This document shows positions 1 through 64,000 of a DNA stretch of 64,000 nucleotides, piece after piece; within the stretch, counting starts at the first letter, position 1, and every line of letters starts with the position of its first letter. The DNA is taken from contig NZ_LR134173.1 of assembly GCF_900635815.1 (NCBI RefSeq), positions 1,520,001 through 1,584,000 of the forward strand, given 5' to 3'. The notes beneath the pieces were generated by a model. The model had not been told where the DNA came from. It saw nothing but the letters and a program-made list of their open reading frames with translations, and did no database searches. A program made the translations under genes and the position numbers. Origin of the DNA: Legionella cherrii (GTDB lineage: Bacteria > Pseudomonadota > Gammaproteobacteria > Legionellales > Legionellaceae).

Positions 1-365
1 TCATGACGCGTGATAAACCGACGCTGCTGCAAGATGTATTGGCGATGAGATCCAAAATGGAGCAACATCAAGATCGCAATCCTATTTCTGGTGGGTTATT
101 GGATTTGGAATTTTTGGTGCAGTTTTTAATACTTCATTTGGGAGCCCCTTCTTTATCACGATATACGCATACGTTAAGTCAAGTCCATCATTTGTTTTTA
201 GCCGGTGTTTTAAGCAAAGAGCACTACAGTTTTTTAAAGAAAGCATACAAAAAACACCATCAGTTATTGCATCAGAATATATTGCGTCCGGGGGTTGTGA
301 ATCATGAAAACATGCAAGATGAGATATTGAGTGTGTGCAAAGAACTTTATAATCAGGCGAAATAG
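1..365 (+). CDS. glnE: Bifunctional glutamine synthetase adenylyltransferase/deadenylase, C-terminal fragment
   Basis: This is the C-terminal 120 or so residues of GlnE, which adds and removes AMP on glutamine synthetase to match its activity to nitrogen status. The reading frame is open at the left edge, so the gene begins outside the window. The stretch GGLLDLEFLVQ followed by a helical tail matches the end of the second nucleotidyltransferase domain and C-terminal helical part of GlnE, where E. coli has a GGITDIEF sequence. The internal ATG at base 3 is not a likely start because the family is over 900 residues long. A palindrome follows the stop codon and could end transcription. The assignment rests on recalled family motifs. 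Confidence 0.82.
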   Translation, partial: MTRDKPTLLQDVLAMRSKMEQHQDRNPISGGLLDLEFLVQFLILHLGAPSLSRYTHTLSQVHHLFLAGVLSKEHYSFLKKAYKKHHQLLHQNILRPGVVNHENMQDEILSVCKELYNQAK

Positions 366-376
366 TTTTTTATCTG

Positions 377-403
377 TAGCCCGTATTGGCGTAATACAGG
401 CTA
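377..403. repeat. Palindromic repeat / possible bidirectional terminator
   Basis: The interrupted palindrome TAGCC-GTATT ... AATAC-GGCTA lies between the convergent ends of glnE and rimO. Related TAGCC/GGCTA palindromes occur near 28,970, 14,558 and 47,401. It may be both a dispersed chromosomal repeat and a transcription stop for both genes, although no long T-run follows on either side. Confidence 0.5.
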
Positions 404-429
404 ACAGATCCTGAGGAGAAGCTTATCTT

Positions 430-1737
430 TTACTTGAATTCCGCATAGAGATCATAATCATCACTATCGGTAATCAGGACTTCCGCAAACGATCCCACTT
501 TAACGCCGGGAGTTGGTGGCAGAATAACAAGTCCGTCGATTTCTGGGGCATCACTTTGGCTTCGGGCAATAATTTGTTCTGCGTTGACTTCATCGATTAA
601 TACGGTTTGCATACTGCCAATTTTATTTTCTAATTTATCGCGGCTAATTTCTGCCTGTAATTGCATAAAGCGATGGTAACGTTCCTCTTTAACTTCTTCC
701 GGTACGGGGTCGCTTAATTCATTCGCTTTAGCCCCTTCAACTGGTGAGTACTTGAAACAGCCTACGCGATCTAACTGAGCTTCCTCGAGAAAATCGAGTA
801 ATTCCTCAAATTCTTCTTCAGTTTCTCCGGGAAAACCAACAATAAAGGTTGAACGTAATGTTATGTCGGGGCAAATTTCTCGCCAAGAAGCGATACGCAG
901 CAAGGTATTTTCACTACTTGCAGGACGCTTCATTGCTTTAAGTACCCGCGAATTAGCATGCTGTAATGGGATATCTAAATACGGAAGAATCAGACCATCT
1001 CGCATTAAAGGGATGATCTCATCGACATGCGGGTAAGGATAAACATAATGCAGGCGAATCCAAATGCCTAACTCTCCTAATTGTTCGCACAAATCATAAA
1101 AACGAGTATCAACGCTTTTTCCTTTCCAGGTTATCGGTTGATAGCGAGTATCCACTCCATAAGCGCTTGTATCTTGGGAAATCACTAAAATTTCATTAAC
1201 CCCTGCGTCTTTTAATTTTTGCGCTTCGGTTAATACTTGGGCCATGGGGTAGCTTTGCAGTTTTCCACGCATAGTAGGAATAATACAAAACGTACATTTT
1301 TGATTGCAGCCTTCAGATATTTTCAAATAGGCATAATGACGTGGCGTTAATTTAATCCCTTGGGGAGGAATCAACTGTGTAAACGGATCGGCGGGTGGAG
1401 GTAGATGCTGATGAACGGCATTCACTACTTCTTCATAGGCATGCGCACCACTAATGTGCAGAACATCTGGACAGGCTTCTTTGATAATCTCGGCTTTGGC
1501 ACCGAGACAACCTGTAACAATAACACGTCCGTTCTCCGCCATTGCTTCTTTAATAGTGTCCAAAGACTCCTTGACGGCGCTATCAATAAACCCGCAAGTA
1601 TTAATCACTACAACACCTGCATCCTGATAACTGGATACCAATTCATATCCCTGCGCACGCAGTTGGGTAATGATGCGCTCGGAATCTACCAGAGCTTTGG
1701 GACAACCCAAGCTAACAAATCCTACTTTATGATTCAT
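430..1737 (-). CDS. rimO: Ribosomal protein S12 (aspartate-89) methylthiotransferase RimO
   Basis: RimO is a radical-SAM enzyme that adds a methylthio group to an aspartate of ribosomal protein S12. The 435-residue length is normal for the family. The N-terminal UPF0004 domain has the three cluster-binding cysteines at C12, C48 and C77. The radical-SAM CxxxCxxC motif is at C144, C148 and C151 in [11 protein letters not shown], and a C-terminal TRAM domain follows. The N-terminus [16 protein letters not shown] is typical of RimO rather than MiaB. The gene is convergent with glnE and appears monocistronic, with about 220 bp separating it from dsbD upstream. Confidence 0.96.
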
Positions 1738-1957
1738 AAAACTCTAACTGTAAAAAAAGTGAACGAATTATACCTCTTAATGAGTATTATTGTCGACAAG
1801 ATTATGGAGGTTTTAAGTATCTGATTGCATTTAGGTAAATGAGTGGTTATTTTCAAAATGCAGGTGGGCCCAACCTACACGCTCTGCTGTTTCGGGAGAC
1901 CCACATCCGTCCTTAAGGCATTTTCATTCCTAGTGGAGGAAGGATATTTTTTTCTGT

Positions 1958-3718
1958 CTAATTTATCTGCTGTACGATTTTTAAAAATTTATTTGCAGAG
2001 ACTTCGCCAACCAGCTTGAGCTGATTAAGTTCTTTGCCTTGCTCATCAAAAAAGATAAAGGTTGGGGGAGCCACAACATGAAAGTAATTGAGGATGGCTT
2101 TATGTTCCGCAGTGTTTGCGGTGACATCGATTTTAATTACCGTAAAACGCGCCAAAGCTTCTTGTACACGAGGGTCTTTAAATGTGGTTGCATCCATCAC
2201 CTTACAGGATGTACACCAGTCAGCATAAAAATCAAGCATCACCGGATTGCCTTTGGCTTCAGTTAACGCTTTTTTTATAGAGCTCAAGGTCTGTTCTTGT
2301 TGTGTTTTAATCGCAGTATTAACAGGAGCCGCATTTGCTGATTGGACTGTAGTTAAGGGTTGCAGCGGATTTGTTGCCCCCATGCTTGCTCCCACCAAAA
2401 TCAAGAAACCATAAACCAGTAGGATGAGGCCCACTCCTTGATTGAATTTTTCACGATGGGTTGCTGAATAGGTAAGGGCGCCACTGTAGATTCCTGAAAA
2501 AATAAGCAAACTTGCCCATAACATCATACTGAACAAGGGGGGGGTGATTCGCGAAATAAGCACAATCGCCACCGCAATGAAAATAATACCAAACAATGCC
2601 TTGATGGTATTCATCCAGCTGCCTGTTTCAGGCAACCATTTGCCTGCAGAAGTACCAATAAGCAATAAAGGTGTACCCATTCCCAGGCCTAGAACAAATA
2701 AGGTAAGGCAACCTAAAAGAACATTCCCAGTTTGCGCAATGTAGGTTAATACCCCAATTAATGGCGCTGTAACACAAGGTGAAAGAATCAGGGTGGATAA
2801 ACAACCCATGATCGCAGCCCCGAGATAGTGGCCTCCTCTTTGATTGCTGGAGCCGTGTATTTTTGCTTGCCAGGAATGCGGTAACTTGAATTCATAAAAC
2901 CCAAACATGGATAAGGCTAACAGCAAAAAAATTAGGCTAAATACACCTACAGACCACGGTGATTGCATGCTCACTTGCAGATTGGATCCGAGTAAAGCGA
3001 CAACTGCGCCAATGATTGAATAGGTAATCGACATACTCACTACGTAGCTTAATGAGAGAAAAAAGGCTTTTCGCGTAGTAATTTCCTTACCGTGACCCAC
3101 AATAATCCCAGACAAAACCGGCACCATGGGCAAGATGCAGGGAGTGAATGATAAAAGCAAACCAAAGCCATAAAAAGTAATCAAAATGAGCAACCAATTG
3201 TGACTCGAAAAAACTTTTGTGATTCCCTCATTTTGCGTTTCTTCAGCAACCGCAGGTTGCGTATTGTTGCTTTGCTCCAGGCTTGCTTGGGTTAAAGCCA
3301 AACTGTCATCGATAGTTAACTGAATTGCTTGGGTTTCTGGTGCATAGCAAAAACCATCATCAGAGCAGCCTTGATAGTGTAAGTTCACCAAAGCTTTTCC
3401 AGGTTTATTGCCCAAAATACCTACTGGAATGGTGACGTGATTACGATAAACAGGATACACATGTCCTTGTTTATCTACTTTTTTCTCTGTAGAGGGGAAC
3501 CGAAGGGTGCCTATTTGCACCGTACTGTTCGTTTTGGTCGTTAATTTAATTCGATCGCTGTAGAGAAAATAATTAGGCTTTATCTGGAAATTAATGGCAA
3601 ATGTATTCGGATCCACTGTAGTTACATTGACTTGGAATACTTCTGCAGCAGGAAGAGGGGTTGCATGCAGAGCAAATGTGGTTATGCAACAAAATAACAA
3701 TAAAAACCATTTTCTCAT
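1958..3718 (-). CDS. dsbD: Thiol:disulfide interchange protein DsbD
   Basis: DsbD carries reducing power from cytoplasmic thioredoxin across the inner membrane to periplasmic disulfide isomerases and cytochrome-c maturation proteins. All three parts are visible in the 586 residues. A signal peptide (about 1-24) precedes a periplasmic alpha domain with the pair C118/C124. A multi-span membrane core carries C194 (FTPC) and C315 (SPC). The C-terminal thioredoxin-like gamma domain has the WCTSC pair C502/C505. No cysteine is missing, so it should be functional. A large perfect palindrome lies just upstream, between this gene and the divergent groES. Confidence 0.95.
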   Translation of the reverse strand: MRKWFLLLFCCITTFALHATPLPAAEVFQVNVTTVDPNTFAINFQIKPNYFLYSDRIKLTTKTNSTVQIGTLRFPSTEKKVDKQGHVYPVYRNHVTIPVGILGNKPGKALVNLHYQGCSDDGFCYAPETQAIQLTIDDSLALTQASLEQSNNTQPAVAEETQNEGITKVFSSHNWLLILITFYGFGLLLSFTPCILPMVPVLSGIIVGHGKEITTRKAFFLSLSYVVSMSITYSIIGAVVALLGSNLQVSMQSPWSVGVFSLIFLLLALSMFGFYEFKLPHSWQAKIHGSSNQRGGHYLGAAIMGCLSTLILSPCVTAPLIGVLTYIAQTGNVLLGCLTLFVLGLGMGTPLLLIGTSAGKWLPETGSWMNTIKALFGIIFIAVAIVLISRITPPLFSMMLWASLLIFSGIYSGALTYSATHREKFNQGVGLILLVYGFLILVGASMGATNPLQPLTTVQSANAAPVNTAIKTQQEQTLSSIKKALTEAKGNPVMLDFYADWCTSCKVMDATTFKDPRVQEALARFTVIKIDVTANTAEHKAILNYFHVVAPPTFIFFDEQGKELNQLKLVGEVSANKFLKIVQQIN

Positions 3719-3751
3719 TCTGAAACCTTTATTATGATTATGACAATGAAG

Positions 3752-3828
3752 CCTGGGTAGAGCACAGCGAAACCCGGGATTAGAAATTCATCTAAAAAAT
3801 TCCCGGGTTTCGCTGTGCTCTACCCAGG
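3752..3828. repeat. Perfect 28-bp inverted repeat between dsbD and groES
   Basis: Bases 3752-3779 (CCTGGGTAGAGC...) are an exact reverse complement of 3801-3828, around a 21-base AT-rich spacer. Transcribed from either strand it would form a 28-bp hairpin. It sits upstream of both divergent genes, so it is not a terminator for a flanking gene. It resembles a dispersed palindromic repeat (REP/MITE-like) or a cruciform-forming element. Confidence 0.75.
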
Positions 3829-3917
3829 ATACAGAATTTTACTGATATATACTGTAACTATATCAGAACATCGAGTGGTGTGAAAAAAATAAAATTAAAA
3901 TTTTTTTTATTTTTACC

Positions 3918-3945
3918 CTTGAAACTCTCTTCCTTGTCCCCATAT
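3918..3945 (+). promoter_or_regulatory. Heat-shock (sigma-32/RpoH) promoter of groES-groEL
   Basis: The -35 element CTTGAAA (3918-3924) and the -10 element CCCCATAT (3938-3945) are separated by 13 bp. This is an almost perfect match to the gammaproteobacterial sigma-32 consensus (CTTGAAA, 11-15 bp, CCCCATnT). Transcription should start near 3953, giving a leader of about 50 bases before the groES ATG. No CIRCE inverted repeat is seen. Confidence 0.9.
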
Positions 3946-4003
3946 GGCTCTCAGTAACATTGCAAATTGACTTTTAAAGATTAATTAATCAGGAGATAGA
4001 AGC

Positions 4004-4294
4004 ATGAAAATTCGTCCTTTACACGATCGAGTTGTTGTTCGTCGTATGGAAGAAGAACGTACCACAGCGGGTGGTATTGTTATTCCAGATAGCGCTACTG
4101 AAAAACCAATGCGTGGTGAAATCATTGCTGTTGGCGCCGGTAAGGTATTAGACAACGGTGATGTTCGCGCTTTAGCTGTAAAAGTGGGTGATATTGTCCT
4201 GTTTGGCAAATACTCAGGTACTGAAGTGAAAATCGACGGTAAAGAATTAGTTGTGATGCGTGAAGACGACATCATGGGTGTAATCGAGAAGTAA
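4004..4294 (+). CDS. groES: Co-chaperonin GroES (Hsp10, HtpA)
   Basis: GroES is the 10-kDa lid that caps the GroEL ring during ATP-driven protein folding in the cytoplasm. The 96-residue length is standard. [14 protein letters not shown], the mobile loop region with GGIVIPDSA, and the C-terminal [13 protein letters not shown] are family hallmarks. AGGAGA lies at 3991-3996, eight bases before the ATG. It is the first gene of a two-gene operon with groEL, 25 bp apart, under the heat-shock promoter at 3918. Confidence 0.98.
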
Positions 4295-4307
4295 TCGTTT
4301 CATTTAG

Positions 4308-5969
<1,662 letters not shown>

Positions 5970-5994
5970 GCCTCCTCTCAATTCCTATTCCTTT

Positions 5995-6024
5995 AAAAAC
6001 CCGCCGTAATGGCGGGTTTTTTTA
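5995..6024 (+). terminator. Rho-independent terminator of groES-groEL
   Basis: A GC stem, CCCGCC (6000-6005) with GGCGGG (6011-6016), is preceded by five A and followed by seven T. This is a classic intrinsic terminator about 30 bases after the groEL stop codon. Confidence 0.92.
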
Positions 6025-6102
6025 TTTATAACAGATCCTACCCTAGAATTTTTGAAATGTATCATCCACAATAATTGAGAATTTATAAAGTCAGGAGTGA
6101 TG

Positions 6103-6537
6103 ATGGGAACAATAATTAAAAAGTTGGAAGTAGTTTTGGCCGATACATATGCTTTATACCTTAAAACGCAAAATTATCACTGGCATGTTAAAGGCGTGCA
6201 TTTTAAAAGTTTGCATGAATTATTTGAAATGCAATATAAAGAATTGGCCGAAGCCGTGGATGCTATTGCCGAACGCATTTTAATTATGGGGCATAAGGCT
6301 CCTGCGACATTTACAGCACTAAATCAATTAAAGACAATTAAGGATGGTGATTCCAACTTCGATGCGAATCGAATGGTGAGCGATTTAGCTCAGGATCATG
6401 GCGCTTTGGTTAAGGATTTAAATGCAACAATTAAACTGGCTCAAGAGCATGGTGATGAAGGGACTGTGGCGTTACTCAGTGAACGCATTGCGGCTCATGA
6501 AAAAGCACGCTGGATGTTAAATGCCTCTACTGTTTAG
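6103..6537 (+). CDS. dps: Dps-family ferritin-like DNA-protection / iron-storage protein
   Basis: Dps-family proteins form 12-subunit shells that oxidise and store iron using peroxide, protecting DNA in stationary phase and oxidative stress. The sequence NYHWHVKGVHFKSLHELFEMQYKELAEAVDAIAERI contains the family's inter-subunit ferroxidase pattern (His ... Asp/Glu ... Glu). GTG and two ATG codons are in frame at 6097-6105. The Shine-Dalgarno AGGAG at 6093-6097 overlaps the GTG, so ATG 6103 is preferred, giving 144 residues. There is no lysine-rich N-terminal tail of the kind that binds DNA in E. coli Dps, so iron detoxification may be the main role. Confidence 0.88.
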   Translation: MGTIIKKLEVVLADTYALYLKTQNYHWHVKGVHFKSLHELFEMQYKELAEAVDAIAERILIMGHKAPATFTALNQLKTIKDGDSNFDANRMVSDLAQDHGALVKDLNATIKLAQEHGDEGTVALLSERIAAHEKARWMLNASTV

Positions 6538-6568
6538 TATTTTTCGAGATTATTGATATTCATCAAGC

Positions 6569-6596
6569 CCCGGTTAGGCGCAAAGCTCTAACCGGG
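6569..6596. terminator. Hairpin between dps and motB
   Basis: CCCGGTTAG (6569-6577) pairs exactly with CTAACCGGG (6588-6596). No U-run follows on the plus strand, so termination efficiency is uncertain. It lies between convergent dps and motB. The rest of 6538-6792 holds no convincing gene. Confidence 0.45.
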
Positions 6597-6792
6597 AGTC
6601 GTTTAGGACCTTTGAACAGAAGGATTGCATTTGGCGCATCTTCTGTGAAAATAATGCTTGGGTAGCCTCATATATTGATATATGGTCCGTTTTATACGGT
6701 ATTTTTTTTCAATCTGAACCAAAATAACTCCCCTCCCAGGATTGAAGCATACCTCATGCACGGTTAAGTCCCAGTTCTGAATTGTCGCATGT

Positions 6793-7782
6793 CTAGTGAG
6801 TACTCTTATTCGTGGTATCACCAGTATTGATGGTATTCGAATTACTAGTATTAGACTGTATTTGATTACTCGGATTTGACTTATTGATCATAATATGATC
6901 ACCCTTTAAAATTAAATTCTCATTAGGGCTGCTTTTCATAACAATAATACTGATTCGACGATTTTCAGGGGCATATGGGTCTTTTAAATTTAGGAGCATC
7001 GTTGAACCAAAACCAGATACCCGTTTGACACGATCTGGGTTTAGCCCGGCTTTAATGAGTGCGCGGCGAGCTGCATTTGCTCTTTGGGTAGATAATTCCC
7101 AGTTGGTGTACTCTAATTCATCTGGATTATGGTAGGGATGAGCATCGGTATGTCCTTCGATTATAATTGCATTGGGAACGGTGCTTAATAGTTTGGCAAT
7201 CTGTGCAAACATAGGGTCCATATTGGGGTTGAGCTTATCTGAACCCACATCAAACATAGATTGATCTTTATTATCAACTAATTGGATGCGCAACCCATTG
7301 GACACAATACGCATTAGTAATCGATTTTTTAATCCTGAAAGAGAAGGATCTTGTTGGATGCTTAAATTAATTTGTGATTTTAATTCTTCAAGTTTTTGGG
7401 TTTGCTCTTTATCTGATTGAATGACTTGAATGTCTTGGGCTTGTTTACTTTGCGTGGATGCCTTATCAGTTGTAGAAACTTGACCATTGGTGTCCTTGAT
7501 ATTGGGTCCTCCGCCTTTAAGATTTATTTGCTGATTGCCTACGTTTTTACCGCCAAAAAAAGTTATTTTCATTGGCTGTTTAAAATATTCCGCAATACCA
7601 TCTTTTTGCGCTTTATTCAGTGATGCAATCAGCCACATCAACAAAAAGAAGGCCATCATGGCGGTAACAAAATCGGCAAAAGCGATTTTCCATGAGCCTC
7701 CATGATGCTTGTGTTGATTTTTTTTGATTTTTCGAATTATTGGGCTTGAACCCGCTTTTCCTTTACCACCATTGTCACTCAT
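6793..7782 (-). CDS. motB: Flagellar motor stator protein MotB
   Basis: MotB anchors the stator to peptidoglycan and, with MotA, forms the ion channel that drives flagellar rotation. After a basic N-terminal segment there is one transmembrane helix in FADFVTAMMAFFLLMWLIAS, carrying the essential channel aspartate. A charged linker precedes the C-terminal OmpA-like peptidoglycan-binding domain (IIIEGHTDAHPY ... GFGSTMLLNLKDPYAPENRRISIIV). The 329-residue length is normal. A Ser/Asn/Thr-rich tail of about 45 residues follows the OmpA domain. The gene lies 12 bp downstream of motA in one operon. Confidence 0.93.
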   Translation of the reverse strand: MSDNGGKGKAGSSPIIRKIKKNQHKHHGGSWKIAFADFVTAMMAFFLLMWLIASLNKAQKDGIAEYFKQPMKITFFGGKNVGNQQINLKGGGPNIKDTNGQVSTTDKASTQSKQAQDIQVIQSDKEQTQKLEELKSQINLSIQQDPSLSGLKNRLLMRIVSNGLRIQLVDNKDQSMFDVGSDKLNPNMDPMFAQIAKLLSTVPNAIIIEGHTDAHPYHNPDELEYTNWELSTQRANAARRALIKAGLNPDRVKRVSGFGSTMLLNLKDPYAPENRRISIIVMKSSPNENLILKGDHIMINKSNPSNQIQSNTSNSNTINTGDTTNKSTH

Positions 7783-7794
7783 GCTGTAACCTCA

Positions 7795-8703
7795 TTAACT
7801 CGGGGTAGGTTCAGCAGCAGAACCCTCAGCGCTGGATGAGGATGCGGCCGGTTTGAAATTTTTAATTTCGTCATTAAGCTGGGAGAAAGAGGGACGTTGA
7901 CCCGAAAACAATACCTTACGCCCAAATTCAACGGCAATAATGGGAGGATTATTATGTAAACTCGCTAGAATTGTTGCTTTAATGCAGTGCAGCATCAACT
8001 GGGTCTGATTGGCATGATGTTCCATTGCTGATGCAACGGGACCAATAAAGCCATAACCGATTAAAATACCTAAAAAAGTACCTACCAGAGCATGGGCAAT
8101 GAGTACTCCAAGTTCAGGCGGAGGCAAATTGATCGATTCCATCGTATGGACTACGCCAAGAACTGCAGCAACTATCCCAAAGGCAGGCATCGCATCAGCG
8201 AGTTTCGATAAGGCATTGGCTGGAATCATTTCTTCTTCATGATGTGATTCAATTTCCATGTCAATTAAAGCCTCAAGTTGGAACGGTTGCAGGTTTGAAG
8301 TGATGATCAATCTTAAGTAATCACAAATAAACTCAATCACATGATGGTTTTTCATTAACGAAGGATAAGTATTGAAAATAGGACTTTCTTCTGGTGAGTC
8401 AATGTCTGCTTCCAAAGACATCAATCCTTGCTGCCGCGCTTTATTCAGTAGATTGTATAAAAGGCCTAATAAATTAGTATTGTTCTCCTTCACGGATTTT
8501 TCACCACGAAATACTTTAGGTATGGCCTTTAACAGGGATTTTAAAACTGAGGCACTGTTTGCCACGATAAGTGAACCTATGGCAGCCCCAGCGATAATGA
8601 GCAGTTCAATAGGTTGAAAGACTGCTGCGAGATGGCCTCCAGCCAAAGCAAATCCTCCAAAAACACAGAGTAGTATGACTATATAGCCGATTATAATTAA
8701 CAT
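7795..8703 (-). CDS. motA: Flagellar motor stator protein MotA
   Basis: MotA is the multi-span partner of MotB in the flagellar stator. The 302 residues show two N-terminal membrane helices (from residue 1 and about 33), a charged cytoplasmic loop, and two more helices around 165-235 (MPAFGIVAAVLGVVHTM ... ALVGTFLGILIGYGFIGP). PAFGIVAAVLGV and GTFLGILIGYG are typical of the MotA/ExbB family. The C-terminal tail is rich in Ser, Ala and Glu. It is first in the operon and probably under flagellar-class regulation, though no sigma-28 promoter was identified with confidence. Confidence 0.92.
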   Translation of the reverse strand: MLIIIGYIVILLCVFGGFALAGGHLAAVFQPIELLIIAGAAIGSLIVANSASVLKSLLKAIPKVFRGEKSVKENNTNLLGLLYNLLNKARQQGLMSLEADIDSPEESPIFNTYPSLMKNHHVIEFICDYLRLIITSNLQPFQLEALIDMEIESHHEEEMIPANALSKLADAMPAFGIVAAVLGVVHTMESINLPPPELGVLIAHALVGTFLGILIGYGFIGPVASAMEHHANQTQLMLHCIKATILASLHNNPPIIAVEFGRKVLFSGQRPSFSQLNDEIKNFKPAASSSSAEGSAAEPTPS

Positions 8704-8724
8704 TTTTATTCGCTCTCCTAACCT

Positions 8725-9462
8725 CTATTTAAGATAATCGTGAACAACGCGACCATAAGGCAAGGTGAGATCGGTTAATAAATGGACTCCATTTACTATG
8801 CGTCGTATGGGAAGATTCGCTACCGGAGCCAAGGCATGGTGTGCTAATTGCAGTTGAGCTGGTCCTTGCCATGCACCTTTAACCACAACATCTTCAAGAT
8901 AATACTCAACCAATTCACAAATTCGCACACTACCGTCCACATGAGGAATAATCTTAAGTAAATAATTGGGAGTACTCATTGATTCGGCAACCTTTTTTAC
9001 ATCTAGTGCTTCATATTTGTAACCCATAGTGGCTGTCGCGATACGACAAGGTCCATATTCTAAGGTACCTAACAAAGTTTCATGGACAACTTCCAGTTTG
9101 GGTTGGGCCAGTTTTTTAGGGAATCCCCATATTTCACGACCACCTGCTATGGGAGGGAGATCATCTAAAAACATTGCATGGGTGTAATTTCCCATTTTAC
9201 CCTTGTAGCGAACAGGGATGACTTGCCCAGACTCGGTATAGTCACCAAATCCCGTGGAATCTGGCATCCGAATGAATTCGAATTTGACTAAAGGCTCTAC
9301 TACCTCCAATGGGGCAGGAACTACTTCCCGCAACACATCCATGTCAGTTTCATAGGTAATTGTTAAAAACTCCCTGTTAATAAAACGGTATGGGCCACGA
9401 GGATAAGATGGACTGACGAGTGGCATGGCAAATGCTTGTTTTTTTACCTCTGCTTCATTCAT
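8725..9462 (-). CDS. adc: Acetoacetate decarboxylase
   Basis: Acetoacetate decarboxylase converts acetoacetate to acetone and CO2 through a Schiff base on lysine. The conserved [11 protein letters not shown] is present, with the paired active-site lysines at residues 116-117 of a 245-residue product. GGAG lies seven bases before ATG 9462, so that start is preferred over the in-frame TTG at 9468. It overlaps the end of the patatin gene by 8 bp and closes a three-gene operon bdhA-patD-adc. The context suggests ketone-body/polyhydroxybutyrate turnover: BdhA makes acetoacetate from 3-hydroxybutyrate and this enzyme could remove it. Confidence 0.9.
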
Positions 9463-10618
9463 TTTCAAACTCCGATTTTAAATGTTTGTTAGGTGACATA
9501 TCGTAAACAGCAATCCCTGTTGTTTGAGAAACCTTTTGATTCCAAGGTGATTTTTTAATGGCTCTTCTTCCATCTAAGTAGCCATTATTTATGCGTTCTA
9601 AAATACTTTTTTGTGAAAATTCATAGTCTTTTGAAGAAAGCTCTGACTCATCGTACTCATATAAAAAACGAACCACAGAGACTGTAGATTGGTGTCCACG
9701 TCCGATACAAAGTTTTAGTTCTGGGTTTCCTCGTTCCTCTTCTGGAACATAGCGAGAGAGTATATGAATGGTATTCTTTAAAGCATGGATCTGTTGATAC
9801 ATGCTAATCGCCTGGGAAAACCGGCTGGAGTATTCTATATCTTTTTGTCGCTTCATCACTTCATCTAGAGAGGTTGGATACAAACCATAAGAGTCAAATA
9901 AGTGAATCGCAAAGCAAAGTAAATCGCGAGGGCATCGATTTACCGATAATACGTAAGTTGCTGGTGAGTTGCTGGAAATTCCACCATCCCAATAATATTC
10001 TCCTTCAATCTCAACAGCCGGAAAACCAGGGGGTAATGCACCACTGGCCATAATATGTTCGGGTCCGATTTTGGTATCTTGTGAATCAAAATACACCATT
10101 TCCCCTCTGCGAATTTCAACAGCGCCGATACTTAAACGAATTGATTTGGAGTTGATGCGATCAAAGTCGATAAATTGCTCCAGAGAGGATTTTAAGTATT
10201 GGGTATCATAAAAACTTATGGTATCGGGTTTGTCATAATATCCCATGAGCAAAGGAGGGAAACGAGGTGTAAAAAAGCCCGGTTGACCCCAAAGTAAAGC
10301 GCATTGAGCAGATAAAAAATGTTCAAGTTTTCGACTTTCACCATCATTAGGTAGAAGGTTAGGCTTGATGAAAGAGGGGGTGGCAATCTTTTGCCAAAAT
10401 TGATACATTTTTTCGACGCGTACCCCAGGCGGGTTACCGGCTGCGATAGCTGCATTAATCGCGCCTATTGAGGTGCCAACAAACCAATCAGGGTCGTAAC
10501 CGGCTTCATCCAAGGCATGTACCACTCCCACTTGATAGGCGCCTAAAGCGCCTCCACCTTGAAAACAGCAGGCAACATGTAGATGCTTGTTCGATTTACT
10601 TTTTTTTGTCCGGGCCAT
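9455..10618 (-). CDS. patD: Patatin-like phospholipase (PatD-like)
   Basis: Patatin-family enzymes are lipid acyl hydrolases with a Ser-Asp dyad. The oxyanion motif GGGALGAYQ is at residues 21-29, the nucleophile elbow GTSIG has Ser50, and the partner Asp lies in [12 protein letters not shown] near residue 215. The protein is 387 residues. It begins 4 bp after the bdhA stop codon. An operon pairing bdhA with a patatin gene (patD) has been described in Legionella pneumophila, which supports the symbol; the adjacency is seen here directly. No signal peptide is visible. Confidence 0.86.
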
Positions 10619-10622
10619 AGGA

Positions 10623-11405
10623 CTACTCCATGAACCATCCGTGACTCACCACCAATGATTGACCTGTCAGCGCATTGGATGCAAAAGAGGCAAAAAATAA
10701 TGCGGTTTGTGCCACATCATCTGTAGTAGTAAATTCGCCATCCACGGTATCCTTAAGCATGACGTTTTTAATGACTTGCTCTTCAGTAATTCCCAGTTCT
10801 TTAGCTTGTTCTGGAATTTGTTTGTCCACTAAAGGTGTGCGTACGAAACCTGGGCAAATGACGTTGGCTCGGACATTATGAGCAGCCCCTTCCTTGGCGA
10901 CCACTTTACACAAACCAAGTAATCCATGTTTTGCAGTGACATAAGGTGCTTTCAATTTAGAGGCTTCTTTAGAATGGACTGAGCCCATATAGATAATACT
11001 GCCTCCCTTACCTGAGGCATACATATGTTTTAGTGCAGCACGAGTGGTTAGAAAAGCTCCATCCAGATGAATGGATAATAATTTTTTCCAATCCGAAAAA
11101 GCCAACTGTTCTAGTGGGCTGATAATTTGAATCCCAGCGTTACTGACTAACACATCCACGCCGCCAAAGTATTTTGCAACCTCATCAACACCTTTATTGA
11201 CTTCATCTTCATTGGTGACGTTCATGGCAACTGCCATCGCTTCTCCACCCTTAGACTTTAATTCTTCAGCTGTATTTTGGGCTTGCTCGAGATTAAGATC
11301 GGCAATAGCAACCTTAGCTCCTTCTTTGGCATAAACAAGGGCGATTTCTTTACCTATTCCACTGGCCGCACCGGTAATTATTGCTACTTTATTTTTTAAG
11401 CGCAT
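10623..11405 (-). CDS. bdhA: D-3-hydroxybutyrate dehydrogenase
   Basis: BdhA oxidises 3-hydroxybutyrate, the breakdown product of stored polyhydroxybutyrate, to acetoacetate with NAD. It is a short-chain dehydrogenase. The nucleotide motif [12 protein letters not shown] is near residue 12, NAG is in VSNAGIQ, and the catalytic Ser and YxxxK lie in [21 protein letters not shown]. An upstream in-frame codon would add 12 residues, but AAGGA sits eight bases before ATG 11405, giving 260 residues, the usual family length. It heads the bdhA-patD-adc operon. Confidence 0.92.
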
Positions 11406-11609
11406 GATTACAATCCTTGTATTTTTTGGGTTAATGATCAATCGGTTAGGATTAACCTGAAATTCCTTTTAAAAAGTATAGCAATGGAAATTTGATATTG
11501 CTTTATATTATTAAGTTTTTTTATTGGTTAAAGAAAATTCCATAAAACATGTTCTAATTTTTTGCAGAAAAATAGTGTCTTTCACTTTGATTCATCATGA
11601 GAATAAAAC

Positions 11610-11637
11610 ACCCTTAACCTCAAAAAAGGTTAAGGGT
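11610..11637 (-). terminator. Intrinsic terminator after the glycine-zipper lipoprotein gene
   Basis: ACCCTTAACCT (11610-11620) and AGGTTAAGGGT (11627-11637) form a perfect 11-bp stem. Read on the minus strand the stem is followed by GTTTT. It lies 13 bp past the lipoprotein stop codon. Confidence 0.8.
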
Positions 11638-11650
11638 ATTTTGGATTGTA

Positions 11651-11920
11651 TTAGTAATAGTAATAATTGTAACCAGGACGATAGTAGTGATGACGATAAT
11701 AGTATGCTCGTCGGTCTTGATCTTGGCCGATTGCATTGCCTACTAATGCGCCAGCTCCGGCACCAATCACAGTTCCAACGGCACTGCCTCCAGTTACTGC
11801 ATACCCTATACCAGCTCCTGCGGCTCCACCAGCAGCAGTACCCACTTGAGTGTTAGTGCAACCCCCGAGCATAAAAGCGGATAGACCAACAAAACATAAG
11901 GGAGCAATAATTTTTTTCAT
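11651..11920 (-). CDS. Glycine-zipper outer-membrane lipoprotein (17-kDa-antigen/SlyB-like)
   Basis: This small lipoprotein is 89 residues from the ATG at 11920, which has AGGAG ahead of it; 18 further upstream codons lack such a site. The N-terminus MKKIIAPLCFVGLSAFMLGGC ends in the lipobox LGGC. A run of GxxxG-type glycines (GTAAGGAAGAGIGYAVTGG ...) forms two glycine-zipper membrane segments, and the C-terminal tail is rich in Tyr, His and Arg. Related proteins sit in the outer membrane and influence envelope integrity; no more specific role can be read. Confidence 0.8.
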   Translation of the reverse strand: MKKIIAPLCFVGLSAFMLGGCTNTQVGTAAGGAAGAGIGYAVTGGSAVGTVIGAGAGALVGNAIGQDQDRRAYYYRHHYYRPGYNYYYY

Positions 11921-12149
11921 AGTGAACTCCTTTTTACAGTTTTCAGGACTTCTGCATTGATAAGGCAGATTCACGGCAGGAAAATCCTGGTTTCTTCATC
12001 TTCACTATGATTTTAGTACAAAAAAAAAATTTAATGTAAAATAAGTGATCATATTTTATTTTTGAATGCGGCTTTTTACGATCAGATTTTACTCTTACCC
12101 TCATTTTCCAGTAGTATTAGAAATATAAATAAAAAGAACAGAGGATTGT

Positions 12150-13022
12150 ATGTTTAAAGGAAGCATTGTTGCTTTATTAACCCCCATGAAGAATGATGAA
12201 GTTGATGTTCCACGTTTACGGGAATTGGTCGAATTTCATATTGAAATGGGCAGTCATGGTCTTGTTGCGGCGGGTTCTACCGGCGAATCAGGTACTTTAT
12301 CTCATGAAGAAAAGTTATTGGTCATTAAAACAGTCATAGACCAAGCAAAAGAGCGAATCCCCGTAATTGCTGGTACCGGTATGAATGCAACACGGGATTG
12401 TATTCAATTAACCCAGGAGGCGATGGAGTGTGGCGCGCATGCAGCATTAATTAAGACTCCTGCCTATATTAGACCGACCCAAGAGGGGTTATATTTGCAT
12501 TACAGTCAAATCGCCAAAGCGGTCGCTATGCCTATTATTCTTTATAACGTGCCAACGAGAACGGCTTGTGATATGTTGCCAGAAACAGTGGCTCGACTTG
12601 CTAAGATTTCCAATATTGTGGGAATAAAAGATGCTACAGGACAGATGACGCGGTTACAGCAAATTTTACGTCTTTCAGAAGGCAGCATCGATGTATTTAG
12701 TGGCGATGATTTCACCGCAGCATCCTGGATGCTGGCTGGAGCTAAAGGAAATATTTCCGCAGCAGCTAACGTGGCTGCAAAATTAATGGCCAAATTATGT
12801 GATTCTGCTTTAGATGGTGATCACGCTGCATCCTTACGTATCAATGAACAGCTCGCACCTCTTTATGAATTATTGTTTATTGAAACGAATCCAATTGCGA
12901 TAAAATGGGCCGCAAACAGAATGGGGTTAATGGATAACGAATTAAGGATGCCATTGACTTGTTTGTCTAAAGAGCATCATGAACCATTAGAAAAGATTAT
13001 GAAAAGTTTGGAGTTGATTTAA
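12150..13022 (+). CDS. dapA: 4-hydroxy-tetrahydrodipicolinate synthase
   Basis: DapA condenses pyruvate with aspartate semialdehyde, the first committed step of lysine and diaminopimelate synthesis. The 290 residues form the standard TIM barrel. The Schiff-base lysine is K160 in VGIKDATGQ, the catalytic tyrosine is Y132 in LYNVPTRT, and the substrate loop GSTGES is at 42-47. A Shine-Dalgarno (AGAGGA) precedes the ATG. The stop codon abuts the GTG of a small lipoprotein gene, mirroring the dapA-bamC order of E. coli. Confidence 0.96.
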
Positions 13023-13235
13023 GTGAAAAAATTGTGTTTTATTGTTTTTGTGGCGCTCGTACTCTCTGGATGCAGTCGTTATGCCAGTAATGGTGAGAGT
13101 CTTTATTTGAGCAGCCGTAATGGTCCTTCATTAGAAGTGCCGCCGCCGTTAACGAGAGCAAATATTAGTAATTTTTATGATTTGCCTCAACAGAACCAAG
13201 ATGCACGTGTGAGTATCGCACCACCTGTATCATAG
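13023..13235 (+). CDS. Short lipoprotein resembling the N-terminus of BamC/NlpB
   Basis: This is a 70-residue lipoprotein with a signal peptide and lipobox LSGC (cysteine at about residue 18). It starts with GTG directly after the dapA stop, probably by translational coupling (GGAG about nine bases upstream). In E. coli the gene after dapA is bamC, whose unstructured N-terminal region binds BamD. The segment after the cysteine (YLSSRNGPSLEVPPPLTRANISNFYDLP) has that Pro-rich character. The two helix-grip domains of full BamC are absent. It may be a natural mini-BamC; homology is inferred from position and style rather than shown. Confidence 0.65.
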   Translation: MKKLCFIVFVALVLSGCSRYASNGESLYLSSRNGPSLEVPPPLTRANISNFYDLPQQNQDARVSIAPPVS

Positions 13236-13245
13236 GGGATTTATT

Positions 13246-14538
13246 ATGACACCATCAGAATCAGCTGAATTGCTCATTGTACAGGAATTATCACAGCGTA
13301 TTGTGGATGCGCAACGCAAAATCAGGATTCTTGATAGTATCAAATGGGATGAATCAATAAAAAAGGAATTTTTTAAATATAAAGGTAAAAAGCTTCCCGC
13401 TGTTGATAAAGAATATTATGAAAAAAAACCTTTGCCTTTTGATGTCCACGAAAAACAAGAAGAGTTTCGGATTATTTTGCGCGACACCCAGAATCAACTC
13501 GGGCAATACTCTACCTTAACTCGTTTAATACGTCGCCAGTGCGAGGAATATAGTCGTGCCACCCAAATGCTTGCTGCGCGCGGCACTCCTGCATTTTCTG
13601 AACTGGCGATGGAATTGTATGGTAGCCCCAATGATGTGTTTTACGCAGGTGGCCCACGCATGTCAGAGATGGGTACTTTACTTTTTGATGTGTTAACAGG
13701 TCTTAGTGTTCAATTACAATCTGAAGCGGATATCAAGCGTTATACCCCAGAGCAGGCTCAGGAAATTTTGCAATCGCGTTTAGGGCAGTTTTTTGATAAA
13801 CACCCTGGCAAAGTAACCGTCATGGTCAGCGACGAAATGATTGCAGATGCCTCTGCTGGTGCGGACAATATTAAATTAAGCCAGCAAGCGATGTTTAGTG
13901 ATCGTGACCTTCGTTATCTTGAAGTACATGAGGGTTGGGTTCACGTTGGGACCACCTTGAATGGTTCGATGCAGCCCAATTGTTTTTTTCTTTCTAAGGG
14001 TTCTCCTTCGAGCAGCGTCATTCAGGAAGGTTTGGCAGTGATTACCGAGATAGTTACTTTTTCTTCTTATCCCAGTCGGATGTTAAAGATTACCAATCGT
14101 GTTATTGCATTGGATATGGTGACGCAAGGGGCTGACTTTCTGGATATTTATAATTATTTTATGGATTGTGGTTTGAGCGAAGAGGACAGTTATAACCAAT
14201 CGGTACGTGTTTTTAGAGGAAGTACACCAACAGGTGGTCCTTTTACCAAAGATTTATCTTATGCCAAAGGTTTTGTATTAATTTATAATTACATACGTTT
14301 TGCAATCAGTAAAAAGCATGTGGATTCGATTCCCTTATTATTTACTGGCAAGTTGGTTTTGGATGATTTGCCTTTACTCACTGAACTCAAAGAGCGTGGC
14401 GTTTTAACCAATCCCGTCTATCTTCCTCCTCCATTTCAAGATTTAGCGGCTTTAAGTGCATGGATGAGTTTTTCTCTATATTTAAATCAATTTGATTTGA
14501 ATGAGATTCAAAAGAATTTTCGATTCTTGATTGTTTAA
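13246..14538 (+). CDS. QEGLA-motif (DUF1704, MATCAP-like) putative metallopeptidase
   Basis: This 430-residue protein belongs to the family annotated as flavohemoglobin expression-modulating QEGLA motif proteins. The name-giving QEGLA is at residues 260-264. About 30 residues earlier is HEGWVH (H228, E229, H233), an HExxxH zinc-site pattern like that of the eukaryotic MATCAP tyrosine carboxypeptidases of the same superfamily. It is third in a tight group after dapA and the short lipoprotein. The bacterial substrate is unknown. No signal peptide is seen, so it is probably cytoplasmic. Confidence 0.8.
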   Translation: MTPSESAELLIVQELSQRIVDAQRKIRILDSIKWDESIKKEFFKYKGKKLPAVDKEYYEKKPLPFDVHEKQEEFRIILRDTQNQLGQYSTLTRLIRRQCEEYSRATQMLAARGTPAFSELAMELYGSPNDVFYAGGPRMSEMGTLLFDVLTGLSVQLQSEADIKRYTPEQAQEILQSRLGQFFDKHPGKVTVMVSDEMIADASAGADNIKLSQQAMFSDRDLRYLEVHEGWVHVGTTLNGSMQPNCFFLSKGSPSSSVIQEGLAVITEIVTFSSYPSRMLKITNRVIALDMVTQGADFLDIYNYFMDCGLSEEDSYNQSVRVFRGSTPTGGPFTKDLSYAKGFVLIYNYIRFAISKKHVDSIPLLFTGKLVLDDLPLLTELKERGVLTNPVYLPPPFQDLAALSAWMSFSLYLNQFDLNEIQKNFRFLIV

Positions 14539-14557
14539 ATGTTCCGTCATTCCATGA

Positions 14558-14592
14558 GTAGCCTGGATGCGTGCAAACAGGCTACCGTTTTT
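14558..14592. terminator. Terminator between convergent genes
   Basis: GTAGCCTG (14558-14565) pairs with CAGGCTAC (14578-14585) and is followed by CGTTTTT on the plus strand. It lies between the QEGLA gene and the convergent 165-residue gene. The TAGCCTG/CAGGCTA core is the same as in other palindromes of the window. Confidence 0.75.
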
Positions 14593-14596
14593 AAGG

Positions 14597-15094
14597 TTAA
14601 GCGTTATACGCTACCGTTTCCAAGAGTTCAATTGGTTCTTCTTTTTCCCGTTGTGGCGTGAAGAAACGATGAGCGAGTCCATAAGTTAAATGAGGCTTCG
14701 CTTGTTCTTTTATTGTTTTTGCTAACTCAGAATATTCATCTAAGAGCAATTGAGCCTGATCTTTAATGTAAGGATCACCCGATTTATTGATCATATTCAT
14801 ATAATGGGCTGCTTTTTTTAGATCGCTCGCATCATTTGAGTTGCCTAAAACTTGCACCATAACCAGCATCGCGTTAGTACACCCTAAGTTAGCTGCTTGG
14901 CGCATGGTTTGTTTGTATTGAGAAGAAGTAGGTGGATAAATATGAGCTAAATGGTATAAAGCCATAGGGTTATCTTGAGCTAAAGCCATCATTTTAGGTA
15001 AATGTTGCACTACAGCCTGTTTCAAAACAGGATCATTAGGTGTTTGATGTAATTGCTTTACTAATGCAGCAAATTCATTACTTGAAGTGGCCAT
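14597..15094 (-). CDS. Sel1-like helical protein, possible Dot/Icm substrate
   Basis: I do not recognise a specific family for this 165-residue protein. It is helical, with a Sel1/TPR-like segment around 40-85 (ALYHLAHIYPPTSSQYKQTMRQAANLGCTNAMLVMVQVL). The C-terminus carries a glutamate-rich stretch (EKEEPIELLE) about 8-17 residues from the end, which resembles the E-block of Dot/Icm translocation signals. There is no signal peptide or membrane segment. An effector role is inferred from this C-terminal signal only. Confidence 0.6.
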   Translation of the reverse strand: MATSSNEFAALVKQLHQTPNDPVLKQAVVQHLPKMMALAQDNPMALYHLAHIYPPTSSQYKQTMRQAANLGCTNAMLVMVQVLGNSNDASDLKKAAHYMNMINKSGDPYIKDQAQLLLDEYSELAKTIKEQAKPHLTYGLAHRFFTPQREKEEPIELLETVAYNA

Positions 15095-15174
15095 ATCCTA
15101 CCCCCCCTAACTTTCATTACATTCACTTGTAGGATAAAAGATGAAGGTTAAGACAAAATTAAGGGGGGAGTGCT

Positions 15175-15930
15175 TTACGATTTTTTTACATTTTCCAATG
15201 CAGCCCATCCCAAATGAAATAACATATGGGACAAAATCGCAGCAATAAGTCCATACTTCCAAAATAGATATCCAAAAAGCACGGATTGGTACAAACTCAG
15301 TATAATTATAGAGTAAATGAAACGGCGGCTTCGGGTACAACCGGCAGCAAGGTAAATTGGAATTTGGCTAACTGCATAAATTAAGCCGCTAATAAAAATT
15401 GAAATCCAGATAAGCAAATTGGGAAATTGTTTCGTAAACAGCAAGGCAAAAAAAGTAGCAAGATTCAATAATCCCCAGCGTCCAATGACTTCCTCAACCA
15501 CACCGCCATAAAGAACACAGCCATCAACACCAAGAACGGTACGAATATTGGCCATGATTTGCATATTTTTTTTATCGATGAGGCGTGCAATCAAGCCATA
15601 AAAGAGTACTAAAAACACCATTAACCCAAAAAAGGCATACAATACGGTAGGCAACATGATAGGAAGTAATGCTTTTACATGGGTGGTTCCTTGTAAAAGT
15701 CCTTCAAGTAGGGCGTCATGTAACCCGGTCATAGGCGATAACATCGCACCGGCAAGACTGAGGATAAAAACCATCAATAAAGTTTGCAAAATGGCAAAAT
15801 AGCTTATTCGTTTTTTCAACGCTTCAGAGTTATCAGGCAATAAAAAAAAGATTAAACGTTTTATTGCGATGAGCACCCCGGGAATGGATAAGCAGAACAA
15901 AACAGTAATTAAAGGCCAATTGATTGTCAT
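15175..15930 (-). CDS. CPBP-family intramembrane metalloprotease (CAAX/Abi-like)
   Basis: This is a 251-residue protein with about seven hydrophobic helices. CPBP proteases use an EExxxR motif in the membrane together with later histidines. Here GGVVEEVIGRWGLL at about 142-155 supplies EExxxR, and ILSHMLFHLGW near the C-terminus supplies the third motif. The second motif (FxxxH) is less clear, since the corresponding segment reads FISGLIYAVSQIP. It overlaps the rsmB start by 4 bp, so it lies downstream of rsmB in the same transcript. The substrate is unknown. Confidence 0.72.
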   Translation of the reverse strand: MTINWPLITVLFCLSIPGVLIAIKRLIFFLLPDNSEALKKRISYFAILQTLLMVFILSLAGAMLSPMTGLHDALLEGLLQGTTHVKALLPIMLPTVLYAFFGLMVFLVLFYGLIARLIDKKNMQIMANIRTVLGVDGCVLYGGVVEEVIGRWGLLNLATFFALLFTKQFPNLLIWISIFISGLIYAVSQIPIYLAAGCTRSRRFIYSIIILSLYQSVLFGYLFWKYGLIAAILSHMLFHLGWAALENVKKS

Positions 15931-17210
15931 TTTTCATCCTTAAATAGTACTGAGTAGAAAAATCCGTCCATACCTTGTTCCCCTGGCAAAATTTGTTGGC
16001 CATGACCTGTTGCATGTCCCCAAGTCCTCGGCTCTTTTAATTGGATGCAGTCAGGGTGAGCAGCAACAAAATTTGCGATTTGTTGTTCATTTTCTACCGA
16101 CATTACGGAACAGGTTGCATAAACCAGTAAGCCACCTTTGGCTAACAAAGGCCATAAACAATTCAGCATATCACGCTGTAGATTGGTTATAGTAACAATT
16201 TCTTCGTTATTGCGTAATAATTTGATGTCAGAGTGACGGCGGATAACCCCTGTGGCGGAACAAGGCGCATCCAGTAAAATGCGGTCAAAGAGCTGCCCAT
16301 CCCACCACGAAGAAGGAGTTAAAGCATCTCCCTGAACTAAAGTTGCCTGTAAATTAAGCCGGTTCAAGTTCTCTTGAACACGTTTTAATCGTTTGCTATC
16401 CACATCCAAAGCAATACATGCCGCCAGGTTGGGCTCCTTTTCTAAAATATGACACGTCTTACCTCCAGGTGCGCAACAGGCGTCAAGAAGACGTAATCCT
16501 GGTTTTAAAGACAATAGAGAAGCTGCCAATTGTGCTGCGCCATCTTGAACCGAGACGCTTCCTTCTGCAAAAGCGGGTAATTGATGTACATCACAGGGTG
16601 TGTTTAAAGTAATTCCTTCAGGTGCTACAGGATGGGGTTCGGCAGCAATCCCTGCACGGTTTAAAATCTGCAGGTATTCTTGAACCGAATTTTTTTGGAG
16701 GTTCACTCGTAAGGTCATAGGAGGATGTGCGTCATTTGCTTGAGCTATTGCTTGCCAGTCATTCGGCCAATCCACTTGCAAGCGCTCTACTAGCCATTGG
16801 GGTTGGCCATGTTGAAACAAAGGATCTTTGCTCAAACGGCTGATGATTTCTTTTTGTTGACGACAGAAGTTGCGCAATACGGCATTAACCAAACCTTTAG
16901 CCCAAGGTTTTTTGATTTTTTCGAGCAAAGCAACAGTTTCTTTAACTACCGCGTAATCAGGTTGCTGCATGAAGTGTAATTGATAAAGACCTATCAGTAA
17001 TGCCACCCAAATTTCGAGTTCTTTGGGTCTTTTCTGCAGCAAACACTCTGCAATGGCTTGCAAACGTAAATAATGGCGGCAAAAGCCAAAGCAGATTTCT
17101 TTGGTCATGGGGGAAACTTCAGTTGCCGACATTAGTTGGGATAAGGATGATTTTTCAGCGAGCAAGCGTGTTAAAATTTTTAAGGCATGCAATCGTTCAT
17201 TTTTGTTCAT
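15927..17210 (-). CDS. rsmB: 16S rRNA (cytosine-967-C5)-methyltransferase RsmB
   Basis: RsmB methylates C967 of 16S rRNA using S-adenosylmethionine. The 427 residues comprise an N-terminal NusB-like RNA-binding domain and a NOL1/NOP2/Sun methyltransferase domain. Visible motifs are LLDACCAPGGKTCHILE (SAM site), LDAPCSATGVIRRHSDIK (motif IV cysteine) and YATCSVMSVENE (catalytic cysteine, motif VI). The ATG shares one base with the fmt stop codon (TAATG). The def-fmt-rsmB order is the usual gammaproteobacterial arrangement. Confidence 0.95.
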   Translation of the reverse strand: MNKNERLHALKILTRLLAEKSSLSQLMSATEVSPMTKEICFGFCRHYLRLQAIAECLLQKRPKELEIWVALLIGLYQLHFMQQPDYAVVKETVALLEKIKKPWAKGLVNAVLRNFCRQQKEIISRLSKDPLFQHGQPQWLVERLQVDWPNDWQAIAQANDAHPPMTLRVNLQKNSVQEYLQILNRAGIAAEPHPVAPEGITLNTPCDVHQLPAFAEGSVSVQDGAAQLAASLLSLKPGLRLLDACCAPGGKTCHILEKEPNLAACIALDVDSKRLKRVQENLNRLNLQATLVQGDALTPSSWWDGQLFDRILLDAPCSATGVIRRHSDIKLLRNNEEIVTITNLQRDMLNCLWPLLAKGGLLVYATCSVMSVENEQQIANFVAAHPDCIQLKEPRTWGHATGHGQQILPGEQGMDGFFYSVLFKDEK

Positions 17211-18152
17211 TAAAACACATATCCTACGCGCGCTTGTGACTTAGAGGAATTTAACCAATCGGCTATAGAAATTACTTTACCTCCAGGGAACTGAATTTTT
17301 TCTATAAGCAACCCTTGGTCGCCTGTCGCAACTAACATGCCCTTTTTATCAAGGTGAACTACTGTACCTGGAGCTTGTTGCGCTTGCAACGCAACAATTT
17401 GCGCTTGGTGAATCCGTAAAATTTCATGCTCAAAGGTTGTATAAGCGATTGGCCAGGGATTGAATGCGCGAATGAGTCGATCAATTTCTATTGCAGAGTG
17501 CTGCCAGTTGATGCATGCATCTTCTTTATTAATTTTGTGCGCATAGGTCGCTAATTCATTATTTTGAATTTCAGGTTGAATGGTTTGGTTGGCTAATTCG
17601 TCCAAAGTTTGCAATAAAGGCTGAGCGGAGATCTGGGCTAACTTGTCATGTAAACTTTGTGCGGTTTCTGATGCACTGAGGGAACAACTTACTTTACGAA
17701 GCATTGCTCCGGTGTCCATACCCACATCCATTTGCATTATAGTTACCCCCAGTTTCAGTATCACCGTGAAGAATTGCCGATTGAATTGGAGAGGCACCAC
17801 GCCATCGAGGTAACAAAGATGCATGCACATTAATACAACCTAAGCGTGGAATATCAAGAACTGCTTTAGGCAGAATTAACCCGTAGGCAATAACAATCAT
17901 GACATCGGGTTTTAATGCGGCGAGCTCAGATATTGCCTCAGGGTTTTTAAAATTCAGGGGTTGATAAACGGGAATATTTTGCGTCAAAGCCCATTCTTTT
18001 ACTGCCGAGGCCTGAAGTTTGCGACCACGTCCGGCAGGTCGATCGGGTTGAGTATAAATGGCTTGAATATGATGTTTAGAATGCAGTAAGGCATCAAGAC
18101 AAGGCAAGCCAAATTCTGGGGTTCCAGCAAAAATAATGTTCAGTTGACTCAT
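17210..18152 (-). pseudogene. fmt: Methionyl-tRNA formyltransferase, interrupted by a +1 frameshift
   Basis: Fmt formylates initiator Met-tRNA. The N-terminal 135 or so residues ([23 protein letters not shown] ... [15 protein letters not shown]) are read in one frame. The rest ([19 protein letters not shown] ... to the stop at 17210) is in another. The switch is at a run of five C on the plus strand (17746-17750); removing one base restores T-G-V-T-I-M-Q-M and a normal full-length enzyme of about 313 residues. The formyl-folate site and both domains are otherwise intact. Since fmt is needed for healthy growth and the deformylase gene beside it is intact, a sequencing error is at least as likely as true loss. 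Confidence 0.9.
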
Positions 18153-18277
18153 GGTAAGTACTCAAGGTAAAGGGGCACTCAGTATGGAGGAACGGCCGTA
18201 ACCGTCCACCTGGATTTTTATATTTTTGTTTTTTTACAGGACATATCTTGAGAATGCCTAGTAAACAGTGCAGCAAA

Positions 18278-18787
18278 TTATTTTCGTGCGTGTTGGCGTT
18301 TGAACTTTTCAAGTTTTTTGCGGGCCATGGCTTTTTTTAATGGAGAAAGCAGATCGATAAATAACTTGCCATTCATATGATCAATTTCATGTTGCAAACA
18401 TTCAGCGAGCAGGCCATCGGCCTTAATTTCAAAAGGTTTTCCATTTCGGTCCAAGGCAGTTACGGTAACTTTTTCTGCGCGGGTCACGGTATCATAAGCT
18501 CCAGGAACAGAAAGACAGCCTTCTTCAAATTTTTTTGCACCCTCAGAGGCAACGATTTCAGGGTTGATAATCACGATTTGATTCTGCTTATCCCCTTCAA
18601 TATCAATCACTGATAAACGTAAGCTCACCCCAATTTGCGGTGCAGCAAGTCCAACACCACGGGCGTCATACATGGTCTCAAACATGTCGTCAATTAACGT
18701 TTGCAATTTATCATCAAAATGAACAACAGGTTTTGCTACATCTCTTAATCGAGCATCAGGTAAATATAGAATCGTATGAATAGCCAT
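18278..18787 (-). CDS. def: Peptide deformylase
   Basis: Peptide deformylase removes the formyl group from new protein N-termini. All three motifs are present in the 169 residues: GVGLAAPQIG (44-53), EGCLSVPG with metal ligand C91, and QHEIDHMNG with H133, E134 and H137. It heads the def-fmt-rsmB group. The 125-bp stretch between it and fmt holds no gene. It is divergent from the LysM gene. Confidence 0.97.
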   Translation of the reverse strand: MAIHTILYLPDARLRDVAKPVVHFDDKLQTLIDDMFETMYDARGVGLAAPQIGVSLRLSVIDIEGDKQNQIVIINPEIVASEGAKKFEEGCLSVPGAYDTVTRAEKVTVTALDRNGKPFEIKADGLLAECLQHEIDHMNGKLFIDLLSPLKKAMARKKLEKFKRQHARK

Positions 18788-18933
18788 CGTTTATCTGGTT
18801 CTCTGCGTAAAAATCATGTTATATTATCCTCCATATATTGCAATGCTGCAAGATCGTAATAGGCTACGTGGGATCTAAAAGTCTTGATGAGCGGTCGAAT
18901 CACGCAAGATATTCCAACAAAGGATTGACTCTG

Positions 18934-19971
18934 ATGAGATTTATTCTCTTTATAATCTTCTTTTTCTTTTCTACATTGAATTATGCTCTAAGCTTACGCA
19001 CAGATGCTCCTGAGCGTTATGTGGTTCAACATGGGGATACTTTATGGAGCATCGCCAGTCGTTATCTGCATAATCCCTGGGAATGGAAAGAGCTTTGGCA
19101 TGCCAACCCTAAAATAAAAAATCCCAATCGATTGTATCCTGGAGCGGTTCTGGTTTTAGCCTATTACGAAAATAAACCTTACCTCAAAGTACTCTCGAAC
19201 GGCACTATCAAATTATCACCTAAAGCCCGTCCTATGCCCTTAGAGGACCCGGTGCCGCCAATTCCCCTAAATGAAATCAAGCCTTTTTTAAATGAATCCC
19301 TGATTTTGGATCAGGATGTCCTCAGTCGCGCTCCTTATATTGTTGCTTTAGTAGGGGAACATATGATGGGTGGCCAAGGCGATCAAGCTTGGGTTCAAGG
19401 GCTGCATCCTTCTCGAGAATTACCTACTGGGGGTATTCCCGCTTATTCTATTTTTAGAGGGGGAAAAAATTATGAGCATCCCAAAACCAGGGAGCTCTTG
19501 GGATATCGAGCAGATTTAGTAGGGTATGCTGAGTTAGTTGCGGGAGGAGAACCTGCCACCATTTTATTAACCAGTATTAATGAAGGGATTAAAGTTCAAG
19601 ACAGTGTTTTAATCAATGATAGTCCTGAGTTTAATTTACTTTTTGAACCTAAAGCGCCTCGATTTCTCGTGCGGGGATTTATTATTGATATGCCTGATGG
19701 GATGCCCAATGGGAATGTCCAGGAGGCAGTGGGTGGTGTGGTAGTAATCAGTTTGGGAGCACGTGAAGGATTGGAAGCAGGAGATGTACTGGGAATCTAT
19801 AGAGATTCAGGTACTGTCAGTGACCCTAGAAATAAACTGTTTCCTATCAAATTACCGCCTGAGCGTATTGGCGAACTTATGGTGTTTCGCGTATTTACTA
19901 AAACCAGTTTTGCCTTAATCGTTCGTTCTACTCGCGCTGTTTATTTATCAAACTTTGTGACTAATCCATGA
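18934..19971 (+). CDS. LysM-domain peptidoglycan-binding secreted protein
   Basis: This protein has 345 residues from the ATG at 18934, which has AAAGGA eight bases upstream; the longer frame from 18838 lacks a good start. A signal peptide (MRFILFIIFFFFSTLNYALS) precedes a LysM domain (RYVVQHGDTLWSIASRYL ... NRLYPGAVLVL, about residues 28-75) that binds peptidoglycan glycan. The remaining 270 residues are conserved in many gammaproteobacteria next to dprA but have no known function. It overlaps dprA by 4 bp (ATGA). Confidence 0.88.
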   Translation: MRFILFIIFFFFSTLNYALSLRTDAPERYVVQHGDTLWSIASRYLHNPWEWKELWHANPKIKNPNRLYPGAVLVLAYYENKPYLKVLSNGTIKLSPKARPMPLEDPVPPIPLNEIKPFLNESLILDQDVLSRAPYIVALVGEHMMGGQGDQAWVQGLHPSRELPTGGIPAYSIFRGGKNYEHPKTRELLGYRADLVGYAELVAGGEPATILLTSINEGIKVQDSVLINDSPEFNLLFEPKAPRFLVRGFIIDMPDGMPNGNVQEAVGGVVVISLGAREGLEAGDVLGIYRDSGTVSDPRNKLFPIKLPPERIGELMVFRVFTKTSFALIVRSTRAVYLSNFVTNP

Positions 19972-21041
19972 ATAATTTATCCTACTACCTCGCATTAAAT
20001 CGAATGGAAAGAGTGGGGCCGCGTACGGTTGCAACATTGCAAAAACGCTGGCCTGATCTGCAACAAATGTTCCAACTCTCAGCAAAAGAGCTTGAAGATG
20101 CGGGACTATCTCCTACTTTGGCACAAACCATAGCGGGTTTTGATTTGCATTTGATTCAAGAAGATCTCAGCTGGCTAGAGGCTGCTGATACGCATCATAT
20201 ACTGACTTGGGATTCGCCTGACTATCCCGCCTTATTGAAGGAAATTATCGATCCTCCTATCGTTTTGTACGTTAAAGGACAGCTTGCCTGCTTAAAACAA
20301 CCTAAATTAGCTGTGGTAGGCAGCCGTAATCCAACGATAACTGGCAGAGAAAATGCCCGCCAATTTGCAAAAGCTATCGCCTCGCATGGAGTGACCATTG
20401 TCAGTGGTTTAGCTTTAGGAATTGATGCTGAGGCTCATGAAGGATGTTTGGAGGCCGGAGGACAGACAATAGCTGTTTTAGGGACCGGAATTGATCGGAT
20501 TTATCCCTACCGACATCAGTCACTTGCGCAAAAAATTGAGCAAGTCGGGCTATTAATGAGCGAATTTCCTCTAAAAAGTCCTCCGACTGCTGGACATTTC
20601 CCACGAAGAAATCGTATAATAAGTGGTTTATCATTGTGCACTTTGGTTGTTGAGTCAGCAATAAAGAGTGGTTCTTTAATCACAGCACGAATGGCCCTGG
20701 AACAAAATCGAGATGTTTTGGCAATTCCTGGTTCCATTCATAACCCCCTGGCTCGAGGGTGTCATTACCTGTTGCAGCAAGGAGCTAAATTAGTCACTTC
20801 AGTTGCCGATGTTCTTGAAGAGTTGCGGATTGATTCAGAACAGCAAACAACTGATAAAGCGATTTTACCTCTTGCCAGCGGGAATAAAAACCTAGTAAAG
20901 TTCATTGGCTTTGAAATGACAACTGTTGATCAGATCATTTTACGTAGTGGATGCACCGTTGAGCAAGTCACTAGTGAGCTTGCAAAATTAGAATTAAATG
21001 GGGCTGTTGTATCTGTGCCCGGTGGCTATATGAGGTGTTAG
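19968..21041 (+). CDS. dprA: DNA-processing protein DprA (Smf)
   Basis: DprA protects incoming single-stranded DNA and loads RecA during natural transformation. The 357 residues contain an N-terminal helical segment, a Rossmann-like DNA-binding core (AVVGSRNPTITGRENA, IVSGLALGIDAEAHEGCLEAGGQTIAVLGTGIDRIYP, SEFPLKSPPTAGHFPRRNRIISGLS) and a C-terminal winged-helix region (DQIILRSGCTVEQVTSELAKLELNGAVV). It is the middle gene of a LysM-dprA-smg group. Legionella is naturally competent, so a working dprA is expected. Confidence 0.95.
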   Translation: MNNLSYYLALNRMERVGPRTVATLQKRWPDLQQMFQLSAKELEDAGLSPTLAQTIAGFDLHLIQEDLSWLEAADTHHILTWDSPDYPALLKEIIDPPIVLYVKGQLACLKQPKLAVVGSRNPTITGRENARQFAKAIASHGVTIVSGLALGIDAEAHEGCLEAGGQTIAVLGTGIDRIYPYRHQSLAQKIEQVGLLMSEFPLKSPPTAGHFPRRNRIISGLSLCTLVVESAIKSGSLITARMALEQNRDVLAIPGSIHNPLARGCHYLLQQGAKLVTSVADVLEELRIDSEQQTTDKAILPLASGNKNLVKFIGFEMTTVDQIILRSGCTVEQVTSELAKLELNGAVVSVPGGYMRC

Positions 21042-21044
21042 TAT

Positions 21045-21479
21045 ATGAAAGATAACTTATTTGAAATGTTATTGAGTTTATTTGAACAAAGTCTTACCCA
21101 ACTGCAAAAAAGCCATAAAACCGCTGATCAGGATGCAACGGAACTGAACGATGAAGAGAGTTTGGCTTCGGAAGAACAAGTTTTGTATTTGAAGTTACAA
21201 CAACAAACATCAATGCGAGTATTTACTTACGAAGAGCAAATGAAATTGACTAAAGCCAGTTATCAATTTCTCATTCGTATGAAACAATGGAAAATTCTTA
21301 ATGAAGAATCATTTGAAATGATTATGAATCAATTGCAATTTTCTGACTCGCGAATCGTGACGCTTCAAGAAACTAAATGGACAATTAGAAATACTTTAGC
21401 CAGTACTTTGAATGAAGAACAATTGGCTTTTCTTGATTTAGTTCTTTATCAATCAGAAGATCAATTGACATTACATTAA
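21045..21479 (+). CDS. smg: Smg family protein (DUF494)
   Basis: This 144-residue acidic helical protein of the Smg/DUF494 family is usually found right after dprA/smf, as here (3 bp gap). The N-terminus MKDNLFEMLLSLFEQ and the C-terminal helix-turn-helix-like part (LNEESFEMIMNQLQFSDSRIVTLQETKWTIRNTL) fit the family. Its function is not established. It is followed by topA after 131 bp, completing the common dprA-smg-topA order. Confidence 0.9.
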   Translation: MKDNLFEMLLSLFEQSLTQLQKSHKTADQDATELNDEESLASEEQVLYLKLQQQTSMRVFTYEEQMKLTKASYQFLIRMKQWKILNEESFEMIMNQLQFSDSRIVTLQETKWTIRNTLASTLNEEQLAFLDLVLYQSEDQLTLH

Positions 21480-21610
21480 AAGATCATCTATTCCTATACT
21501 ACTAGAAGTTGTTGCTATTTCATATTCAGCACCAATCCCCCATTTTTTTCTGCAATAGGGGATATTTGGTGGCTTAAGGATGAAGTGAAAAGGATAAGGT
21601 TAACGTTACT

Positions 21611-23896
21611 ATGAGTAAACATTTGGTGATCGTTGAGTCACCCGCCAAAGCGAAGACGATTCAAAAATATTTGGGCAGTGACTATGAGGTTGTTGCCTCT
21701 TATGGACATGTTCGTGATTTGCCAGCACGCAAAGGATCGGTTAATCCCGATCAACACTTTGCTATGACTTATGTTCCGATTGAGAAGAACTCAAGACATA
21801 TCGAAACCATTGCAAAAATGCTGAAAAAATCAGATTCCTTATTACTGGCAACGGACCCTGATCGCGAAGGCGAGGCCATTTCTTGGCATATTTATGAATT
21901 AATGAAAGAAAAAAATCTAACCAAGGATAAACCGATTCATCGGATTTTTTTCAATGAAATCACCAAATCAGCAATTCAGGATGCAATCAATCATCCCCGT
22001 TCAATTTCTATGGATTTGGTAAATGCCCAACAAGCACGACGCGCGTTAGACTATTTAGTGGGTTTTAATTTGTCTCCGCTGTTATGGAAAAAAGTCAGAA
22101 GAGGACTGTCAGCGGGTCGAGTACAAAGCCCGGCACTGCGGCTTATTGTCGAGCGAGAAGAAGAAATTGAGCGTTTTGTACCTCAAGAGTATTGGAAGAT
22201 TTTGGCTCAATGCCTTCATACTAAGGTGTCTTTTGAAGCCCGGTTGACGCACTTCAAAAATGAAAAATTACAACAATTTACCGTAAATAAAGAAGATCAG
22301 GCACAACAAATCAAAGAACATTTGCTGCGTGAGGCACAAGGATATTTACAGGTCAGCCAAATTGAGAAAAAGCAACGTAAGCGTAAGCCTTCACCTCCGT
22401 TTATTACCTCAACCTTGCAACAAGAAGCAGCACGAAAATTAGGTTTTACTGCGCGAAAATCAATGATGGTCGCCCAACAATTGTATGAAGGGATAGATAT
22501 CGGGACAGGAACAGTGGGTCTTATCTCGTATATGCGTACCGATTCGGTAAATTTATCGACGGAAGCAATAGAGGAAACCCGACAGTTTATTACAGAGCGC
22601 TATGGTGCCGACAATTGTCCTTCAAGTCCAAGAATTTATAAAACCAAATCCAAAAATGCTCAAGAAGCCCATGAGGCGATTCGACCCACATCGATTAAGC
22701 GTACGCCTGAAATGGTGCAATCGGCTTTGACCGCGGATCAATACAAACTCTATAGTCTTATCTGGAAACGAACAGTAGCTTGCCAAATGGCCGATGCAAT
22801 CCTTGATACGGTTGCTGTGGATTTAAATTGTGGGGAAGGGAACATCTTTCGTGCGAATGGTTCTACCATCACTTTTCCTGGCTTCCTCTCTGTATACGAA
22901 GAAGGTCGTGATGATACCAAAGACGATGAAGGTGAAGGTTCATTACTCCCGGCATTCGTTGTTGGTGAAAAGGTTAAGGTACAAGACATCCAGGCCAATC
23001 AACATTTCACTGAGCCGCCTCCAAGATATTCTGAAGCAACTTTAGTTAAGGCATTAGAAGAATACGATATTGGCCGCCCATCAACCTATGCGTCCATTAT
23101 TCATACCTTACAACAGCGTGAATACGTGATTGTAGATAAGAAAAGATTCTTCCCAACCGATGTTGGCCGTATTGTGAATCGTTTCCTGACTGGTTATTTT
23201 ACGCGTTACGTAGACTATAAATTTACCGCTGAGCTTGAGGACACATTAGATGCGATTTCGCGTGGTGAAAAAGAATGGATTCCCGTTTTAGAAGAGTTCT
23301 GGAAACCTTTTGTACAACAAATAGAAACTACGGATCAACAGGTACAGCGTAAAGATGTCACTACGGAAGTTTTGGATCAACAATGTCCTAAATGCGGAAA
23401 GCCACTGTCCATAAGATTGGGTAAACGAGGACGATTTATTGGATGCACAGGTTATCCGGAATGTGATTACACGCAGGATATTGCCGGCCAAGAGCACGAA
23501 AAAAATGAACCCGAAGTGGTTGAGGGAAGAGCTTGTCCTGTGTGCTCCAGTCCATTACACATAAAAAATGGGCGTTATGGCCGCTTTATTGGTTGCAGTA
23601 ATTATCCTCAATGCAAGCACATGGAGCCTATAGAAAAACCAGCTGATACGGGTGTGGAATGTCCCAAGTGTCATGAAGCAAAAATTTTGCAGCGTAAATC
23701 AAGAAAGGGCAAAATTTTCTATTCTTGTGGCAATTATCCTAAATGCGATTATGCTTTATGGAATGAACCGATCAACCAACCGTGTCCCAAATGCAATTGG
23801 CCGATTTTAACGGTAAAAGAAAGCAAAAAATTTGGTCGACAAATTCTTTGCCCACAAGATGGTTGTGGTTACTCTGCCAAGGATGAAGAAGAATAA
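21611..23896 (+). CDS. topA: DNA topoisomerase I (type IA)
   Basis: TopA relaxes negative supercoils by transient single-strand cleavage. The 761 residues start with the Toprim motif (VIVESPAKAKTI, then ATDPDREGEAISWHI). The catalytic tyrosine is Y307 in LISYMRTDSVNLS. Four C-terminal four-cysteine zinc-ribbon modules bind single-stranded DNA (from about residue 592: CPKCGKPL, CPVCSSPL, CPKCHEAK, CPKCNWPI). Length and layout are normal. It lies downstream of smg and may have its own promoter in the 131-bp gap. Confidence 0.97.
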   Translation: MSKHLVIVESPAKAKTIQKYLGSDYEVVASYGHVRDLPARKGSVNPDQHFAMTYVPIEKNSRHIETIAKMLKKSDSLLLATDPDREGEAISWHIYELMKEKNLTKDKPIHRIFFNEITKSAIQDAINHPRSISMDLVNAQQARRALDYLVGFNLSPLLWKKVRRGLSAGRVQSPALRLIVEREEEIERFVPQEYWKILAQCLHTKVSFEARLTHFKNEKLQQFTVNKEDQAQQIKEHLLREAQGYLQVSQIEKKQRKRKPSPPFITSTLQQEAARKLGFTARKSMMVAQQLYEGIDIGTGTVGLISYMRTDSVNLSTEAIEETRQFITERYGADNCPSSPRIYKTKSKNAQEAHEAIRPTSIKRTPEMVQSALTADQYKLYSLIWKRTVACQMADAILDTVAVDLNCGEGNIFRANGSTITFPGFLSVYEEGRDDTKDDEGEGSLLPAFVVGEKVKVQDIQANQHFTEPPPRYSEATLVKALEEYDIGRPSTYASIIHTLQQREYVIVDKKRFFPTDVGRIVNRFLTGYFTRYVDYKFTAELEDTLDAISRGEKEWIPVLEEFWKPFVQQIETTDQQVQRKDVTTEVLDQQCPKCGKPLSIRLGKRGRFIGCTGYPECDYTQDIAGQEHEKNEPEVVEGRACPVCSSPLHIKNGRYGRFIGCSNYPQCKHMEPIEKPADTGVECPKCHEAKILQRKSRKGKIFYSCGNYPKCDYALWNEPINQPCPKCNWPILTVKESKKFGRQILCPQDGCGYSAKDEEE

Positions 23897-23980
23897 TTCA
23901 GTGGGACAAGCTAATCACCTGTCGCTGCTGCAAATCCTGGGTTACTGCTTTTGCTTTCACCCAGGTTGCAGTGGTTTAGA

Positions 23981-24211
23981 TCAATAAAAATCAATTGTAG
24001 TTGTCGTTACATCCAGAGGACCGACAGGATAAGAATAAACGGTTACGGGTTGTACAACCGGTGTAACAGCAGGCCGAACAACAACGGGTCTGTAGGATAC
24101 TACAGGTTTATAGGTGACCACTGCTGGTGCATATGCTGGTGTGTAGTATACCGTGTTACAACAACATCCAACCATCAAAGCCATACTTCCTAACAGAATA
24201 ATCCATTTCAT
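23981..24211 (-). CDS. Small proline/valine/tyrosine-rich lipoprotein
   Basis: This is a 76-residue lipoprotein precursor. The signal MKWIILLGSMALMVGC ends in the lipobox MVGC, and three cysteines are clustered (CCC). The mature part is low-complexity, rich in Val, Pro, Tyr and Thr (YKPVVSYRPVVVRPAVTPVV...), suggesting an extended envelope peptide. GAGGG lies upstream of the ATG. It is convergent with topA. I do not recognise a family. Confidence 0.6.
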   Translation of the reverse strand: MKWIILLGSMALMVGCCCNTVYYTPAYAPAVVTYKPVVSYRPVVVRPAVTPVVQPVTVYSYPVGPLDVTTTTIDFY

Positions 24212-24451
24212 TATGAAGCCCTCTTAGTGGATTCTTACGAAAAGTGTAGATTATTTAAACAATAATATCCAGAATTGATCAGCTTGCGTTTTGTTTGTTG
24301 AGTGGCGCTCGAAAGCGAACAAAAAAATTTACCCTCTCCCGTTCTCGGGAAAGGGAGTAGGGGACTAATACAAACTCATTCTTCCTGTTCATTTTGAATC
24401 GGTATATACTCATCATCTTCTATTAGAAAATAACTCAAACAGGATGTAGTG

Positions 24452-26689
24452 ATGTTAGACAGGACTATTGTAGTTGATGAGCAATTTATAAATCGAGTCC
24501 AACAAGCAGACTTTCCAAAACCCAATAGTATAATGAGTCCAGAAACGGCGGAATTGGATAAGAAAACTGCCATAGAGCTTTTTGATTCGCAAATCAAATC
24601 CCGTCTCCTTGATTTGATCGCCAGGCAGCTTAAGGAAAAAGGGTTGTCTTTTTATACCATAGGCAGCAGTGGACATGAAGGAAATGCGGTTTGGGGACAG
24701 GTTTTTCGTCCCGATGATATGGCATTTTTGCATTATCGGAGTGGCGCCTTTTACTTACAACGTGCTAAAAAAATAGAGGGCACTGATGGGGTTAGGGATA
24801 TTTTACTGTCTTTGGTTGCCGCAGCAACCGATCCCATTTCAGGAGGACGCCATAAAGTTTTTGGAAGTGTTCCTTTAAATATTCCGCCACAAACCTCAAC
24901 TATTGCATCGCATTTACCCAAAGCCCTGGGCGCTGCCTTATCGATTACTCGTGCAAAAGAATTAAATACCCCCAGCAATTTACATCCGGATTCGGTGATC
25001 ATTTGCACGTTTGGTGATGCCTCGACCAACCATGCATCGGCACAAGCTACCTTGAATTCTTGCTCATGGATTGCACAGCAAAATTATCCTTTACCCATTG
25101 TATTTATTTGTGAAGACAATGGCATAGGAATTTCTGTGCCCACCCCCTCAGGCTGGATAGAACGTTCCGTCAGTGCTCGACCTGGTTTGCATTATATTGC
25201 GTGTGATGGTTTGAATCTCGCTGATGCTTATGCCGCGGCACAAGAAGCAGAATATTTGGCACGTGTAAAAAAGCAGCCGGTTTTTTTGCATATGCGCTGT
25301 GTGCGTTTGCTAGGGCATGCAGGTTCCGATATTGAATCCCAATATTGTACCCCAGAAGAAATAGAAGCCAGAGAGGCCCAGGATCCTTTGCTGCATACGG
25401 CAGGCATTCTCTATCGCGAAGGCTGGATGAGTATTGCGGACATGCTGAGCCTTTATCAAAGTAATAAAGATTTGATCCAAGCCAAAGCGGTCGACGCAAT
25501 AAGGCAGCCTAAACTCTCCAGTGCTGATGCAGTGATGTCGTCGCTAATCCCTTCGGTAGCTAAAAAGCCAGCACTTCCTCTTCCCAGTGAGGAGCAACGA
25601 ACCCAAGTTTTTGCCAATGCGTTCCCGCAATTAGCCCAGAAACGAAATTTATGCCAACAAATTAATTTTGCTTTGACTGATTTAATGATGCAATACCCCA
25701 ACCTGTTGGTATTTGGTGAAGATGTAGGTAAAAAAGGGGGCGTATATCGAGTCACTGCGGATTTACAGGCGCGGTTTGGACAACGGCGAGTATTTGATAC
25801 CCTTTTGGATGAGACTACGATTTTAGGTACCGCCATTGGCTTGGCTCACAATGGATTTATCCCGGTTCCAGAAATTCAGTTTTTGGCTTATTTGCATAAT
25901 GCCGAAGATCAGCTGCGCGGGGAAGCCTCCACCTTATCCTTTTTCTCCAGTGGTCAATATCAAAATCCCATGGTTCTGCGTATTGCGTCGCTGGCTTATC
26001 AGAAAGGATTTGGGGGCCATTTCCATAATGATAACTCCATTGCCGTACTCCGCGATCTACCCGGAGTGATCGTTGCCTGCCCTTCAAATGGCCCAGACGC
26101 TGCAAAAATGTTACGTACTTGTGTACGTATGGCTTATGAGGAAGGTAGGGTCATCGTCTTTTTAGAGCCAATCGCGTTATACATGACGAAAGACTTGCAT
26201 GAACCGGGGGATAATGGGTGGCTTTTTAATTATCCTGCGCCTGATACGGTGATTGCGCCAGGGGAGGTGGGTGTCTATGGAGAGGGGACCACGGTTATCT
26301 TAACCTATGCTAATGGTTATTATTTATCACGACAAGCTGCAAAGGTCCTGCAGGAAGAACATCATATTTCCGTAAAAATAGTCGACTTACGATGGCTTAG
26401 TCCCTTACCTGTCGAAGGGATTTTGAAAGAAATCGCCAAAGCGAAAAATGTATTAATTGTAGATGAGGGCCGACAAAGTGGTTCGGTCAGTGAGGGCTTG
26501 ATGACTTTGTTATTAGAAGAGGCCTCAACGAGTTTAAAAATCAAGCGAATTACCGGTAAAGATTGCTTTATTCCCTTGGGTAATGCCTGGCAATATTTAT
26601 TACCCAGTAAAGAAAGTATTATTGAAGCCGTGATTGCGTTACAGTCAGATAAAAGGGAGAAAGAAAGTGGACGACTTGTTGTTTCTTGA
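24452..26689 (+). CDS. Fused alpha/beta E1 component of a 2-oxoacid dehydrogenase (branched-chain type)
   Basis: This thiamine-diphosphate enzyme decarboxylates a 2-oxoacid and feeds a lipoyl E2. Alpha and beta subunits, usually separate, are fused in one chain of 745 residues. The alpha part (about 30-370) has the TPP motif GDASTNHASAQATLNSCSW. The beta part (from about 405) has FGEDVGKKGGVYRVTADLQ and ends with the transketolase C-terminal domain. ATG 24452 is preferred over GTG 24449 because of the AGGA at 24441. It overlaps the acyl-CoA dehydrogenase start by 23 bp, suggesting one pathway, perhaps branched-chain oxoacid oxidation. The exact substrate cannot be read. Confidence 0.85.
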   Translation: MLDRTIVVDEQFINRVQQADFPKPNSIMSPETAELDKKTAIELFDSQIKSRLLDLIARQLKEKGLSFYTIGSSGHEGNAVWGQVFRPDDMAFLHYRSGAFYLQRAKKIEGTDGVRDILLSLVAAATDPISGGRHKVFGSVPLNIPPQTSTIASHLPKALGAALSITRAKELNTPSNLHPDSVIICTFGDASTNHASAQATLNSCSWIAQQNYPLPIVFICEDNGIGISVPTPSGWIERSVSARPGLHYIACDGLNLADAYAAAQEAEYLARVKKQPVFLHMRCVRLLGHAGSDIESQYCTPEEIEAREAQDPLLHTAGILYREGWMSIADMLSLYQSNKDLIQAKAVDAIRQPKLSSADAVMSSLIPSVAKKPALPLPSEEQRTQVFANAFPQLAQKRNLCQQINFALTDLMMQYPNLLVFGEDVGKKGGVYRVTADLQARFGQRRVFDTLLDETTILGTAIGLAHNGFIPVPEIQFLAYLHNAEDQLRGEASTLSFFSSGQYQNPMVLRIASLAYQKGFGGHFHNDNSIAVLRDLPGVIVACPSNGPDAAKMLRTCVRMAYEEGRVIVFLEPIALYMTKDLHEPGDNGWLFNYPAPDTVIAPGEVGVYGEGTTVILTYANGYYLSRQAAKVLQEEHHISVKIVDLRWLSPLPVEGILKEIAKAKNVLIVDEGRQSGSVSEGLMTLLLEEASTSLKIKRITGKDCFIPLGNAWQYLLPSKESIIEAVIALQSDKREKESGRLVVS

Positions 26690-27824
26690 TGAGCAGTTGA
26701 ATGGTGATGAGCGCATGATACGCGATAGCGTCGCGCGTTTCGTCAGCAATGATGTAATGCCTTTGATGGCTGAGTCTTTTGAACACGCTCAATTTCCACG
26801 AGAGCTTATTAAAAAATCCGCCGAATTGGGGTTATTGGGTTTGACTTTGCCCGCAGAATACGGTGGTGCTGAAGCGTCTTATGTTGCGTACGGTTTAGTT
26901 TGCCAGGAGTTAGAGCGCGGTGATAGCGGCTTACGTAGTTTTGTTTCCGTGCAAAGTTCTTTATGCATGTATCCTATTTTTCGTTATGGTTCTGAAGAGC
27001 AACGCCTACGTTTTTTACCCGGGATGGCTGCGGGTGAGATTATCGGTTGTTTTGGTTTGACTGAACCTGATTTTGGTTCAGATCCGGCTGGGATGAGAAC
27101 CACGGCGAAGAAAGTGAAGGGCGGCTGGACTTTGAATGGTGCTAAAATGTGGATCACCAATTCACCCATCGCTGATATCGCGATTGTTTGGGCAAAAACC
27201 GAAGAGGGGATCCGTGGCTTTATTGTGGATGCTCACTCTGAAGGATTACGTCGCCCTGAAATCAAATTAAAAATGTCACTACGGGCTTCAAATACTGGGG
27301 AGTTGGTGTTTGATGATGTTTTTGTTCCCGATGAAAATTATCTTCCTGGAAGTGACAAAGGTTTGGGTGCGCCTTTAAGTTGCTTAAGCCAGGCGCGGTA
27401 TGGCATTGCCTGGGGCGTGATGGGGGCTGCAATGGCCTGTTTCGATATAACTCGAGATTACCTGTTAGAGCGTAAGCAATTTGATAAACCTTTAGCATCA
27501 TTCCAGCTTATTCAAAAAGACCTGGCAGATATGTATACTGAAATTATTAAGGCACAATGTCTTAATTTACAGATAGGCCGAATAAAAGATAATCATCGCG
27601 AGAATCCGGTGATGATTTCTCTTGCTAAAGGCAATGCCTGTCGAGAAGCATTGAATATTGCGCGAAAATGCAGGAATCTATTAGGAGCAAATGGTATCAG
27701 CCTTGAGTACCATGTGATTCGTCACATGCTTAATTTAGAATCAGTCTTTACCTACGAGGGTACGGACAATGTCCATACGCTAGTACTAGGAAAACATATT
27801 ACAGGAATTAATGCTTTTGCTTAA
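26667..27824 (+). CDS. Acyl-CoA dehydrogenase, glutaryl-CoA dehydrogenase type
   Basis: This FAD enzyme oxidises acyl-CoA thioesters. The start is GTG 26667 (AGGGAGA just upstream), giving 385 residues. Family motifs are FGLTEPDFGSDPAGMRTTA and WITNSPIADIAIVWAKT for FAD and substrate binding, RKQFDKPLASFQLIQKDLADM, and the catalytic glutamate in SVFTYEGTDNVHTLVLG. The YEGT...H pattern and overall length favour glutaryl-CoA dehydrogenase, which also decarboxylates the product to crotonyl-CoA. Other short-chain acyl-CoA substrates cannot be excluded. It is translationally coupled to the fused E1 gene. Confidence 0.85.
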   Translation: MDDLLFLDEQLNGDERMIRDSVARFVSNDVMPLMAESFEHAQFPRELIKKSAELGLLGLTLPAEYGGAEASYVAYGLVCQELERGDSGLRSFVSVQSSLCMYPIFRYGSEEQRLRFLPGMAAGEIIGCFGLTEPDFGSDPAGMRTTAKKVKGGWTLNGAKMWITNSPIADIAIVWAKTEEGIRGFIVDAHSEGLRRPEIKLKMSLRASNTGELVFDDVFVPDENYLPGSDKGLGAPLSCLSQARYGIAWGVMGAAMACFDITRDYLLERKQFDKPLASFQLIQKDLADMYTEIIKAQCLNLQIGRIKDNHRENPVMISLAKGNACREALNIARKCRNLLGANGISLEYHVIRHMLNLESVFTYEGTDNVHTLVLGKHITGINAFA

Positions 27825-28024
27825 ATCAGGCAGCAAACGGTTAAGCACCAGGATCAATGACTTAATGTAACCTGGAAATTGGATCCAGGTTACTTTTTGT
27901 TCTATAAGTTATTGGCATCGCTAGGGTTTAACAGGAGTTCTTTCTCAGATTAGAACTTATTCTTCATGCATCAGGATTGCGTGAAGCGAAGCAGGTTTAT
28001 TCGGCAACTTACAGGAGTATCCCT

Positions 28025-28381
28025 ATGTTTAAAATGACTTTAAAAACAGCCTTAATTTTAACTTTACCTGTATTCAGTATGAATGTGCAGTCCGGGCCAA
28101 GCAAAGAATTTTTAGCTAATCAGTGCTATGAGCTTTCTCGAGTGATTGTCTCTTTGGCGGACAACCAAGAGAAAAAAGTCTGCATTAATAAACTCTATAT
28201 GGCTTCAGTACAAATGAGTTCTGCAGCTTATTTAATTATGCAAGACTCTTCTGATGTGGCAAAAGAGCTTTTGAATAATGCAGTAGCTGCCTTGCAATAT
28301 GCCGAGCTATTGAGCTGCAAGCAATACATTCAAATTTCACATTCTAAATTTGAAGCCCATAAGATTAAAACATTATTATAA
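28025..28381 (+). CDS. Small secreted protein of unknown function
   Basis: This product has 118 residues from the ATG at 28025, which has CAGGAG 10 bases ahead; the longer frame from 27977 has no good start. A signal peptide (about 1-25, MFKMTLKTALILTLPVFSMNVQSG) is followed by a helical mature domain with three cysteines (CYEL, KKVCINK, LLSCKQY). I recognise no family. It is probably periplasmic. Confidence 0.6.
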   Translation: MFKMTLKTALILTLPVFSMNVQSGPSKEFLANQCYELSRVIVSLADNQEKKVCINKLYMASVQMSSAAYLIMQDSSDVAKELLNNAVAALQYAELLSCKQYIQISHSKFEAHKIKTLL

Positions 28382-28444
28382 AAATAAGCCTGCTCCTCGG
28401 GTATTCATTACAGACTTGAGGAGTTGGGTAGCAGGAGCCAGGAC

Positions 28445-28954
28445 GTGTACTCATTTTTAAAAAATAGTTTATTCATCCTTATCATCTTTATATTAGGTAT
28501 TGCTGTTGGCAGCTATTACCACGGATCAATTCAAGAGTTAATGAATAGGGTGTGGGTAGACAAAGGACAAGAAGAAAAAACTCCAGAACTCCACTTTTGT
28601 CCGCCCGCAGCAGAAGTTGTAAAACATCAATACAACGCTGAAGCATTCCAAATCGGGACATTACATTGGCAAATGGATTATCAAGAATGGAAGGCGCCGG
28701 ATGATGTAGGATTCATGCAAGCGCTGATAAACCCAAACAATAATCTGGTTTGCTATTATCATTGGCCAAATCCAAAAGAGAAGGGCACCTACCTCTGGAT
28801 GACCATTCACTTATCACCCTCAGTGAATCAAATCGTCAAACCTTATGGAGCCTATTGGGCTAAAGAAGAAAAGCAAATGTTGTGTACCGCAGGAATTGAT
28901 GCCTGTGCGTTTACTCTTTCAGAAAGTTCAAAGCGAATCATTCCGCAACAATAA
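28445..28954 (+). CDS. Single-span membrane-anchored protein of unknown function
   Basis: The start is taken as GTG 28445, with AGGAG at 28433-28437, rather than TTG 28424. The 169 residues have one N-terminal transmembrane helix (NSLFILIIFILGIAVGSYY) and a periplasmic domain with cysteines and aromatic residues (WQMDYQEWKAPDD ... NLVCYYHWPNPKEKGTYLWMTIHL). I do not recognise the domain. It lies just before the tRNA-Pro gene and belongs to the conserved side of the window. Confidence 0.6.
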   Translation: MYSFLKNSLFILIIFILGIAVGSYYHGSIQELMNRVWVDKGQEEKTPELHFCPPAAEVVKHQYNAEAFQIGTLHWQMDYQEWKAPDDVGFMQALINPNNNLVCYYHWPNPKEKGTYLWMTIHLSPSVNQIVKPYGAYWAKEEKQMLCTAGIDACAFTLSESSKRIIPQQ

Positions 28955-28969
28955 ATGAAGCCAAAGCGC

Positions 28970-29047
28970 TTTGTAGCCCGGATTAGCGAAGCGTAATCCG
29001 GGGACGGAGTACCTCAGAGCATCGCGGCGCACAATCCAGGCTACAAA
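28970..29047. repeat. 78-bp element with 15-bp inverted termini (REP/MITE-like)
   Basis: The ends TTTGTAGCCCGGATT (28970-28984) and AATCCAGGCTACAAA (29033-29047) are inverted repeats with one mismatch. Inside is a second hairpin, GGATTAGCGAAGCGTAATCC. The outer TAGCC/GGCTA core recurs at 377, 14,558 and near 47,401. It looks like a dispersed chromosomal palindrome. Confidence 0.65.
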
Positions 29048-29111
29048 GAAAACGATAAACTGATAAACCCTTGTTATTTTCCCCAGACTTCGCTATCATT
29101 TCCCACCTAAT

Positions 29112-29188
29112 CGGGGCGTAGCGCAGCCTGGTAGCGTACTAGCATGGGGTGCTAGTGGTCGAAGGTTCAAATCCTTCCGTCCCGACCA
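29112..29188 (+). tRNA. tRNA-Pro (anticodon GGG)
   Basis: The 77-nt cloverleaf includes a templated CCA. The acceptor stem CGGGGCG/CGTCCCG has one G-U pair. The anticodon stem CTAGC/GCTAG encloses the loop ATGGGGT, giving anticodon GGG, and the T arm is GAAGG-TTCAAAT-CCTTC. A sigma-70-like promoter lies upstream: TTGTTA (29071-29076), 17 bp, TATCAT (29094-29099). It marks the boundary between the conserved left part and the accessory region. I found no second copy of its 3' end downstream in the window. Confidence 0.95.
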
Positions 29189-29271
29189 GTTAAATCAATG
29201 AGTTACGCAAAATTTAATTTTCTAATAAATTTATTTGGTACCAATTTTGGTACCTGTCTCTAGGTCAAATC

Positions 29272-30279
29272 GTGATAAATAAAACTCTTCACTGTTCTGA
29301 AGAACTCATTTCTGAATTATCCAGTTTGCAGCAGAAAGATTTTATTTTTCGCGGCCATTCCAGTGGTTTATATCGTTTAGAGCCAAGTGCATTTAGAAAT
29401 GATATCTTAAAAAAGCATGCTGACATTTTTCCCTCAAAAGAAATCTCAAAGCAGTGGCGCTCTTCTAAAGAGGTCAATCAAGTTATAAAGTTTTGGGGGC
29501 AAGGTATCCCTGAGCAAATTATTTCTAGAGTTTTTAATTATATAATGCACCTAATGCACTATAATTTTGCATTACATACTGTTTATTTATCAAAAAAAGA
29601 CGGGAAAAATATCAACGATAGCAGACTACTTTCAATATTTCCAAAAGATTATTGGGCTCAGGAGGATACTTTTGTTCGTTTTTTTCAATATATTTGTATG
29701 GGACTTCCATATAGGTGGGATGAGCACGGAAAAATACTACAAAAACCTTCTTATTTAGAGGAAGTAACTGGTTTTGATGAAACACTGCCACAGCATTACC
29801 AATTTAAGACCGCTTTGATAGATTGGTCATACAATCCGTTGGTGGCTATATACTTTTCCTTGGGTAGTAGCTTGGTGGAAACAAAGAAAACTGAAAGAGG
29901 GTTCTACATAGAATCCAGTATTCCAAGCAATCCTAGCCATCTATCTATCTACGCATATCGGCAAGTCACTTTTGAAAATGCTGCAGTAAAAATTGAGCCT
30001 GCCATGCAAGAAAAAAACAACATGAGACTACAAAATCAAGAGGGAACGTTCACTAGATTTACAAATCCTCTCAAGTTCTATCTAGAGTACGGTTATTTTC
30101 CCACCATTGAGGAACTATATAAGAAAAATAGAGCTGTTTCTCAAATATCATTTGAATTGGTACGATATAATTTGGAACGAACCTTAGCTAACTTAAAGGG
30201 TTTGAAGATGCATATTGAACTTCATGGCATTAATGAATTCTTATTGTTTCCTGATCCTGAGGTCACTTGGGCATATTAA
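29272..30279 (+). CDS. FRG-domain protein
   Basis: This is a 335-residue protein with the FRG domain. The name-giving FRG is in DFIFRGHSSGLYRLEPSAFR (about 24-43). The second hallmark, QHYQFKTALIDWSYNPLVAIYFSLGSS, lies around 179-205. FRG proteins are common on genomic islands and phage-related loci of bacteria; the biochemical activity is not established. The start is GTG 29272 with a weak site. It is the first gene after the tRNA-Pro, which suggests island cargo. There is no signal peptide. Confidence 0.8.
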   Translation: MINKTLHCSEELISELSSLQQKDFIFRGHSSGLYRLEPSAFRNDILKKHADIFPSKEISKQWRSSKEVNQVIKFWGQGIPEQIISRVFNYIMHLMHYNFALHTVYLSKKDGKNINDSRLLSIFPKDYWAQEDTFVRFFQYICMGLPYRWDEHGKILQKPSYLEEVTGFDETLPQHYQFKTALIDWSYNPLVAIYFSLGSSLVETKKTERGFYIESSIPSNPSHLSIYAYRQVTFENAAVKIEPAMQEKNNMRLQNQEGTFTRFTNPLKFYLEYGYFPTIEELYKKNRAVSQISFELVRYNLERTLANLKGLKMHIELHGINEFLLFPDPEVTWAY

Positions 30280-30372
30280 GGTAGGTAAGATTATAAAGCT
30301 GTTCTTTTTGGATAAAGACAAATGGATGAAATAAAACAGCAAGGTAGAGCTTTTACTCTTCCCCATTGTATT

Positions 30373-31002
30373 TTATCTGACGCATTTTTTGGTTTTAATC
30401 TCTAAATAAAGCTTTTCAAATTTGATGTAGAATCCAGGATCTTTTGTTTTGCGTCTATAAGCTATATAGATACTGAAAATATCATAAAAGTAAATGATGG
30501 AATTACCTATTAATTCGCTAACCTCTTCTGTTGTTATGGCTTCTCTAGAGTGTAGATAGCCAATAGTTTCAAGAAAATCCAAGAAGTTTAATAACTTAAT
30601 AAATTGCTCTATTTGGGTTTCATCGTCATTTAAATCCATGATAGCTTGAGCAATGATAGGTTTTATTTGCTGATTTTCATATTGAGGGTATAATTTTTTG
30701 GCATCAAGATATAATTTATGAATGACCTCTCTAGCTCTAATTATTTCAGGACTTGCCCATCGCTCATCAATTCTTAATAAATAGTTTATTCTTGATTGTT
30801 CAATTGCCTCTTGAGTTTTTAAATAAGCCAATAATATCAAAACAGTAGAAAAGAAAAGCGCCAACACAGAATAAAGTAAATTAGATTCAAAATTTTGATG
30901 TTCATTTAAGTGTAGGCAGTAATAACCACAGATAAAAATTATTCCAAGGATGATGAACAATATAAATGACGACCATATTGGATGATTTTTAATAAGCTTC
31001 AT
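30373..31002 (-). CDS. Two-helix membrane protein (DUF4760-like)
   Basis: Two transmembrane helices (about 11-31 and 43-62) are followed by a cytoplasmic helical domain of about 140 residues with ERWASPEIIRAREVIHKL and FLDFLETIGYLHSREAITTEEVSELIGNSIIYFYDIF. This pattern fits the DUF4760 family, which has no assigned function. It is convergent with the FRG gene. The codon use is very AT-rich, as in the rest of this accessory segment. Confidence 0.65.
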   Translation of the reverse strand: MKLIKNHPIWSSFILFIILGIIFICGYYCLHLNEHQNFESNLLYSVLALFFSTVLILLAYLKTQEAIEQSRINYLLRIDERWASPEIIRAREVIHKLYLDAKKLYPQYENQQIKPIIAQAIMDLNDDETQIEQFIKLLNFLDFLETIGYLHSREAITTEEVSELIGNSIIYFYDIFSIYIAYRRKTKDPGFYIKFEKLYLEIKTKKCVR

Positions 31003-31232
31003 TATCGTGTTCCAAGATAATTTATTTAATTTTGTATCGTCATTTTGCTAATTATCTTGATTTTTCTAAAGAGCAAGCAAACAGTACTAATTATCTAAAA
31101 TTTTCAACAGCAAGATTGATGAAGTATGTTGACTCAACTTACACTTGCTTCTTTTCAAATTTTGAGACACTATTCATAAAATATTTGTTCTATAATTAAT
31201 TAAAGAAAATATTTTGAGCAAAGGGAACTGAT

Positions 31233-31367
31233 ATGACAACAAGTCGTAAAGTTGCTAAAAAAGCCTCAAAGGAATTAAAAAATCCTAAGTCAACTAAAAA
31301 TGAAAAATCAGTTGCTGCAAGCGATTTATCTCAGTCAAAAAAGAAAAAGAAACCCTCAAAAAAATAG
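31233..31367 (+). CDS. Very small lysine-rich basic protein (44 residues)
   Basis: The ATG at 31233 has AAGGGA at 31221-31226 and opens a 44-codon frame ending at TAG 31365. The product begins MTTSRKVAKKASKELK and ends QSKKKKKPSKK; about a third of it is lysine, with serine and alanine filling the rest, much like a histone-H1 tail. A TATAAT box is at 31191-31196. Nucleic-acid binding is inferred from composition only. Confidence 0.6.
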   Translation: MTTSRKVAKKASKELKNPKSTKNEKSVAASDLSQSKKKKKPSKK

Positions 31368-31426
31368 TGAATTAGTAAATGATTTTTCTTATATTCTTAG
31401 CTTAAAATGAAAGGCATCGAGCAACT

Positions 31427-31765
31427 ATGTTAAAAGGGAAAGATAAGTCTACTGGGTGGGAATTAGGTTATTTGGTTTCTGTTATAGCAATATTAGGAGC
31501 TATATATCTTTGTTTTAAGGTTTATTACGATGTTCAACAGCTAATTGATAAGTCCGGAAACCAACAAGCAGAAATAGAACAGTTACAAAGAAAAGTTAAA
31601 GAGCTTTCTAGTATAAATAGTAATCTAGTTAATCAAATAAATTTACCTTATAGCGATAAAAAAACGTTTATAGACGAATTAAAGAAAATAGATATTGACT
31701 GGTATGTTTATACTAATGAAGGCAATACTAAAAATGAAACCCTTGTGCCTAATTCAAGGAAATGA
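31427..31765 (+). CDS. Small single-span membrane protein with coiled coil
   Basis: This 112-residue protein has one N-terminal transmembrane helix (LGYLVSVIAILGAIYLCFKVYY, about 13-34). A coiled-coil heptad region follows (QQAEIEQLQRKVKELSSINSNLVNQI, about 47-72) and then a short soluble tail. No family is recognised. It follows the lysine-rich micro-gene by 59 bp on the same strand. Confidence 0.55.
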   Translation: MLKGKDKSTGWELGYLVSVIAILGAIYLCFKVYYDVQQLIDKSGNQQAEIEQLQRKVKELSSINSNLVNQINLPYSDKKTFIDELKKIDIDWYVYTNEGNTKNETLVPNSRK

Positions 31766-31787
31766 TGTTTTGAATGTACTTATCTGA

Positions 31788-32270
31788 TTATGTTAAAAAA
31801 TAACCAATCAACCCAAACAAAAGTCCAGCTGGAATACATAATGCTGAAAAATAACCAATCCTAATAATATGTCGAATGTCAGTCCCAGTGAATTCATTTA
31901 CTTTTTGATAAACAATTTTATTTGAGAAATATTCTTTTAGGTTATTCTGGTATTGCATGTAACTATCATAAGAGTTTTTGAAGTCTAAAAATGTCACCAA
32001 CAACGCAGACAGTAATCCCAACAAAAAAATTATTAGGGTTATATAAAGTAAAGTTTTCGCACAATAATTAGTTTTTTTTATATATGCTAAAACAGTTACT
32101 ACCCCACCAGCGTTCAGTAAAAAAAGTGTTTTAAGGCTTCTTTCTACAGACCCTAAGTATAAACTTTTTAAATTTTCTTCTTGCCTAAAGACTAGATATA
32201 AAATTTGATTTCGTTGGGTCGAATTTAAATTATCATACTGACAAAGGAAAATATTTTGATTTTCTTGCAT
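31788..32270 (-). CDS. Multi-span membrane protein of unknown function
   Basis: The 160 residues contain hydrophobic helices at about 48-63, 73-93 and 137-159, with charged loops between. The fold resembles small accessory-region membrane proteins but no family is recognised. Candidate start ATG 32270 has GAGAGAAAT upstream. It is convergent with the coiled-coil membrane protein. Confidence 0.55.
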   Translation of the reverse strand: MQENQNIFLCQYDNLNSTQRNQILYLVFRQEENLKSLYLGSVERSLKTLFLLNAGGVVTVLAYIKKTNYCAKTLLYITLIIFLLGLLSALLVTFLDFKNSYDSYMQYQNNLKEYFSNKIVYQKVNEFTGTDIRHIIRIGYFSALCIPAGLLFGLIGYFLT

Positions 32271-32764
32271 ATTTCTCTCCAGTTTAAACTGGTCACTTAA
32301 CTGAGTTGGTTAGATCCATAAAACCAAATCATAATATATCCTTAAATTGTCAGATAAAGTATATGTGGTGAACAATTTTAATCTCTCTTAGCATAGAAAA
32401 TCAGATCGAGATAAAAAGTGTCTGTAATGGCCAAGAACAACTAAAAAATATTTTATCAATCACAAACATGCAATTAGCTGCACTTAAAGATTTTATAATT
32501 TATAAATTCTAAGAAAAGGCTAAAGACAAAATAAATTTCAATAAAAAATGAGATAACACACAGACCTATCGCATCATAAAAATATGCATTATATCCATCT
32601 GATTAATAACAATTTTTTAACAAAACGCATGAGATAAATAGCAAAAAATTGCGGTGAATGTATGATGAATTAGGTGATGCACGAAAGAGCTAGTGTTTAT
32701 CTGGGATAAATATAACTCCTGCATCATTTATTCATCATGAGTTCACCATGAAAAAAACACCAAT
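32271..32764. other. Gene-poor AT-rich stretch
   Basis: This stretch of about 490 bases is very AT-rich and has stop codons in all frames. I see no gene, tRNA or clear hairpin. It leads into the first cluster of RAYT-associated palindromes. Confidence 0.6.
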
Positions 32765-33024
32765 GGGGTCAGGCCTTGAATTGCAGAACACCAATGGGGT
32801 CAGGCCTTGAATTGTGAATTTCAATTGAAGATTGATGAATCTATTGACGCTTGGAATGGAATGAATTAAAAACATGTCAAGGAAAAGATAATTAATAGTC
32901 CAACATGGCAAGATCGCTACCACTTATGGGGTCAGGCCTTGAATCGCACTTATGGGGTCAGGCCTTGAATCGTGAATCAACTTTTAATTGAAAATTCACA
33001 ATTCAAGGCCTGACCCTCTAAGTC
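32765..33024. repeat. Cluster of RAYT-associated palindromes, with a truncated RAYT-element left end
   Basis: The arm GGGGTCAGGCCTTGAATT starts at 32765, 32796, 32928 and 32954. The last copy is a complete palindromic unit (32954-33024) ending GGCCTGACCCTCTAAGTC. The copy at 32796-32920 continues for 120 bases almost identically to the left flank of the transposase gene at 39,000-39,124, including its start codon and first codons (ATGGCAAGATCGCTAC), then stops. It is therefore a relic of an internally deleted RAYT element. Confidence 0.9.
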
Positions 33025-33505
33025 AGTACAGGTATTTAACATTCATAGTTTTGAAGATTTAGAAGAGAAATTTAAAAAGACAACTTATACTCTCAAAAAA
33101 ACAGTTTTAAATTATGAGTTTGCTGGAGTCACACCTCCGGGAATAAAGTTTGTTGCTTTTATGTGTAAGAAATCTTGTATAAAAATTAACAATACAAGTA
33201 ATTCCCCAAATCCTCATTACTTATTTTCTATAGGCTCACGTAGTGTATGTGGAATGCTTTTAGAAAACCCTTATTTAAAGGGAGATGATTCTTATTATTT
33301 AATGATAACTTGCGAACCTACAAATTTTGGAGTCGAAAAAGACAATTCTTCATTATTATTTTTAGGTGGATTTGATATTCCTGATATTTCGCTAAACCAT
33401 GCATGTGATACGGAATATCTGTCTTTAATTTACCCTGCGGGAGAGCCCTATTTATCATTATTAGAAAAAATTGGAACAGTTGATTTCACTCCTCCCTTTT
33501 TGTAG
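33014..33505 (+). pseudogene. Unknown gene with 5' end replaced by a palindrome
   Basis: A frame open from 33014 encodes about 163 residues (VFNIHSFEDLEEKFKKTT ... TVDFTPPFL) but has no start codon before ATG 33161. Its first codons lie inside the right arm of the palindrome ending at 33024. The part upstream of ATG 33161 looks coding (GVTPPGIKFVAFMCKKS), so the insertion seems to have removed the original start. If translated from ATG 33161 the product is 114 residues. No family is recognised. Confidence 0.55.
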
Positions 33506-33588
33506 AGAAGGGGAAGGTCCAGTCCCTCCCTGTTAATCCAGTGTATATTTGTAAAGTGTAGGCTAAACAATGAGTGATTCTTATTTCT

Positions 33589-33783
33589 TTAATTGTCTGT
33601 TGATATTTGCATGCCACAATTAGGGCATGAATATCTATATCCGCTCCTAAATAAAAAATAAAGAACCCCAGGTAATAAAAAAAACATGCATAATATTAAT
33701 CCAACAATAATACTACCCCTTGCTTCTTTTTTTGGTTTTCCTATATAACCGCAATTAACATTTGGGCAAATCATTTGATTCAT
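33589..33783 (-). CDS. Small zinc-ribbon membrane protein
   Basis: This 64-residue protein has a hydrophobic helix (GSIIVGLILCMFFLLPGVLYFLF) flanked by half zinc ribbons, MICPNVNCGY at the N-terminus and YSCPNCGMQI at the C-terminus. The layout is LITAF-like: two Cys pairs brought together around a membrane-dipping segment. AGAGGGA precedes the ATG by about six bases. Function unknown. Confidence 0.65.
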   Translation of the reverse strand: MNQMICPNVNCGYIGKPKKEARGSIIVGLILCMFFLLPGVLYFLFRSGYRYSCPNCGMQISTDN

Positions 33784-33908
33784 ATATCCCTCTCTTGTTT
33801 TTAATATACCTAGCTACATATTTTCTTCATTCATGTTTAGTAAGGCGTACTTAGGCTGGGGTCAATTCTTGACTTTGCTCTTCTTGCACTTATGGGGTCA
33901 TCACTTAT

Positions 33909-33979
33909 GGGGTCAGGCCTTGAATCGTGAATCAACTTTTAATTGAAAATTCACAATTCAAGGCCTGACCCTCTAAGTC
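33909..33979. repeat. RAYT-associated palindrome, full unit
   Basis: This 71-bp unit runs from GGGGTCAGGCCTTGAATC to GGCCTGACCCTCTAAGTC, with the inner AATTGAAAATTCACAATT arm. A second partial arm (GGGGTCA, 33894-33900) lies just left. It ends 16 bp from the stop codon of the cysteine-rich secreted protein gene. Confidence 0.9.
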
Positions 33980-33994
33980 AGTAGTAATTTCTTC

Positions 33995-34273
33995 TCAATA
34001 AGGCCGGCTTAATATCAATTGGCACTGCGAAACACAAGCATTATTCTGTTGAAAACAGGCTATATCCATAGATTGCCACTCGGCGCGATTTCTAGCTAAA
34101 TTTCTTGATTGAGCAAAACAGCTTTCTCTGTTGGCATAGCACTGCTTGTTACAAGTTTCATATTCCTTATTTTTATAGTTATTAATATCCGTTTGAGAAG
34201 TCATAGCGTGGATTGTTGGTAAATAGGCGCCACAAAGTAATATTACAAAAAATAAGTTATACCATTTAACCAT
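33995..34273 (-). CDS. Small cysteine-rich secreted protein
   Basis: This 92-residue precursor has a signal peptide (about 1-23, MVKWYNLFFVILLCGAYLPTIHA). The mature part is helical with paired cysteines (CNKQC, SCFAQ, IACFQ, CVSQC) that could form disulfides in a CHCH-like arrangement. AAGGA precedes the ATG. Family unknown; probably periplasmic or exported. Confidence 0.6.
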   Translation of the reverse strand: MVKWYNLFFVILLCGAYLPTIHAMTSQTDINNYKNKEYETCNKQCYANRESCFAQSRNLARNRAEWQSMDIACFQQNNACVSQCQLILSRPY

Positions 34274-34395
34274 TATTGAGTTCCTTCTATATAAATGGCT
34301 ATTTTATTGTTACTACTAATATCTTAGACTATTTGTAAAAAATATGTATTAAATTACAAATCTGAGACGAATCCAAATTAGACTCAAACACATAT

Positions 34396-34466
34396 AGGGT
34401 CAGGCCTTGAATTATGAATCAACTTTTAATTGAAAATTCACAATTCAAGGCCTGACCCTCTAAGTC
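34396..34466. repeat. RAYT-associated palindrome, full unit
   Basis: A full 71-bp copy (AGGGTCAGGCC ... GGCCTGACCCTCTAAGTC). About 30 bp downstream is a different hairpin, CTGGGC (34498-34503) with GCCCAG (34510-34515), a motif also found near 55,809 and 55,874. The 300-bp gap between flanking genes holds nothing else. Confidence 0.9.
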
Positions 34467-34576
34467 ATTTTGAACAATTTAAATTGGGTGCGTGATGCTG
34501 GGCTTTTCAGCCCAGTCTACACTTGCTAGATAATGGTTAGAGCAATTTTGGACCATATCAAAATTGAAAAGTAGGT

Positions 34577-35758
34577 TTATATACTTTTTATGGATTGTGG
34601 TTTTTCGCTTTCCTCAAGATCTTGCATCAGTTGATTCAGTTTTTTATCGGTCTCGCAGCGAAAGGTTTCTAACTTGACAATGAGCTTGTTGTCGAAAGAA
34701 TCTTTAACGATAAAGTCGTCAATGCGACTCATGTAACCACTAACAAAATGAGTGAACCCCAATCCTTGCGGGAGATATTGATCTGGATCGAAGCTTGGGT
34801 CCTCTGTATCTAAACTTAACTCTTCAATTAGCTTTTCTAAATCGAGCATATCAGGTTTGTCTGGTGATTCGTGGTAAAAGGGTATGGAATACTCATGCTC
34901 AGCTTTTTCAGCAAATTGATGAGGATAAAGTGCTTTAGCTAACTCAAGATGCAGCAAGCTTTGCAAAAAGCCAATAACTTTGATAGAGAAAAATCTAACT
35001 TGATCATTGCCCATCCCTTGATGGTCTTTAATATTAACAATGTCAGATTTGCCGAGAGCAATCCGATATGCTTCTTCCAAGAGAAGAGCAGGATCCATAG
35101 CCTTTTCTAAGAAAACTGGATTTTTAGATAGTATTATATCTTTTAGTTTGATAAGTTCTTCCGTAACATTTGCATCGTTGTATTGCATGAGGTTGGCTTC
35201 ATGTTTACAGCACGTGCATGTTTTTAGCGCATTAACTAACGGTTTAAACAACCCTTCGTGAATCATTTTTATAGTGAACGCTTGTTGTTTTTCCAGGGCG
35301 ATATCAGCTTCTCTTAATTGTTTTGATGCTTCTTCTTTGCCATTGGCCTTACTTATTGGGATGTTGTTAAAATAAGGAAGCAAGAACTCAACCATCTGAC
35401 GCTGACGTCGAACATACGCTATTTTGAGAGGAGCGTCAGCATAGAACACTTGCCATGTTTTTTGGCTTTGTACGGCTTTGGATGTTACATTCACTTGCAC
35501 ATGTTGAGGCAACAACAAAGTAGGATTGGCATCTAATATTTTTTTGGCGGACTCTATGTCATTGTCGATTACAGCTTGAACAAGATTAAGATAGCCAATT
35601 TCATTAGACTCCGCTCTAAAAAGCCCAAATGACGTGCTGGTCAGTGCTAGGCCAGCTAAGCTTTTGGCGTCATGGAGGTGACTACGTATGTATAATTTCA
35701 TTTCATCGGGTAGTTGACTGAACTTATCTTCTGATCTTGATGGCTTTCTTCTTTTCAT
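34577..35758 (-). CDS. F-box-like/ankyrin-like protein, candidate Dot/Icm effector
   Basis: The N-terminus (FSQLPDEMKLYIRSHLHDAKSLAGLALTSTSFGLFR, about 13-48) has the LPxE...L...L pattern of an F-box, the eukaryotic module that recruits substrates to SCF ubiquitin ligases. An ankyrin-like helical pair follows (YLNLVQAVIDNDIESAKKILDANP). The rest of the 393 residues is helical and unfamiliar. The C-terminus carries glutamate-rich QDLEESEKPQSIKSI, like Dot/Icm signals. Legionella translocates several F-box proteins into host cells. Effector status is inferred. Confidence 0.65.
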   Translation of the reverse strand: MKRRKPSRSEDKFSQLPDEMKLYIRSHLHDAKSLAGLALTSTSFGLFRAESNEIGYLNLVQAVIDNDIESAKKILDANPTLLLPQHVQVNVTSKAVQSQKTWQVFYADAPLKIAYVRRQRQMVEFLLPYFNNIPISKANGKEEASKQLREADIALEKQQAFTIKMIHEGLFKPLVNALKTCTCCKHEANLMQYNDANVTEELIKLKDIILSKNPVFLEKAMDPALLLEEAYRIALGKSDIVNIKDHQGMGNDQVRFFSIKVIGFLQSLLHLELAKALYPHQFAEKAEHEYSIPFYHESPDKPDMLDLEKLIEELSLDTEDPSFDPDQYLPQGLGFTHFVSGYMSRIDDFIVKDSFDNKLIVKLETFRCETDKKLNQLMQDLEESEKPQSIKSI

Positions 35759-35944
35759 CTTATTTGGCTAATGTGATTCAATTTGATTTTGCATTTTATA
35801 TTAACTACTACAGTAATTACTAGACTTATGGTGCAAATATTGATCATTTCTTGATTTTCGCATCATTTCTGTAAGGCCGGCATAATACTTTAATATCAAA
35901 ATCCACCTTCAACTCCTCCACCCCGTCCTCCTATTTGCACCTAT

Positions 35945-36016
35945 GGGGGTCAGGCCTTGAATCGTGAATCAACTTTTAATTGAAAATTCACAATTCAAGG
36001 CCTGACCCTCTAAGTC
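35945..36016. repeat. RAYT-associated palindrome, full unit
   Basis: A full copy (GGGGGTCAGGCCTTGAATC ... GGCCTGACCCTCTAAGTC) in the 463-bp gap between the F-box-like gene and the VOC gene. The rest of that gap shows no gene. Confidence 0.9.
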
Positions 36017-36221
36017 ATTGCGAAATCTGGTGCTGCTTTTAAAAAATATAATTGATGACTTTGATTCACTATATATGAATAACATTTCCTAATGTTTGCT
36101 GATATTCTTAAAAATAAATCCAGTTTTGTATTAGCCGATTTCTTTGACCATGATAAGATGAAAGCCTTCTTGAAAGTGTCAATAGCCGTTAGGTTATCTC
36201 TTCTAATTTTTATCAGGAGCC

Positions 36222-36590
36222 ATGATGATTCTGGATCATGTTGGAATAACTGTTTCTAATTATGAGAAATCCAAACAATTTTATACTCGGATTTTAACGC
36301 CTCTTGGCATCAAGGTTATTACTGAACAGGATGGATGGGTTGGATTGGGCAAAAATGGGAAACCTGAGTTTTGGTTTGGTCCAGGCAAAGATACAAAGTA
36401 TTTTTCACATGTTGCGTTTATAGCGGAAACAAAAGCTGCTGTTGATCTTTTTTACAAAATAGCGATTGACGAAGGTGCCGTATGTAACGGAAAACCAAGC
36501 CTAAGACATGATTATTATCCTGGATATTATGGTGCTTTTATTATTGATCCTGATGGTCATTATATAGGTGCTATTATTCATAATTCATAA
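36222..36590 (+). CDS. VOC-superfamily (glyoxalase/bleomycin-resistance type) protein
   Basis: This 122-residue protein has one vicinal-oxygen-chelate fold: MILDHVGITVSNYEKSKQFYTRILTPLG at the start and IIDPDGHYIGAIIHN at the end. Metal-ligand candidates are the first His (DHVG), the His in FSHVAF, and residues near DPDGHYIGA. Members include glyoxalases, dioxygenases and antibiotic-binding proteins; the substrate is unknown. AGGAG lies at 36215-36219, so the second ATG (36225) may be the true start. Confidence 0.85.
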   Translation: MMILDHVGITVSNYEKSKQFYTRILTPLGIKVITEQDGWVGLGKNGKPEFWFGPGKDTKYFSHVAFIAETKAAVDLFYKIAIDEGAVCNGKPSLRHDYYPGYYGAFIIDPDGHYIGAIIHNS

Positions 36591-36768
36591 CTTGGTTTTC
36601 GTAAAAATGTTGGGCTTGACCCATCATTAGGCCAAGCAAGCTGTGAAAATATCCGCCATTAATTTATCGTTGCTTTTTAGTCAACAATATTGGCTCTATA
36701 CACCAAGGTATCCGCAGGTTGACGGTATAAGTAATTGCAAATCGCATCAAAATAGCACATGCACCAAT

Positions 36769-36839
36769 GGGGTCAGGCCTTGAATTATGAATCAACTTTT
36801 AATTGAAAATTCACAATTTAAGGCCTGACCCTCAAAGTC
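36769..36839. repeat. RAYT-associated palindrome, full unit
   Basis: A copy with small changes (AATTTAAGGCCTGACCCTCAAAGTC), followed by a short tandem echo (GTGCTCAAAGTC). It lies in the 480-bp gap after the VOC gene, which otherwise holds no gene. Confidence 0.9.
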
Positions 36840-37071
36840 GTGCTCAAAGTCGTGTAGTTTTTGTTCACTGAAACAACAAACTTCATTTTGAGTTCACTTC
36901 AATTAGGAAACATATTTGGTACCAAGTAGTTGGGCAATAACATGCAGCGAGTTATTAAAAAAATAATATTTTGTGAGTCTGCAAATAGTTCCTAAAGTAA
37001 ATGGAAAACGTATAAATACTAATTTGAACTATACTCTAACTCAAGCATTGAATTTATAGGGAACTATTGAT

Positions 37072-37320
37072 TTGAATAAATTTAAAATAATTAATAATGA
37101 TGAATTGGAGAATTTCAAAAATATATGCAGTGATGAAGGTTATGACCCGGACGAATTTGAATTTAATGAACATAGTATTCAAATTCCTGACACATTCGGC
37201 TCAATTCATGGAAAAGTAACGATATCCAGAAAAGGTAAAAGCAAAACCTATGAAACAGGAAATGACAGTAGTTGGCACGCTGACTTTGAAAAGGATTTAA
37301 AAAATAATTTATTTAATTGA
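37072..37320 (+). CDS. Small acidic protein of unknown function
   Basis: This 82-residue frame starts with TTG 37072, with AGGGA at 37058-37062. The product is acidic (DDELENFKNICSDEGYDPDEFEFNEH) and ends in a short beta-rich region (GSIHGKVTISRKGKSKTYETG). It is followed 39 bp later by the next gene on the same strand. No family is recognised; the TTG start keeps confidence moderate. Confidence 0.5.
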   Translation: MNKFKIINNDELENFKNICSDEGYDPDEFEFNEHSIQIPDTFGSIHGKVTISRKGKSKTYETGNDSSWHADFEKDLKNNLFN

Positions 37321-37359
37321 ACAGAATTTGATGCGAGCAAAAAATTATAAAGAGAAATT

Positions 37360-38223
37360 ATGGACAATCCAGAATATAAGATTCTTCTTAAAGAAAATTC
37401 TGAGAAAAAAAATGGATATTTTTGGTCATTACAAGAAGAAAATAAAGGAAAAACCATTGAGGGGTTAACTCCTTGGAAAGTTTATTTAAGCTTTTCTCTG
37501 AAAGAACTTCTCCTTTATAATTGGATAGATATATGCACTTCTTTTGATGAAGAAACCAGTATAGATAAGGAAGAAACCGAAGAAAGTGGCGTTATTCATG
37601 CAACATTGAATCTCGAGGATTGTATTAGTATCGAACCTTTTAAAAGTGGACGCAAACTTTTAATGTTTGGTACTAACAGCAAAATAAATGATTTTTACCT
37701 TCGTATAAATATAACTAAAAACTCAAATGAAATTGCGATAGGTACTGTTGAAGGATCTACAAGGGATTCAGAAGCATCTAAAGATTTTAGTGGCTCTATT
37801 AGTATTCGTCTTTTTTTAAAACCAAAACAATTTAATTATATATCTGATCTTATAAAAAATAATCGTTTGGAAAGGTTAGAATTAGTATTAGATGAACCGC
37901 AAGGGTTCTATTCATCAGCAAATTCAGATTTCATTAAGGTATTAACTAATTCAAAAGAGCATGAAATAATTATTCCAGACAATTGTAAAATAAACCCTCC
38001 ACGATTGAGTAAAACTTATTTTTCAATAAGGGCTATCCGTCAGGATAAGATAACGGAAGAGCATGAAGAAAACAACCTACTTGATGATAGAAATGAGAAT
38101 ATCCAAGAATACAAACAGATTATTGAAAAAATATTGAAGAAGCTAGATCGAATTGAAAATGTATTGGCGTTCCCACTATGGATGATTTTTGTATTTTTAG
38201 GTTTTCTTCTATTCTTCAAGTAA
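37360..38223 (+). CDS. Tail-anchored protein of unknown function
   Basis: This 287-residue protein has a soluble beta-rich body, a coiled-coil stretch (NIQEYKQIIEKILKKLDRIENVL) and a single C-terminal transmembrane helix (FPLWMIFVFLGFLLFFK), so it is probably a tail-anchored inner-membrane protein. No family is recognised. With the preceding 82-residue gene it may form a two-gene unit. Confidence 0.6.
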   Translation: MDNPEYKILLKENSEKKNGYFWSLQEENKGKTIEGLTPWKVYLSFSLKELLLYNWIDICTSFDEETSIDKEETEESGVIHATLNLEDCISIEPFKSGRKLLMFGTNSKINDFYLRINITKNSNEIAIGTVEGSTRDSEASKDFSGSISIRLFLKPKQFNYISDLIKNNRLERLELVLDEPQGFYSSANSDFIKVLTNSKEHEIIIPDNCKINPPRLSKTYFSIRAIRQDKITEEHEENNLLDDRNENIQEYKQIIEKILKKLDRIENVLAFPLWMIFVFLGFLLFFK

Positions 38224-38317
38224 AAATCGACTCTCTAAAGTCGAATTCGTTGGCCGAGAGAGTGGGATAGAACAGTTAAGAAAACCCCCGTTTTATCTAC
38301 ATGCCAAAACTACGTCA

Positions 38318-38346
38318 TTGACTTACTTTTATTTAAGTTATATACT
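38318..38346 (+). promoter_or_regulatory. Sigma-70 promoter of the toxin-antitoxin pair
   Basis: TTGACT (38318-38323) and TATACT (38341-38346) are separated by 17 bp, 30 bp before the toxin ATG. This is close to consensus. Confidence 0.75.
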
Positions 38347-38375
38347 TTATTCATCAAAGAAAAATAAGAATAGCA

Positions 38376-38687
38376 ATGATTTTTATTGAAACTCCAATTT
38401 TTACAGAAGACGTGAAAGAATTATTATCTGATGACGAGTATGCTGAGTTTCAAGAGTATCTTGCTGATAATCCTTTAGCTGGCGACGTGATTCAGCAAAC
38501 CGGCGGACTACGGAAAGTTCGATGGTCATCTCAAGGCAAAGGAAAGCGAGGCGGTGTTAGAATTATTTATTATTATGTAACTCCTGCTTCACAAATAAGA
38601 CTCTTACTTATTTATAAAAAAGGTATTCAAGATGATCTGACTGCAGATCAAAAGAAAATTTTACGACAATTAAATGAACGGTGGTAA
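38376..38687 (+). CDS. RelE/HigB-type toxin of a type II toxin-antitoxin pair
   Basis: RelE-family toxins cleave mRNA on the ribosome. The 103 residues follow the HigB-2-like pattern: FTEDVKELLSDDEYAEFQEYLADNPLAGDVIQQTGGLRKVRWSS, then GKGKRGGVRIIYYY and a helical end (LTADQKKILRQL). The RIIYYY strand with basic residues before it matches the conserved core of this group. It is first in the operon, with its antitoxin second, which is the HigBA order. No strong Shine-Dalgarno is seen. Confidence 0.85.
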   Translation: MIFIETPIFTEDVKELLSDDEYAEFQEYLADNPLAGDVIQQTGGLRKVRWSSQGKGKRGGVRIIYYYVTPASQIRLLLIYKKGIQDDLTADQKKILRQLNERW

Positions 38688-38689
38688 TC

Positions 38690-38980
38690 ATGGATAAAAA
38701 ATTATTTGAACGATTGTACGAAAGTATGATTCAGATGAACGAAATTATTGATGGTGAGCGCGTTCCTTCACGAGAGTTTGTTGTAGATGCTCTTCATGTA
38801 AAAGAGATAAGAAAAAAAACGGGATTAACTCAAGAAAAATTTTGTCATTTAATTGATGTGAATATTGGAACTTTAAGAAATTGGGAGCAAGGAAGGAGGG
38901 AGCCAACAGGTCCCGCAAAAGCACTTCTTCGCGCAATAAATAAAGATCCTGAGCATGTATTGGCGGCATTAGCTAGTTGA
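38690..38980 (+). CDS. HTH antitoxin (HigA/NadS type)
   Basis: This 96-residue antitoxin starts at ATG 38690, two bases after the toxin stop. The C-terminal half is an XRE-type helix-turn-helix (VKEIRKKTGLTQEKFCHLIDVNIGTLRNWEQGRREPTGPAKALLRAI), the NadS/HigA-2 signature. It should bind both the toxin and its own promoter, repressing the operon. The gene ends about 15 bp before the left end of the RAYT element. Confidence 0.87.
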   Translation: MDKKLFERLYESMIQMNEIIDGERVPSREFVVDALHVKEIRKKTGLTQEKFCHLIDVNIGTLRNWEQGRREPTGPAKALLRAINKDPEHVLAALAS

Positions 38981-38998
38981 AAATGTATTTTACACCAA

Positions 38999-39980
38999 TG
39001 GGGTCAGGCCTTGAATTGTGAATTTCAATTGAAGTTTGATGAATCTATTGACGCTTGGAATGGAATGAATTAAAAACATGTCAAGGAAAAGATAATTAAT
39101 AGTCCAACATGGCAAGATCGCTACGAATAGAGTTTCCAGGAGCGTTGTATCATATCACCTCAAGAGGAGATGGTCAGGAACGTATCTACATTTCAGAGGA
39201 AGATAGGAATTTATTTTTAAACACATTTTCTGAGGTATGTTTCAGATGTACTTGGGTTTGTTACGCATACTGTCTCATGGATAATCATTACCATCTGTTA
39301 ATAGAGACTCCAGCTGGAAATTTAAGTAAAGGGATGCAATTACTTAATGGTCTGTATACTCAAAGATTTAATCGAACCCACAATCGTGTGGGGCACGTTT
39401 TTCAAGGGCGATTCAAAGCAATATTAGTTGATAAAGAGAGTTATTTGCTTGAGTTAGCAAGATACATTGTATTAAATCCTGTACGCGCAAACATGGTTAC
39501 TTCACCCCATGAATGGAAATGGAGTAGCTATCTCGCTACGACGTTAAAAGAGTCGAACCCCAATTGGTTGCATACAGATAAAATTCTTTGTTTATTTAGT
39601 GACGATGTGGCCGTGGCCATTGATAAATATCGAGAATTTGTAATTGAAGGAATAACGCGTAAGTCACCATGGAGTGATTTAAAAAAACAAATTTACCTGG
39701 GAAATGATGAGTTTATTAATGAGATGTTGAAGAAAATCGACCCTCAAATGAATCTAATAGATATCCCGAAAACCCAGTATGAAGCAGAAAGTTACACTTT
39801 AAAAGAGATAGAGCAAAAGACCAGTACAAGAAATGAAGGAATTCAAGTTGCGTACAAAAGTGGTCAATTTAGTTTAAAAGAAATTGGGGACTATTTTTGC
39901 TTGCATTATTCCAGTGTGAGTAAAATAGTCAAAAAATTACGACCATAGTTTTGAAAATTCACAATTCAAGGCCTGACCCT
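38999..39980 (+). mobile_element. RAYT element: HUH/Y1 transposase with inverted palindromic ends
   Basis: The left end, GGGGTCAGGCCTTGAATTGTG (39000-39020), and the right end, CACAATTCAAGGCCTGACCCT (39960-39980), are inverted copies. They match the arms of the dispersed palindromes of this region. Between them is a single transposase gene. This is the apparent source element of the family; the relic at 32796-32920 shares its left 125 bp. Confidence 0.85.
39109..39948 (+). CDS. REP-associated tyrosine transposase (RAYT, IS200-like HUH nuclease)
   Basis: RAYTs are single-copy HUH/Y1 nucleases that act on REP palindromes. The start MARSLRIEFPGALYHITSRG is typical. The HUH motif is H60-Y61-H62 in LMDNHYHLLIETP and the catalytic tyrosine is Y119 in ARYIVLNPVRANMV. 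The C-terminal 60 or so residues hold a helix-turn-helix (FSLKEIGDYFCLHYSSVSKIVKKL) found in some family members. The 279 residues are unbroken, so the enzyme may be active. The flanking sequence and the many nearby palindromes support its identity. Confidence 0.9.
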   Translation: MARSLRIEFPGALYHITSRGDGQERIYISEEDRNLFLNTFSEVCFRCTWVCYAYCLMDNHYHLLIETPAGNLSKGMQLLNGLYTQRFNRTHNRVGHVFQGRFKAILVDKESYLLELARYIVLNPVRANMVTSPHEWKWSSYLATTLKESNPNWLHTDKILCLFSDDVAVAIDKYREFVIEGITRKSPWSDLKKQIYLGNDEFINEMLKKIDPQMNLIDIPKTQYEAESYTLKEIEQKTSTRNEGIQVAYKSGQFSLKEIGDYFCLHYSSVSKIVKKLRP

Positions 39981-40081
39981 CTGAATATTACGGACTTCGC
40001 AGCGCATTTTAATCAAAAAATGAACTAGTTGCTGATAAATAGTGTATAATTTTACTATTTGATTCTAGAGAATAAGCACTA

Positions 40082-40882
40082 ATGTTAGAGAAAGATTTAC
40101 AAAACGCCCTAAAAAGACCCGAGGAATTTGAGCGAATTATAACGTCCATCCGTGACCTACGATGCGCCGCAGAACAATTTCCAAATTATGCTGATGAGTT
40201 AATTCGCCATGTGATACATGATCCTGAAGAATTTAATCGACTTATAGAAAATAACTATCAGCTCCGAGAGATTGCAAGACAATTTCCAAACCATGCTGAT
40301 GAGTTAATCCGCCATGTATTAAATAGCCCTGAAGGATATAGACGACTTATAGAGCATAATATTGGATTTCGACTGGTCGCAGAACAGTTTCCACACCATG
40401 CAGAAGAGTTAATTAGTCGCGTTTTAAACGACTCTGACGAATTTAAGCGACTTATAGAGAACAACTCTGACCTCCGAGAAACTGCGGAACAATTCCCGAA
40501 CCACGCTGAGGAATTAATTGAGCGAGTATTAAATGACCCTGAAGAATTTAAGCGGCTTATAGTGAATAACTATTGCCTTCAATTAACTGCGGAACAATTC
40601 CCGAACCATGCTGAAATATTAGGAAAAGAATCTCTGGAAGAAGCGCTATTGGCTTTAATCGAAGTATTAAGACAAAAGGACTTAAAGGAGTTGGGAAAAA
40701 ATGCAAGAATCATGGGGCTTTTTAGAAGCAGGGAGACCACTACATTGCAAGAATTACCCCCGGAAATTGCTCAAAAGATTATCAAGGATACCAGAAGTTC
40801 AAGTCATATAAGTGATGAAGAGGCAGAAAAGAAAATTGAGGAAGAATATAATAACGGAGCTAGCAAAGCGTTGACGAAATGA
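40082..40882 (+). CDS. Protein with five 35-residue tandem repeats, candidate effector
   Basis: From about residue 12 to 180 there are five tandem repeats of 35 residues with the consensus DPEEFxRLIENN...LRETAEQFPNHAEEL. Each is a helical hairpin, so the whole should form a superhelical solenoid. After it is a short F-box-like piece (LQELPPEIAQKIIKDT) and an acidic C-terminus (ISDEEAEKKIEEEY) resembling a Dot/Icm signal. There is no signal peptide. I know no named family. A role in host-protein binding is inferred. Confidence 0.7.
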   Translation: MLEKDLQNALKRPEEFERIITSIRDLRCAAEQFPNYADELIRHVIHDPEEFNRLIENNYQLREIARQFPNHADELIRHVLNSPEGYRRLIEHNIGFRLVAEQFPHHAEELISRVLNDSDEFKRLIENNSDLRETAEQFPNHAEELIERVLNDPEEFKRLIVNNYCLQLTAEQFPNHAEILGKESLEEALLALIEVLRQKDLKELGKNARIMGLFRSRETTTLQELPPEIAQKIIKDTRSSSHISDEEAEKKIEEEYNNGASKALTK

Positions 40883-40936
40883 CAGATGTACTTTCTCTTC
40901 ATTTGAATCAAGCTAAAAAAAATCCTTTGCTCCTCT

Positions 40937-41012
40937 GGGGCAGGTCTTGAACTTTGAATATAAAAATTTTTATTTGAGTTGAGTGCAATTCAAAATTCAA
41001 GGCCTGACCCCG
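40937..41012. repeat. Diverged RAYT-associated palindrome
   Basis: A degenerate copy: GGGGCAGGTCTTGAACTTTG on the left and AAAATTCAAGGCCTGACCCCG on the right with a longer AT-rich middle. A short duplication (GACCCCGAGGTACTG) follows. Confidence 0.75.
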
Positions 41013-41044
41013 AGGTACTGTGACCCCGAGGTACTGATAACCAG

Positions 41045-41447
41045 TTACCGTATTTTATCAAAATTATTAAATGCTTGTTTAACAGCATCAAGGCAATTGA
41101 GTATTTTGGGTTGACCGACATAAAGCGTCAGGAGCATTAGCATTTCAATGATTTCGGCTTTAGTCACACCTTGTAGCAAACAGTTTTCGGTATGCAAAGC
41201 AACTTCAAATTGAACCGTGTTGTCCGTTATAATCGATGCCAAAACCATAAGCTCTTTTTCACGCAGACTAAGTGTTGGTGTTTTTTTCCTGCCAAATTTC
41301 ATGGATACCTTGACGTACAATAATATCGGCTAAATCGGGTGAGAAACTCTCAATATCCTTGAGCAAATCCATTGCTTTAGGAAGATAACGCTTCTTAATC
41401 GCCTCAATACCGCTCTCATAATCCTTTGACAAAGATTCCTTTTTCAT
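41045..41447 (-). pseudogene. Carboxymuconolactone decarboxylase family gene with +1 frameshift
   Basis: The start ATG 41447 (AAGGAAT upstream) opens MKKESLSKDYESGIEAIKKRYLP and runs to IWQEKNTNT with an early stop. The other frame continues KTPTLSLREKELMVLASIITDN ... LDAVKQAFNNFDKIR to 41045. The break is at a run of seven T on the plus strand (41281-41287). With six, the product reads IWQEKTPTLSLREKEL and is about 133 residues, the normal size for this family. The family includes 4-carboxymuconolactone decarboxylase and AhpD-like peroxidases; no CxxC is seen, so not AhpD. It neighbours a decarboxylase-type amidohydrolase. Confidence 0.8.
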
Positions 41448-41653
41448 ACGGATATTCCTTTTAAAGATTGAAGGTAATATGTTACTGCTTTATTGAACTT
41501 CAAACTATAGTTGATTAAATTTAACAGGATAGGGCACTAAATAGGACCATTTAAATTTAATCAATGGTGGCAGATTTTTTGCTTCATTCCAAATTCACAT
41601 TGCCGCTCCGCAATAAGGATTATGGGTGTCACATAACAAAGGACTCGTGAAAT

Positions 41654-42619
41654 TTATATATTTAGTAATTTAGCAGCATTTAAGTAACTTATTTTCATTT
41701 TATCTTCATCAGCCAATTGTAGTGAATCCAACCATTGGCTTGCCTTCAAGTTATCTTCATAAGGATAGTCAACTGAGAACATGATTCTATCTACGCTAAC
41801 TGTAGCAATTGCATGCATCAAAGATGGGGTATCAAAAAAACCACTTGTTGTTAAGAATATATTAGAATTCAGGTACTCTGTAATTGTCTTATTGCATTGC
41901 AATTTTTCAAGCCAACCTTCTTCTTCTAGTCGATGATCGAGTCGCCAAGCCCAAAATGCTAACATTTCCCCCATGTGTCCAATGATGATTTTAAGGTTTT
42001 GATACCTATCAAAAAGCCCTGACAGCATTAAGCGCAAAACATGTTCGGCCGTTTCAATATGAAATCCCCATGTTGAGCCATGTAATGCTTGATATGGTGA
42101 ATAAGTAGCTACTCTTCCCTCAGGAATCCCTCTGGGGTGAATATAAACTGGGATGTTGTTATCATTAATGTAGCCCCAAAATTCGTCATAAGCATTGTCA
42201 TCCAGGTATTTTGCAGAGGTATAGCCACTGCTATCATATCCATTAATTAGGCAGCCAACGATTTCTTGAACACCTTTGAGGCGTTCAAGCTCATTGATTG
42301 CAAGCTCTGGGGCGTAAGTAGGTATGCAGGCAAAGGCACGAAATCTACTTGGGGATTGAGTGACACAGTCTATTAAATAGTCATTCCACTTTTGGGCGCA
42401 AGATTCCAGTTGTGATGCTAGAGCTAATGATTGTAGCCCTGGAGTTGTTACGGAGAGTACTGATAAATCAATCCCTGCTTCATCCATACTATCAATTCTT
42501 AGCTTATGTATATCTTTTAGACGAACTAAGTTTTGACTAAACTCGGGATGGCTTTTGTGTTCTAAAATGAAGTCTCGTCCAGGAACAACAATAGCTTCTT
42601 CTAATGCAATTTTTTTCAT
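41654..42619 (-). CDS. Amidohydrolase-2 family, 2,3-dihydroxybenzoate/gamma-resorcylate decarboxylase-like
   Basis: This 321-residue metal-dependent amidohydrolase-2 protein is of the non-oxidative aromatic decarboxylase type. KIALEEA at the N-terminus, VYIHPRGIPEGR, IIIGHMGEMLAFWAWRLDHR, NIFLTTSGFFDTPSLMHAI and IMFSVDYPYEDN follow the order of 2,3-dihydroxybenzoate decarboxylases, including LEEA in place of the LEEH seen in gamma-resorcylate enzymes. The aspartate in SVDYP and the histidine in GHMGE are metal or catalytic residues. The substrate is unproven. The neighbouring carboxymuconolactone-family gene and DMT exporter suggest a small aromatic-acid locus. Confidence 0.82.
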   Translation of the reverse strand: MKKIALEEAIVVPGRDFILEHKSHPEFSQNLVRLKDIHKLRIDSMDEAGIDLSVLSVTTPGLQSLALASQLESCAQKWNDYLIDCVTQSPSRFRAFACIPTYAPELAINELERLKGVQEIVGCLINGYDSSGYTSAKYLDDNAYDEFWGYINDNNIPVYIHPRGIPEGRVATYSPYQALHGSTWGFHIETAEHVLRLMLSGLFDRYQNLKIIIGHMGEMLAFWAWRLDHRLEEEGWLEKLQCNKTITEYLNSNIFLTTSGFFDTPSLMHAIATVSVDRIMFSVDYPYEDNLKASQWLDSLQLADEDKMKISYLNAAKLLNI

Positions 42620-42785
42620 CGCGAACCTAGTTCATCCATTAATATAGATAAGTCTAGTATATTATTTCTCGAAATGTTTGGCGTGCCAAAACTCTACACA
42701 CCATTTGGATCAGGCCTACGCTTGCTTCATGATGGTGGGGTAAACTTAAGTTACACCATTTGTCTTATAATCAGTTGTCCTGTCT

Positions 42786-43661
42786 TTATTCTTGGGGAAT
42801 TACTTTTTGTTTCGCTCGTTTCTCTGATAACAAAATTGCAAAAAATATCATTAAAGCACCAATGAAAAATTGGACAGTTAATTGCTCATGCAAATAAATT
42901 GCGGCAGTTATTGTTGCAAATACAGGTTCAAGAGAAAAAATAATTGCTGCTTTAGTCGAGCTAACATATTTTTGGAATTGGAGTTGCAGCAAAAAAGCAA
43001 AAATTGAAGCAAAGATACTGCAAAATAAAATAGCAACCCAAACATTACTTTGTAAGGGAATAGCAAGTTTTGTAGTAAATAAGCTGGCCACTCCTGCTAA
43101 GATACAAACAAAAATTGCTTGAATGAAAGTTAAGGAGATTGGTTGGTGAATCCGAGAGGCTTTGCCAGCGAATAAGATATAACCTGCAAAACAAAAGGCA
43201 CACAATAAAACCCAGAGATCACCTTGATTAAATGTAAATCCATCAGCAAGCGTAATGAACCCAACACCAACCAAGGCAATTAAAGCGGCACTAATTACAT
43301 AGATGGAAGGCCATTGTTTATTAAGGAACGACTCGAAAAGGGCAACTAATATAACTGACAGTCCAGTGATAAAACTCGCAGTCGAGGCAGCGGTGTAGCG
43401 TAAGCCGATGGTCTGGAATATCACTGTGCCAGCCAATAAGAGACCTAAAAATGTGCCATAAAATAGAGTTTGCTGATTGAACTTTATTTTTTGCCAAAAA
43501 ATAAGGAGTAATAAGACGCTAGCAATACCAAAACGCCAAAACAAAAAATTAAATGGGGTTAGTGTTGCAACCGCATCCTTAATAAATGCAAAGGTCATTC
43601 CCCAAAACATTGTGGCTAAAAAGATTGCTCCAGTACCCAAGATAGATTTATTTGTATTCAT
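42786..43661 (-). CDS. EamA/DMT-family transporter
   Basis: An inner-membrane transporter of the drug/metabolite superfamily with ten predicted helices formed by two EamA halves: GTGAIFLATMFWGMTFAFIKDAV ... and GDLWVLLCAFCFAGYILFAGKASR .... ATG 43661 is used because the longer frame begins at a TTG; this gives 291 residues. The second half carries the usual SLEPVFATITAAIYLHEQLTVQFFIGALMIF. The substrate cannot be predicted. Confidence 0.88.
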   Translation of the reverse strand: MNTNKSILGTGAIFLATMFWGMTFAFIKDAVATLTPFNFLFWRFGIASVLLLLIFWQKIKFNQQTLFYGTFLGLLLAGTVIFQTIGLRYTAASTASFITGLSVILVALFESFLNKQWPSIYVISAALIALVGVGFITLADGFTFNQGDLWVLLCAFCFAGYILFAGKASRIHQPISLTFIQAIFVCILAGVASLFTTKLAIPLQSNVWVAILFCSIFASIFAFLLQLQFQKYVSSTKAAIIFSLEPVFATITAAIYLHEQLTVQFFIGALMIFFAILLSEKRAKQKVIPQE

Positions 43662-43857
43662 AGTATTTAATACTCTTTTGTATGCTCGCAAATGCCGATG
43701 GGTATAAATTGGATCATTTTGACTTTTGTTGCAGTGAGTGGGCTGAAATACTGCTATTTTAATGATGGAATCAAAATGAAAAATTACCTATCGCTTTTTT
43801 TATTTTCTCACTATTCCCAATAATATCGAATGCTTTAACCATTGATCAGGTATCAAT

Positions 43858-43922
43858 GGGGGCAGGCCCTTGAATTATGAATCAACTTTTAATTGAAAAT
43901 TCACAATTCAAGGCCTGACCCT
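43858..43922. repeat. RAYT-associated palindrome
   Basis: A nearly full copy (GGGGGCAGGCCCTTGAATTA ... AATTCAAGGCCTGACCCT) lacking the CTAAGTC tail. It lies in the 319-bp gap between the EamA transporter and the next gene; no gene is seen there. Confidence 0.88.
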
Positions 43923-43980
43923 ACATGTGTGATAGACACACCCGTTAATAGCAGGAATAATACGCTCAGCCAGTGCGGCA

Positions 43981-44817
43981 TCATGACACACTGCCTGCTC
44001 TGGTGATTTTTCTTATTATCGTCAAAGCAACCATAATAGCCACACTAAGCGCCGCTGTCTGCAGGATCTCAAACGGCCATAAATTGTGTGAAGTGGGATC
44101 TGCTGAGACATCGATGAGAAGCCGCAACACGACAAATGCCATGAGTGCTGCCGGTACAAACGCAGCAATACGCCACCCTCCCTTCCATTTCCATATACCC
44201 AGTAAGGGTGTAATAATTCCCAGAATACCAATTGCTAACGTACTGAGCATGAAAATAAAGGCCAGCACCATGTCACCAAAAGATACCGGTGTATTCATCA
44301 GCCTCTTATAATTTTCTTTCTGCGCTGCAGCATCGAGTGCTCTCAATTGTGTTACCCAATCAGGCTTGATTTGAACTGTATTTTGTTGGTCGCTGCCGGT
44401 GACTTGTACGGGATAGGTAGCGACAACGGGAGTTTCTCCTAAAGAACCATCCCCTGCAAGGATTCTAACCTCGTCTACCTGCTCCCCAGGTTTGAACAGG
44501 AAAAACCAGCCAAGTGCCTCTCCGCTGCCCGGTGGGTAGAGACGGGAAGGATTACTCCCTGCAGATACCTCTTTACCCTGAAAATAGGGTCTGACCCAAA
44601 TTTTAACGGGTTGGTCGGACTCATAGTGCAAGTGGAGATAAAAGTTCTGGTCTTTACCCAAGGTAACCACATTTCCAGGCGGATCAGTATCGATTACTTC
44701 TACCGTAGTTTTAGCAAACACATGAGTAGAAAAAGTCAGCCAAAATCCTAGAAATAAAAATAGAATCCCGACTAGCCTGTTGATACCAAATTCTCTTGCA
44801 ATTCGTCGTTTCATCAC
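43981..44817 (-). CDS. Exported membrane protein of unknown function
   Basis: This 278-residue protein has an N-terminal signal or anchor (about 14-35). Its periplasmic beta-rich domain (VEVIDTDPPGNVVTLGKDQNFYLHLHYESDQPVKIWVRPYF ...) is followed by three transmembrane helices (about 175-275). I recognise no family. The base composition is visibly more GC-rich than the surrounding genes, which suggests a separate origin. It is bracketed by palindromes on both sides. Confidence 0.65.
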   Translation of the reverse strand: MMKRRIAREFGINRLVGILFLFLGFWLTFSTHVFAKTTVEVIDTDPPGNVVTLGKDQNFYLHLHYESDQPVKIWVRPYFQGKEVSAGSNPSRLYPPGSGEALGWFFLFKPGEQVDEVRILAGDGSLGETPVVATYPVQVTGSDQQNTVQIKPDWVTQLRALDAAAQKENYKRLMNTPVSFGDMVLAFIFMLSTLAIGILGIITPLLGIWKWKGGWRIAAFVPAALMAFVVLRLLIDVSADPTSHNLWPFEILQTAALSVAIMVALTIIRKITRAGSVS

Positions 44818-45023
44818 ACTCAGCTCTCCTACTGATAGGACTAGTCAAAAAACTCCATTTAAGGGCAGGGTGTAAAATGAATAAAATTTATGAGCATTAC
44901 ACCTCCACATTGGACAGTTGAATTGAGTCCCGGCTAAATCCTTGGTCTGCAAAACAAATGTTTCTGAACAAGCTTAAACTAAATTAACCTCCTTTTTCTA
45001 TAGTGCATATAGGGTCATCACAA

Positions 45024-45134
45024 AGGTCAGGCCTTGAATTATGAATCAACTTTTAATTGAAAATTCACAATTCAAGGCCTGACCCTCTAAGTCCTAATTG
45101 AAAATTCACAATTCAAGGCCTGACCCTCTAAGTC
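45024..45134. repeat. RAYT-associated palindrome with tandem half copy
   Basis: A full unit at 45024-45093 is followed directly by a repeated right half (45095-45134, AATTGAAAATTCACAATTC and the GGCCTGACCCTCTAAGTC end), then short echoes of CTAAGTC. The rest of the 437-bp gap (44818-45254) shows no gene. Confidence 0.9.
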
Positions 45135-45254
45135 CTAAGTCTTTAAGTCTTTAAATTTCTTTCCTAAGTCGAGACAGATTCAGTAATGCCCACTCTGCGC
45201 AACCAGCGTATTGTTCTAATCCAATGTTGAGCGATATAAGCTTGGTGTACTCAG

Positions 45255-45834
45255 TTAAAACTCCATTGATGCGAGATGTTTAGGCAGTATTAGCGTTTGA
45301 CTAAACGGTGCTTTGGAGGCCTCATTTGCTTTTTGGGCCTCGAATGCTTCTCTTTGCACCTGGATATCCTGTTTAATATAATTAATTGGCTGTTCGTCAC
45401 TATCATAGTTTACTTTAATTTCAGAATAGTCCAGCTCTAATTTTTCTTGGATTACGAACAAGATACGATATAGATCGCCGTCTTCGGCAAGATGTTTCTT
45501 ACCCAAATTTTTTTTAAGTTTCTGCAGTAAATCGATTACCTTTGCCTTAGGTGAGGGTTCAAAGTCTACTTGAAGTATAGATCCATAGCATTCATCAAAG
45601 CTTTGGTTGTGCACACTAGCCAGCGCATTTTGTACTTCATCGCCATGGTTAGTTGCCCATCTGAATGAAAAAAAAACGTCCTATGGAGCCGCCCCAGACA
45701 TAGGGTCGGCAAAATATTGATGAATATGCTCCAGAGTATTTAAATAGCAATTTTTTGGCTATCTCAAACGCGTCATTTTCTTTTTCTAATCTCTTCCATA
45801 CAGTGCGCCAATATTGAATCGATTGACCTGACAT
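45255..45834 (-). pseudogene. Unknown gene split by a frameshift in a 9-base homopolymer
   Basis: The first frame (MSGQSIQYWRTVWKRLEKEND ... GSIGRFFFIQMGN, 61 residues) stops just after a run of nine A on the plus strand (45668-45676). Dropping one base gives FFSFRWATNHGDEVQNALASVHNQSFDECYG and runs on to the stop at 45255, about 192 residues in all. Both parts look coding. No family is recognised. It may be a broken effector-type gene or an assembly error. Confidence 0.65.
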
Positions 45835-45929
45835 TTTTCACCTTGACTATCAATTTTGAGCACAAATTGTACGGTTAAATTAAAAAATTGTCAAATGTGG
45901 CCGCGCGGGGCGAATTGCATTATGTTAAT

Positions 45930-45968
45930 GGGGTCAGGCCTTGAATTGAAATTTAAGACCTGACCCCC
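45930..45968. repeat. Short RAYT-associated palindrome
   Basis: A shortened copy: GGGGTCAGGCCTTGAATT is followed almost directly by TTTAAGACCTGACCCCC, without the usual middle. Confidence 0.8.
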
Positions 45969-46019
45969 TAATTCCTCCTTCAATCAATCAATTGGTAAAC
46001 CTTCAAACTTAGCTAGAAG

Positions 46020-47141
46020 CTAATTTTGAAGTGACACAACACTATTACTAATGGTTTCGGAGGAGATCTCACTCGCGGTTTTATCTTTTAAAAACATTAA
46101 CCGGTCTATTTGAGATCCTGGGTGTACAAAAGAGAGTAAATGTGCTTCTACCTCCTCTGGCTTAACCTTTAAGAGAGGGCTTCGAAATAATTGAAAGAAA
46201 CCTTCTCTGGTATTTGCTACAGAGGAAGCATGTAGCATTAAGGATTTAAATTCTGGGCTCATTACCTCGGTTTTACCATCGTTTAGAATTAAGCATAGAG
46301 GATGAGTAGGATTGTTTCTTAAATCTTTTAAATAGCGAAGACTAGTGCCTTGAGGAGTCTCTTGTAAACGAGTAAGAACTTTACCTTTGCAGTAGGCACT
46401 TAGAATGCCAATAGTTAGAGAGGAGAAAGATTGCCCTGTAATTAGGTCATCCCAAAGTAATTCCATTAACTCTTCAGCTATTTTTTTCGAATCAATAGAG
46501 CTAAGCTTTTTCTCAATTACAGGATCTGATTTCCCACATCTTTTTGCCTTTTCATAAACCGAAATCGCTTTTGCTAAATTGAAAATCCCCCATTTTGTTT
46601 GAGAGTATATCTCAGCAGCTCTCAACATGGCTTGTGGATTTCCTAATTGAATTGCTTTTTCCAGAAGTATAAGTGCCTCTGAAAGCAACATATCAAATTG
46701 AGGTTTATTATTTTTGTACTTATTGTTGGCTGTATTTATGTTTATAATAGCTTTCATAAACATCGCATCTGCATCTTCTAATTCAATCGCTTGTTCTAAA
46801 AGCTTAAAACCATCAAGCTGATCAGCCTTGCTTACCTCAGTATTGGAGTCTTCTAGGAGCATGGTAGCGTACATAACCATCGCTTTTGTATTGCCAAGTT
46901 CGATAGCTTCAACAAGAAGAGTCAGCCTAATATCTGGATCAGGGGTACATAAAGCAGATAAATATTTAGCATTGGGATTGCTACTCGCTTGCAGCTCCAT
47001 TTTACTAAAATTTTTTGGCACGTCATCATCAAAGAGTAACTCTAAAAACAAATCATGATTTGTATAATCTCCTTCTAATATTTGGCTAATAATAAGTTCC
47101 CATAATTGATCTGAGTTATAGTCAGATTTTTTCAGTATCAT
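46020..47141 (-). CDS. Sel1-like repeat protein, candidate effector
   Basis: This 373-residue helical protein has several Sel1-like repeats (LLVEAIELGNTKAMVMYATMLLED, LLEQAIELEDADAMFMKAI, LLEKAIQLGNPQAMLRAAEIYSQTKWG, from about residue 75 to 205). A different helical C-terminal domain follows. Sel1 repeats mediate protein binding, and Legionella uses such proteins (LpnE, EnhC families) at the host interface. There is no signal peptide here, so a cytoplasmic or Dot/Icm-translocated protein is more likely. The C-terminus is rich in Ser, Thr and Glu. Confidence 0.7.
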   Translation of the reverse strand: MILKKSDYNSDQLWELIISQILEGDYTNHDLFLELLFDDDVPKNFSKMELQASSNPNAKYLSALCTPDPDIRLTLLVEAIELGNTKAMVMYATMLLEDSNTEVSKADQLDGFKLLEQAIELEDADAMFMKAIININTANNKYKNNKPQFDMLLSEALILLEKAIQLGNPQAMLRAAEIYSQTKWGIFNLAKAISVYEKAKRCGKSDPVIEKKLSSIDSKKIAEELMELLWDDLITGQSFSSLTIGILSAYCKGKVLTRLQETPQGTSLRYLKDLRNNPTHPLCLILNDGKTEVMSPEFKSLMLHASSVANTREGFFQLFRSPLLKVKPEEVEAHLLSFVHPGSQIDRLMFLKDKTASEISSETISNSVVSLQN

Positions 47142-47400
47142 ATCGATTCTCAGTGATTAATAAAAAGGAATGTAATTTAAATTTTCTGAATTACTTTTGT
47201 AAAGATAAATGTTAACTGAGATGGTATTTTAATTTGGCCTGGAAAAAACATAACATAAAACAAATTGGAATATAGGTGTCACAAAGAGGCCTAGTGTGAG
47301 AGATAATTAAATATTATTTTAATCATGTGGTTAGCCTGAGTCGCCTCGATTTTCGGACGAGATCTTTGAATTCCCAGAAGACCAATTGAGCGAGTGTAGC

Positions 47401-47426
47401 CTGTATTGGACGAAGTCGTAATACAG
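47401..47426. repeat. Palindromic repeat (TAGCC/TGTATT family)
   Basis: CTGTATT (47401-47407) pairs with AATACAG (47420-47426), preceded by GTGTAGC. This matches the palindrome after glnE at 377-403. A RAYT-palindrome fragment, AATTCAAGACCTGACCCT, lies at 47498-47515. The rest of the 468-bp gap 47142-47609 holds no gene. Confidence 0.55.
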
Positions 47427-47609
47427 GATCTACTCCATCAAGCAATCTTCTTTCATGTAAATCTGAAATAATCATCTCGCTTAAGGAAGCAAAGCAAAAT
47501 TCAAGACCTGACCCTATTGTTTTAATTTATAAATTTTAAGGTTTTTTTAAGCTTTACTTGTTATATTTGGTCCTGTTTTTATTCTATAACTAAGCCAAGG
47601 GACTAAGTA

Positions 47610-48194
47610 ATGACCATTATAAAAAAAACAGCCGTATACCTTATGTGTTTCTGTTCTATGCCAGCCTTGGCCAGCTCCACAAATACAAGCTTATATGAAA
47701 AGATATACCAACTGTCCGCTAAGTTATGGTACGTTGAAACCTCATTAAATGAGGAACAAAAAAGAATGGTAGATACCTTGGCTAATCAAATTGATATGAT
47801 CATCACTCTGCCTAATGAAGCAAGTTGTGGTACGCAACTCGAAGTATTTCAAGAAGCGAACAAATGGGCCTATAGCTCTAATGGTTTAGATTTGACTGCT
47901 TCAGAGGCAGAACAATTTGCTGGCCAGGTAAGCCAAAAATTTTGTCCTGCAGCATACCTTAAGGTATTTAAATCATCCTTTGAATTTGCTTACAAATCGA
48001 CGGGACTTGATAAAACAAGATCTGAAGCACGCAAATTCGCGACGACAATGAGCGATTATGAAGCATCAAAATATTACTCCAAAAACAGCTTACAATGCTT
48101 TATTGACAATTATAACTATGCATACTCCAGCAGCGGCATGAATAAAACACGTACTGAGGCGATTAATTTTGCTAATCAGCAATGCCTCATCTAG
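47610..48194 (+). CDS. Secreted protein with three internal repeats
   Basis: This 194-residue precursor has a signal peptide (about 1-21, cleaved after PALA). Three imperfect repeats of about 40 residues share the pattern F...NYAYSSSGLDKTRSEAxxFA: around 84-113, 118-147 and 161-190. Each carries a cysteine near its start or end. No family is recognised. It is periplasmic or exported, with GGGAC upstream of the ATG. Confidence 0.65.
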   Translation: MTIIKKTAVYLMCFCSMPALASSTNTSLYEKIYQLSAKLWYVETSLNEEQKRMVDTLANQIDMIITLPNEASCGTQLEVFQEANKWAYSSNGLDLTASEAEQFAGQVSQKFCPAAYLKVFKSSFEFAYKSTGLDKTRSEARKFATTMSDYEASKYYSKNSLQCFIDNYNYAYSSSGMNKTRTEAINFANQQCLI

Positions 48195-48251
48195 AAAATA
48201 TCTGACCACCAGTTTCGCTCTACGTTACTGGATTGTAGCGTTTAAAAAGGG

Positions 48252-49021
48252 TTACAGTTGCTGCCCTCCTACTCTGACAGGTTTCATTATTTCGTCCATT
48301 GCAGGGTTGGCCGTCAGGGCGGCACGGATTTTTTGAAAATCGCAACAGCTTGCTTTGGCAAATGCCTTGATGATGTCATCAGCATTCTGATTGTAATTAT
48401 TGTCCTTGTTTTCAGCTATTTTTCTTTTGATTTCAATAATGGCATTGCTGATGTTTTCTTCTTTTGAAGGGTCGATATTCATCACAATGTCTCGTATGGT
48501 CTTGATCATCGCTGGAACGGATCTATCGGGATTTCTCAGCAATTCATCATTCTTTAATACCGTGTAGACCGCGAAGATATTTTCTTCTCTTTCATTCACA
48601 GGTATCTTCATGATACTGATAGTCACTTTATTTTTACTGGGTATAGTAAGGCTTTCTTGTTTGCTATCTTTGGGTTCAAACTGGACTATTCTTTCTGGTT
48701 TCCCTTTTTTTGTTTCAGCAACTTGTTTTGCCGCTTGTTCACGGTGTTCAATTGCTTTTTTGTCCTCATTTTTACCGCTTGCGAAAAAATCCCCCGATAT
48801 TTTCTTAGCGGGTAAAGCATTTTCATCATAGGAAACCTTGCTTTTAGTATTATGTAACCAAGTTTTATCGCACTTTATTGTCACTTCACAACCAGCTAAT
48901 TTAACTGCTTCCTCGTAATCGCCTGGTGCTTGAATGGTTTTAACATTAGCTGCGAAATTCGATTTAGTTAATTTTTCAGGAGAAAATGCCGCAAGTTCCT
49001 CATCAGTATAAGGAGAGGCCC
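48252..49021 (-). CDS. C-terminal part of the glycosyltransferase, in a shifted frame
   Basis: This frame continues the glycosyltransferase gene after a one-base shift at 49019-49021. Translation from the shift reads ASPYTDEELAAFSPEKLTKSNFAAN and on into the separate frame from ATG 48884 (MTIKCDKTWLHNTKS ...) to the stop at 48252. The upstream part has no start codon but looks coding, so one original gene of about 712 codons is likely. The region is Lys/Glu-rich and helical. If really separate, the 210-residue piece would be an unknown cytoplasmic protein. Confidence 0.6.
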
Positions 49022-50389
49022 ATTAGGTTCTTTATGAACTAAAAAGGCTTCAATAGCTTCACAAAAAGAATTAATACTGGCTTCACAGGTATTATGTCTT
49101 CTTTTATTTCGATCGTTGGTGTCTTTAATGGCAAATGGATACCTTTTCGCATCCATTTCTGTTGCACCCTCATATCCTAAGTTATAGGTTTCTTGATGTA
49201 TTTTAATTTCTTCCTGGACGTATTTAATTAACTTTTTACTTAATTGTTTAATATCTTCATCAGTAAAATTGTCGATTTTTAATTGCCTGGTATATTCAGC
49301 AATTAAATCTTCAATTGAAAGTAGTGTTTTTTGTTTCTCTTTTGCCACACTGCTAGGCGTACGATGAGAAGAATGTTTTAATTCCATTTCATTAAAATTT
49401 ACATGATCCAATAATCGTAACTCAAGACATTGATTCAAAAGCGATTTTATAAATTCAGTTTGAGTTGCTTTATCCTTTTTTAACTGAGATACAAAGTTTC
49501 TTTCAAAAGGAGTGAGAACGCCTTTTATTGTATTTCCAATTTTTTCGGCACTAATGTCTTTTAATATGATTGGTTCAACATCTTGCTTAGCATAGGCGGC
49601 AAGCATCTTTTGGATAGCTACTCGTAAAATGGGATGACGGGGAACAACCCCAAAAGCATCATTATTTCCATCCACTTCTAAAGGTAATGGCAGTTTCATC
49701 AAATTAGCCAGATAGATCCTCTCTTTCGGGAAATTTTGTTGTCGGATATGGCCAATCATACCTAACGGCGGTTTGTCTGGCACAAGTCTTGTATCCCTAT
49801 CAATCGCAGGAAGTAAATCAGTATCCAGGTAGTATCCTCCATAGTAATACAGGCTACAATATCGAATTAAATCACTAACGGCAGCCAAATTGCGATTTCC
49901 AATTGACTCTCTTAATAAGTTATATAAATAGGCATTTGTCTCTTTATCAGGGAAAATAGGGTCATTTTTAAGCTTGTCCAGCAATTCATTGATATTTTTT
50001 ATTTTAATATGGAAGTTTCTCGCCTGCATGTGGATATCTAAAGTTTCTGCAGACAGAGGCACTTTTGAATCGGATTGGTGAGCTGATTGCTGATGTTCAT
50101 TTTCAACTGTATTATTTTTTTTCCTGCTCGAATTATATTTATTCGGAAGCGACTTTAAATCTGCACGTCTTAGTGGTTTATTAATGTATTCTTCATTATC
50201 GGTCCAAATAATGGTTTCTTCAAAACCACTGCGAAAAGCAGCTGCCGATATCCCTAGTACGGTTGACAAATACTCAGGCTTAATTTCACCACCCACCCAG
50301 ACATATTGAAACATCGGTGGAATGCTATTTGATGAAGTTATATTCCTGTCATGCTCTTTTTTCATAACAAATGATCTAAAACTATACAT
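48968..50389 (-). CDS. DXD glycosyltransferase (TcdA/TcdB, GT32-like), candidate effector
   Basis: The sequence IPPMFQYVWVGGEIKPEYLSTVLG (about 23-45), TIIWTDNEEY, and NLAAVSDLIRYCSLYYYGGYYLDTDLLPAI match the sugar-nucleotide site of large toxin-type glycosyltransferases. The metal-binding DXD is D189-T190-D191. Legionella SetA and relatives use this fold to modify host proteins. The frame ends after 473 residues, but the neighbouring frame continues it. There is no signal peptide or Shine-Dalgarno; ATG 50365 (MKKEHDRN) is an alternative start. Confidence 0.75.
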   Translation of the reverse strand: MYSFRSFVMKKEHDRNITSSNSIPPMFQYVWVGGEIKPEYLSTVLGISAAAFRSGFEETIIWTDNEEYINKPLRRADLKSLPNKYNSSRKKNNTVENEHQQSAHQSDSKVPLSAETLDIHMQARNFHIKIKNINELLDKLKNDPIFPDKETNAYLYNLLRESIGNRNLAAVSDLIRYCSLYYYGGYYLDTDLLPAIDRDTRLVPDKPPLGMIGHIRQQNFPKERIYLANLMKLPLPLEVDGNNDAFGVVPRHPILRVAIQKMLAAYAKQDVEPIILKDISAEKIGNTIKGVLTPFERNFVSQLKKDKATQTEFIKSLLNQCLELRLLDHVNFNEMELKHSSHRTPSSVAKEKQKTLLSIEDLIAEYTRQLKIDNFTDEDIKQLSKKLIKYVQEEIKIHQETYNLGYEGATEMDAKRYPFAIKDTNDRNKRRHNTCEASINSFCEAIEAFLVHKEPNGPLLILMRNLRHFLLKN

Positions 50390-50657
50390 TTAGTAAGTAT
50401 AATATATTTCTCAAGAAGCAAAGTGTTTCTCTTAATATCGGTAAATTTAGAATAAAATTTTTCTCGGAAACTTTATTTCTTTTCCAAAGCACATTTAAAT
50501 CAACTTAAAAGCTTGTTCTGCAAATAAAATCTATGAACGTTATAAAAAAATGGGTTGAATAATATCTCGGTTCTTCCTAAATTCAAAAACTATGAAACCG
50601 TGCCTATCTTGGTGAATTTTATGCCGTACAACATAAACGAGTTATCATCAATGGGGA

Positions 50658-50755
50658 CAGACTCGATTGGTTATTTCAGAATTTATTTAGGGTCTGGTGA
50701 CATGTCAACAAACCCTGCAATGTATCCGATTTAAAGTATCAATGAATCGAGTCTG
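50658..50755. repeat. Element with perfect 11-bp inverted termini
   Basis: CAGACTCGATT (50658-50668) is an exact reverse complement of AATCGAGTCTG (50745-50755), about 98 bp end to end. It is the only feature seen in the 455-bp gap 50390-50844. It may be a small non-autonomous element or a regulatory palindrome. Confidence 0.45.
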
Positions 50756-50844
50756 ACGAGCGAGTACCTCATAAGTCAATCAGATATCTGTAGCATCAGT
50801 TTGACCCTAGAAATTCTCTCAATCTGCACACCCTATATTCAATA

Positions 50845-52338
50845 TCAATATTGTGATTCAAATTTGGCGAACTGCTCTTCCAATTTCCATTGAAGTTTCG
50901 CTTTGGGGTTAAGATTAAGAAAGTTCTGGCACGTGGGCGTTGGCTGATCTGTTACTGATTTAATCAGGGTACATTCCCCATTCATTAAGGTGTATTGAGA
51001 ATTTTGCCAAAGATTATCGCCGGGTAAAAAAGCAAAATACAGACTGTTTCGTGCTAACTTTTTTAGAGTGAGATAAGAAAGCTGTTGCTCTTCCGCAGCA
51101 CGCTCGAATTGACGCGTTAAAGGTTCACGGCTTATTCCTTCATCATCAGTTGATAAACTTACAGGCACACCATTTTTTAAATATAAAGCCAAGGGATGAT
51201 CTTTCCCTTTGATGCCTAAAATATAATCGTTACTGCTTAAATTGACTTCAACCATCACTTCTTTTTGTGCCATTTTATTTATTAATTCGGATGCATGATG
51301 TTCATATTCAATATCCACACCATGTCCAATTCGTTCTGCAGAAGCAGTTTCTACCGCTTCATAAATATGAAATGTAAGTCCTTCTGGTGCTACTAATTCA
51401 GGATTAAGTTCACCAGCATGTAGCGAAATATGGACATTAGGATAGAGTTGATGCAAAAAAGCCACCATTTGCATATGTAATCGATAGTCGCGCATTGCAA
51501 TCGTACCATCTTCTGCTTGAACCAAATTAATGCCTACAATACGTGAATCTTGTGAAGCCGCTTCAAATCCCGCGAGTAATTGTGCAAAAACCATCTCTGG
51601 AGGTTGTTCCCTACGAACTTGATACAAATAACGAACTGTGATCTGACAACCTGCTTGTTCGTTATTCGTGCCGCATTGTTGTAATTCATTCTTTTTCGCT
51701 TCGTCCTTGTCCAAATTCTGGGAAATATGAGTCACTATTTGGTCAAAATTAGCACTTAATAATTGATTGCGCAGATTTTCTAAATTAGGATCCCACCCCT
51801 GTCGCTTCCCGAGTGCACTGGCTTCATTCCCATCGGGTGTCGTCATGATTTCTAAATAGAGTTCGTTTTGGGCCGCCGCGCGCTCAGTCATTTCAGCTAA
51901 AATTTCCCCTCCGTGCATTTTGGTAATGAGGCTAAATTTTCCAAAAGCATTAAAAAAATGATCATGTCCTGATTCATTGTTTATTTTGTCGAAATCGCAC
52001 ATCGACCATGCGTCAATCAAAGAATGGTATAATTTTTTATTCGCTATGGCGGTCATTAAATAATCTTCTGTATTGCATGAAGGATTGATAGACACCGACA
52101 AATTGTTTGTATCAATACATAAATTATCCATCTCTGCATAATGAATTAAATTTTCAGCGAATGATGAGCCGCTCGCGTGCATATGCAGATCTCCCCCTTT
52201 AGGCATATTCGTTAAAAATTTTTTTAATGTACTGGGAGTTGCTTTAATGGAGTCAAAATAAGCTTGAGTATTTTCTTCAGGGCTTGCGTACGCAATTTGG
52301 ATTATTAATAAACAGAACAAACAAAGAAACTTATTCAT
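50845..52338 (-). CDS. Secreted adenosine deaminase-family protein (ADGF-like)
   Basis: This metal-dependent purine deaminase has 497 residues from ATG 52338, with a signal peptide (MNKFLCLFCLLIIQIAYAS). Motifs in order are GGDLHMHASGS (zinc HxH), ISLHAGELNPE (His-Ala-Gly-Glu), RIGHGVDI and VSLSTDDEGISREPLTRQFE. These are the catalytic residues of adenosine deaminases. The extra length and secretion resemble the growth-factor (ADGF/CECR1) branch. In the periplasm or outside the cell it would convert adenosine to inosine for salvage, or alter host purinergic signals; the latter is speculation. Confidence 0.85.
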   Translation of the reverse strand: MNKFLCLFCLLIIQIAYASPEENTQAYFDSIKATPSTLKKFLTNMPKGGDLHMHASGSSFAENLIHYAEMDNLCIDTNNLSVSINPSCNTEDYLMTAIANKKLYHSLIDAWSMCDFDKINNESGHDHFFNAFGKFSLITKMHGGEILAEMTERAAAQNELYLEIMTTPDGNEASALGKRQGWDPNLENLRNQLLSANFDQIVTHISQNLDKDEAKKNELQQCGTNNEQAGCQITVRYLYQVRREQPPEMVFAQLLAGFEAASQDSRIVGINLVQAEDGTIAMRDYRLHMQMVAFLHQLYPNVHISLHAGELNPELVAPEGLTFHIYEAVETASAERIGHGVDIEYEHHASELINKMAQKEVMVEVNLSSNDYILGIKGKDHPLALYLKNGVPVSLSTDDEGISREPLTRQFERAAEEQQLSYLTLKKLARNSLYFAFLPGDNLWQNSQYTLMNGECTLIKSVTDQPTPTCQNFLNLNPKAKLQWKLEEQFAKFESQY

Positions 52339-52736
52339 ATTAAGGTCAATATGTTTAAAATGAGGCCTATTTTTGCATGATAAAATCATTTGGTCAAATA
52401 AATTTGTTTAAAAAGGAAATAGGAAAATACACTGGGGTTGCTGTAGGGCCTCATGAGTTTACTTCACCAGCAAATGCTCTGATGAATCGATTGAGACTTG
52501 AGTTAATATTATGTTTTTAATTATTAATCAATTTCTAGGTAACGCTCAAGATGAGACGCTGGGTTTTGCAGCACAGCCCACACTCATCTCTTGAAATTTA
52601 CTCAAGATTATCATTACATAGGCCTCTTGCGTCACAGCAGATTTTGTTGGAGTGCAAGGCATAAGTGTGCTGGGTACGATTCCCTTAGCGCAAAGCTTAA
52701 CATAGAGCCAGTTTGTAACCTAAGGATGTATATCGC

Positions 52737-53435
52737 ATGAAAGTAAGGAAATTGAACTACCCGCAATTTAAGCTTGAAAAACAAAAAATATTATCGCTCA
52801 TGCGTGAGTGGCAAAAAACGGCCAACGAGTTTTTTGAGCAAAATTACTCTAGACTATCCAACTCAGATTTACATTACCATTGGCGTGAATCTGTGCGCGA
52901 TATGATAATTTTTTTAGAAAAGGATATTCCAGAGAACGATGAGCGTAATTTTGAAAAAAATGATTTCGCATTTTTTATCGCCGAGGATGATGACATACAA
53001 GGTATTGCATTAGGAAGTGGCCCCCACACCTATCGAAGCAACTCTAACGAATTCTTTGGAATCAGGGGCACATTTTTTGAAATTGAAGAGATGATCATTT
53101 CTGCACCCTCTATGCTTTCTCGATGTTATTCTATAGAGGGGGAGGGAGCTCATAAAAGAATTGGAAAAGAATTGTTGAAAGCAGTAGTTGATCACGTCAG
53201 TACTCTAGATAATCCATATCCTATTTCAGCAAGACCGCATTATAATAATCGGACTGCACATGATTTCTTTGAAAAAAATCTTTTTGAGTTAGAATGCGGT
53301 TCTATCGGCCATAGTTATAGATTAAAAGTAGCCAATTTTGTAAATATCGATAAAAATATTCATCAAGAACTTATGGCGAATAAGAGTACGGTAGTTATCG
53401 AGGACTATGAGTCCCTATCATTAGTTCCTTTTTGA
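52737..53435 (+). CDS. Putative GNAT-type acetyltransferase
   Basis: The middle of this 232-residue protein has the GNAT layout: FFIAEDDDIQGIALGSG (strand), FFEIEEMIISAPSM (beta4), a glycine/basic loop GEGAHKRIGKELLKAVVDHVS where acetyl-CoA would bind, and SARPHYNNRTAHDFFEKNLFELE. The first 50 residues are helical. The fit is structural rather than strong. It begins with ATG after AAGGAT. Substrate unknown. Confidence 0.55.
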   Translation: MKVRKLNYPQFKLEKQKILSLMREWQKTANEFFEQNYSRLSNSDLHYHWRESVRDMIIFLEKDIPENDERNFEKNDFAFFIAEDDDIQGIALGSGPHTYRSNSNEFFGIRGTFFEIEEMIISAPSMLSRCYSIEGEGAHKRIGKELLKAVVDHVSTLDNPYPISARPHYNNRTAHDFFEKNLFELECGSIGHSYRLKVANFVNIDKNIHQELMANKSTVVIEDYESLSLVPF

Positions 53436-53554
53436 GAGAAAATTATCCAGCAGCCAGCCTGTACGCTGTATTGATTAATCAATGGTCCAAAATTAATACC
53501 AAAATAATTAACTCATGGTTGGGCATCTGGTGTTTTCGTCGGCTTGAGATGTGA

Positions 53555-53700
53555 TAAAAAGCGCAATTAATTCTGATGACTTATAAATGGCTATGGTGAA
53601 TTGTGTTCCGAGGAGGGCAGACCACATCCTTGTGGCAGTGCATCGTCCTTGATGCGTTCAAATTATCCTTATTAAGACATCCGCTGTCCTTCCTCGTACT
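53555..53700 (-). ncRNA. Candidate RsmY/RsmZ-type CsrA-sequestering small RNA, copy 1
   Basis: Read on the minus strand, a -10 box TATGCT (53712-53707) suggests a start near 53700. The RNA opens with AGTACGAGGAAGGACAG and has seven GGA triplets in its first 95 bases. The hairpin CCACAAGGATGTGG (53635-53622) is an exact ACARGGAUGU CsrA-binding consensus with GGA in the loop. A second hairpin, GCATCAAGGACGATGC (53655-53640), again has AAGGA in the loop. CGAGGA (53696-53691) and TCCTCG (53614-53609) close the structure. A T-run at 53560-53556 may mark the 3' end. This is the layout of CsrA sponges; identity is inferred. Confidence 0.65.
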
Positions 53701-53757
53701 GATTCAAGCATAGCGAATAATTTTAATGAGTCATACTCCAAATAGCGCATAATCATG

Positions 53758-53771
53758 TAAGAAATCTCTTA
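53758..53771. promoter_or_regulatory. LetA-box-like palindrome upstream of small RNA copy 1
   Basis: TAAGAAATCTCTTA differs at one position from TNAGAAATTTCTNA, the site reported for the LetA response regulator upstream of rsmY and rsmZ in Legionella pneumophila. It lies about 50 bp upstream of the -10 box of the small RNA. The same box is present in copy 2. Confidence 0.65.
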
Positions 53772-53782
53772 ATTTGAGTTTG

Positions 53783-54001
53783 ATGCCCTCAAATGGGCCC
53801 GAATTTCTTGCAAAAGAAATTGTTAAAAACCTCACAGTGATTGCCCAATATGCTCCGCATACTTTATCAAAGGCATTGAATGCAGCGATGAAAGCACCCA
53901 ATGGTTCCACACTTATCAAAGAGGCACTGTTCGCTAAGAATAAGATGGGGTTAAAAATAATAGAACGTCATGCACCCCAATGCCTGACTCAGGTACATTA
54001 A
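53783..54001 (+). CDS. Small helical protein of unknown function
   Basis: This frame from ATG 53783 gives 72 residues, rich in Ala, Lys and Leu with amphipathic helices (EFLAKEIVKNLTVIAQYAPHTLSKALNAAMKAP ... LKIIERHAPQCL). It begins inside the direct repeat, close to the LetA-like box, and has no visible Shine-Dalgarno. The style resembles the repeat unit of a larger helical protein, so it may be a remnant. Confidence 0.4.
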   Translation: MPSNGPEFLAKEIVKNLTVIAQYAPHTLSKALNAAMKAPNGSTLIKEALFAKNKMGLKIIERHAPQCLTQVH

Positions 54002-54157
54002 ATGATTCAAGATAATCCAGACAAACCTGTCGAAGGTCAGCAACCTCCCAGCATTGTCCCTACAAAAATGAGCTTCTGGGAACGGAACCGAATTTCGACC
54101 ACTGGGCTGACTGCAACAGTGGTTGGAGTCACCTCATGGTTTGCGACCAAAAAATAA
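54002..54157 (+). CDS. Small C-terminally anchored peptide (51 residues)
   Basis: An ATG directly after the previous stop codon opens a 51-codon frame. The product has a Pro/Gln-rich N-terminal half (DNPDKPVEGQQPPSIVPTK) and a short hydrophobic C-terminal segment (TTGLTATVVGVTSWFATKK). Coupling to the preceding frame is possible. No family is recognised. Confidence 0.4.
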   Translation: MIQDNPDKPVEGQQPPSIVPTKMSFWERNRISTTGLTATVVGVTSWFATKK

Positions 54158-54417
54158 GCAAGTACTGCTTTTTTATTGAAATGAGAAAGGATTTCAATAA
54201 AAAATGAAATAGCTTATCGCCTCAATTCAACTGGCTAATGCAACTTACTGAATTTAAGTGTGATGGCCAAATAACCTATTCGGCGTTTTCCCTTTCTGGT
54301 ATGGTTCTTTCGTTCAGCGTGATAATTAGCCCAGATTGAAGTACAACTCTTGGCGCTTTTGGACAGGGCTGTCTTTTTTTTATATTATTAACATCATATT
54401 GACCCATAAGTTCGAAC

Positions 54418-55374
54418 GTGAAATTATTTCTAGACCAAATTTATACAATTCTTGCCGCGATGCGGGATGTTGCGACCGCACAAGGAAAGCAATCTCTAAC
54501 GGACATACAAGCCAGATCAATTAAAGCACTATATAAATATGTTTTTTCCCACCAGGATATATTAGCTTTAAATAGCCTCCCTTCAATTAAACCGGAACAA
54601 TTTCCCAATTATTTTTCTTCAGAAGTGATTGCTGAATATGCATTACGTTTTCTTACCATGGCGTCATTAATGGATGGGGAAATTGATCATGAAAAAATTA
54701 AAACCTTGTTCCAATATGCCAAAGCTGTCGATATTTATCCCCATTATTTACTGCAATTACAAAAAACTTTAGAGAATGATATCAATTGGTTAATCAGAGA
54801 CATAACCCTTAAAAATCTTGAAAGCTTCGATTTATTTCCTAATTTACAAAGAGAGGAGGATATTGACAAATGGCTCTTTCCCTATCGTGAGCACCATGAT
54901 CCTGCTTTAGTAGCCAGGTATGAGCGTTTACAGAAATTACCGAAGGATTCTTTTGGTTATGGGATTTGGAAGCAATTTAAAGACAATAAGTACTTCTTTC
55001 CAGGGGAAGCAGAGGGGGCAAATTATGCCTTTATTATGCCTCATGATTCACTGCATGTTTTAAGCGGATATGATACTACTCCTTTCGGCGAATTATTAGT
55101 TTCTACCTTTACATCAACCATGCTTGAAAAGAATGCGATGGAAGGACATATCATCCCTGTATTTTATTCTTTTTATTTGGGTATTAAAATTAATAATCTT
55201 GCCGGGGCATCACAATGCAAAATGAACCCGGAAGCGTTTTGGGAGGCCTGGTATCGAGGTTCGCAAATGCAAATTAATCTCTTTGCGCATGACTGGTCTT
55301 TATGGGAAGTTGCTGAAATACCATTAAGTACGCTTCGCCAAAAATATTGTGTATTACCCAAAACTATTGAATAA
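54418..55374 (+). CDS. Coq4-like protein with TerB-like N-terminal domain
   Basis: The C-terminal half of this 318-residue protein contains IMPHDSLHVLSGYDTTPFGELLV, close to the HDxxHVLTGY metal-binding signature of Coq4, the ubiquinone-biosynthesis organiser. The N-terminal part (EYALRFLTMASLMDGEIDHEKIKTLFQYAKAV, about 67-100) resembles a TerB-like helical domain. The combination suggests a lipid or quinone-related role, but that is inference. The start is GTG 54418 with no clear ribosome site. It lies between the two direct repeats. Confidence 0.65.
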   Translation: MKLFLDQIYTILAAMRDVATAQGKQSLTDIQARSIKALYKYVFSHQDILALNSLPSIKPEQFPNYFSSEVIAEYALRFLTMASLMDGEIDHEKIKTLFQYAKAVDIYPHYLLQLQKTLENDINWLIRDITLKNLESFDLFPNLQREEDIDKWLFPYREHHDPALVARYERLQKLPKDSFGYGIWKQFKDNKYFFPGEAEGANYAFIMPHDSLHVLSGYDTTPFGELLVSTFTSTMLEKNAMEGHIIPVFYSFYLGIKINNLAGASQCKMNPEAFWEAWYRGSQMQINLFAHDWSLWEVAEIPLSTLRQKYCVLPKTIE

Positions 55375-55527
55375 GGGTAGGGTAAGTAAGGTTGCAACAT
55401 CACAAAATAAACGTCTGCATTGAACCAGTCTGTTTCAATAAATACTTATTAAGTCTGATTACTGGTCTTATCGTATCTTTGGTTTAGGAGCCTTTTGATC
55501 GTAGTGGTTTTGTTGGCGTGAGCTGAT

Positions 55528-55669
55528 AAAAAGGGCAATAAATTCTGATGAATTTTAATGCCATGTTGAATTGTGTTCCGAGGAGGCAGACCACATCCTT
55601 GTGGTAGTGCATCGTCCTTGATGCGTTCAAATTATCCTTATTAAGACATCCGCTGTCCTTCCTCGTACT
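55528..55669 (-). ncRNA. Candidate RsmY/RsmZ-type CsrA-sequestering small RNA, copy 2
   Basis: This copy has the same elements as copy 1: -10 TATGCT at 55681-55676, predicted start near 55669, the CsrA-consensus hairpin CCACAAGGATGTGG, the AAGGA-loop hairpin, and the closing stem CGAGGA/TCCTCG. Here the 3' end is clearer: GGCATTAAA pairs with TTATTGCC and is followed by CTTTTT (55562-55528), giving an RNA of about 142 nt. Substitutions between the copies spare the GGA loops and stems. It lies upstream of, and on the same strand as, nothing but intergenic DNA. Confidence 0.65.
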
Positions 55670-55726
55670 GATTCAAGCATAGCGAATAATTTTAATGAGT
55701 CATACTCAAAATAGCGCATAATCATG

Positions 55727-55740
55727 TAAGAAATCTCTTA
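55727..55740. promoter_or_regulatory. LetA-box-like palindrome upstream of small RNA copy 2
   Basis: TAAGAAATCTCTTA is identical to the box upstream of copy 1 and at the same distance (about 46 bp) from the -10 box. It differs at one position from the reported LetA site TNAGAAATTTCTNA. Confidence 0.65.
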
Positions 55741-56079
55741 ATTTGAGTTCGAGGCTCTCAAATGGACTGCTCATTTTAATTAAGCTGAGGAGTGTTAAAG
55801 CAAGCGAGGCTGGGCTGAAAAGCCAGCAAATGCCTCTGATAACTAGCCTCATACTAATGCTCAGGATTGTGGGCTGGGCTTTTCAGACCAGCCTACGCTC
55901 GCAGTCTTCAATTAAAAATTGCAGACCGTTGCTACGCTTGCTTTGTTTAAATCAAAATCTTAGACATTTTGGCAAAAAACAAGCATTGATATTCAAGAAT
56001 ATCTGTAGTTACGCTACGCAGTCGTTTTAAATTGGAACAAGATGGATGGGTTCTGTGAAGAAGCCGCGAAACGTAGAAG

Positions 56080-58404
56080 TCATGCTTTTTTTCGTGGGTA
56101 TGCCCTGGGTGCGATGCTCTTTAAGTTTTTTTTGCTATCAATTAGATTTATGATGTCATAAATGGCTACTGGCGGTGAAAAATAAAACCCTTGCATTTCA
56201 TCGCATCCCTCGTCGAGTAAAAATCGTAATTGCTGGGCATTTTCGACCCCTTCAGCAACTACTTTTATATTTAAGCTCTTACATAATGCAATAATCGATT
56301 TAACAATGCCTGCATTTTCGCGGTCCTGAGGCAAACCATCAATAAAAAATTTATCTATTTTTATTTTATTAGGTTTGAATTGCTTTAAATATTGAAAGGA
56401 ACTATAACCAATACCAAAATCATCAATAGCGAATGATAGACCCATTTTTCGCAGTGATTCTAGAACGTTTGTGGTATGCTTAAGATCGTTCATCAGCTGC
56501 GTTTCAGTTAATTCGATTTCCAGTAGAGTAGGATCCAAAGATAATTTCTCTAAAAGTAGTTGAACAAATTTTACAATATCGTATTCAATTAGAAATTGCC
56601 GAGCGGAGAAGTTAATCGACACAGGAACGTGCAAATGCTCAAATGGGAAATTTCGACAAACTTCAAGTAAAACCCATTCACCAATGTAAACAATCAAATC
56701 CGATTGCTCAGCTAATGGAAGAAACGATCCTGGTAACATCAATCCTTCATCAGGATTTTGCCATCGTAGCAATGCCTCCACTCCGACAATATTTCCTGAT
56801 TTTAAATCTACCTTAGGCTGATAATAGAGTCTGAAATCGTTTTCAGTCAGAGACTTGCGTAACTTATTCTCAATCTCAATGGAGTGTGTGACAATTTTCT
56901 GCAATTTTGTAGAAAAATATTCCACAGAGTTGCCTCCTGAGGCTTTAGCATGATTAAGTGCTATATCTGCATTTTGCAAGAGCGATAAACAATCAGTTCC
57001 ATCATAAGGATAAATACTTATTCCCATGCTAATTGTTAATACAATGGTTTGATGATTAATAAGCAAGGGTGTTTTAACAATCGCCCTTATTCGTTCAACC
57101 ACTGGTGAAATATCTTCGGGTTGTTTCATGTTGCTTAATGCAAAAACGAACTGATCTCCACCAATATTTGCAATAATAGAGCATGAATCACTTAAGTATT
57201 CATTAAACTTGGCAGCGATATTCTTAATGACCGCGTCTCCAACATCAAATCCCATGGATTCATTGATTTTTTTGAATCGATCAAAATCAACCATGATGAG
57301 CGCAATTAACGATTTTCTATTTCTATTAATTTCAGTTTCTAGAAACTCTTCTAAACCTGAGCGATTGACTAATCCAGTCAATTTTTCATGGTGAATAAAA
57401 TAGATCATTTGGTCTTTATTGAATTTATTCTGAATGAGGCTTCCCAGGACATTGGATACTTTTTCTAAAGCAAGAATTTGTTCATGAGTCAGTTTTTTTA
57501 CTTTTTTTGAAAAAAACATCAGCACGCCAAGGGTTTGACCTTGATATGCCAGGGGCAAGCCAAATGCGCAATTTAATCCAGCTTTTACAGCAAGATCATC
57601 TCGAATATATTTTTTATGTTCAACATAATCTGTCACGAGAATTGGCAGATTATCTCTTATCACCTCTCCTTGAAGCCCTTCGTTGATATCAATTTTTAAC
57701 TGATAAGATTTTTCATAAAATTCCCTGACTTCATCATGAAAACTATGCCAAATTTTAATGCAATATAATGAACTCGTTGATTGGTCGATTAACCAAACTT
57801 CACCTTCATCCCATTCAAATGATAAGCAGCTTATTCTTAATATTGCTTCGACAGCAACTTCTATACTTTTTTCATTATGAGCCACGCTCAAGATTTGATC
57901 ATAAAGTAAGAGTTCTCGCTTTGCATTAAAAAAACCAGACAAATCAGTAATAAAACCCATAATACAATTTTTATTACCTTGTTTGTCATAAATCAGACTG
58001 GGTCTATCAGCGACGTAGACAATTGTTCCGTCAGGCATTTTAACCCTGTATTCGAATAATTTTTCATTTTCTTTCTTGTTCACGGTATCTCGTAATGCTT
58101 GAATTACATTTGCTTTGTCGTCTTCATGAATCGATTGAAACCATAAATTCGGATTTTGGTAGATCTCTTGACGAGAACGACCGAACAATTTTTCTGCTGC
58201 TGGATTAATATAGGTAATTTTTGCTAGATCAACGGAAAATTGATAGAAGGGAGTAGAAATCATTTCGATGTATTGAAGTATTAATTCAGGCGAACCCTTT
58301 AGTAGCTTCTCATACTCGTTAATTTTAGAAATTAACTCATCTCGCTCTGCAGCAATCTTCTCGAGTTGAGAGGACACTTCCTTTTTAAATAAGGCGGGTT
58401 TCAT
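56080..58404 (-). CDS. PAS-GAF-GGDEF-EAL cyclic-di-GMP signalling protein
   Basis: This 774-residue cytoplasmic protein is built as: N-terminal coiled coil, PAS (about 45-150), GAF (about 170-320), GGDEF (about 345-500), EAL (about 515-755). The cyclase signature reads GGDQF rather than GGDEF, so cyclase activity may be lost. The EAL part keeps GVEALLRW, ELTETQLMND, AIDDFGIGYSS, KIDKFFIDG, VVAEGVE and QGFYFSPP, so c-di-GMP phosphodiesterase activity is likely. No membrane segment is seen; signals probably enter by the PAS and GAF domains. It is close to the candidate CsrA sponges, but a link is not shown. Confidence 0.93.
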   Translation of the reverse strand: MKPALFKKEVSSQLEKIAAERDELISKINEYEKLLKGSPELILQYIEMISTPFYQFSVDLAKITYINPAAEKLFGRSRQEIYQNPNLWFQSIHEDDKANVIQALRDTVNKKENEKLFEYRVKMPDGTIVYVADRPSLIYDKQGNKNCIMGFITDLSGFFNAKRELLLYDQILSVAHNEKSIEVAVEAILRISCLSFEWDEGEVWLIDQSTSSLYCIKIWHSFHDEVREFYEKSYQLKIDINEGLQGEVIRDNLPILVTDYVEHKKYIRDDLAVKAGLNCAFGLPLAYQGQTLGVLMFFSKKVKKLTHEQILALEKVSNVLGSLIQNKFNKDQMIYFIHHEKLTGLVNRSGLEEFLETEINRNRKSLIALIMVDFDRFKKINESMGFDVGDAVIKNIAAKFNEYLSDSCSIIANIGGDQFVFALSNMKQPEDISPVVERIRAIVKTPLLINHQTIVLTISMGISIYPYDGTDCLSLLQNADIALNHAKASGGNSVEYFSTKLQKIVTHSIEIENKLRKSLTENDFRLYYQPKVDLKSGNIVGVEALLRWQNPDEGLMLPGSFLPLAEQSDLIVYIGEWVLLEVCRNFPFEHLHVPVSINFSARQFLIEYDIVKFVQLLLEKLSLDPTLLEIELTETQLMNDLKHTTNVLESLRKMGLSFAIDDFGIGYSSFQYLKQFKPNKIKIDKFFIDGLPQDRENAGIVKSIIALCKSLNIKVVAEGVENAQQLRFLLDEGCDEMQGFYFSPPVAIYDIINLIDSKKNLKSIAPRAYPRKKA

Positions 58405-58530
58405 TTATGGAAACTCCTTTTAGCCATTGCTCAAAGATCATTATATAAATTAACCATAGCACAAAGAGTCAGCACGCTGTAAATTATTGACTATTCTTAA
58501 GCTTATCCTTTGATTAGATTGACAATTAAT

Positions 58531-58761
58531 TTAACCATAACCTATCCAAGATACATCATCAGGCTCTGTCAAAAATTTTATAAAAGACACAGGCGGTCTT
58601 TGTTTAGGGAGTCGCGATGCGACAAGCTCATAAAACTGCCTCCAAGCAGGCACATATCCCTCATTTGCCTTTGCCTCAATCAATAAATGCGAGTCTATAG
58701 ATAAATCACAGGTTATTGATACATCCCCGCGCTGCTGTATTGGAAATTTCTTAATTATTTT
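58531..58761 (-). pseudogene. C-terminal gene remnant
   Basis: A frame open between stops encodes about 76 residues with coding character (GDVSITCDLSIDSHLLIEA, then VPAWRQFYELVASRLPK, then FLTEPDDVSWIGYG) but has no start codon. It appears to be the tail of a lost gene. I cannot name the family. The remaining sequence from 58,762 to 59,143 shows no convincing gene. Confidence 0.4.
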
Positions 58762-59143
58762 TTAGAAAAACTTCAATTAGAGTAGTACTCGATGAATTTC
58801 ATTGAAATGCTTGACTGGGTGTTTAATTTGATGACACAATGTTTTTATCTTTGATATTTCTGTTATCTGAAATGCAACAAACACGCTTACAACAAATGAT
58901 GATGATGCGCTGCCTGGACACTGTTGTCGAGGTTGGGCGGAATTATTTGTAAACGGCGCTATCAAACTAATCCTCTCAATACCAGTGTCCAGGTTTCGAG
59001 ACACTCACTCTCAATCTTATAAAGCGCTCAAATTGAAATTTGGTGGTAAAAATTCAACTTAATATTTTTTGCTGCTGAATTTAAGCCCAAAAAACATCCA
59101 TAAATCAACGCGGGTTAATTTGGGGAAAAATGAGGCAATTATC

Positions 59144-60499
59144 ATGATCATAGAGGATATTCAGTCAAAAATTTTTAACGTAGAGTTTGTATTAAAATCA
59201 TATATTCAACGTCATGTCAAAGGAGTCGCACCTAAATATACTTATGCTGGGGAGGTAGGGATAAATCCAGCTTTTCAACGGATTGAAGAGGTTGACAGTT
59301 TCCTTAGGTCTAATGAAAAACGAATATTTGCTTTGCGCGGTGATTTTGTTCTAGCGACTGGAGTGAAAAACGCAGAACAGCAACATGGTTATCAGGGGTT
59401 AAAAGAAACCTTTGAAGAATCACAATATTCCTATTTAAATTGGAGCGATCGATACGGACATCCTTCCCTTGCCATAGCAGATAATCATTACGATGGTACT
59501 GTTTTGTATGCGGGATTTATTTGTCAACGTCACGGGCACCTGGAAGTTTTTTTATCGTCGGGAAGATATAATCGTTGTAATCGAATTAACGAGGGAATCT
59601 TACCACTAACAGAAGAACAGATTTATGTTGTTGAGTCCTATTTAGCATTAAAATTTCAAAAAGCGTATGGAATTCAGAAGGTTGTATTTTTTGATACAAC
59701 GCCAGAAGAGGATGATGTTGACTCATCTTTATTCTTTACAAATACGCCATACCCTAATGACAAAAAACCTAGGACATACACTCCATCATCAATCGCTAAA
59801 GCGGTTAAGATTTCACATGATGATTCATATTATCTAAAGGCCCAAAACTACATCAAACACAATATTCCTTCGATTAAACCCAAATACAGTTATCCTGGTG
59901 AAGGTTGCATCAATCCAGGGTATCAAGATATTACCAGTATTCAATATCCCTTACTTCCACAAGAAAAGCGAATCTGGGCTTTACGAAGTGATTTTATTTT
60001 GGCAACTGGTGTAAAAAATGCTTATGAGAAAGAATATGGATACACTGGTTTTAAGGACAGCTTTAATGAATCACTTCATTCATTTATCAATTGGAAGGAT
60101 CGCTATGGACATCCCTCACTCACATTACCTGAAGGCAAGTATGACGGCTCTGCATTTTATGCAGGTTATATTTGTCAACGAGAGGGTTATTTGCAAGTCT
60201 ACCTTGTATCTGGACGATTTGAACGCACGGATTTGAATGAGGAGCAAACTCGTATACTGGAGGCCTATATCGCAGCTCAGTTTCAGACAGCCTATGGCGA
60301 GCAAGATATTGTTTTTGATTATGGGGACTCAGAGATTCCAAGCTATCATGCTACTTTTTTTAGCGGAGGAACATTTGACAAAACTAATCCTCAACGACGT
60401 TACAATCAATCATTGATAAGGGATATTTTGCAGAATATCCCTGTGGCAGCAAATGATGATGAAGATAGATTGGAAGAGAACAAAGTATTTTCAGTTTAA
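59144..60499 (+). CDS. Protein of two tandem copies of an unknown domain
   Basis: Start ATG 59144 has TGAGG eight bases upstream, giving 451 residues. Two copies of an approximately 165-residue domain are present (about 15-180 and 230-395). Each contains PKYxYxGExxINPxxQ, EKRIxALRxDFxLATGVKNA, YxGxKxxFxES, DRYGHPSL, YDGxxxYAGxICQRxGxLxVxLxSGR and ...ALKFQKAYG/AAQFQTAYG. The strict conservation of Asp, Arg, His and Gly suggests an enzyme or ligand-binding fold. The C-terminus is acidic (NDDEDRLEENKVFSV), compatible with Dot/Icm export. Family not recognised. Confidence 0.7.
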   Translation: MIIEDIQSKIFNVEFVLKSYIQRHVKGVAPKYTYAGEVGINPAFQRIEEVDSFLRSNEKRIFALRGDFVLATGVKNAEQQHGYQGLKETFEESQYSYLNWSDRYGHPSLAIADNHYDGTVLYAGFICQRHGHLEVFLSSGRYNRCNRINEGILPLTEEQIYVVESYLALKFQKAYGIQKVVFFDTTPEEDDVDSSLFFTNTPYPNDKKPRTYTPSSIAKAVKISHDDSYYLKAQNYIKHNIPSIKPKYSYPGEGCINPGYQDITSIQYPLLPQEKRIWALRSDFILATGVKNAYEKEYGYTGFKDSFNESLHSFINWKDRYGHPSLTLPEGKYDGSAFYAGYICQREGYLQVYLVSGRFERTDLNEEQTRILEAYIAAQFQTAYGEQDIVFDYGDSEIPSYHATFFSGGTFDKTNPQRRYNQSLIRDILQNIPVAANDDEDRLEENKVFSV

Positions 60500-60546
60500 G
60501 ATAATTGAAAGTGCAGTGAAGCAGCTTGGAGAGTACTATTGATTTT

Positions 60547-60573
60547 GTCGGGCTAATTGTAGCCCGACGTTTT
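60547..60573. terminator. Terminator hairpin between convergent genes
   Basis: GTCGGGCTA (60547-60555) pairs perfectly with TAGCCCGAC (60560-60568) around a 4-base loop and is followed by GTTTT on the plus strand. It lies between the two-domain gene and the convergent ankyrin gene. Confidence 0.8.
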
Positions 60574-60586
60574 GGTCATAGGGCTG

Positions 60587-61738
60587 TCATTTTTTTGCAG
60601 TGAATGATCCTAGACCAAATGCACTTGCTAGCATTTCATCAGGACTTATATCTTCGGTTAGATCAGCGCTTCTTTCAAAAAATCCCAGTTTACGTGAGAG
60701 ATTTGCATCAGATTTTTTAGTATGGCTACTTTCTTGATCGTGGTTCATCATTTTTGACTCAAATAATGCGAGCATTTTTCTGGAGTTGACATCATAGGGG
60801 TTCTTATTATTTTTTACAGGATAATCAAAGTTCTTATGCTGAGGATTGAGCTCAATAATTTTCTTAATTACCGCTACTGAAGGATGGTCCGGATCAGCTC
60901 CATGCTTAATTAAGGCGTCGATGAGTCTTGAATCACCGCCACGTAATAATAAATAAGCAATAGGGTTAACCGAGCAATACACTGGGACACCTAAGTAAGT
61001 TTTAAGGTAAAAGGTACTGTTGAAATCAACATGATGCTTTTTTAGTAGTTCCAGATTACTCAAGGTATTTTGATGAGTATAACTTCCCTGGATGGCATTA
61101 AAAATAAGCGACCAACCTTTGAATTTTGTAATTGAAAAGGGCAAAGTTACTGATCCTTGTACCATTTTTTTTAGACCATGCGTATTTCCTGAAAGCAATA
61201 ACCTTCGAAATTTTTCATATTCTCTACAATATTGTATGTGTTCTCCTATGAGTTTTTCTGCTGCTTCAAAATGTTGGGCTCGAGCAAAAAGAATAGGTTT
61301 TTGGAAGCTGGTATTTTGAGTATTTACTCTATTTTGGAGTAGGCATTGAACAACAGCTGCTGCCGGCAAAGAATCACGGTTAGAAGCGGACAGTTGATTA
61401 TCTATAGCGCGGTGCAATGGTGTTTTTTTCATATGGTGATCCGGTGCATCCAAATGGGCACCCAAATCAATCAGTTTTTGGACTACCCCAATATCTTTGC
61501 CATATTCACAGGCCAAACCTAGCATGGTATAGCCATGGTGATCAAAAGCATTAGCAGCCAGATAAACTAGTTTAGAAGAGTATTTTTCAGGTTGAAATGA
61601 CATAAATTTTTCTGGCCAATTTTCCTTATCTTTGTAAGGAAAAAAAGACATAATTTCCCTCAGTTGATCGAGTTGTTCTGCGGAAAGTTTCTCGCGAGTG
61701 TCGATATAATTTCTTGAATTATTAAAATAATAACGCAT
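60587..61738 (-). CDS. Ankyrin-repeat protein, candidate Dot/Icm effector
   Basis: This 383-residue protein has ankyrin repeats: GYTMLGLACEYGKDIGVVQKLIDLGAHLDAPDHH and KTPLHRAIDNQ (about 69-115), VNPIAYLLLRGGDSRLIDALIKHGADPDHP (about 265-295), with degenerate ones between. There is no signal peptide. Legionella genomes encode many ankyrin effectors that bind host proteins, and the length and layout fit. AGGGAC precedes the ATG by about six bases. The target is unknown. Confidence 0.75.
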   Translation of the reverse strand: MRYYFNNSRNYIDTREKLSAEQLDQLREIMSFFPYKDKENWPEKFMSFQPEKYSSKLVYLAANAFDHHGYTMLGLACEYGKDIGVVQKLIDLGAHLDAPDHHMKKTPLHRAIDNQLSASNRDSLPAAAVVQCLLQNRVNTQNTSFQKPILFARAQHFEAAEKLIGEHIQYCREYEKFRRLLLSGNTHGLKKMVQGSVTLPFSITKFKGWSLIFNAIQGSYTHQNTLSNLELLKKHHVDFNSTFYLKTYLGVPVYCSVNPIAYLLLRGGDSRLIDALIKHGADPDHPSVAVIKKIIELNPQHKNFDYPVKNNKNPYDVNSRKMLALFESKMMNHDQESSHTKKSDANLSRKLGFFERSADLTEDISPDEMLASAFGLGSFTAKK

Positions 61739-62244
61739 GATAAAGTCCCTGTTCTTGTTTTTATTAGTTTGCGGGCATTATATACACAATTTTCATATTT
61801 TTTAATTTTTTTACTTCAAAGTTCGACCTTCGTCTGCTTATCTTTAAGTCTGCACGCTCAAAAAAAGAAACTGCTTTTTTGCTGTTTACGCAAAAAAACC
61901 TTATAAAACAGGGCTCTTTTCCCTCAAATAACAGCTATTTATCTGATGTTCAGAACCTGAATGTTGATGGGTCGAAGGATAGAAGCCGATAATCTCGGAA
62001 AAATTTCCCTAAAGATAAGTTAAATCATCGGGAGAGTAATGTTTTCAGCATCCATCTTTAGTCATTTGATTAACCCGAGTGATAGCTTCTAAAACTTACT
62101 GGCAAAGGGGCTACATGCGAAGAACTCGCTGACAGATTAAACGCCTAGTTCAGCTCAGAATGTTCGCAGTCCAGTAACCCTTGCAATTCAGCTAAAGCGG
62201 TTTTATCGTCAATTCGAATTAAAGTAACCCATGCGGCTTTAATC
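61739..62244. other. Intergenic stretch with a coding-like tail
   Basis: About 500 bases without a complete gene. On the minus strand 62145-62244 continues an open frame that overlaps the end of the caspase-like gene (KAAWVTLIRIDDKTALAEL ... SELN, stop at 62145-62147). It could be the true C-terminus of that gene in another frame. The part from 61,739 to 62,040 is AT-rich and shows nothing. Confidence 0.45.
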
Positions 62245-63849
62245 TTATTGTAAGTTAAGATGCGTTTGAGTAATTGTTTCTCTTTTTTCCTTTTTAGCAA
62301 TAATGTCCTGTAATTGCTGTTGTTTTTTGTCGAGGGATTGATAGTAATTTATCGCATAAACCAACGTTGGATTATTTTGTTTTTCAGCCCATTGTTTGAT
62401 AATGGCTAACCTGTTTTTTTGATAATCTACTAAGTCCTTATCATTGTTCTTTGCAGATAAATACTGCAGATAATACATATCCAGCTGGAAGGGATGTTTA
62501 TATAATCCTTGCTTCATAATGGCTTGATAGAATTCTTGTTCAAATTGATAGATCTTGGAATTTAAATTGGTCATTTGATGCTGTTTTAAGCTTTGATTCC
62601 ATGGCGCATTGATTACATTATTATAAAGATTCATCATACCATCCCAAGTTGACTCTAACTCATCTCCTTGTTCTTTAATTTGCTGTTCTAATTCAGAGAT
62701 TTTCTTAGTTTGCCGCTCTATAGAAAGCCCCACAAATTTTTTCGCTTCTGGAAGAAGGGAAAGAATTTTAGTTTCATTGGCTTTGCTTAAACCAACAAAT
62801 TGATCTAAATCTGGATTCTGGATTGATTGAAGTTCATTCTGATATTGGTTAAATATTTTTTGGATGGCTAGTTGATTAAAATTCGCAATACGCGAAGAAA
62901 ACTGGTCCTTCATAAAATAATCGGCCCATAGCAATAGATAATAATCAGAAGTACTGATAGGGACATTTACGGTCATGTCGTCTAATATTGCTTGCTGATG
63001 CGCAGTAAATACATCGTTTGAGGGTTCTTTCAGTGGCTCACCAGTTAAGATGCTAATTCCCGTATACGCTTCCGTAAACGAACGTTCATAACCTTGATAA
63101 GTAGCTCCATCAGCATCGGCTGTGCACCCTGAAGCATAATGGTCTGGAGTTGCGGCAGTAAACCCACAAATTTTAGGGTTAGCACTGGGATAGCCATTTT
63201 TTAATTTAACCGATAATTGATGAAAGCCTCCGGAATAACATTGCGACATAGCAAACACAACGTGACGGCTTGGAACCTGTTCGAGCAGTGAGCGGAGTTC
63301 GTTTTTAGAGAGGCAGGCTTTATTAAAATCGTTCTCGTTAGTAAAGTTATTGATAAACGGTTTTTTATAGTGCCATAAATCGATGCAATTATTACTGTAG
63401 GGATTGGTACTTTTATCTTCAAAAAAACCATAAGGCATTCCATGGTCGCTAACAAAAAGGAATAAGTCCTCATTGGGTTTTAAGGAGCGGATTTTTGGGG
63501 ATAAAAAATAAGTACTGACTTGTCCTTTTGTGGCACTCTGGTTGTTGGTAATGATACCCGTCAGCATGAGATCCGTTATATCGTATTTATCCTGCTTTGT
63601 ATTCATTTTTTTATGAACATCTAAAGGTAGGGGCTGATGCAGTTCATTGTTTCCTGCTCCAAAAAAAAGGCTCACTCTGTCCTGACCATATTGATGCGCT
63701 AGGAACTCATAAAGAGTTTTTGTTTGTAGGTATTGTGAATAATGATTAAGCCCAGGATTATCACCACCAGAAAGAACCAGAATTTGACTGGCAGTATTTC
63801 CAACAATGACGTGCAAATAAAAAAAGGTAAAGAGTAAGGAGCGTTTCAT
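62245..63849 (-). CDS. Secreted caspase/legumain-like (clan CD, C13-type) cysteine peptidase
   Basis: The start is ATG 63849 (GAGAA upstream) rather than TTG 63864, giving 534 residues with a signal peptide (MKRSLLFTFFYLHVIVGNTA). The clan-CD dyad is visible: His136 in LFLFVSDHGMPYG and Cys204 in VVFAMSQCYSGGF, each after a hydrophobic strand as in legumains and caspases. The second half (from about 320) is helical with a coiled coil. The secretion signal suggests release by type II secretion or a periplasmic role. The C-terminus may be cut short by a shift at 62283-62288. Confidence 0.75.
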   Translation of the reverse strand: MKRSLLFTFFYLHVIVGNTASQILVLSGGDNPGLNHYSQYLQTKTLYEFLAHQYGQDRVSLFFGAGNNELHQPLPLDVHKKMNTKQDKYDITDLMLTGIITNNQSATKGQVSTYFLSPKIRSLKPNEDLFLFVSDHGMPYGFFEDKSTNPYSNNCIDLWHYKKPFINNFTNENDFNKACLSKNELRSLLEQVPSRHVVFAMSQCYSGGFHQLSVKLKNGYPSANPKICGFTAATPDHYASGCTADADGATYQGYERSFTEAYTGISILTGEPLKEPSNDVFTAHQQAILDDMTVNVPISTSDYYLLLWADYFMKDQFSSRIANFNQLAIQKIFNQYQNELQSIQNPDLDQFVGLSKANETKILSLLPEAKKFVGLSIERQTKKISELEQQIKEQGDELESTWDGMMNLYNNVINAPWNQSLKQHQMTNLNSKIYQFEQEFYQAIMKQGLYKHPFQLDMYYLQYLSAKNNDKDLVDYQKNRLAIIKQWAEKQNNPTLVYAINYYQSLDKKQQQLQDIIAKKEKRETITQTHLNLQ

Positions 63850-64000
63850 TAAATTCTCAAACAAGATCGCTGGGACAATTTTTAAATACTAGCATGAGTA
63901 GGGTGGGGTAAGCATTTATTTAAAAGAATACCCTTCTTTTCACCAATAGTACTCTCTTCTTCTAAAAGGTATAATGGATGAACCCCTATCAACGGTAAAT

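What the first reader, a model, noticed from the sequence alone, without database searches (positions are those of the whole stretch)
53555..55740. Two near-identical candidate CsrA-sponge small RNAs with LetA-like boxes
Two 245-bp direct repeats each encode, on the minus strand, an RNA with seven GGA triplets. It has a hairpin exactly matching the CsrA consensus (ACAAGGAUGU with GGA in the loop), a second AAGGA-loop hairpin and a closing stem. Each has a TATGCT -10 box and, about 46 bp further upstream, TAAGAAATCTCTTA, one mismatch from the LetA site of rsmY/rsmZ. Known Legionella pneumophila has one rsmY and one rsmZ at separate loci; a duplicated pair flanking a small gene group would be a new dosage or paralogue arrangement in the switch that controls virulence and motility.
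Basis: partly seen in the sequence, partly recalled or inferred. Interest (0 to 1): 0.9.

Follow-up and report, generated by a model that had tools for sequence, protein, structure and literature searches.

The report
Duplicated CsrA-sponge small RNA genes
This Legionella carries two near-identical genes for a small RNA that probably soaks up the regulator CsrA, and they belong to an uncatalogued, often multi-copy and sometimes plasmid-borne family in the genus, so the capacity of this lifestyle switch seems to vary by lineage.

Summary
Two direct repeats (267 columns, 91.8%; inner 181 nt, 97%) each carry, on the minus strand, a ~95-nt GGA-rich RNA gene with a LetA-type palindrome and a TATGCT box. 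Comparison makes a CsrA-sponge reading very likely: a covariance model (R1) matches 36 of 45 held genomes of the genus (89 matches); 71 of 72 distinct copies have a LetA-like box at the same place within 5 nt (shuffled controls 3 of 1440); 10 of 18 base pairs show two-sided changes; GGA sits in three conserved hairpin loops.

The copies are not the rsmY type (present once elsewhere in this genome), and more than one copy is common. The pair lies in a dispersed 'type A' branch that also occurs on L. lytica and L. fallonii plasmids; a 'type B' copy sits at 1.107 Mb. One relative (G032) shares the pair; another (G024) seems to have lost copy 2. No Rfam family matches. The L. fallonii plasmid carries such RNAs and a csrA paralogue. 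Transcription, LetA activation and CsrA binding are inferred, not shown; copy 1 lacks a convincing terminator. Bench tests were referred.

The parts
53606..53700 (-). sRNA copy 1, conserved core (predicted 5' end 53700; transcript may run on to about 53556)
   Evidence: R1 match 97.0 bits; core folds z -4.2
53676..53688 (-). hairpin 1 of copy 1, GACA-GCGGA-UGUC
   Evidence: in the family consensus; not in the single-sequence MFE
53640..53655 (-). hairpin 2 of copy 1, GCAUC-AAGGAC-GAUGC
   Evidence: MFE and consensus
53622..53635 (-). hairpin 3 of copy 1, CCACA-AGGA-UGUGG
   Evidence: MFE and consensus
53691..53696 (-). 5' strand of the closing stem of copy 1 (pairs with 53609-53614)
53707..53712 (-). 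TATGCT, predicted -10 box of copy 1
   Evidence: sequence; a TA(T/A)NNT hexamer lies within 40 nt upstream of hairpin 1 in 70 of 72 copies, no control made
53758..53771 (-). LetA-like palindrome of copy 1
   Evidence: one mismatch to TNAGAAATTTCTNA; position conserved
55576..55669 (-). sRNA copy 2, conserved core (predicted 5' end 55669; transcript may end at the hairpin plus T run near 55528)
   Evidence: R1 match 101.7 bits; core folds z -5.1; 3' hairpin -8.0 kcal/mol, z -2.3
55676..55681 (-). TATGCT, predicted -10 box of copy 2
   Evidence: sequence
55727..55740 (-). LetA-like palindrome of copy 2
54418..55374 (+). 318-aa ORF between the copies; a relative lies next to a type A sRNA in L. 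steigerwaltii at another site
   Evidence: W 54341-55409, 94.9% to L173; no Pfam or NCBIfam match
53774..54157 (+). short ORFs that resemble parts of a longer gene seen whole in G024 (a remnant; not mended here)

Best explanation
Each repeat is a complete gene for a Csr/Rsm-type decoy RNA. Inferred mechanism: on starvation the LetS/LetA system is activated; LetA binds the 14-bp palindrome 58-71 nt upstream of the predicted start and turns on transcription from the TATGCT promoter; the ~95-145-nt RNA displays GGA in three hairpin loops (plus linker and stem GGAs) and takes up several CsrA subunits, freeing CsrA-repressed mRNAs. Two copies, with the type B copy and the rsmY-type RNA, would raise the ceiling of CsrA titration. 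Shown here: gene anatomy, conserved promoter box and spacing, covarying structure, conserved GGA loops, presence of CsrA and a UvrY/LetA-type regulator in the genome. Inferred: transcription, LetA binding, CsrA binding, dosage effect; LetS was not searched. Evolution: a dispersed branch of a genus-wide family; the pair probably existed before this genome and G032 parted, with a promoter tract that looks homogenised within each genome.
For: Family: 35 of 45 genomes by blastn, 36 of 45 by model R1, 89 matches. LetA-like box with at most 2 mismatches and at -79 to -83 from hairpin 1 in 71 of 72 distinct copies; shuffled upstreams meet both in 3 of 1440 (with position left free 51 of 1440). Structure: on 68 distinct rows 98.9% of cells pair, 10 of 18 pairs change on both sides (shuffles 3.8), 41 such cells (shuffles 6.6), 0 of 500 shuffles reach either; on the MAFFT alignment A1, 5 of 18 pairs. 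The GGA of all three loops is invariant in A1. CsrA 3 matches, UvrY/LetA-type 1 match in G000. LetA acting on rsm promoters and Rsm RNAs taking up CsrA are published for L. pneumophila (passages).
Against: No transcript data were available. Terminator scan 0 found, 2.5 expected by chance; promoter scan at chance. Copy 1's 3' hairpin is weak (-3.2 kcal/mol, z -0.8) and its longer form folds little better than shuffles (12 of 200). The single-sequence MFE lacks hairpin 1 in both copies. Rfam has no matching family. Alignment A4 was fitted to the model, and A1 and the 72-copy set were picked with a pattern that imposes hairpin 1 (the 72 also hairpin 3), so part of the conservation is built in; the promoter box and hairpin 2 were not imposed. 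sRNA count does not follow CsrA count (rho 0.09, p 0.59, 41 genomes).
Confidence: 0.86

Rival explanations
1. The two copies are dosage relics: one works, the other is a decaying duplicate without its own function.
For: Copy 1 has a weaker 3' hairpin than copy 2. Relatives lose copies: G024 lacks the second copy but keeps its upstream flank; G005 and G021 keep promoter remnants of type A copies whose RNA part is missing.
Against: Both window copies keep 7 GGAs, the LetA-like box, the TATGCT box and the closing stem; G032 keeps both too.
Confidence: 0.3
2. The repeats are the ends of a mobile element, and the GGA/LetA resemblance is incidental.
For: Type A copies lie at several unlike sites, near transposase or integrase genes in G008, G006 and the L. 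fallonii plasmid.
Against: The part shared by nearly all copies is the promoter and RNA (about -71 to +100), with no fixed outer boundary (terminal inverted repeats were not searched for); other branches keep the same RNA and box in other surroundings; compensatory changes.
Confidence: 0.04
3. The RNAs act mainly by base-pairing with mRNAs rather than by taking up CsrA.
For: Many bacterial sRNAs act so (general knowledge); not tested here.
Against: What is conserved is GGA in hairpin loops and the stems, while linkers vary.
Confidence: 0.06

Closest known systems
RsmY / RsmZ of Legionella pneumophila (Sahr 2009; Rasis and Segal 2009; read neither, seen through passages of PMC5338858, PMC5928044, PMC5780407)
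   Same: LetA-dependent, GGA-bearing decoy RNAs in a genus with CsrA and LetA/S
   Different: The RNA that I take for rsmY is a separate family, one match in each of 43 of 45 genomes, and R1 hardly scores it. The RsmZ sequence was not obtained, so its relation to R1 is open.
RsmX of L. pneumophila
   Same: Extra LetA-dependent sponge RNA that is patchy between strains
rsmX-1/rsmX-2 of Pseudomonas brassicacearum; up to five rsmX copies in P. syringae (PMC7911923, abstract and section 4.1)
   Same: Amplification of an Rsm RNA by duplication under the Gac-type regulator
   Different: Another family; plasmid carriage of the RNA was not described in the parts that I read.
Plasmid-borne CsrA homologues such as RsmQ (PMC9928087, passages)
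   Same: Mobile DNA entering the host Csr/Rsm switch; 21 of 29 Legionellaceae plasmids there carry such a protein gene
   Different: There the plasmid brings the protein; here plasmids bring RNA genes of the antagonist type.

Membership tests
Csr/Rsm decoy sRNA (functional class) | Several GGA motifs, mostly in hairpin loops | tested here: met
   7 GGA per core; GGA in three conserved hairpin loops
Csr/Rsm decoy sRNA (functional class) | Conserved secondary structure | tested here: met
   10 of 18 pairs with changes on both sides, 0 of 500 shuffles; 5 of 18 on A1
Csr/Rsm decoy sRNA (functional class) | Promoter with a GacA/LetA-type palindrome | tested here: met
   71 of 72 copies at one spacing, controls 3 of 1440
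Csr/Rsm decoy sRNA (functional class) | Binds and titrates CsrA in the cell | not testable with these tools
   no expression or binding data
Csr/Rsm decoy sRNA (functional class) | Ends at an intrinsic terminator | tested here: inconclusive
   copy 2 hairpin -8.0 kcal/mol plus T run, copy 1 -3.2; scan 0 hits
Rfam RsmY, RsmZ/PrrB, CsrB, CsrC families (names recalled) | Match to a covariance model | tested here: not met
   none at gathering; up to E 10 only five matches to other families, none over the RNA cores
Legionella rsmY type | Sequence homology | tested here: not met
   rsmY-type RNA is a different locus at 777 kb; R1 scores it 15.5 bits, E 0.22
L. pneumophila rsmZ / rsmX | Sequence homology | tested here: inconclusive
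   no sequence with a verified name was obtained; the three-family census leaves it open

The most novel reading that the evidence does not exclude
CsrA-sponge RNA genes wired to the host's LetA are mobile cargo in Legionella. Type A (R1) and R2 RNAs sit on plasmids and at dispersed chromosomal sites, on the L. fallonii plasmid together with a csrA paralogue, so mobile DNA carries both the brake (CsrA protein) and its release (sponge RNA) and can reset the replicative/transmissive switch of its host, or time its own transfer to it. The window pair would be a chromosomally settled, duplicated example.
Probability: 0.35. Interest if true: 0.8.

Novelty: new variant of a known kind. Interest (0 to 1): 0.6.

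Why it matters
The LetA-Rsm-CsrA switch decides between multiplication and transmission in Legionella, and what I found in print rests on two or three RNAs of L. pneumophila. A census of three families gives 1 to 10 such genes per genome (175 matches in 45 genomes, weak ones included, missed ones not), so the switch's capacity may differ widely between lineages and may be moved by plasmids. That opens the old question of why bacteria keep several sibling sponge RNAs to comparison across a whole genus, and gives draft models for families with no Rfam entry.

Tried and rejected
Rfam search: nothing. Plain promoter/terminator scan: at or below chance. A link between sRNA number and CsrA paralogue number: none (R1 rho -0.04, p 0.80; R2 0.26, p 0.10; total 0.09, p 0.59; 41 genomes at least 90% complete). 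A mobile element with fixed ends carrying the RNA: pairwise comparison gave no fixed outer boundary. Integration of a circle by recombination between sRNA copies: does not explain the place of the remnant gene. Search for an rsmZ in G033 by LetA-box patterns, the R1 and R2 models and a neighbour gene: none found; G033 was not proven to be L. pneumophila. Relatives of the 318-aa ORF in Pfam, NCBIfam and PDB sequences: nothing significant (best PDB E 0.075, a globin).

What was left out of counts: A1 used 43 distinct cores picked with a pattern for hairpin 1. The 72-copy set took held loci that passed a hairpin 1 plus hairpin 3 pattern and at least 4 GGAs; before that I dropped 28 loci of other organisms (of the 63 hits of the pattern scan, which thus also hits by chance) and the E. 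coli locus. A2 used 24 of 27 found sequences. A4 took 70 matches from 68 sources that I chose. A3 was a faulty trial alignment and was not used.

Full report
What is there. The window is bases 1520001-1584000 of a single-contig 3.73 Mb genome; relatives of this RNA that bear names are Legionella, Fluoribacter gormanii and one Legionellaceae MAG. Two repeats, 53530-53796 and 55504-55765, are 91.8% alike over 267 columns, 97% in the inner 181 nt. Each holds, on the minus strand, a LetA-like palindrome, a TATGCT box and a GGA-rich RNA core of 94-95 nt. The cores fold far better than shuffles (z -4.2 and -5.1) and hold 7 GGAs each; two other stretches of the window, on the plus strand, are as rich in GGA. 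Copy 2 ends in a hairpin followed by a T run; copy 1's is weak, and with its 3' part copy 1 folds little better than shuffles (12 of 200). Hairpin 1 is not in the lowest-energy fold of either window copy, but is in the alignment consensus.

The family. Blastn with copy 1 and its promoter finds matches in 35 of 45 held genomes of the genus. A covariance model from 43 cores (R1) matches 36 of 45 genomes with 89 matches and 49 of 143 genomes of the family, the same genus included. These searches used stricter filters and may miss weak members. Of 72 distinct copies in held loci, 71 have a LetA-like box with at most two mismatches within a 5-nt range of positions; shuffled upstreams do so in 3 of 1440 cases. 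The exception is the L. tucsonensis copy in L017. On 68 distinct rows, 98.9% of cells pair and 10 of 18 pairs change on both sides, against 3.8 in shuffles; that alignment was fitted to the model, and on the MAFFT alignment A1 the number is 5 of 18. A MAFFT realignment of the same rows recovers the three hairpins, not the closing stem.

Census. A tree of 73 sequences puts both window copies in a supported branch of 23 ('type A', 96/94), apart from a branch ('type B') that holds this genome's third copy at 1106586-1106675. Type B lies next to the same ankyrin-repeat gene in G000, G032 and L. anisa, and near it with one ORF between in F. gormanii; in L. longbeachae the relative of that gene is on another contig than the R1 copy, so the synteny is not genus-wide. 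The type B copy of this genome has a clear 3' hairpin (-13.7 kcal/mol). A second LetA-box RNA type is found in 43 of 45 genomes, one match each, within 14 kb of the contig start in nine genomes, though at 777 kb here and 2.03 Mb in G032. I take it for rsmY because the Paris rsmY is labelled lppnc0001; that is an inference. A third family (R2, TTTGGCGCAGC type) matches 18 of 45 genomes with 43 matches at E up to 0.01, the last ones weak. By these three searches this genome has four such genes (3 R1, 0 R2, 1 rsmY type), and L. fallonii, L. lytica, L. rowbothamii and L. saoudiensis ten each.

The pair. G032 has the same order: adenosine deaminase gene, 232-aa ORF, sRNA, another ORF (237 aa, not in the window), a relative of the 318-aa ORF, sRNA, GGDEF-EAL gene. 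G024 has one copy there; the stretch matching 54308-55738 (318-aa ORF and copy 2) is missing while the flank just upstream of copy 2's LetA box remains, so loss fits better than late gain. Among the four sequences (two genomes, two copies), four promoter sites are shared within a genome and none by position, while after the RNA eight are shared by position, none within a genome and one crosswise; 35 further variable sites are uninformative. The split 4:0 against 0:8 has an exact chance of 1 in 495 (worked out by hand). This suggests old duplicates with a homogenised promoter tract, on few sites. In L. steigerwaltii (G040) an sRNA and a relative of the 318-aa ORF (94.9% DNA identity over 1069 columns) lie together at another place.

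Dispersal. Type A copies in F. gormanii, L. quateirensis, L. moravica, G006 and L. steelei share 319-337 columns with copy 1. By the ORF comparison of the 20-kb loci, four of these five share no gene family with the compared part of the window; G006 has a relative of the 59069-60499 gene in matching orientation and two families in common with the G024 locus, so it may be the same region rearranged. Three plasmid records carry type A copies: two of L. lytica and the conjugative plasmid of L. fallonii; one L. lytica plasmid also shares a 191-column stretch with window 58810-58996. One type A copy is in a genome of another genus, G136, a draft of 180 contigs. R2-type RNAs are on five plasmid records, four typed conjugative; the two L. 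longbeachae ones that I read have an intact LetA-like box. The L. fallonii plasmid carries an R1 RNA, an R2 RNA and a gene annotated carbon storage regulator beside its transfer genes, plus a second CsrA match. The smaller L. lytica plasmid carries an R1 RNA, a weak R2 match and a CsrA match that the table of PLSDB does not list. No fixed ends were found, so I call these genes dispersed, not transposons.

Mechanism. From published L. pneumophila work (passages): LetA binds and activates rsm promoters; Rsm RNAs take up CsrA. The genome here has three CsrA matches (the best 91.6 bits) and one UvrY/LetA-type regulator at 52% identity; LetS was not searched. On that basis the RNAs most likely work as sponges under LetA. 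Every functional step is inferred.

Literature. Among the titles and abstract starts listed by searches (capped lists of an open-access library) I saw no paper on multi-copy or plasmid-borne Rsm RNAs in Legionella. Sahr 2009 was not held and most subscription papers are missing, so absence in print is not established. Amplified Rsm RNAs are known in Pseudomonas and plasmid CsrA homologues in Legionellaceae. Hence: new variant of a known kind.

Noticed in passing
L152 (G033:C1 about 1768668), L287 (G015), L286 (G010), L290 (G006): A TTGAGAAATTTCTTAC LetA-like box lies upstream of a short gene; in L152 the gene is ProQ/FINO family (PF04352, E 3.6e-30), and the other three show a similar start. 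A possible direct LetA target that is not a sponge RNA.
   Followed up: partly
L294-L323, alignment A2: R2: another LetA-box RNA family (TTTGGCGCAGC...CAGCTGCGCACAGGCAC) in 18 of 45 genomes and on Legionella plasmids; no Rfam match for the one locus tested, L208.
   Followed up: partly
L027 (G005), L030 (G021): LetA box and promoter remnants of type A copies whose RNA part is missing.
   Followed up: partly
L236-L240 (L. fallonii chromosome, G007:C1): Five copies of an own R1 branch in one chromosome, apparently a lineage-specific amplification.
   Followed up: no
window 58740-58753: TTGGAAATTTCTTA, a third site with one mismatch to the LetA consensus; no R1 match there.
   Followed up: no
window 19688-19806 and 20395-20536, plus strand: Two further stretches with 7 or more GGA in 95 nt; what they are was not looked at.
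   Followed up: no
window 54418-55374: 318-aa ORF without Pfam or NCBIfam match that keeps company with type A sRNAs at two unlike sites; its PDB hits are not significant, a globin at E 0.075 and a putative ubiquinone biosynthesis protein at E 0.22 among them.
   Followed up: partly
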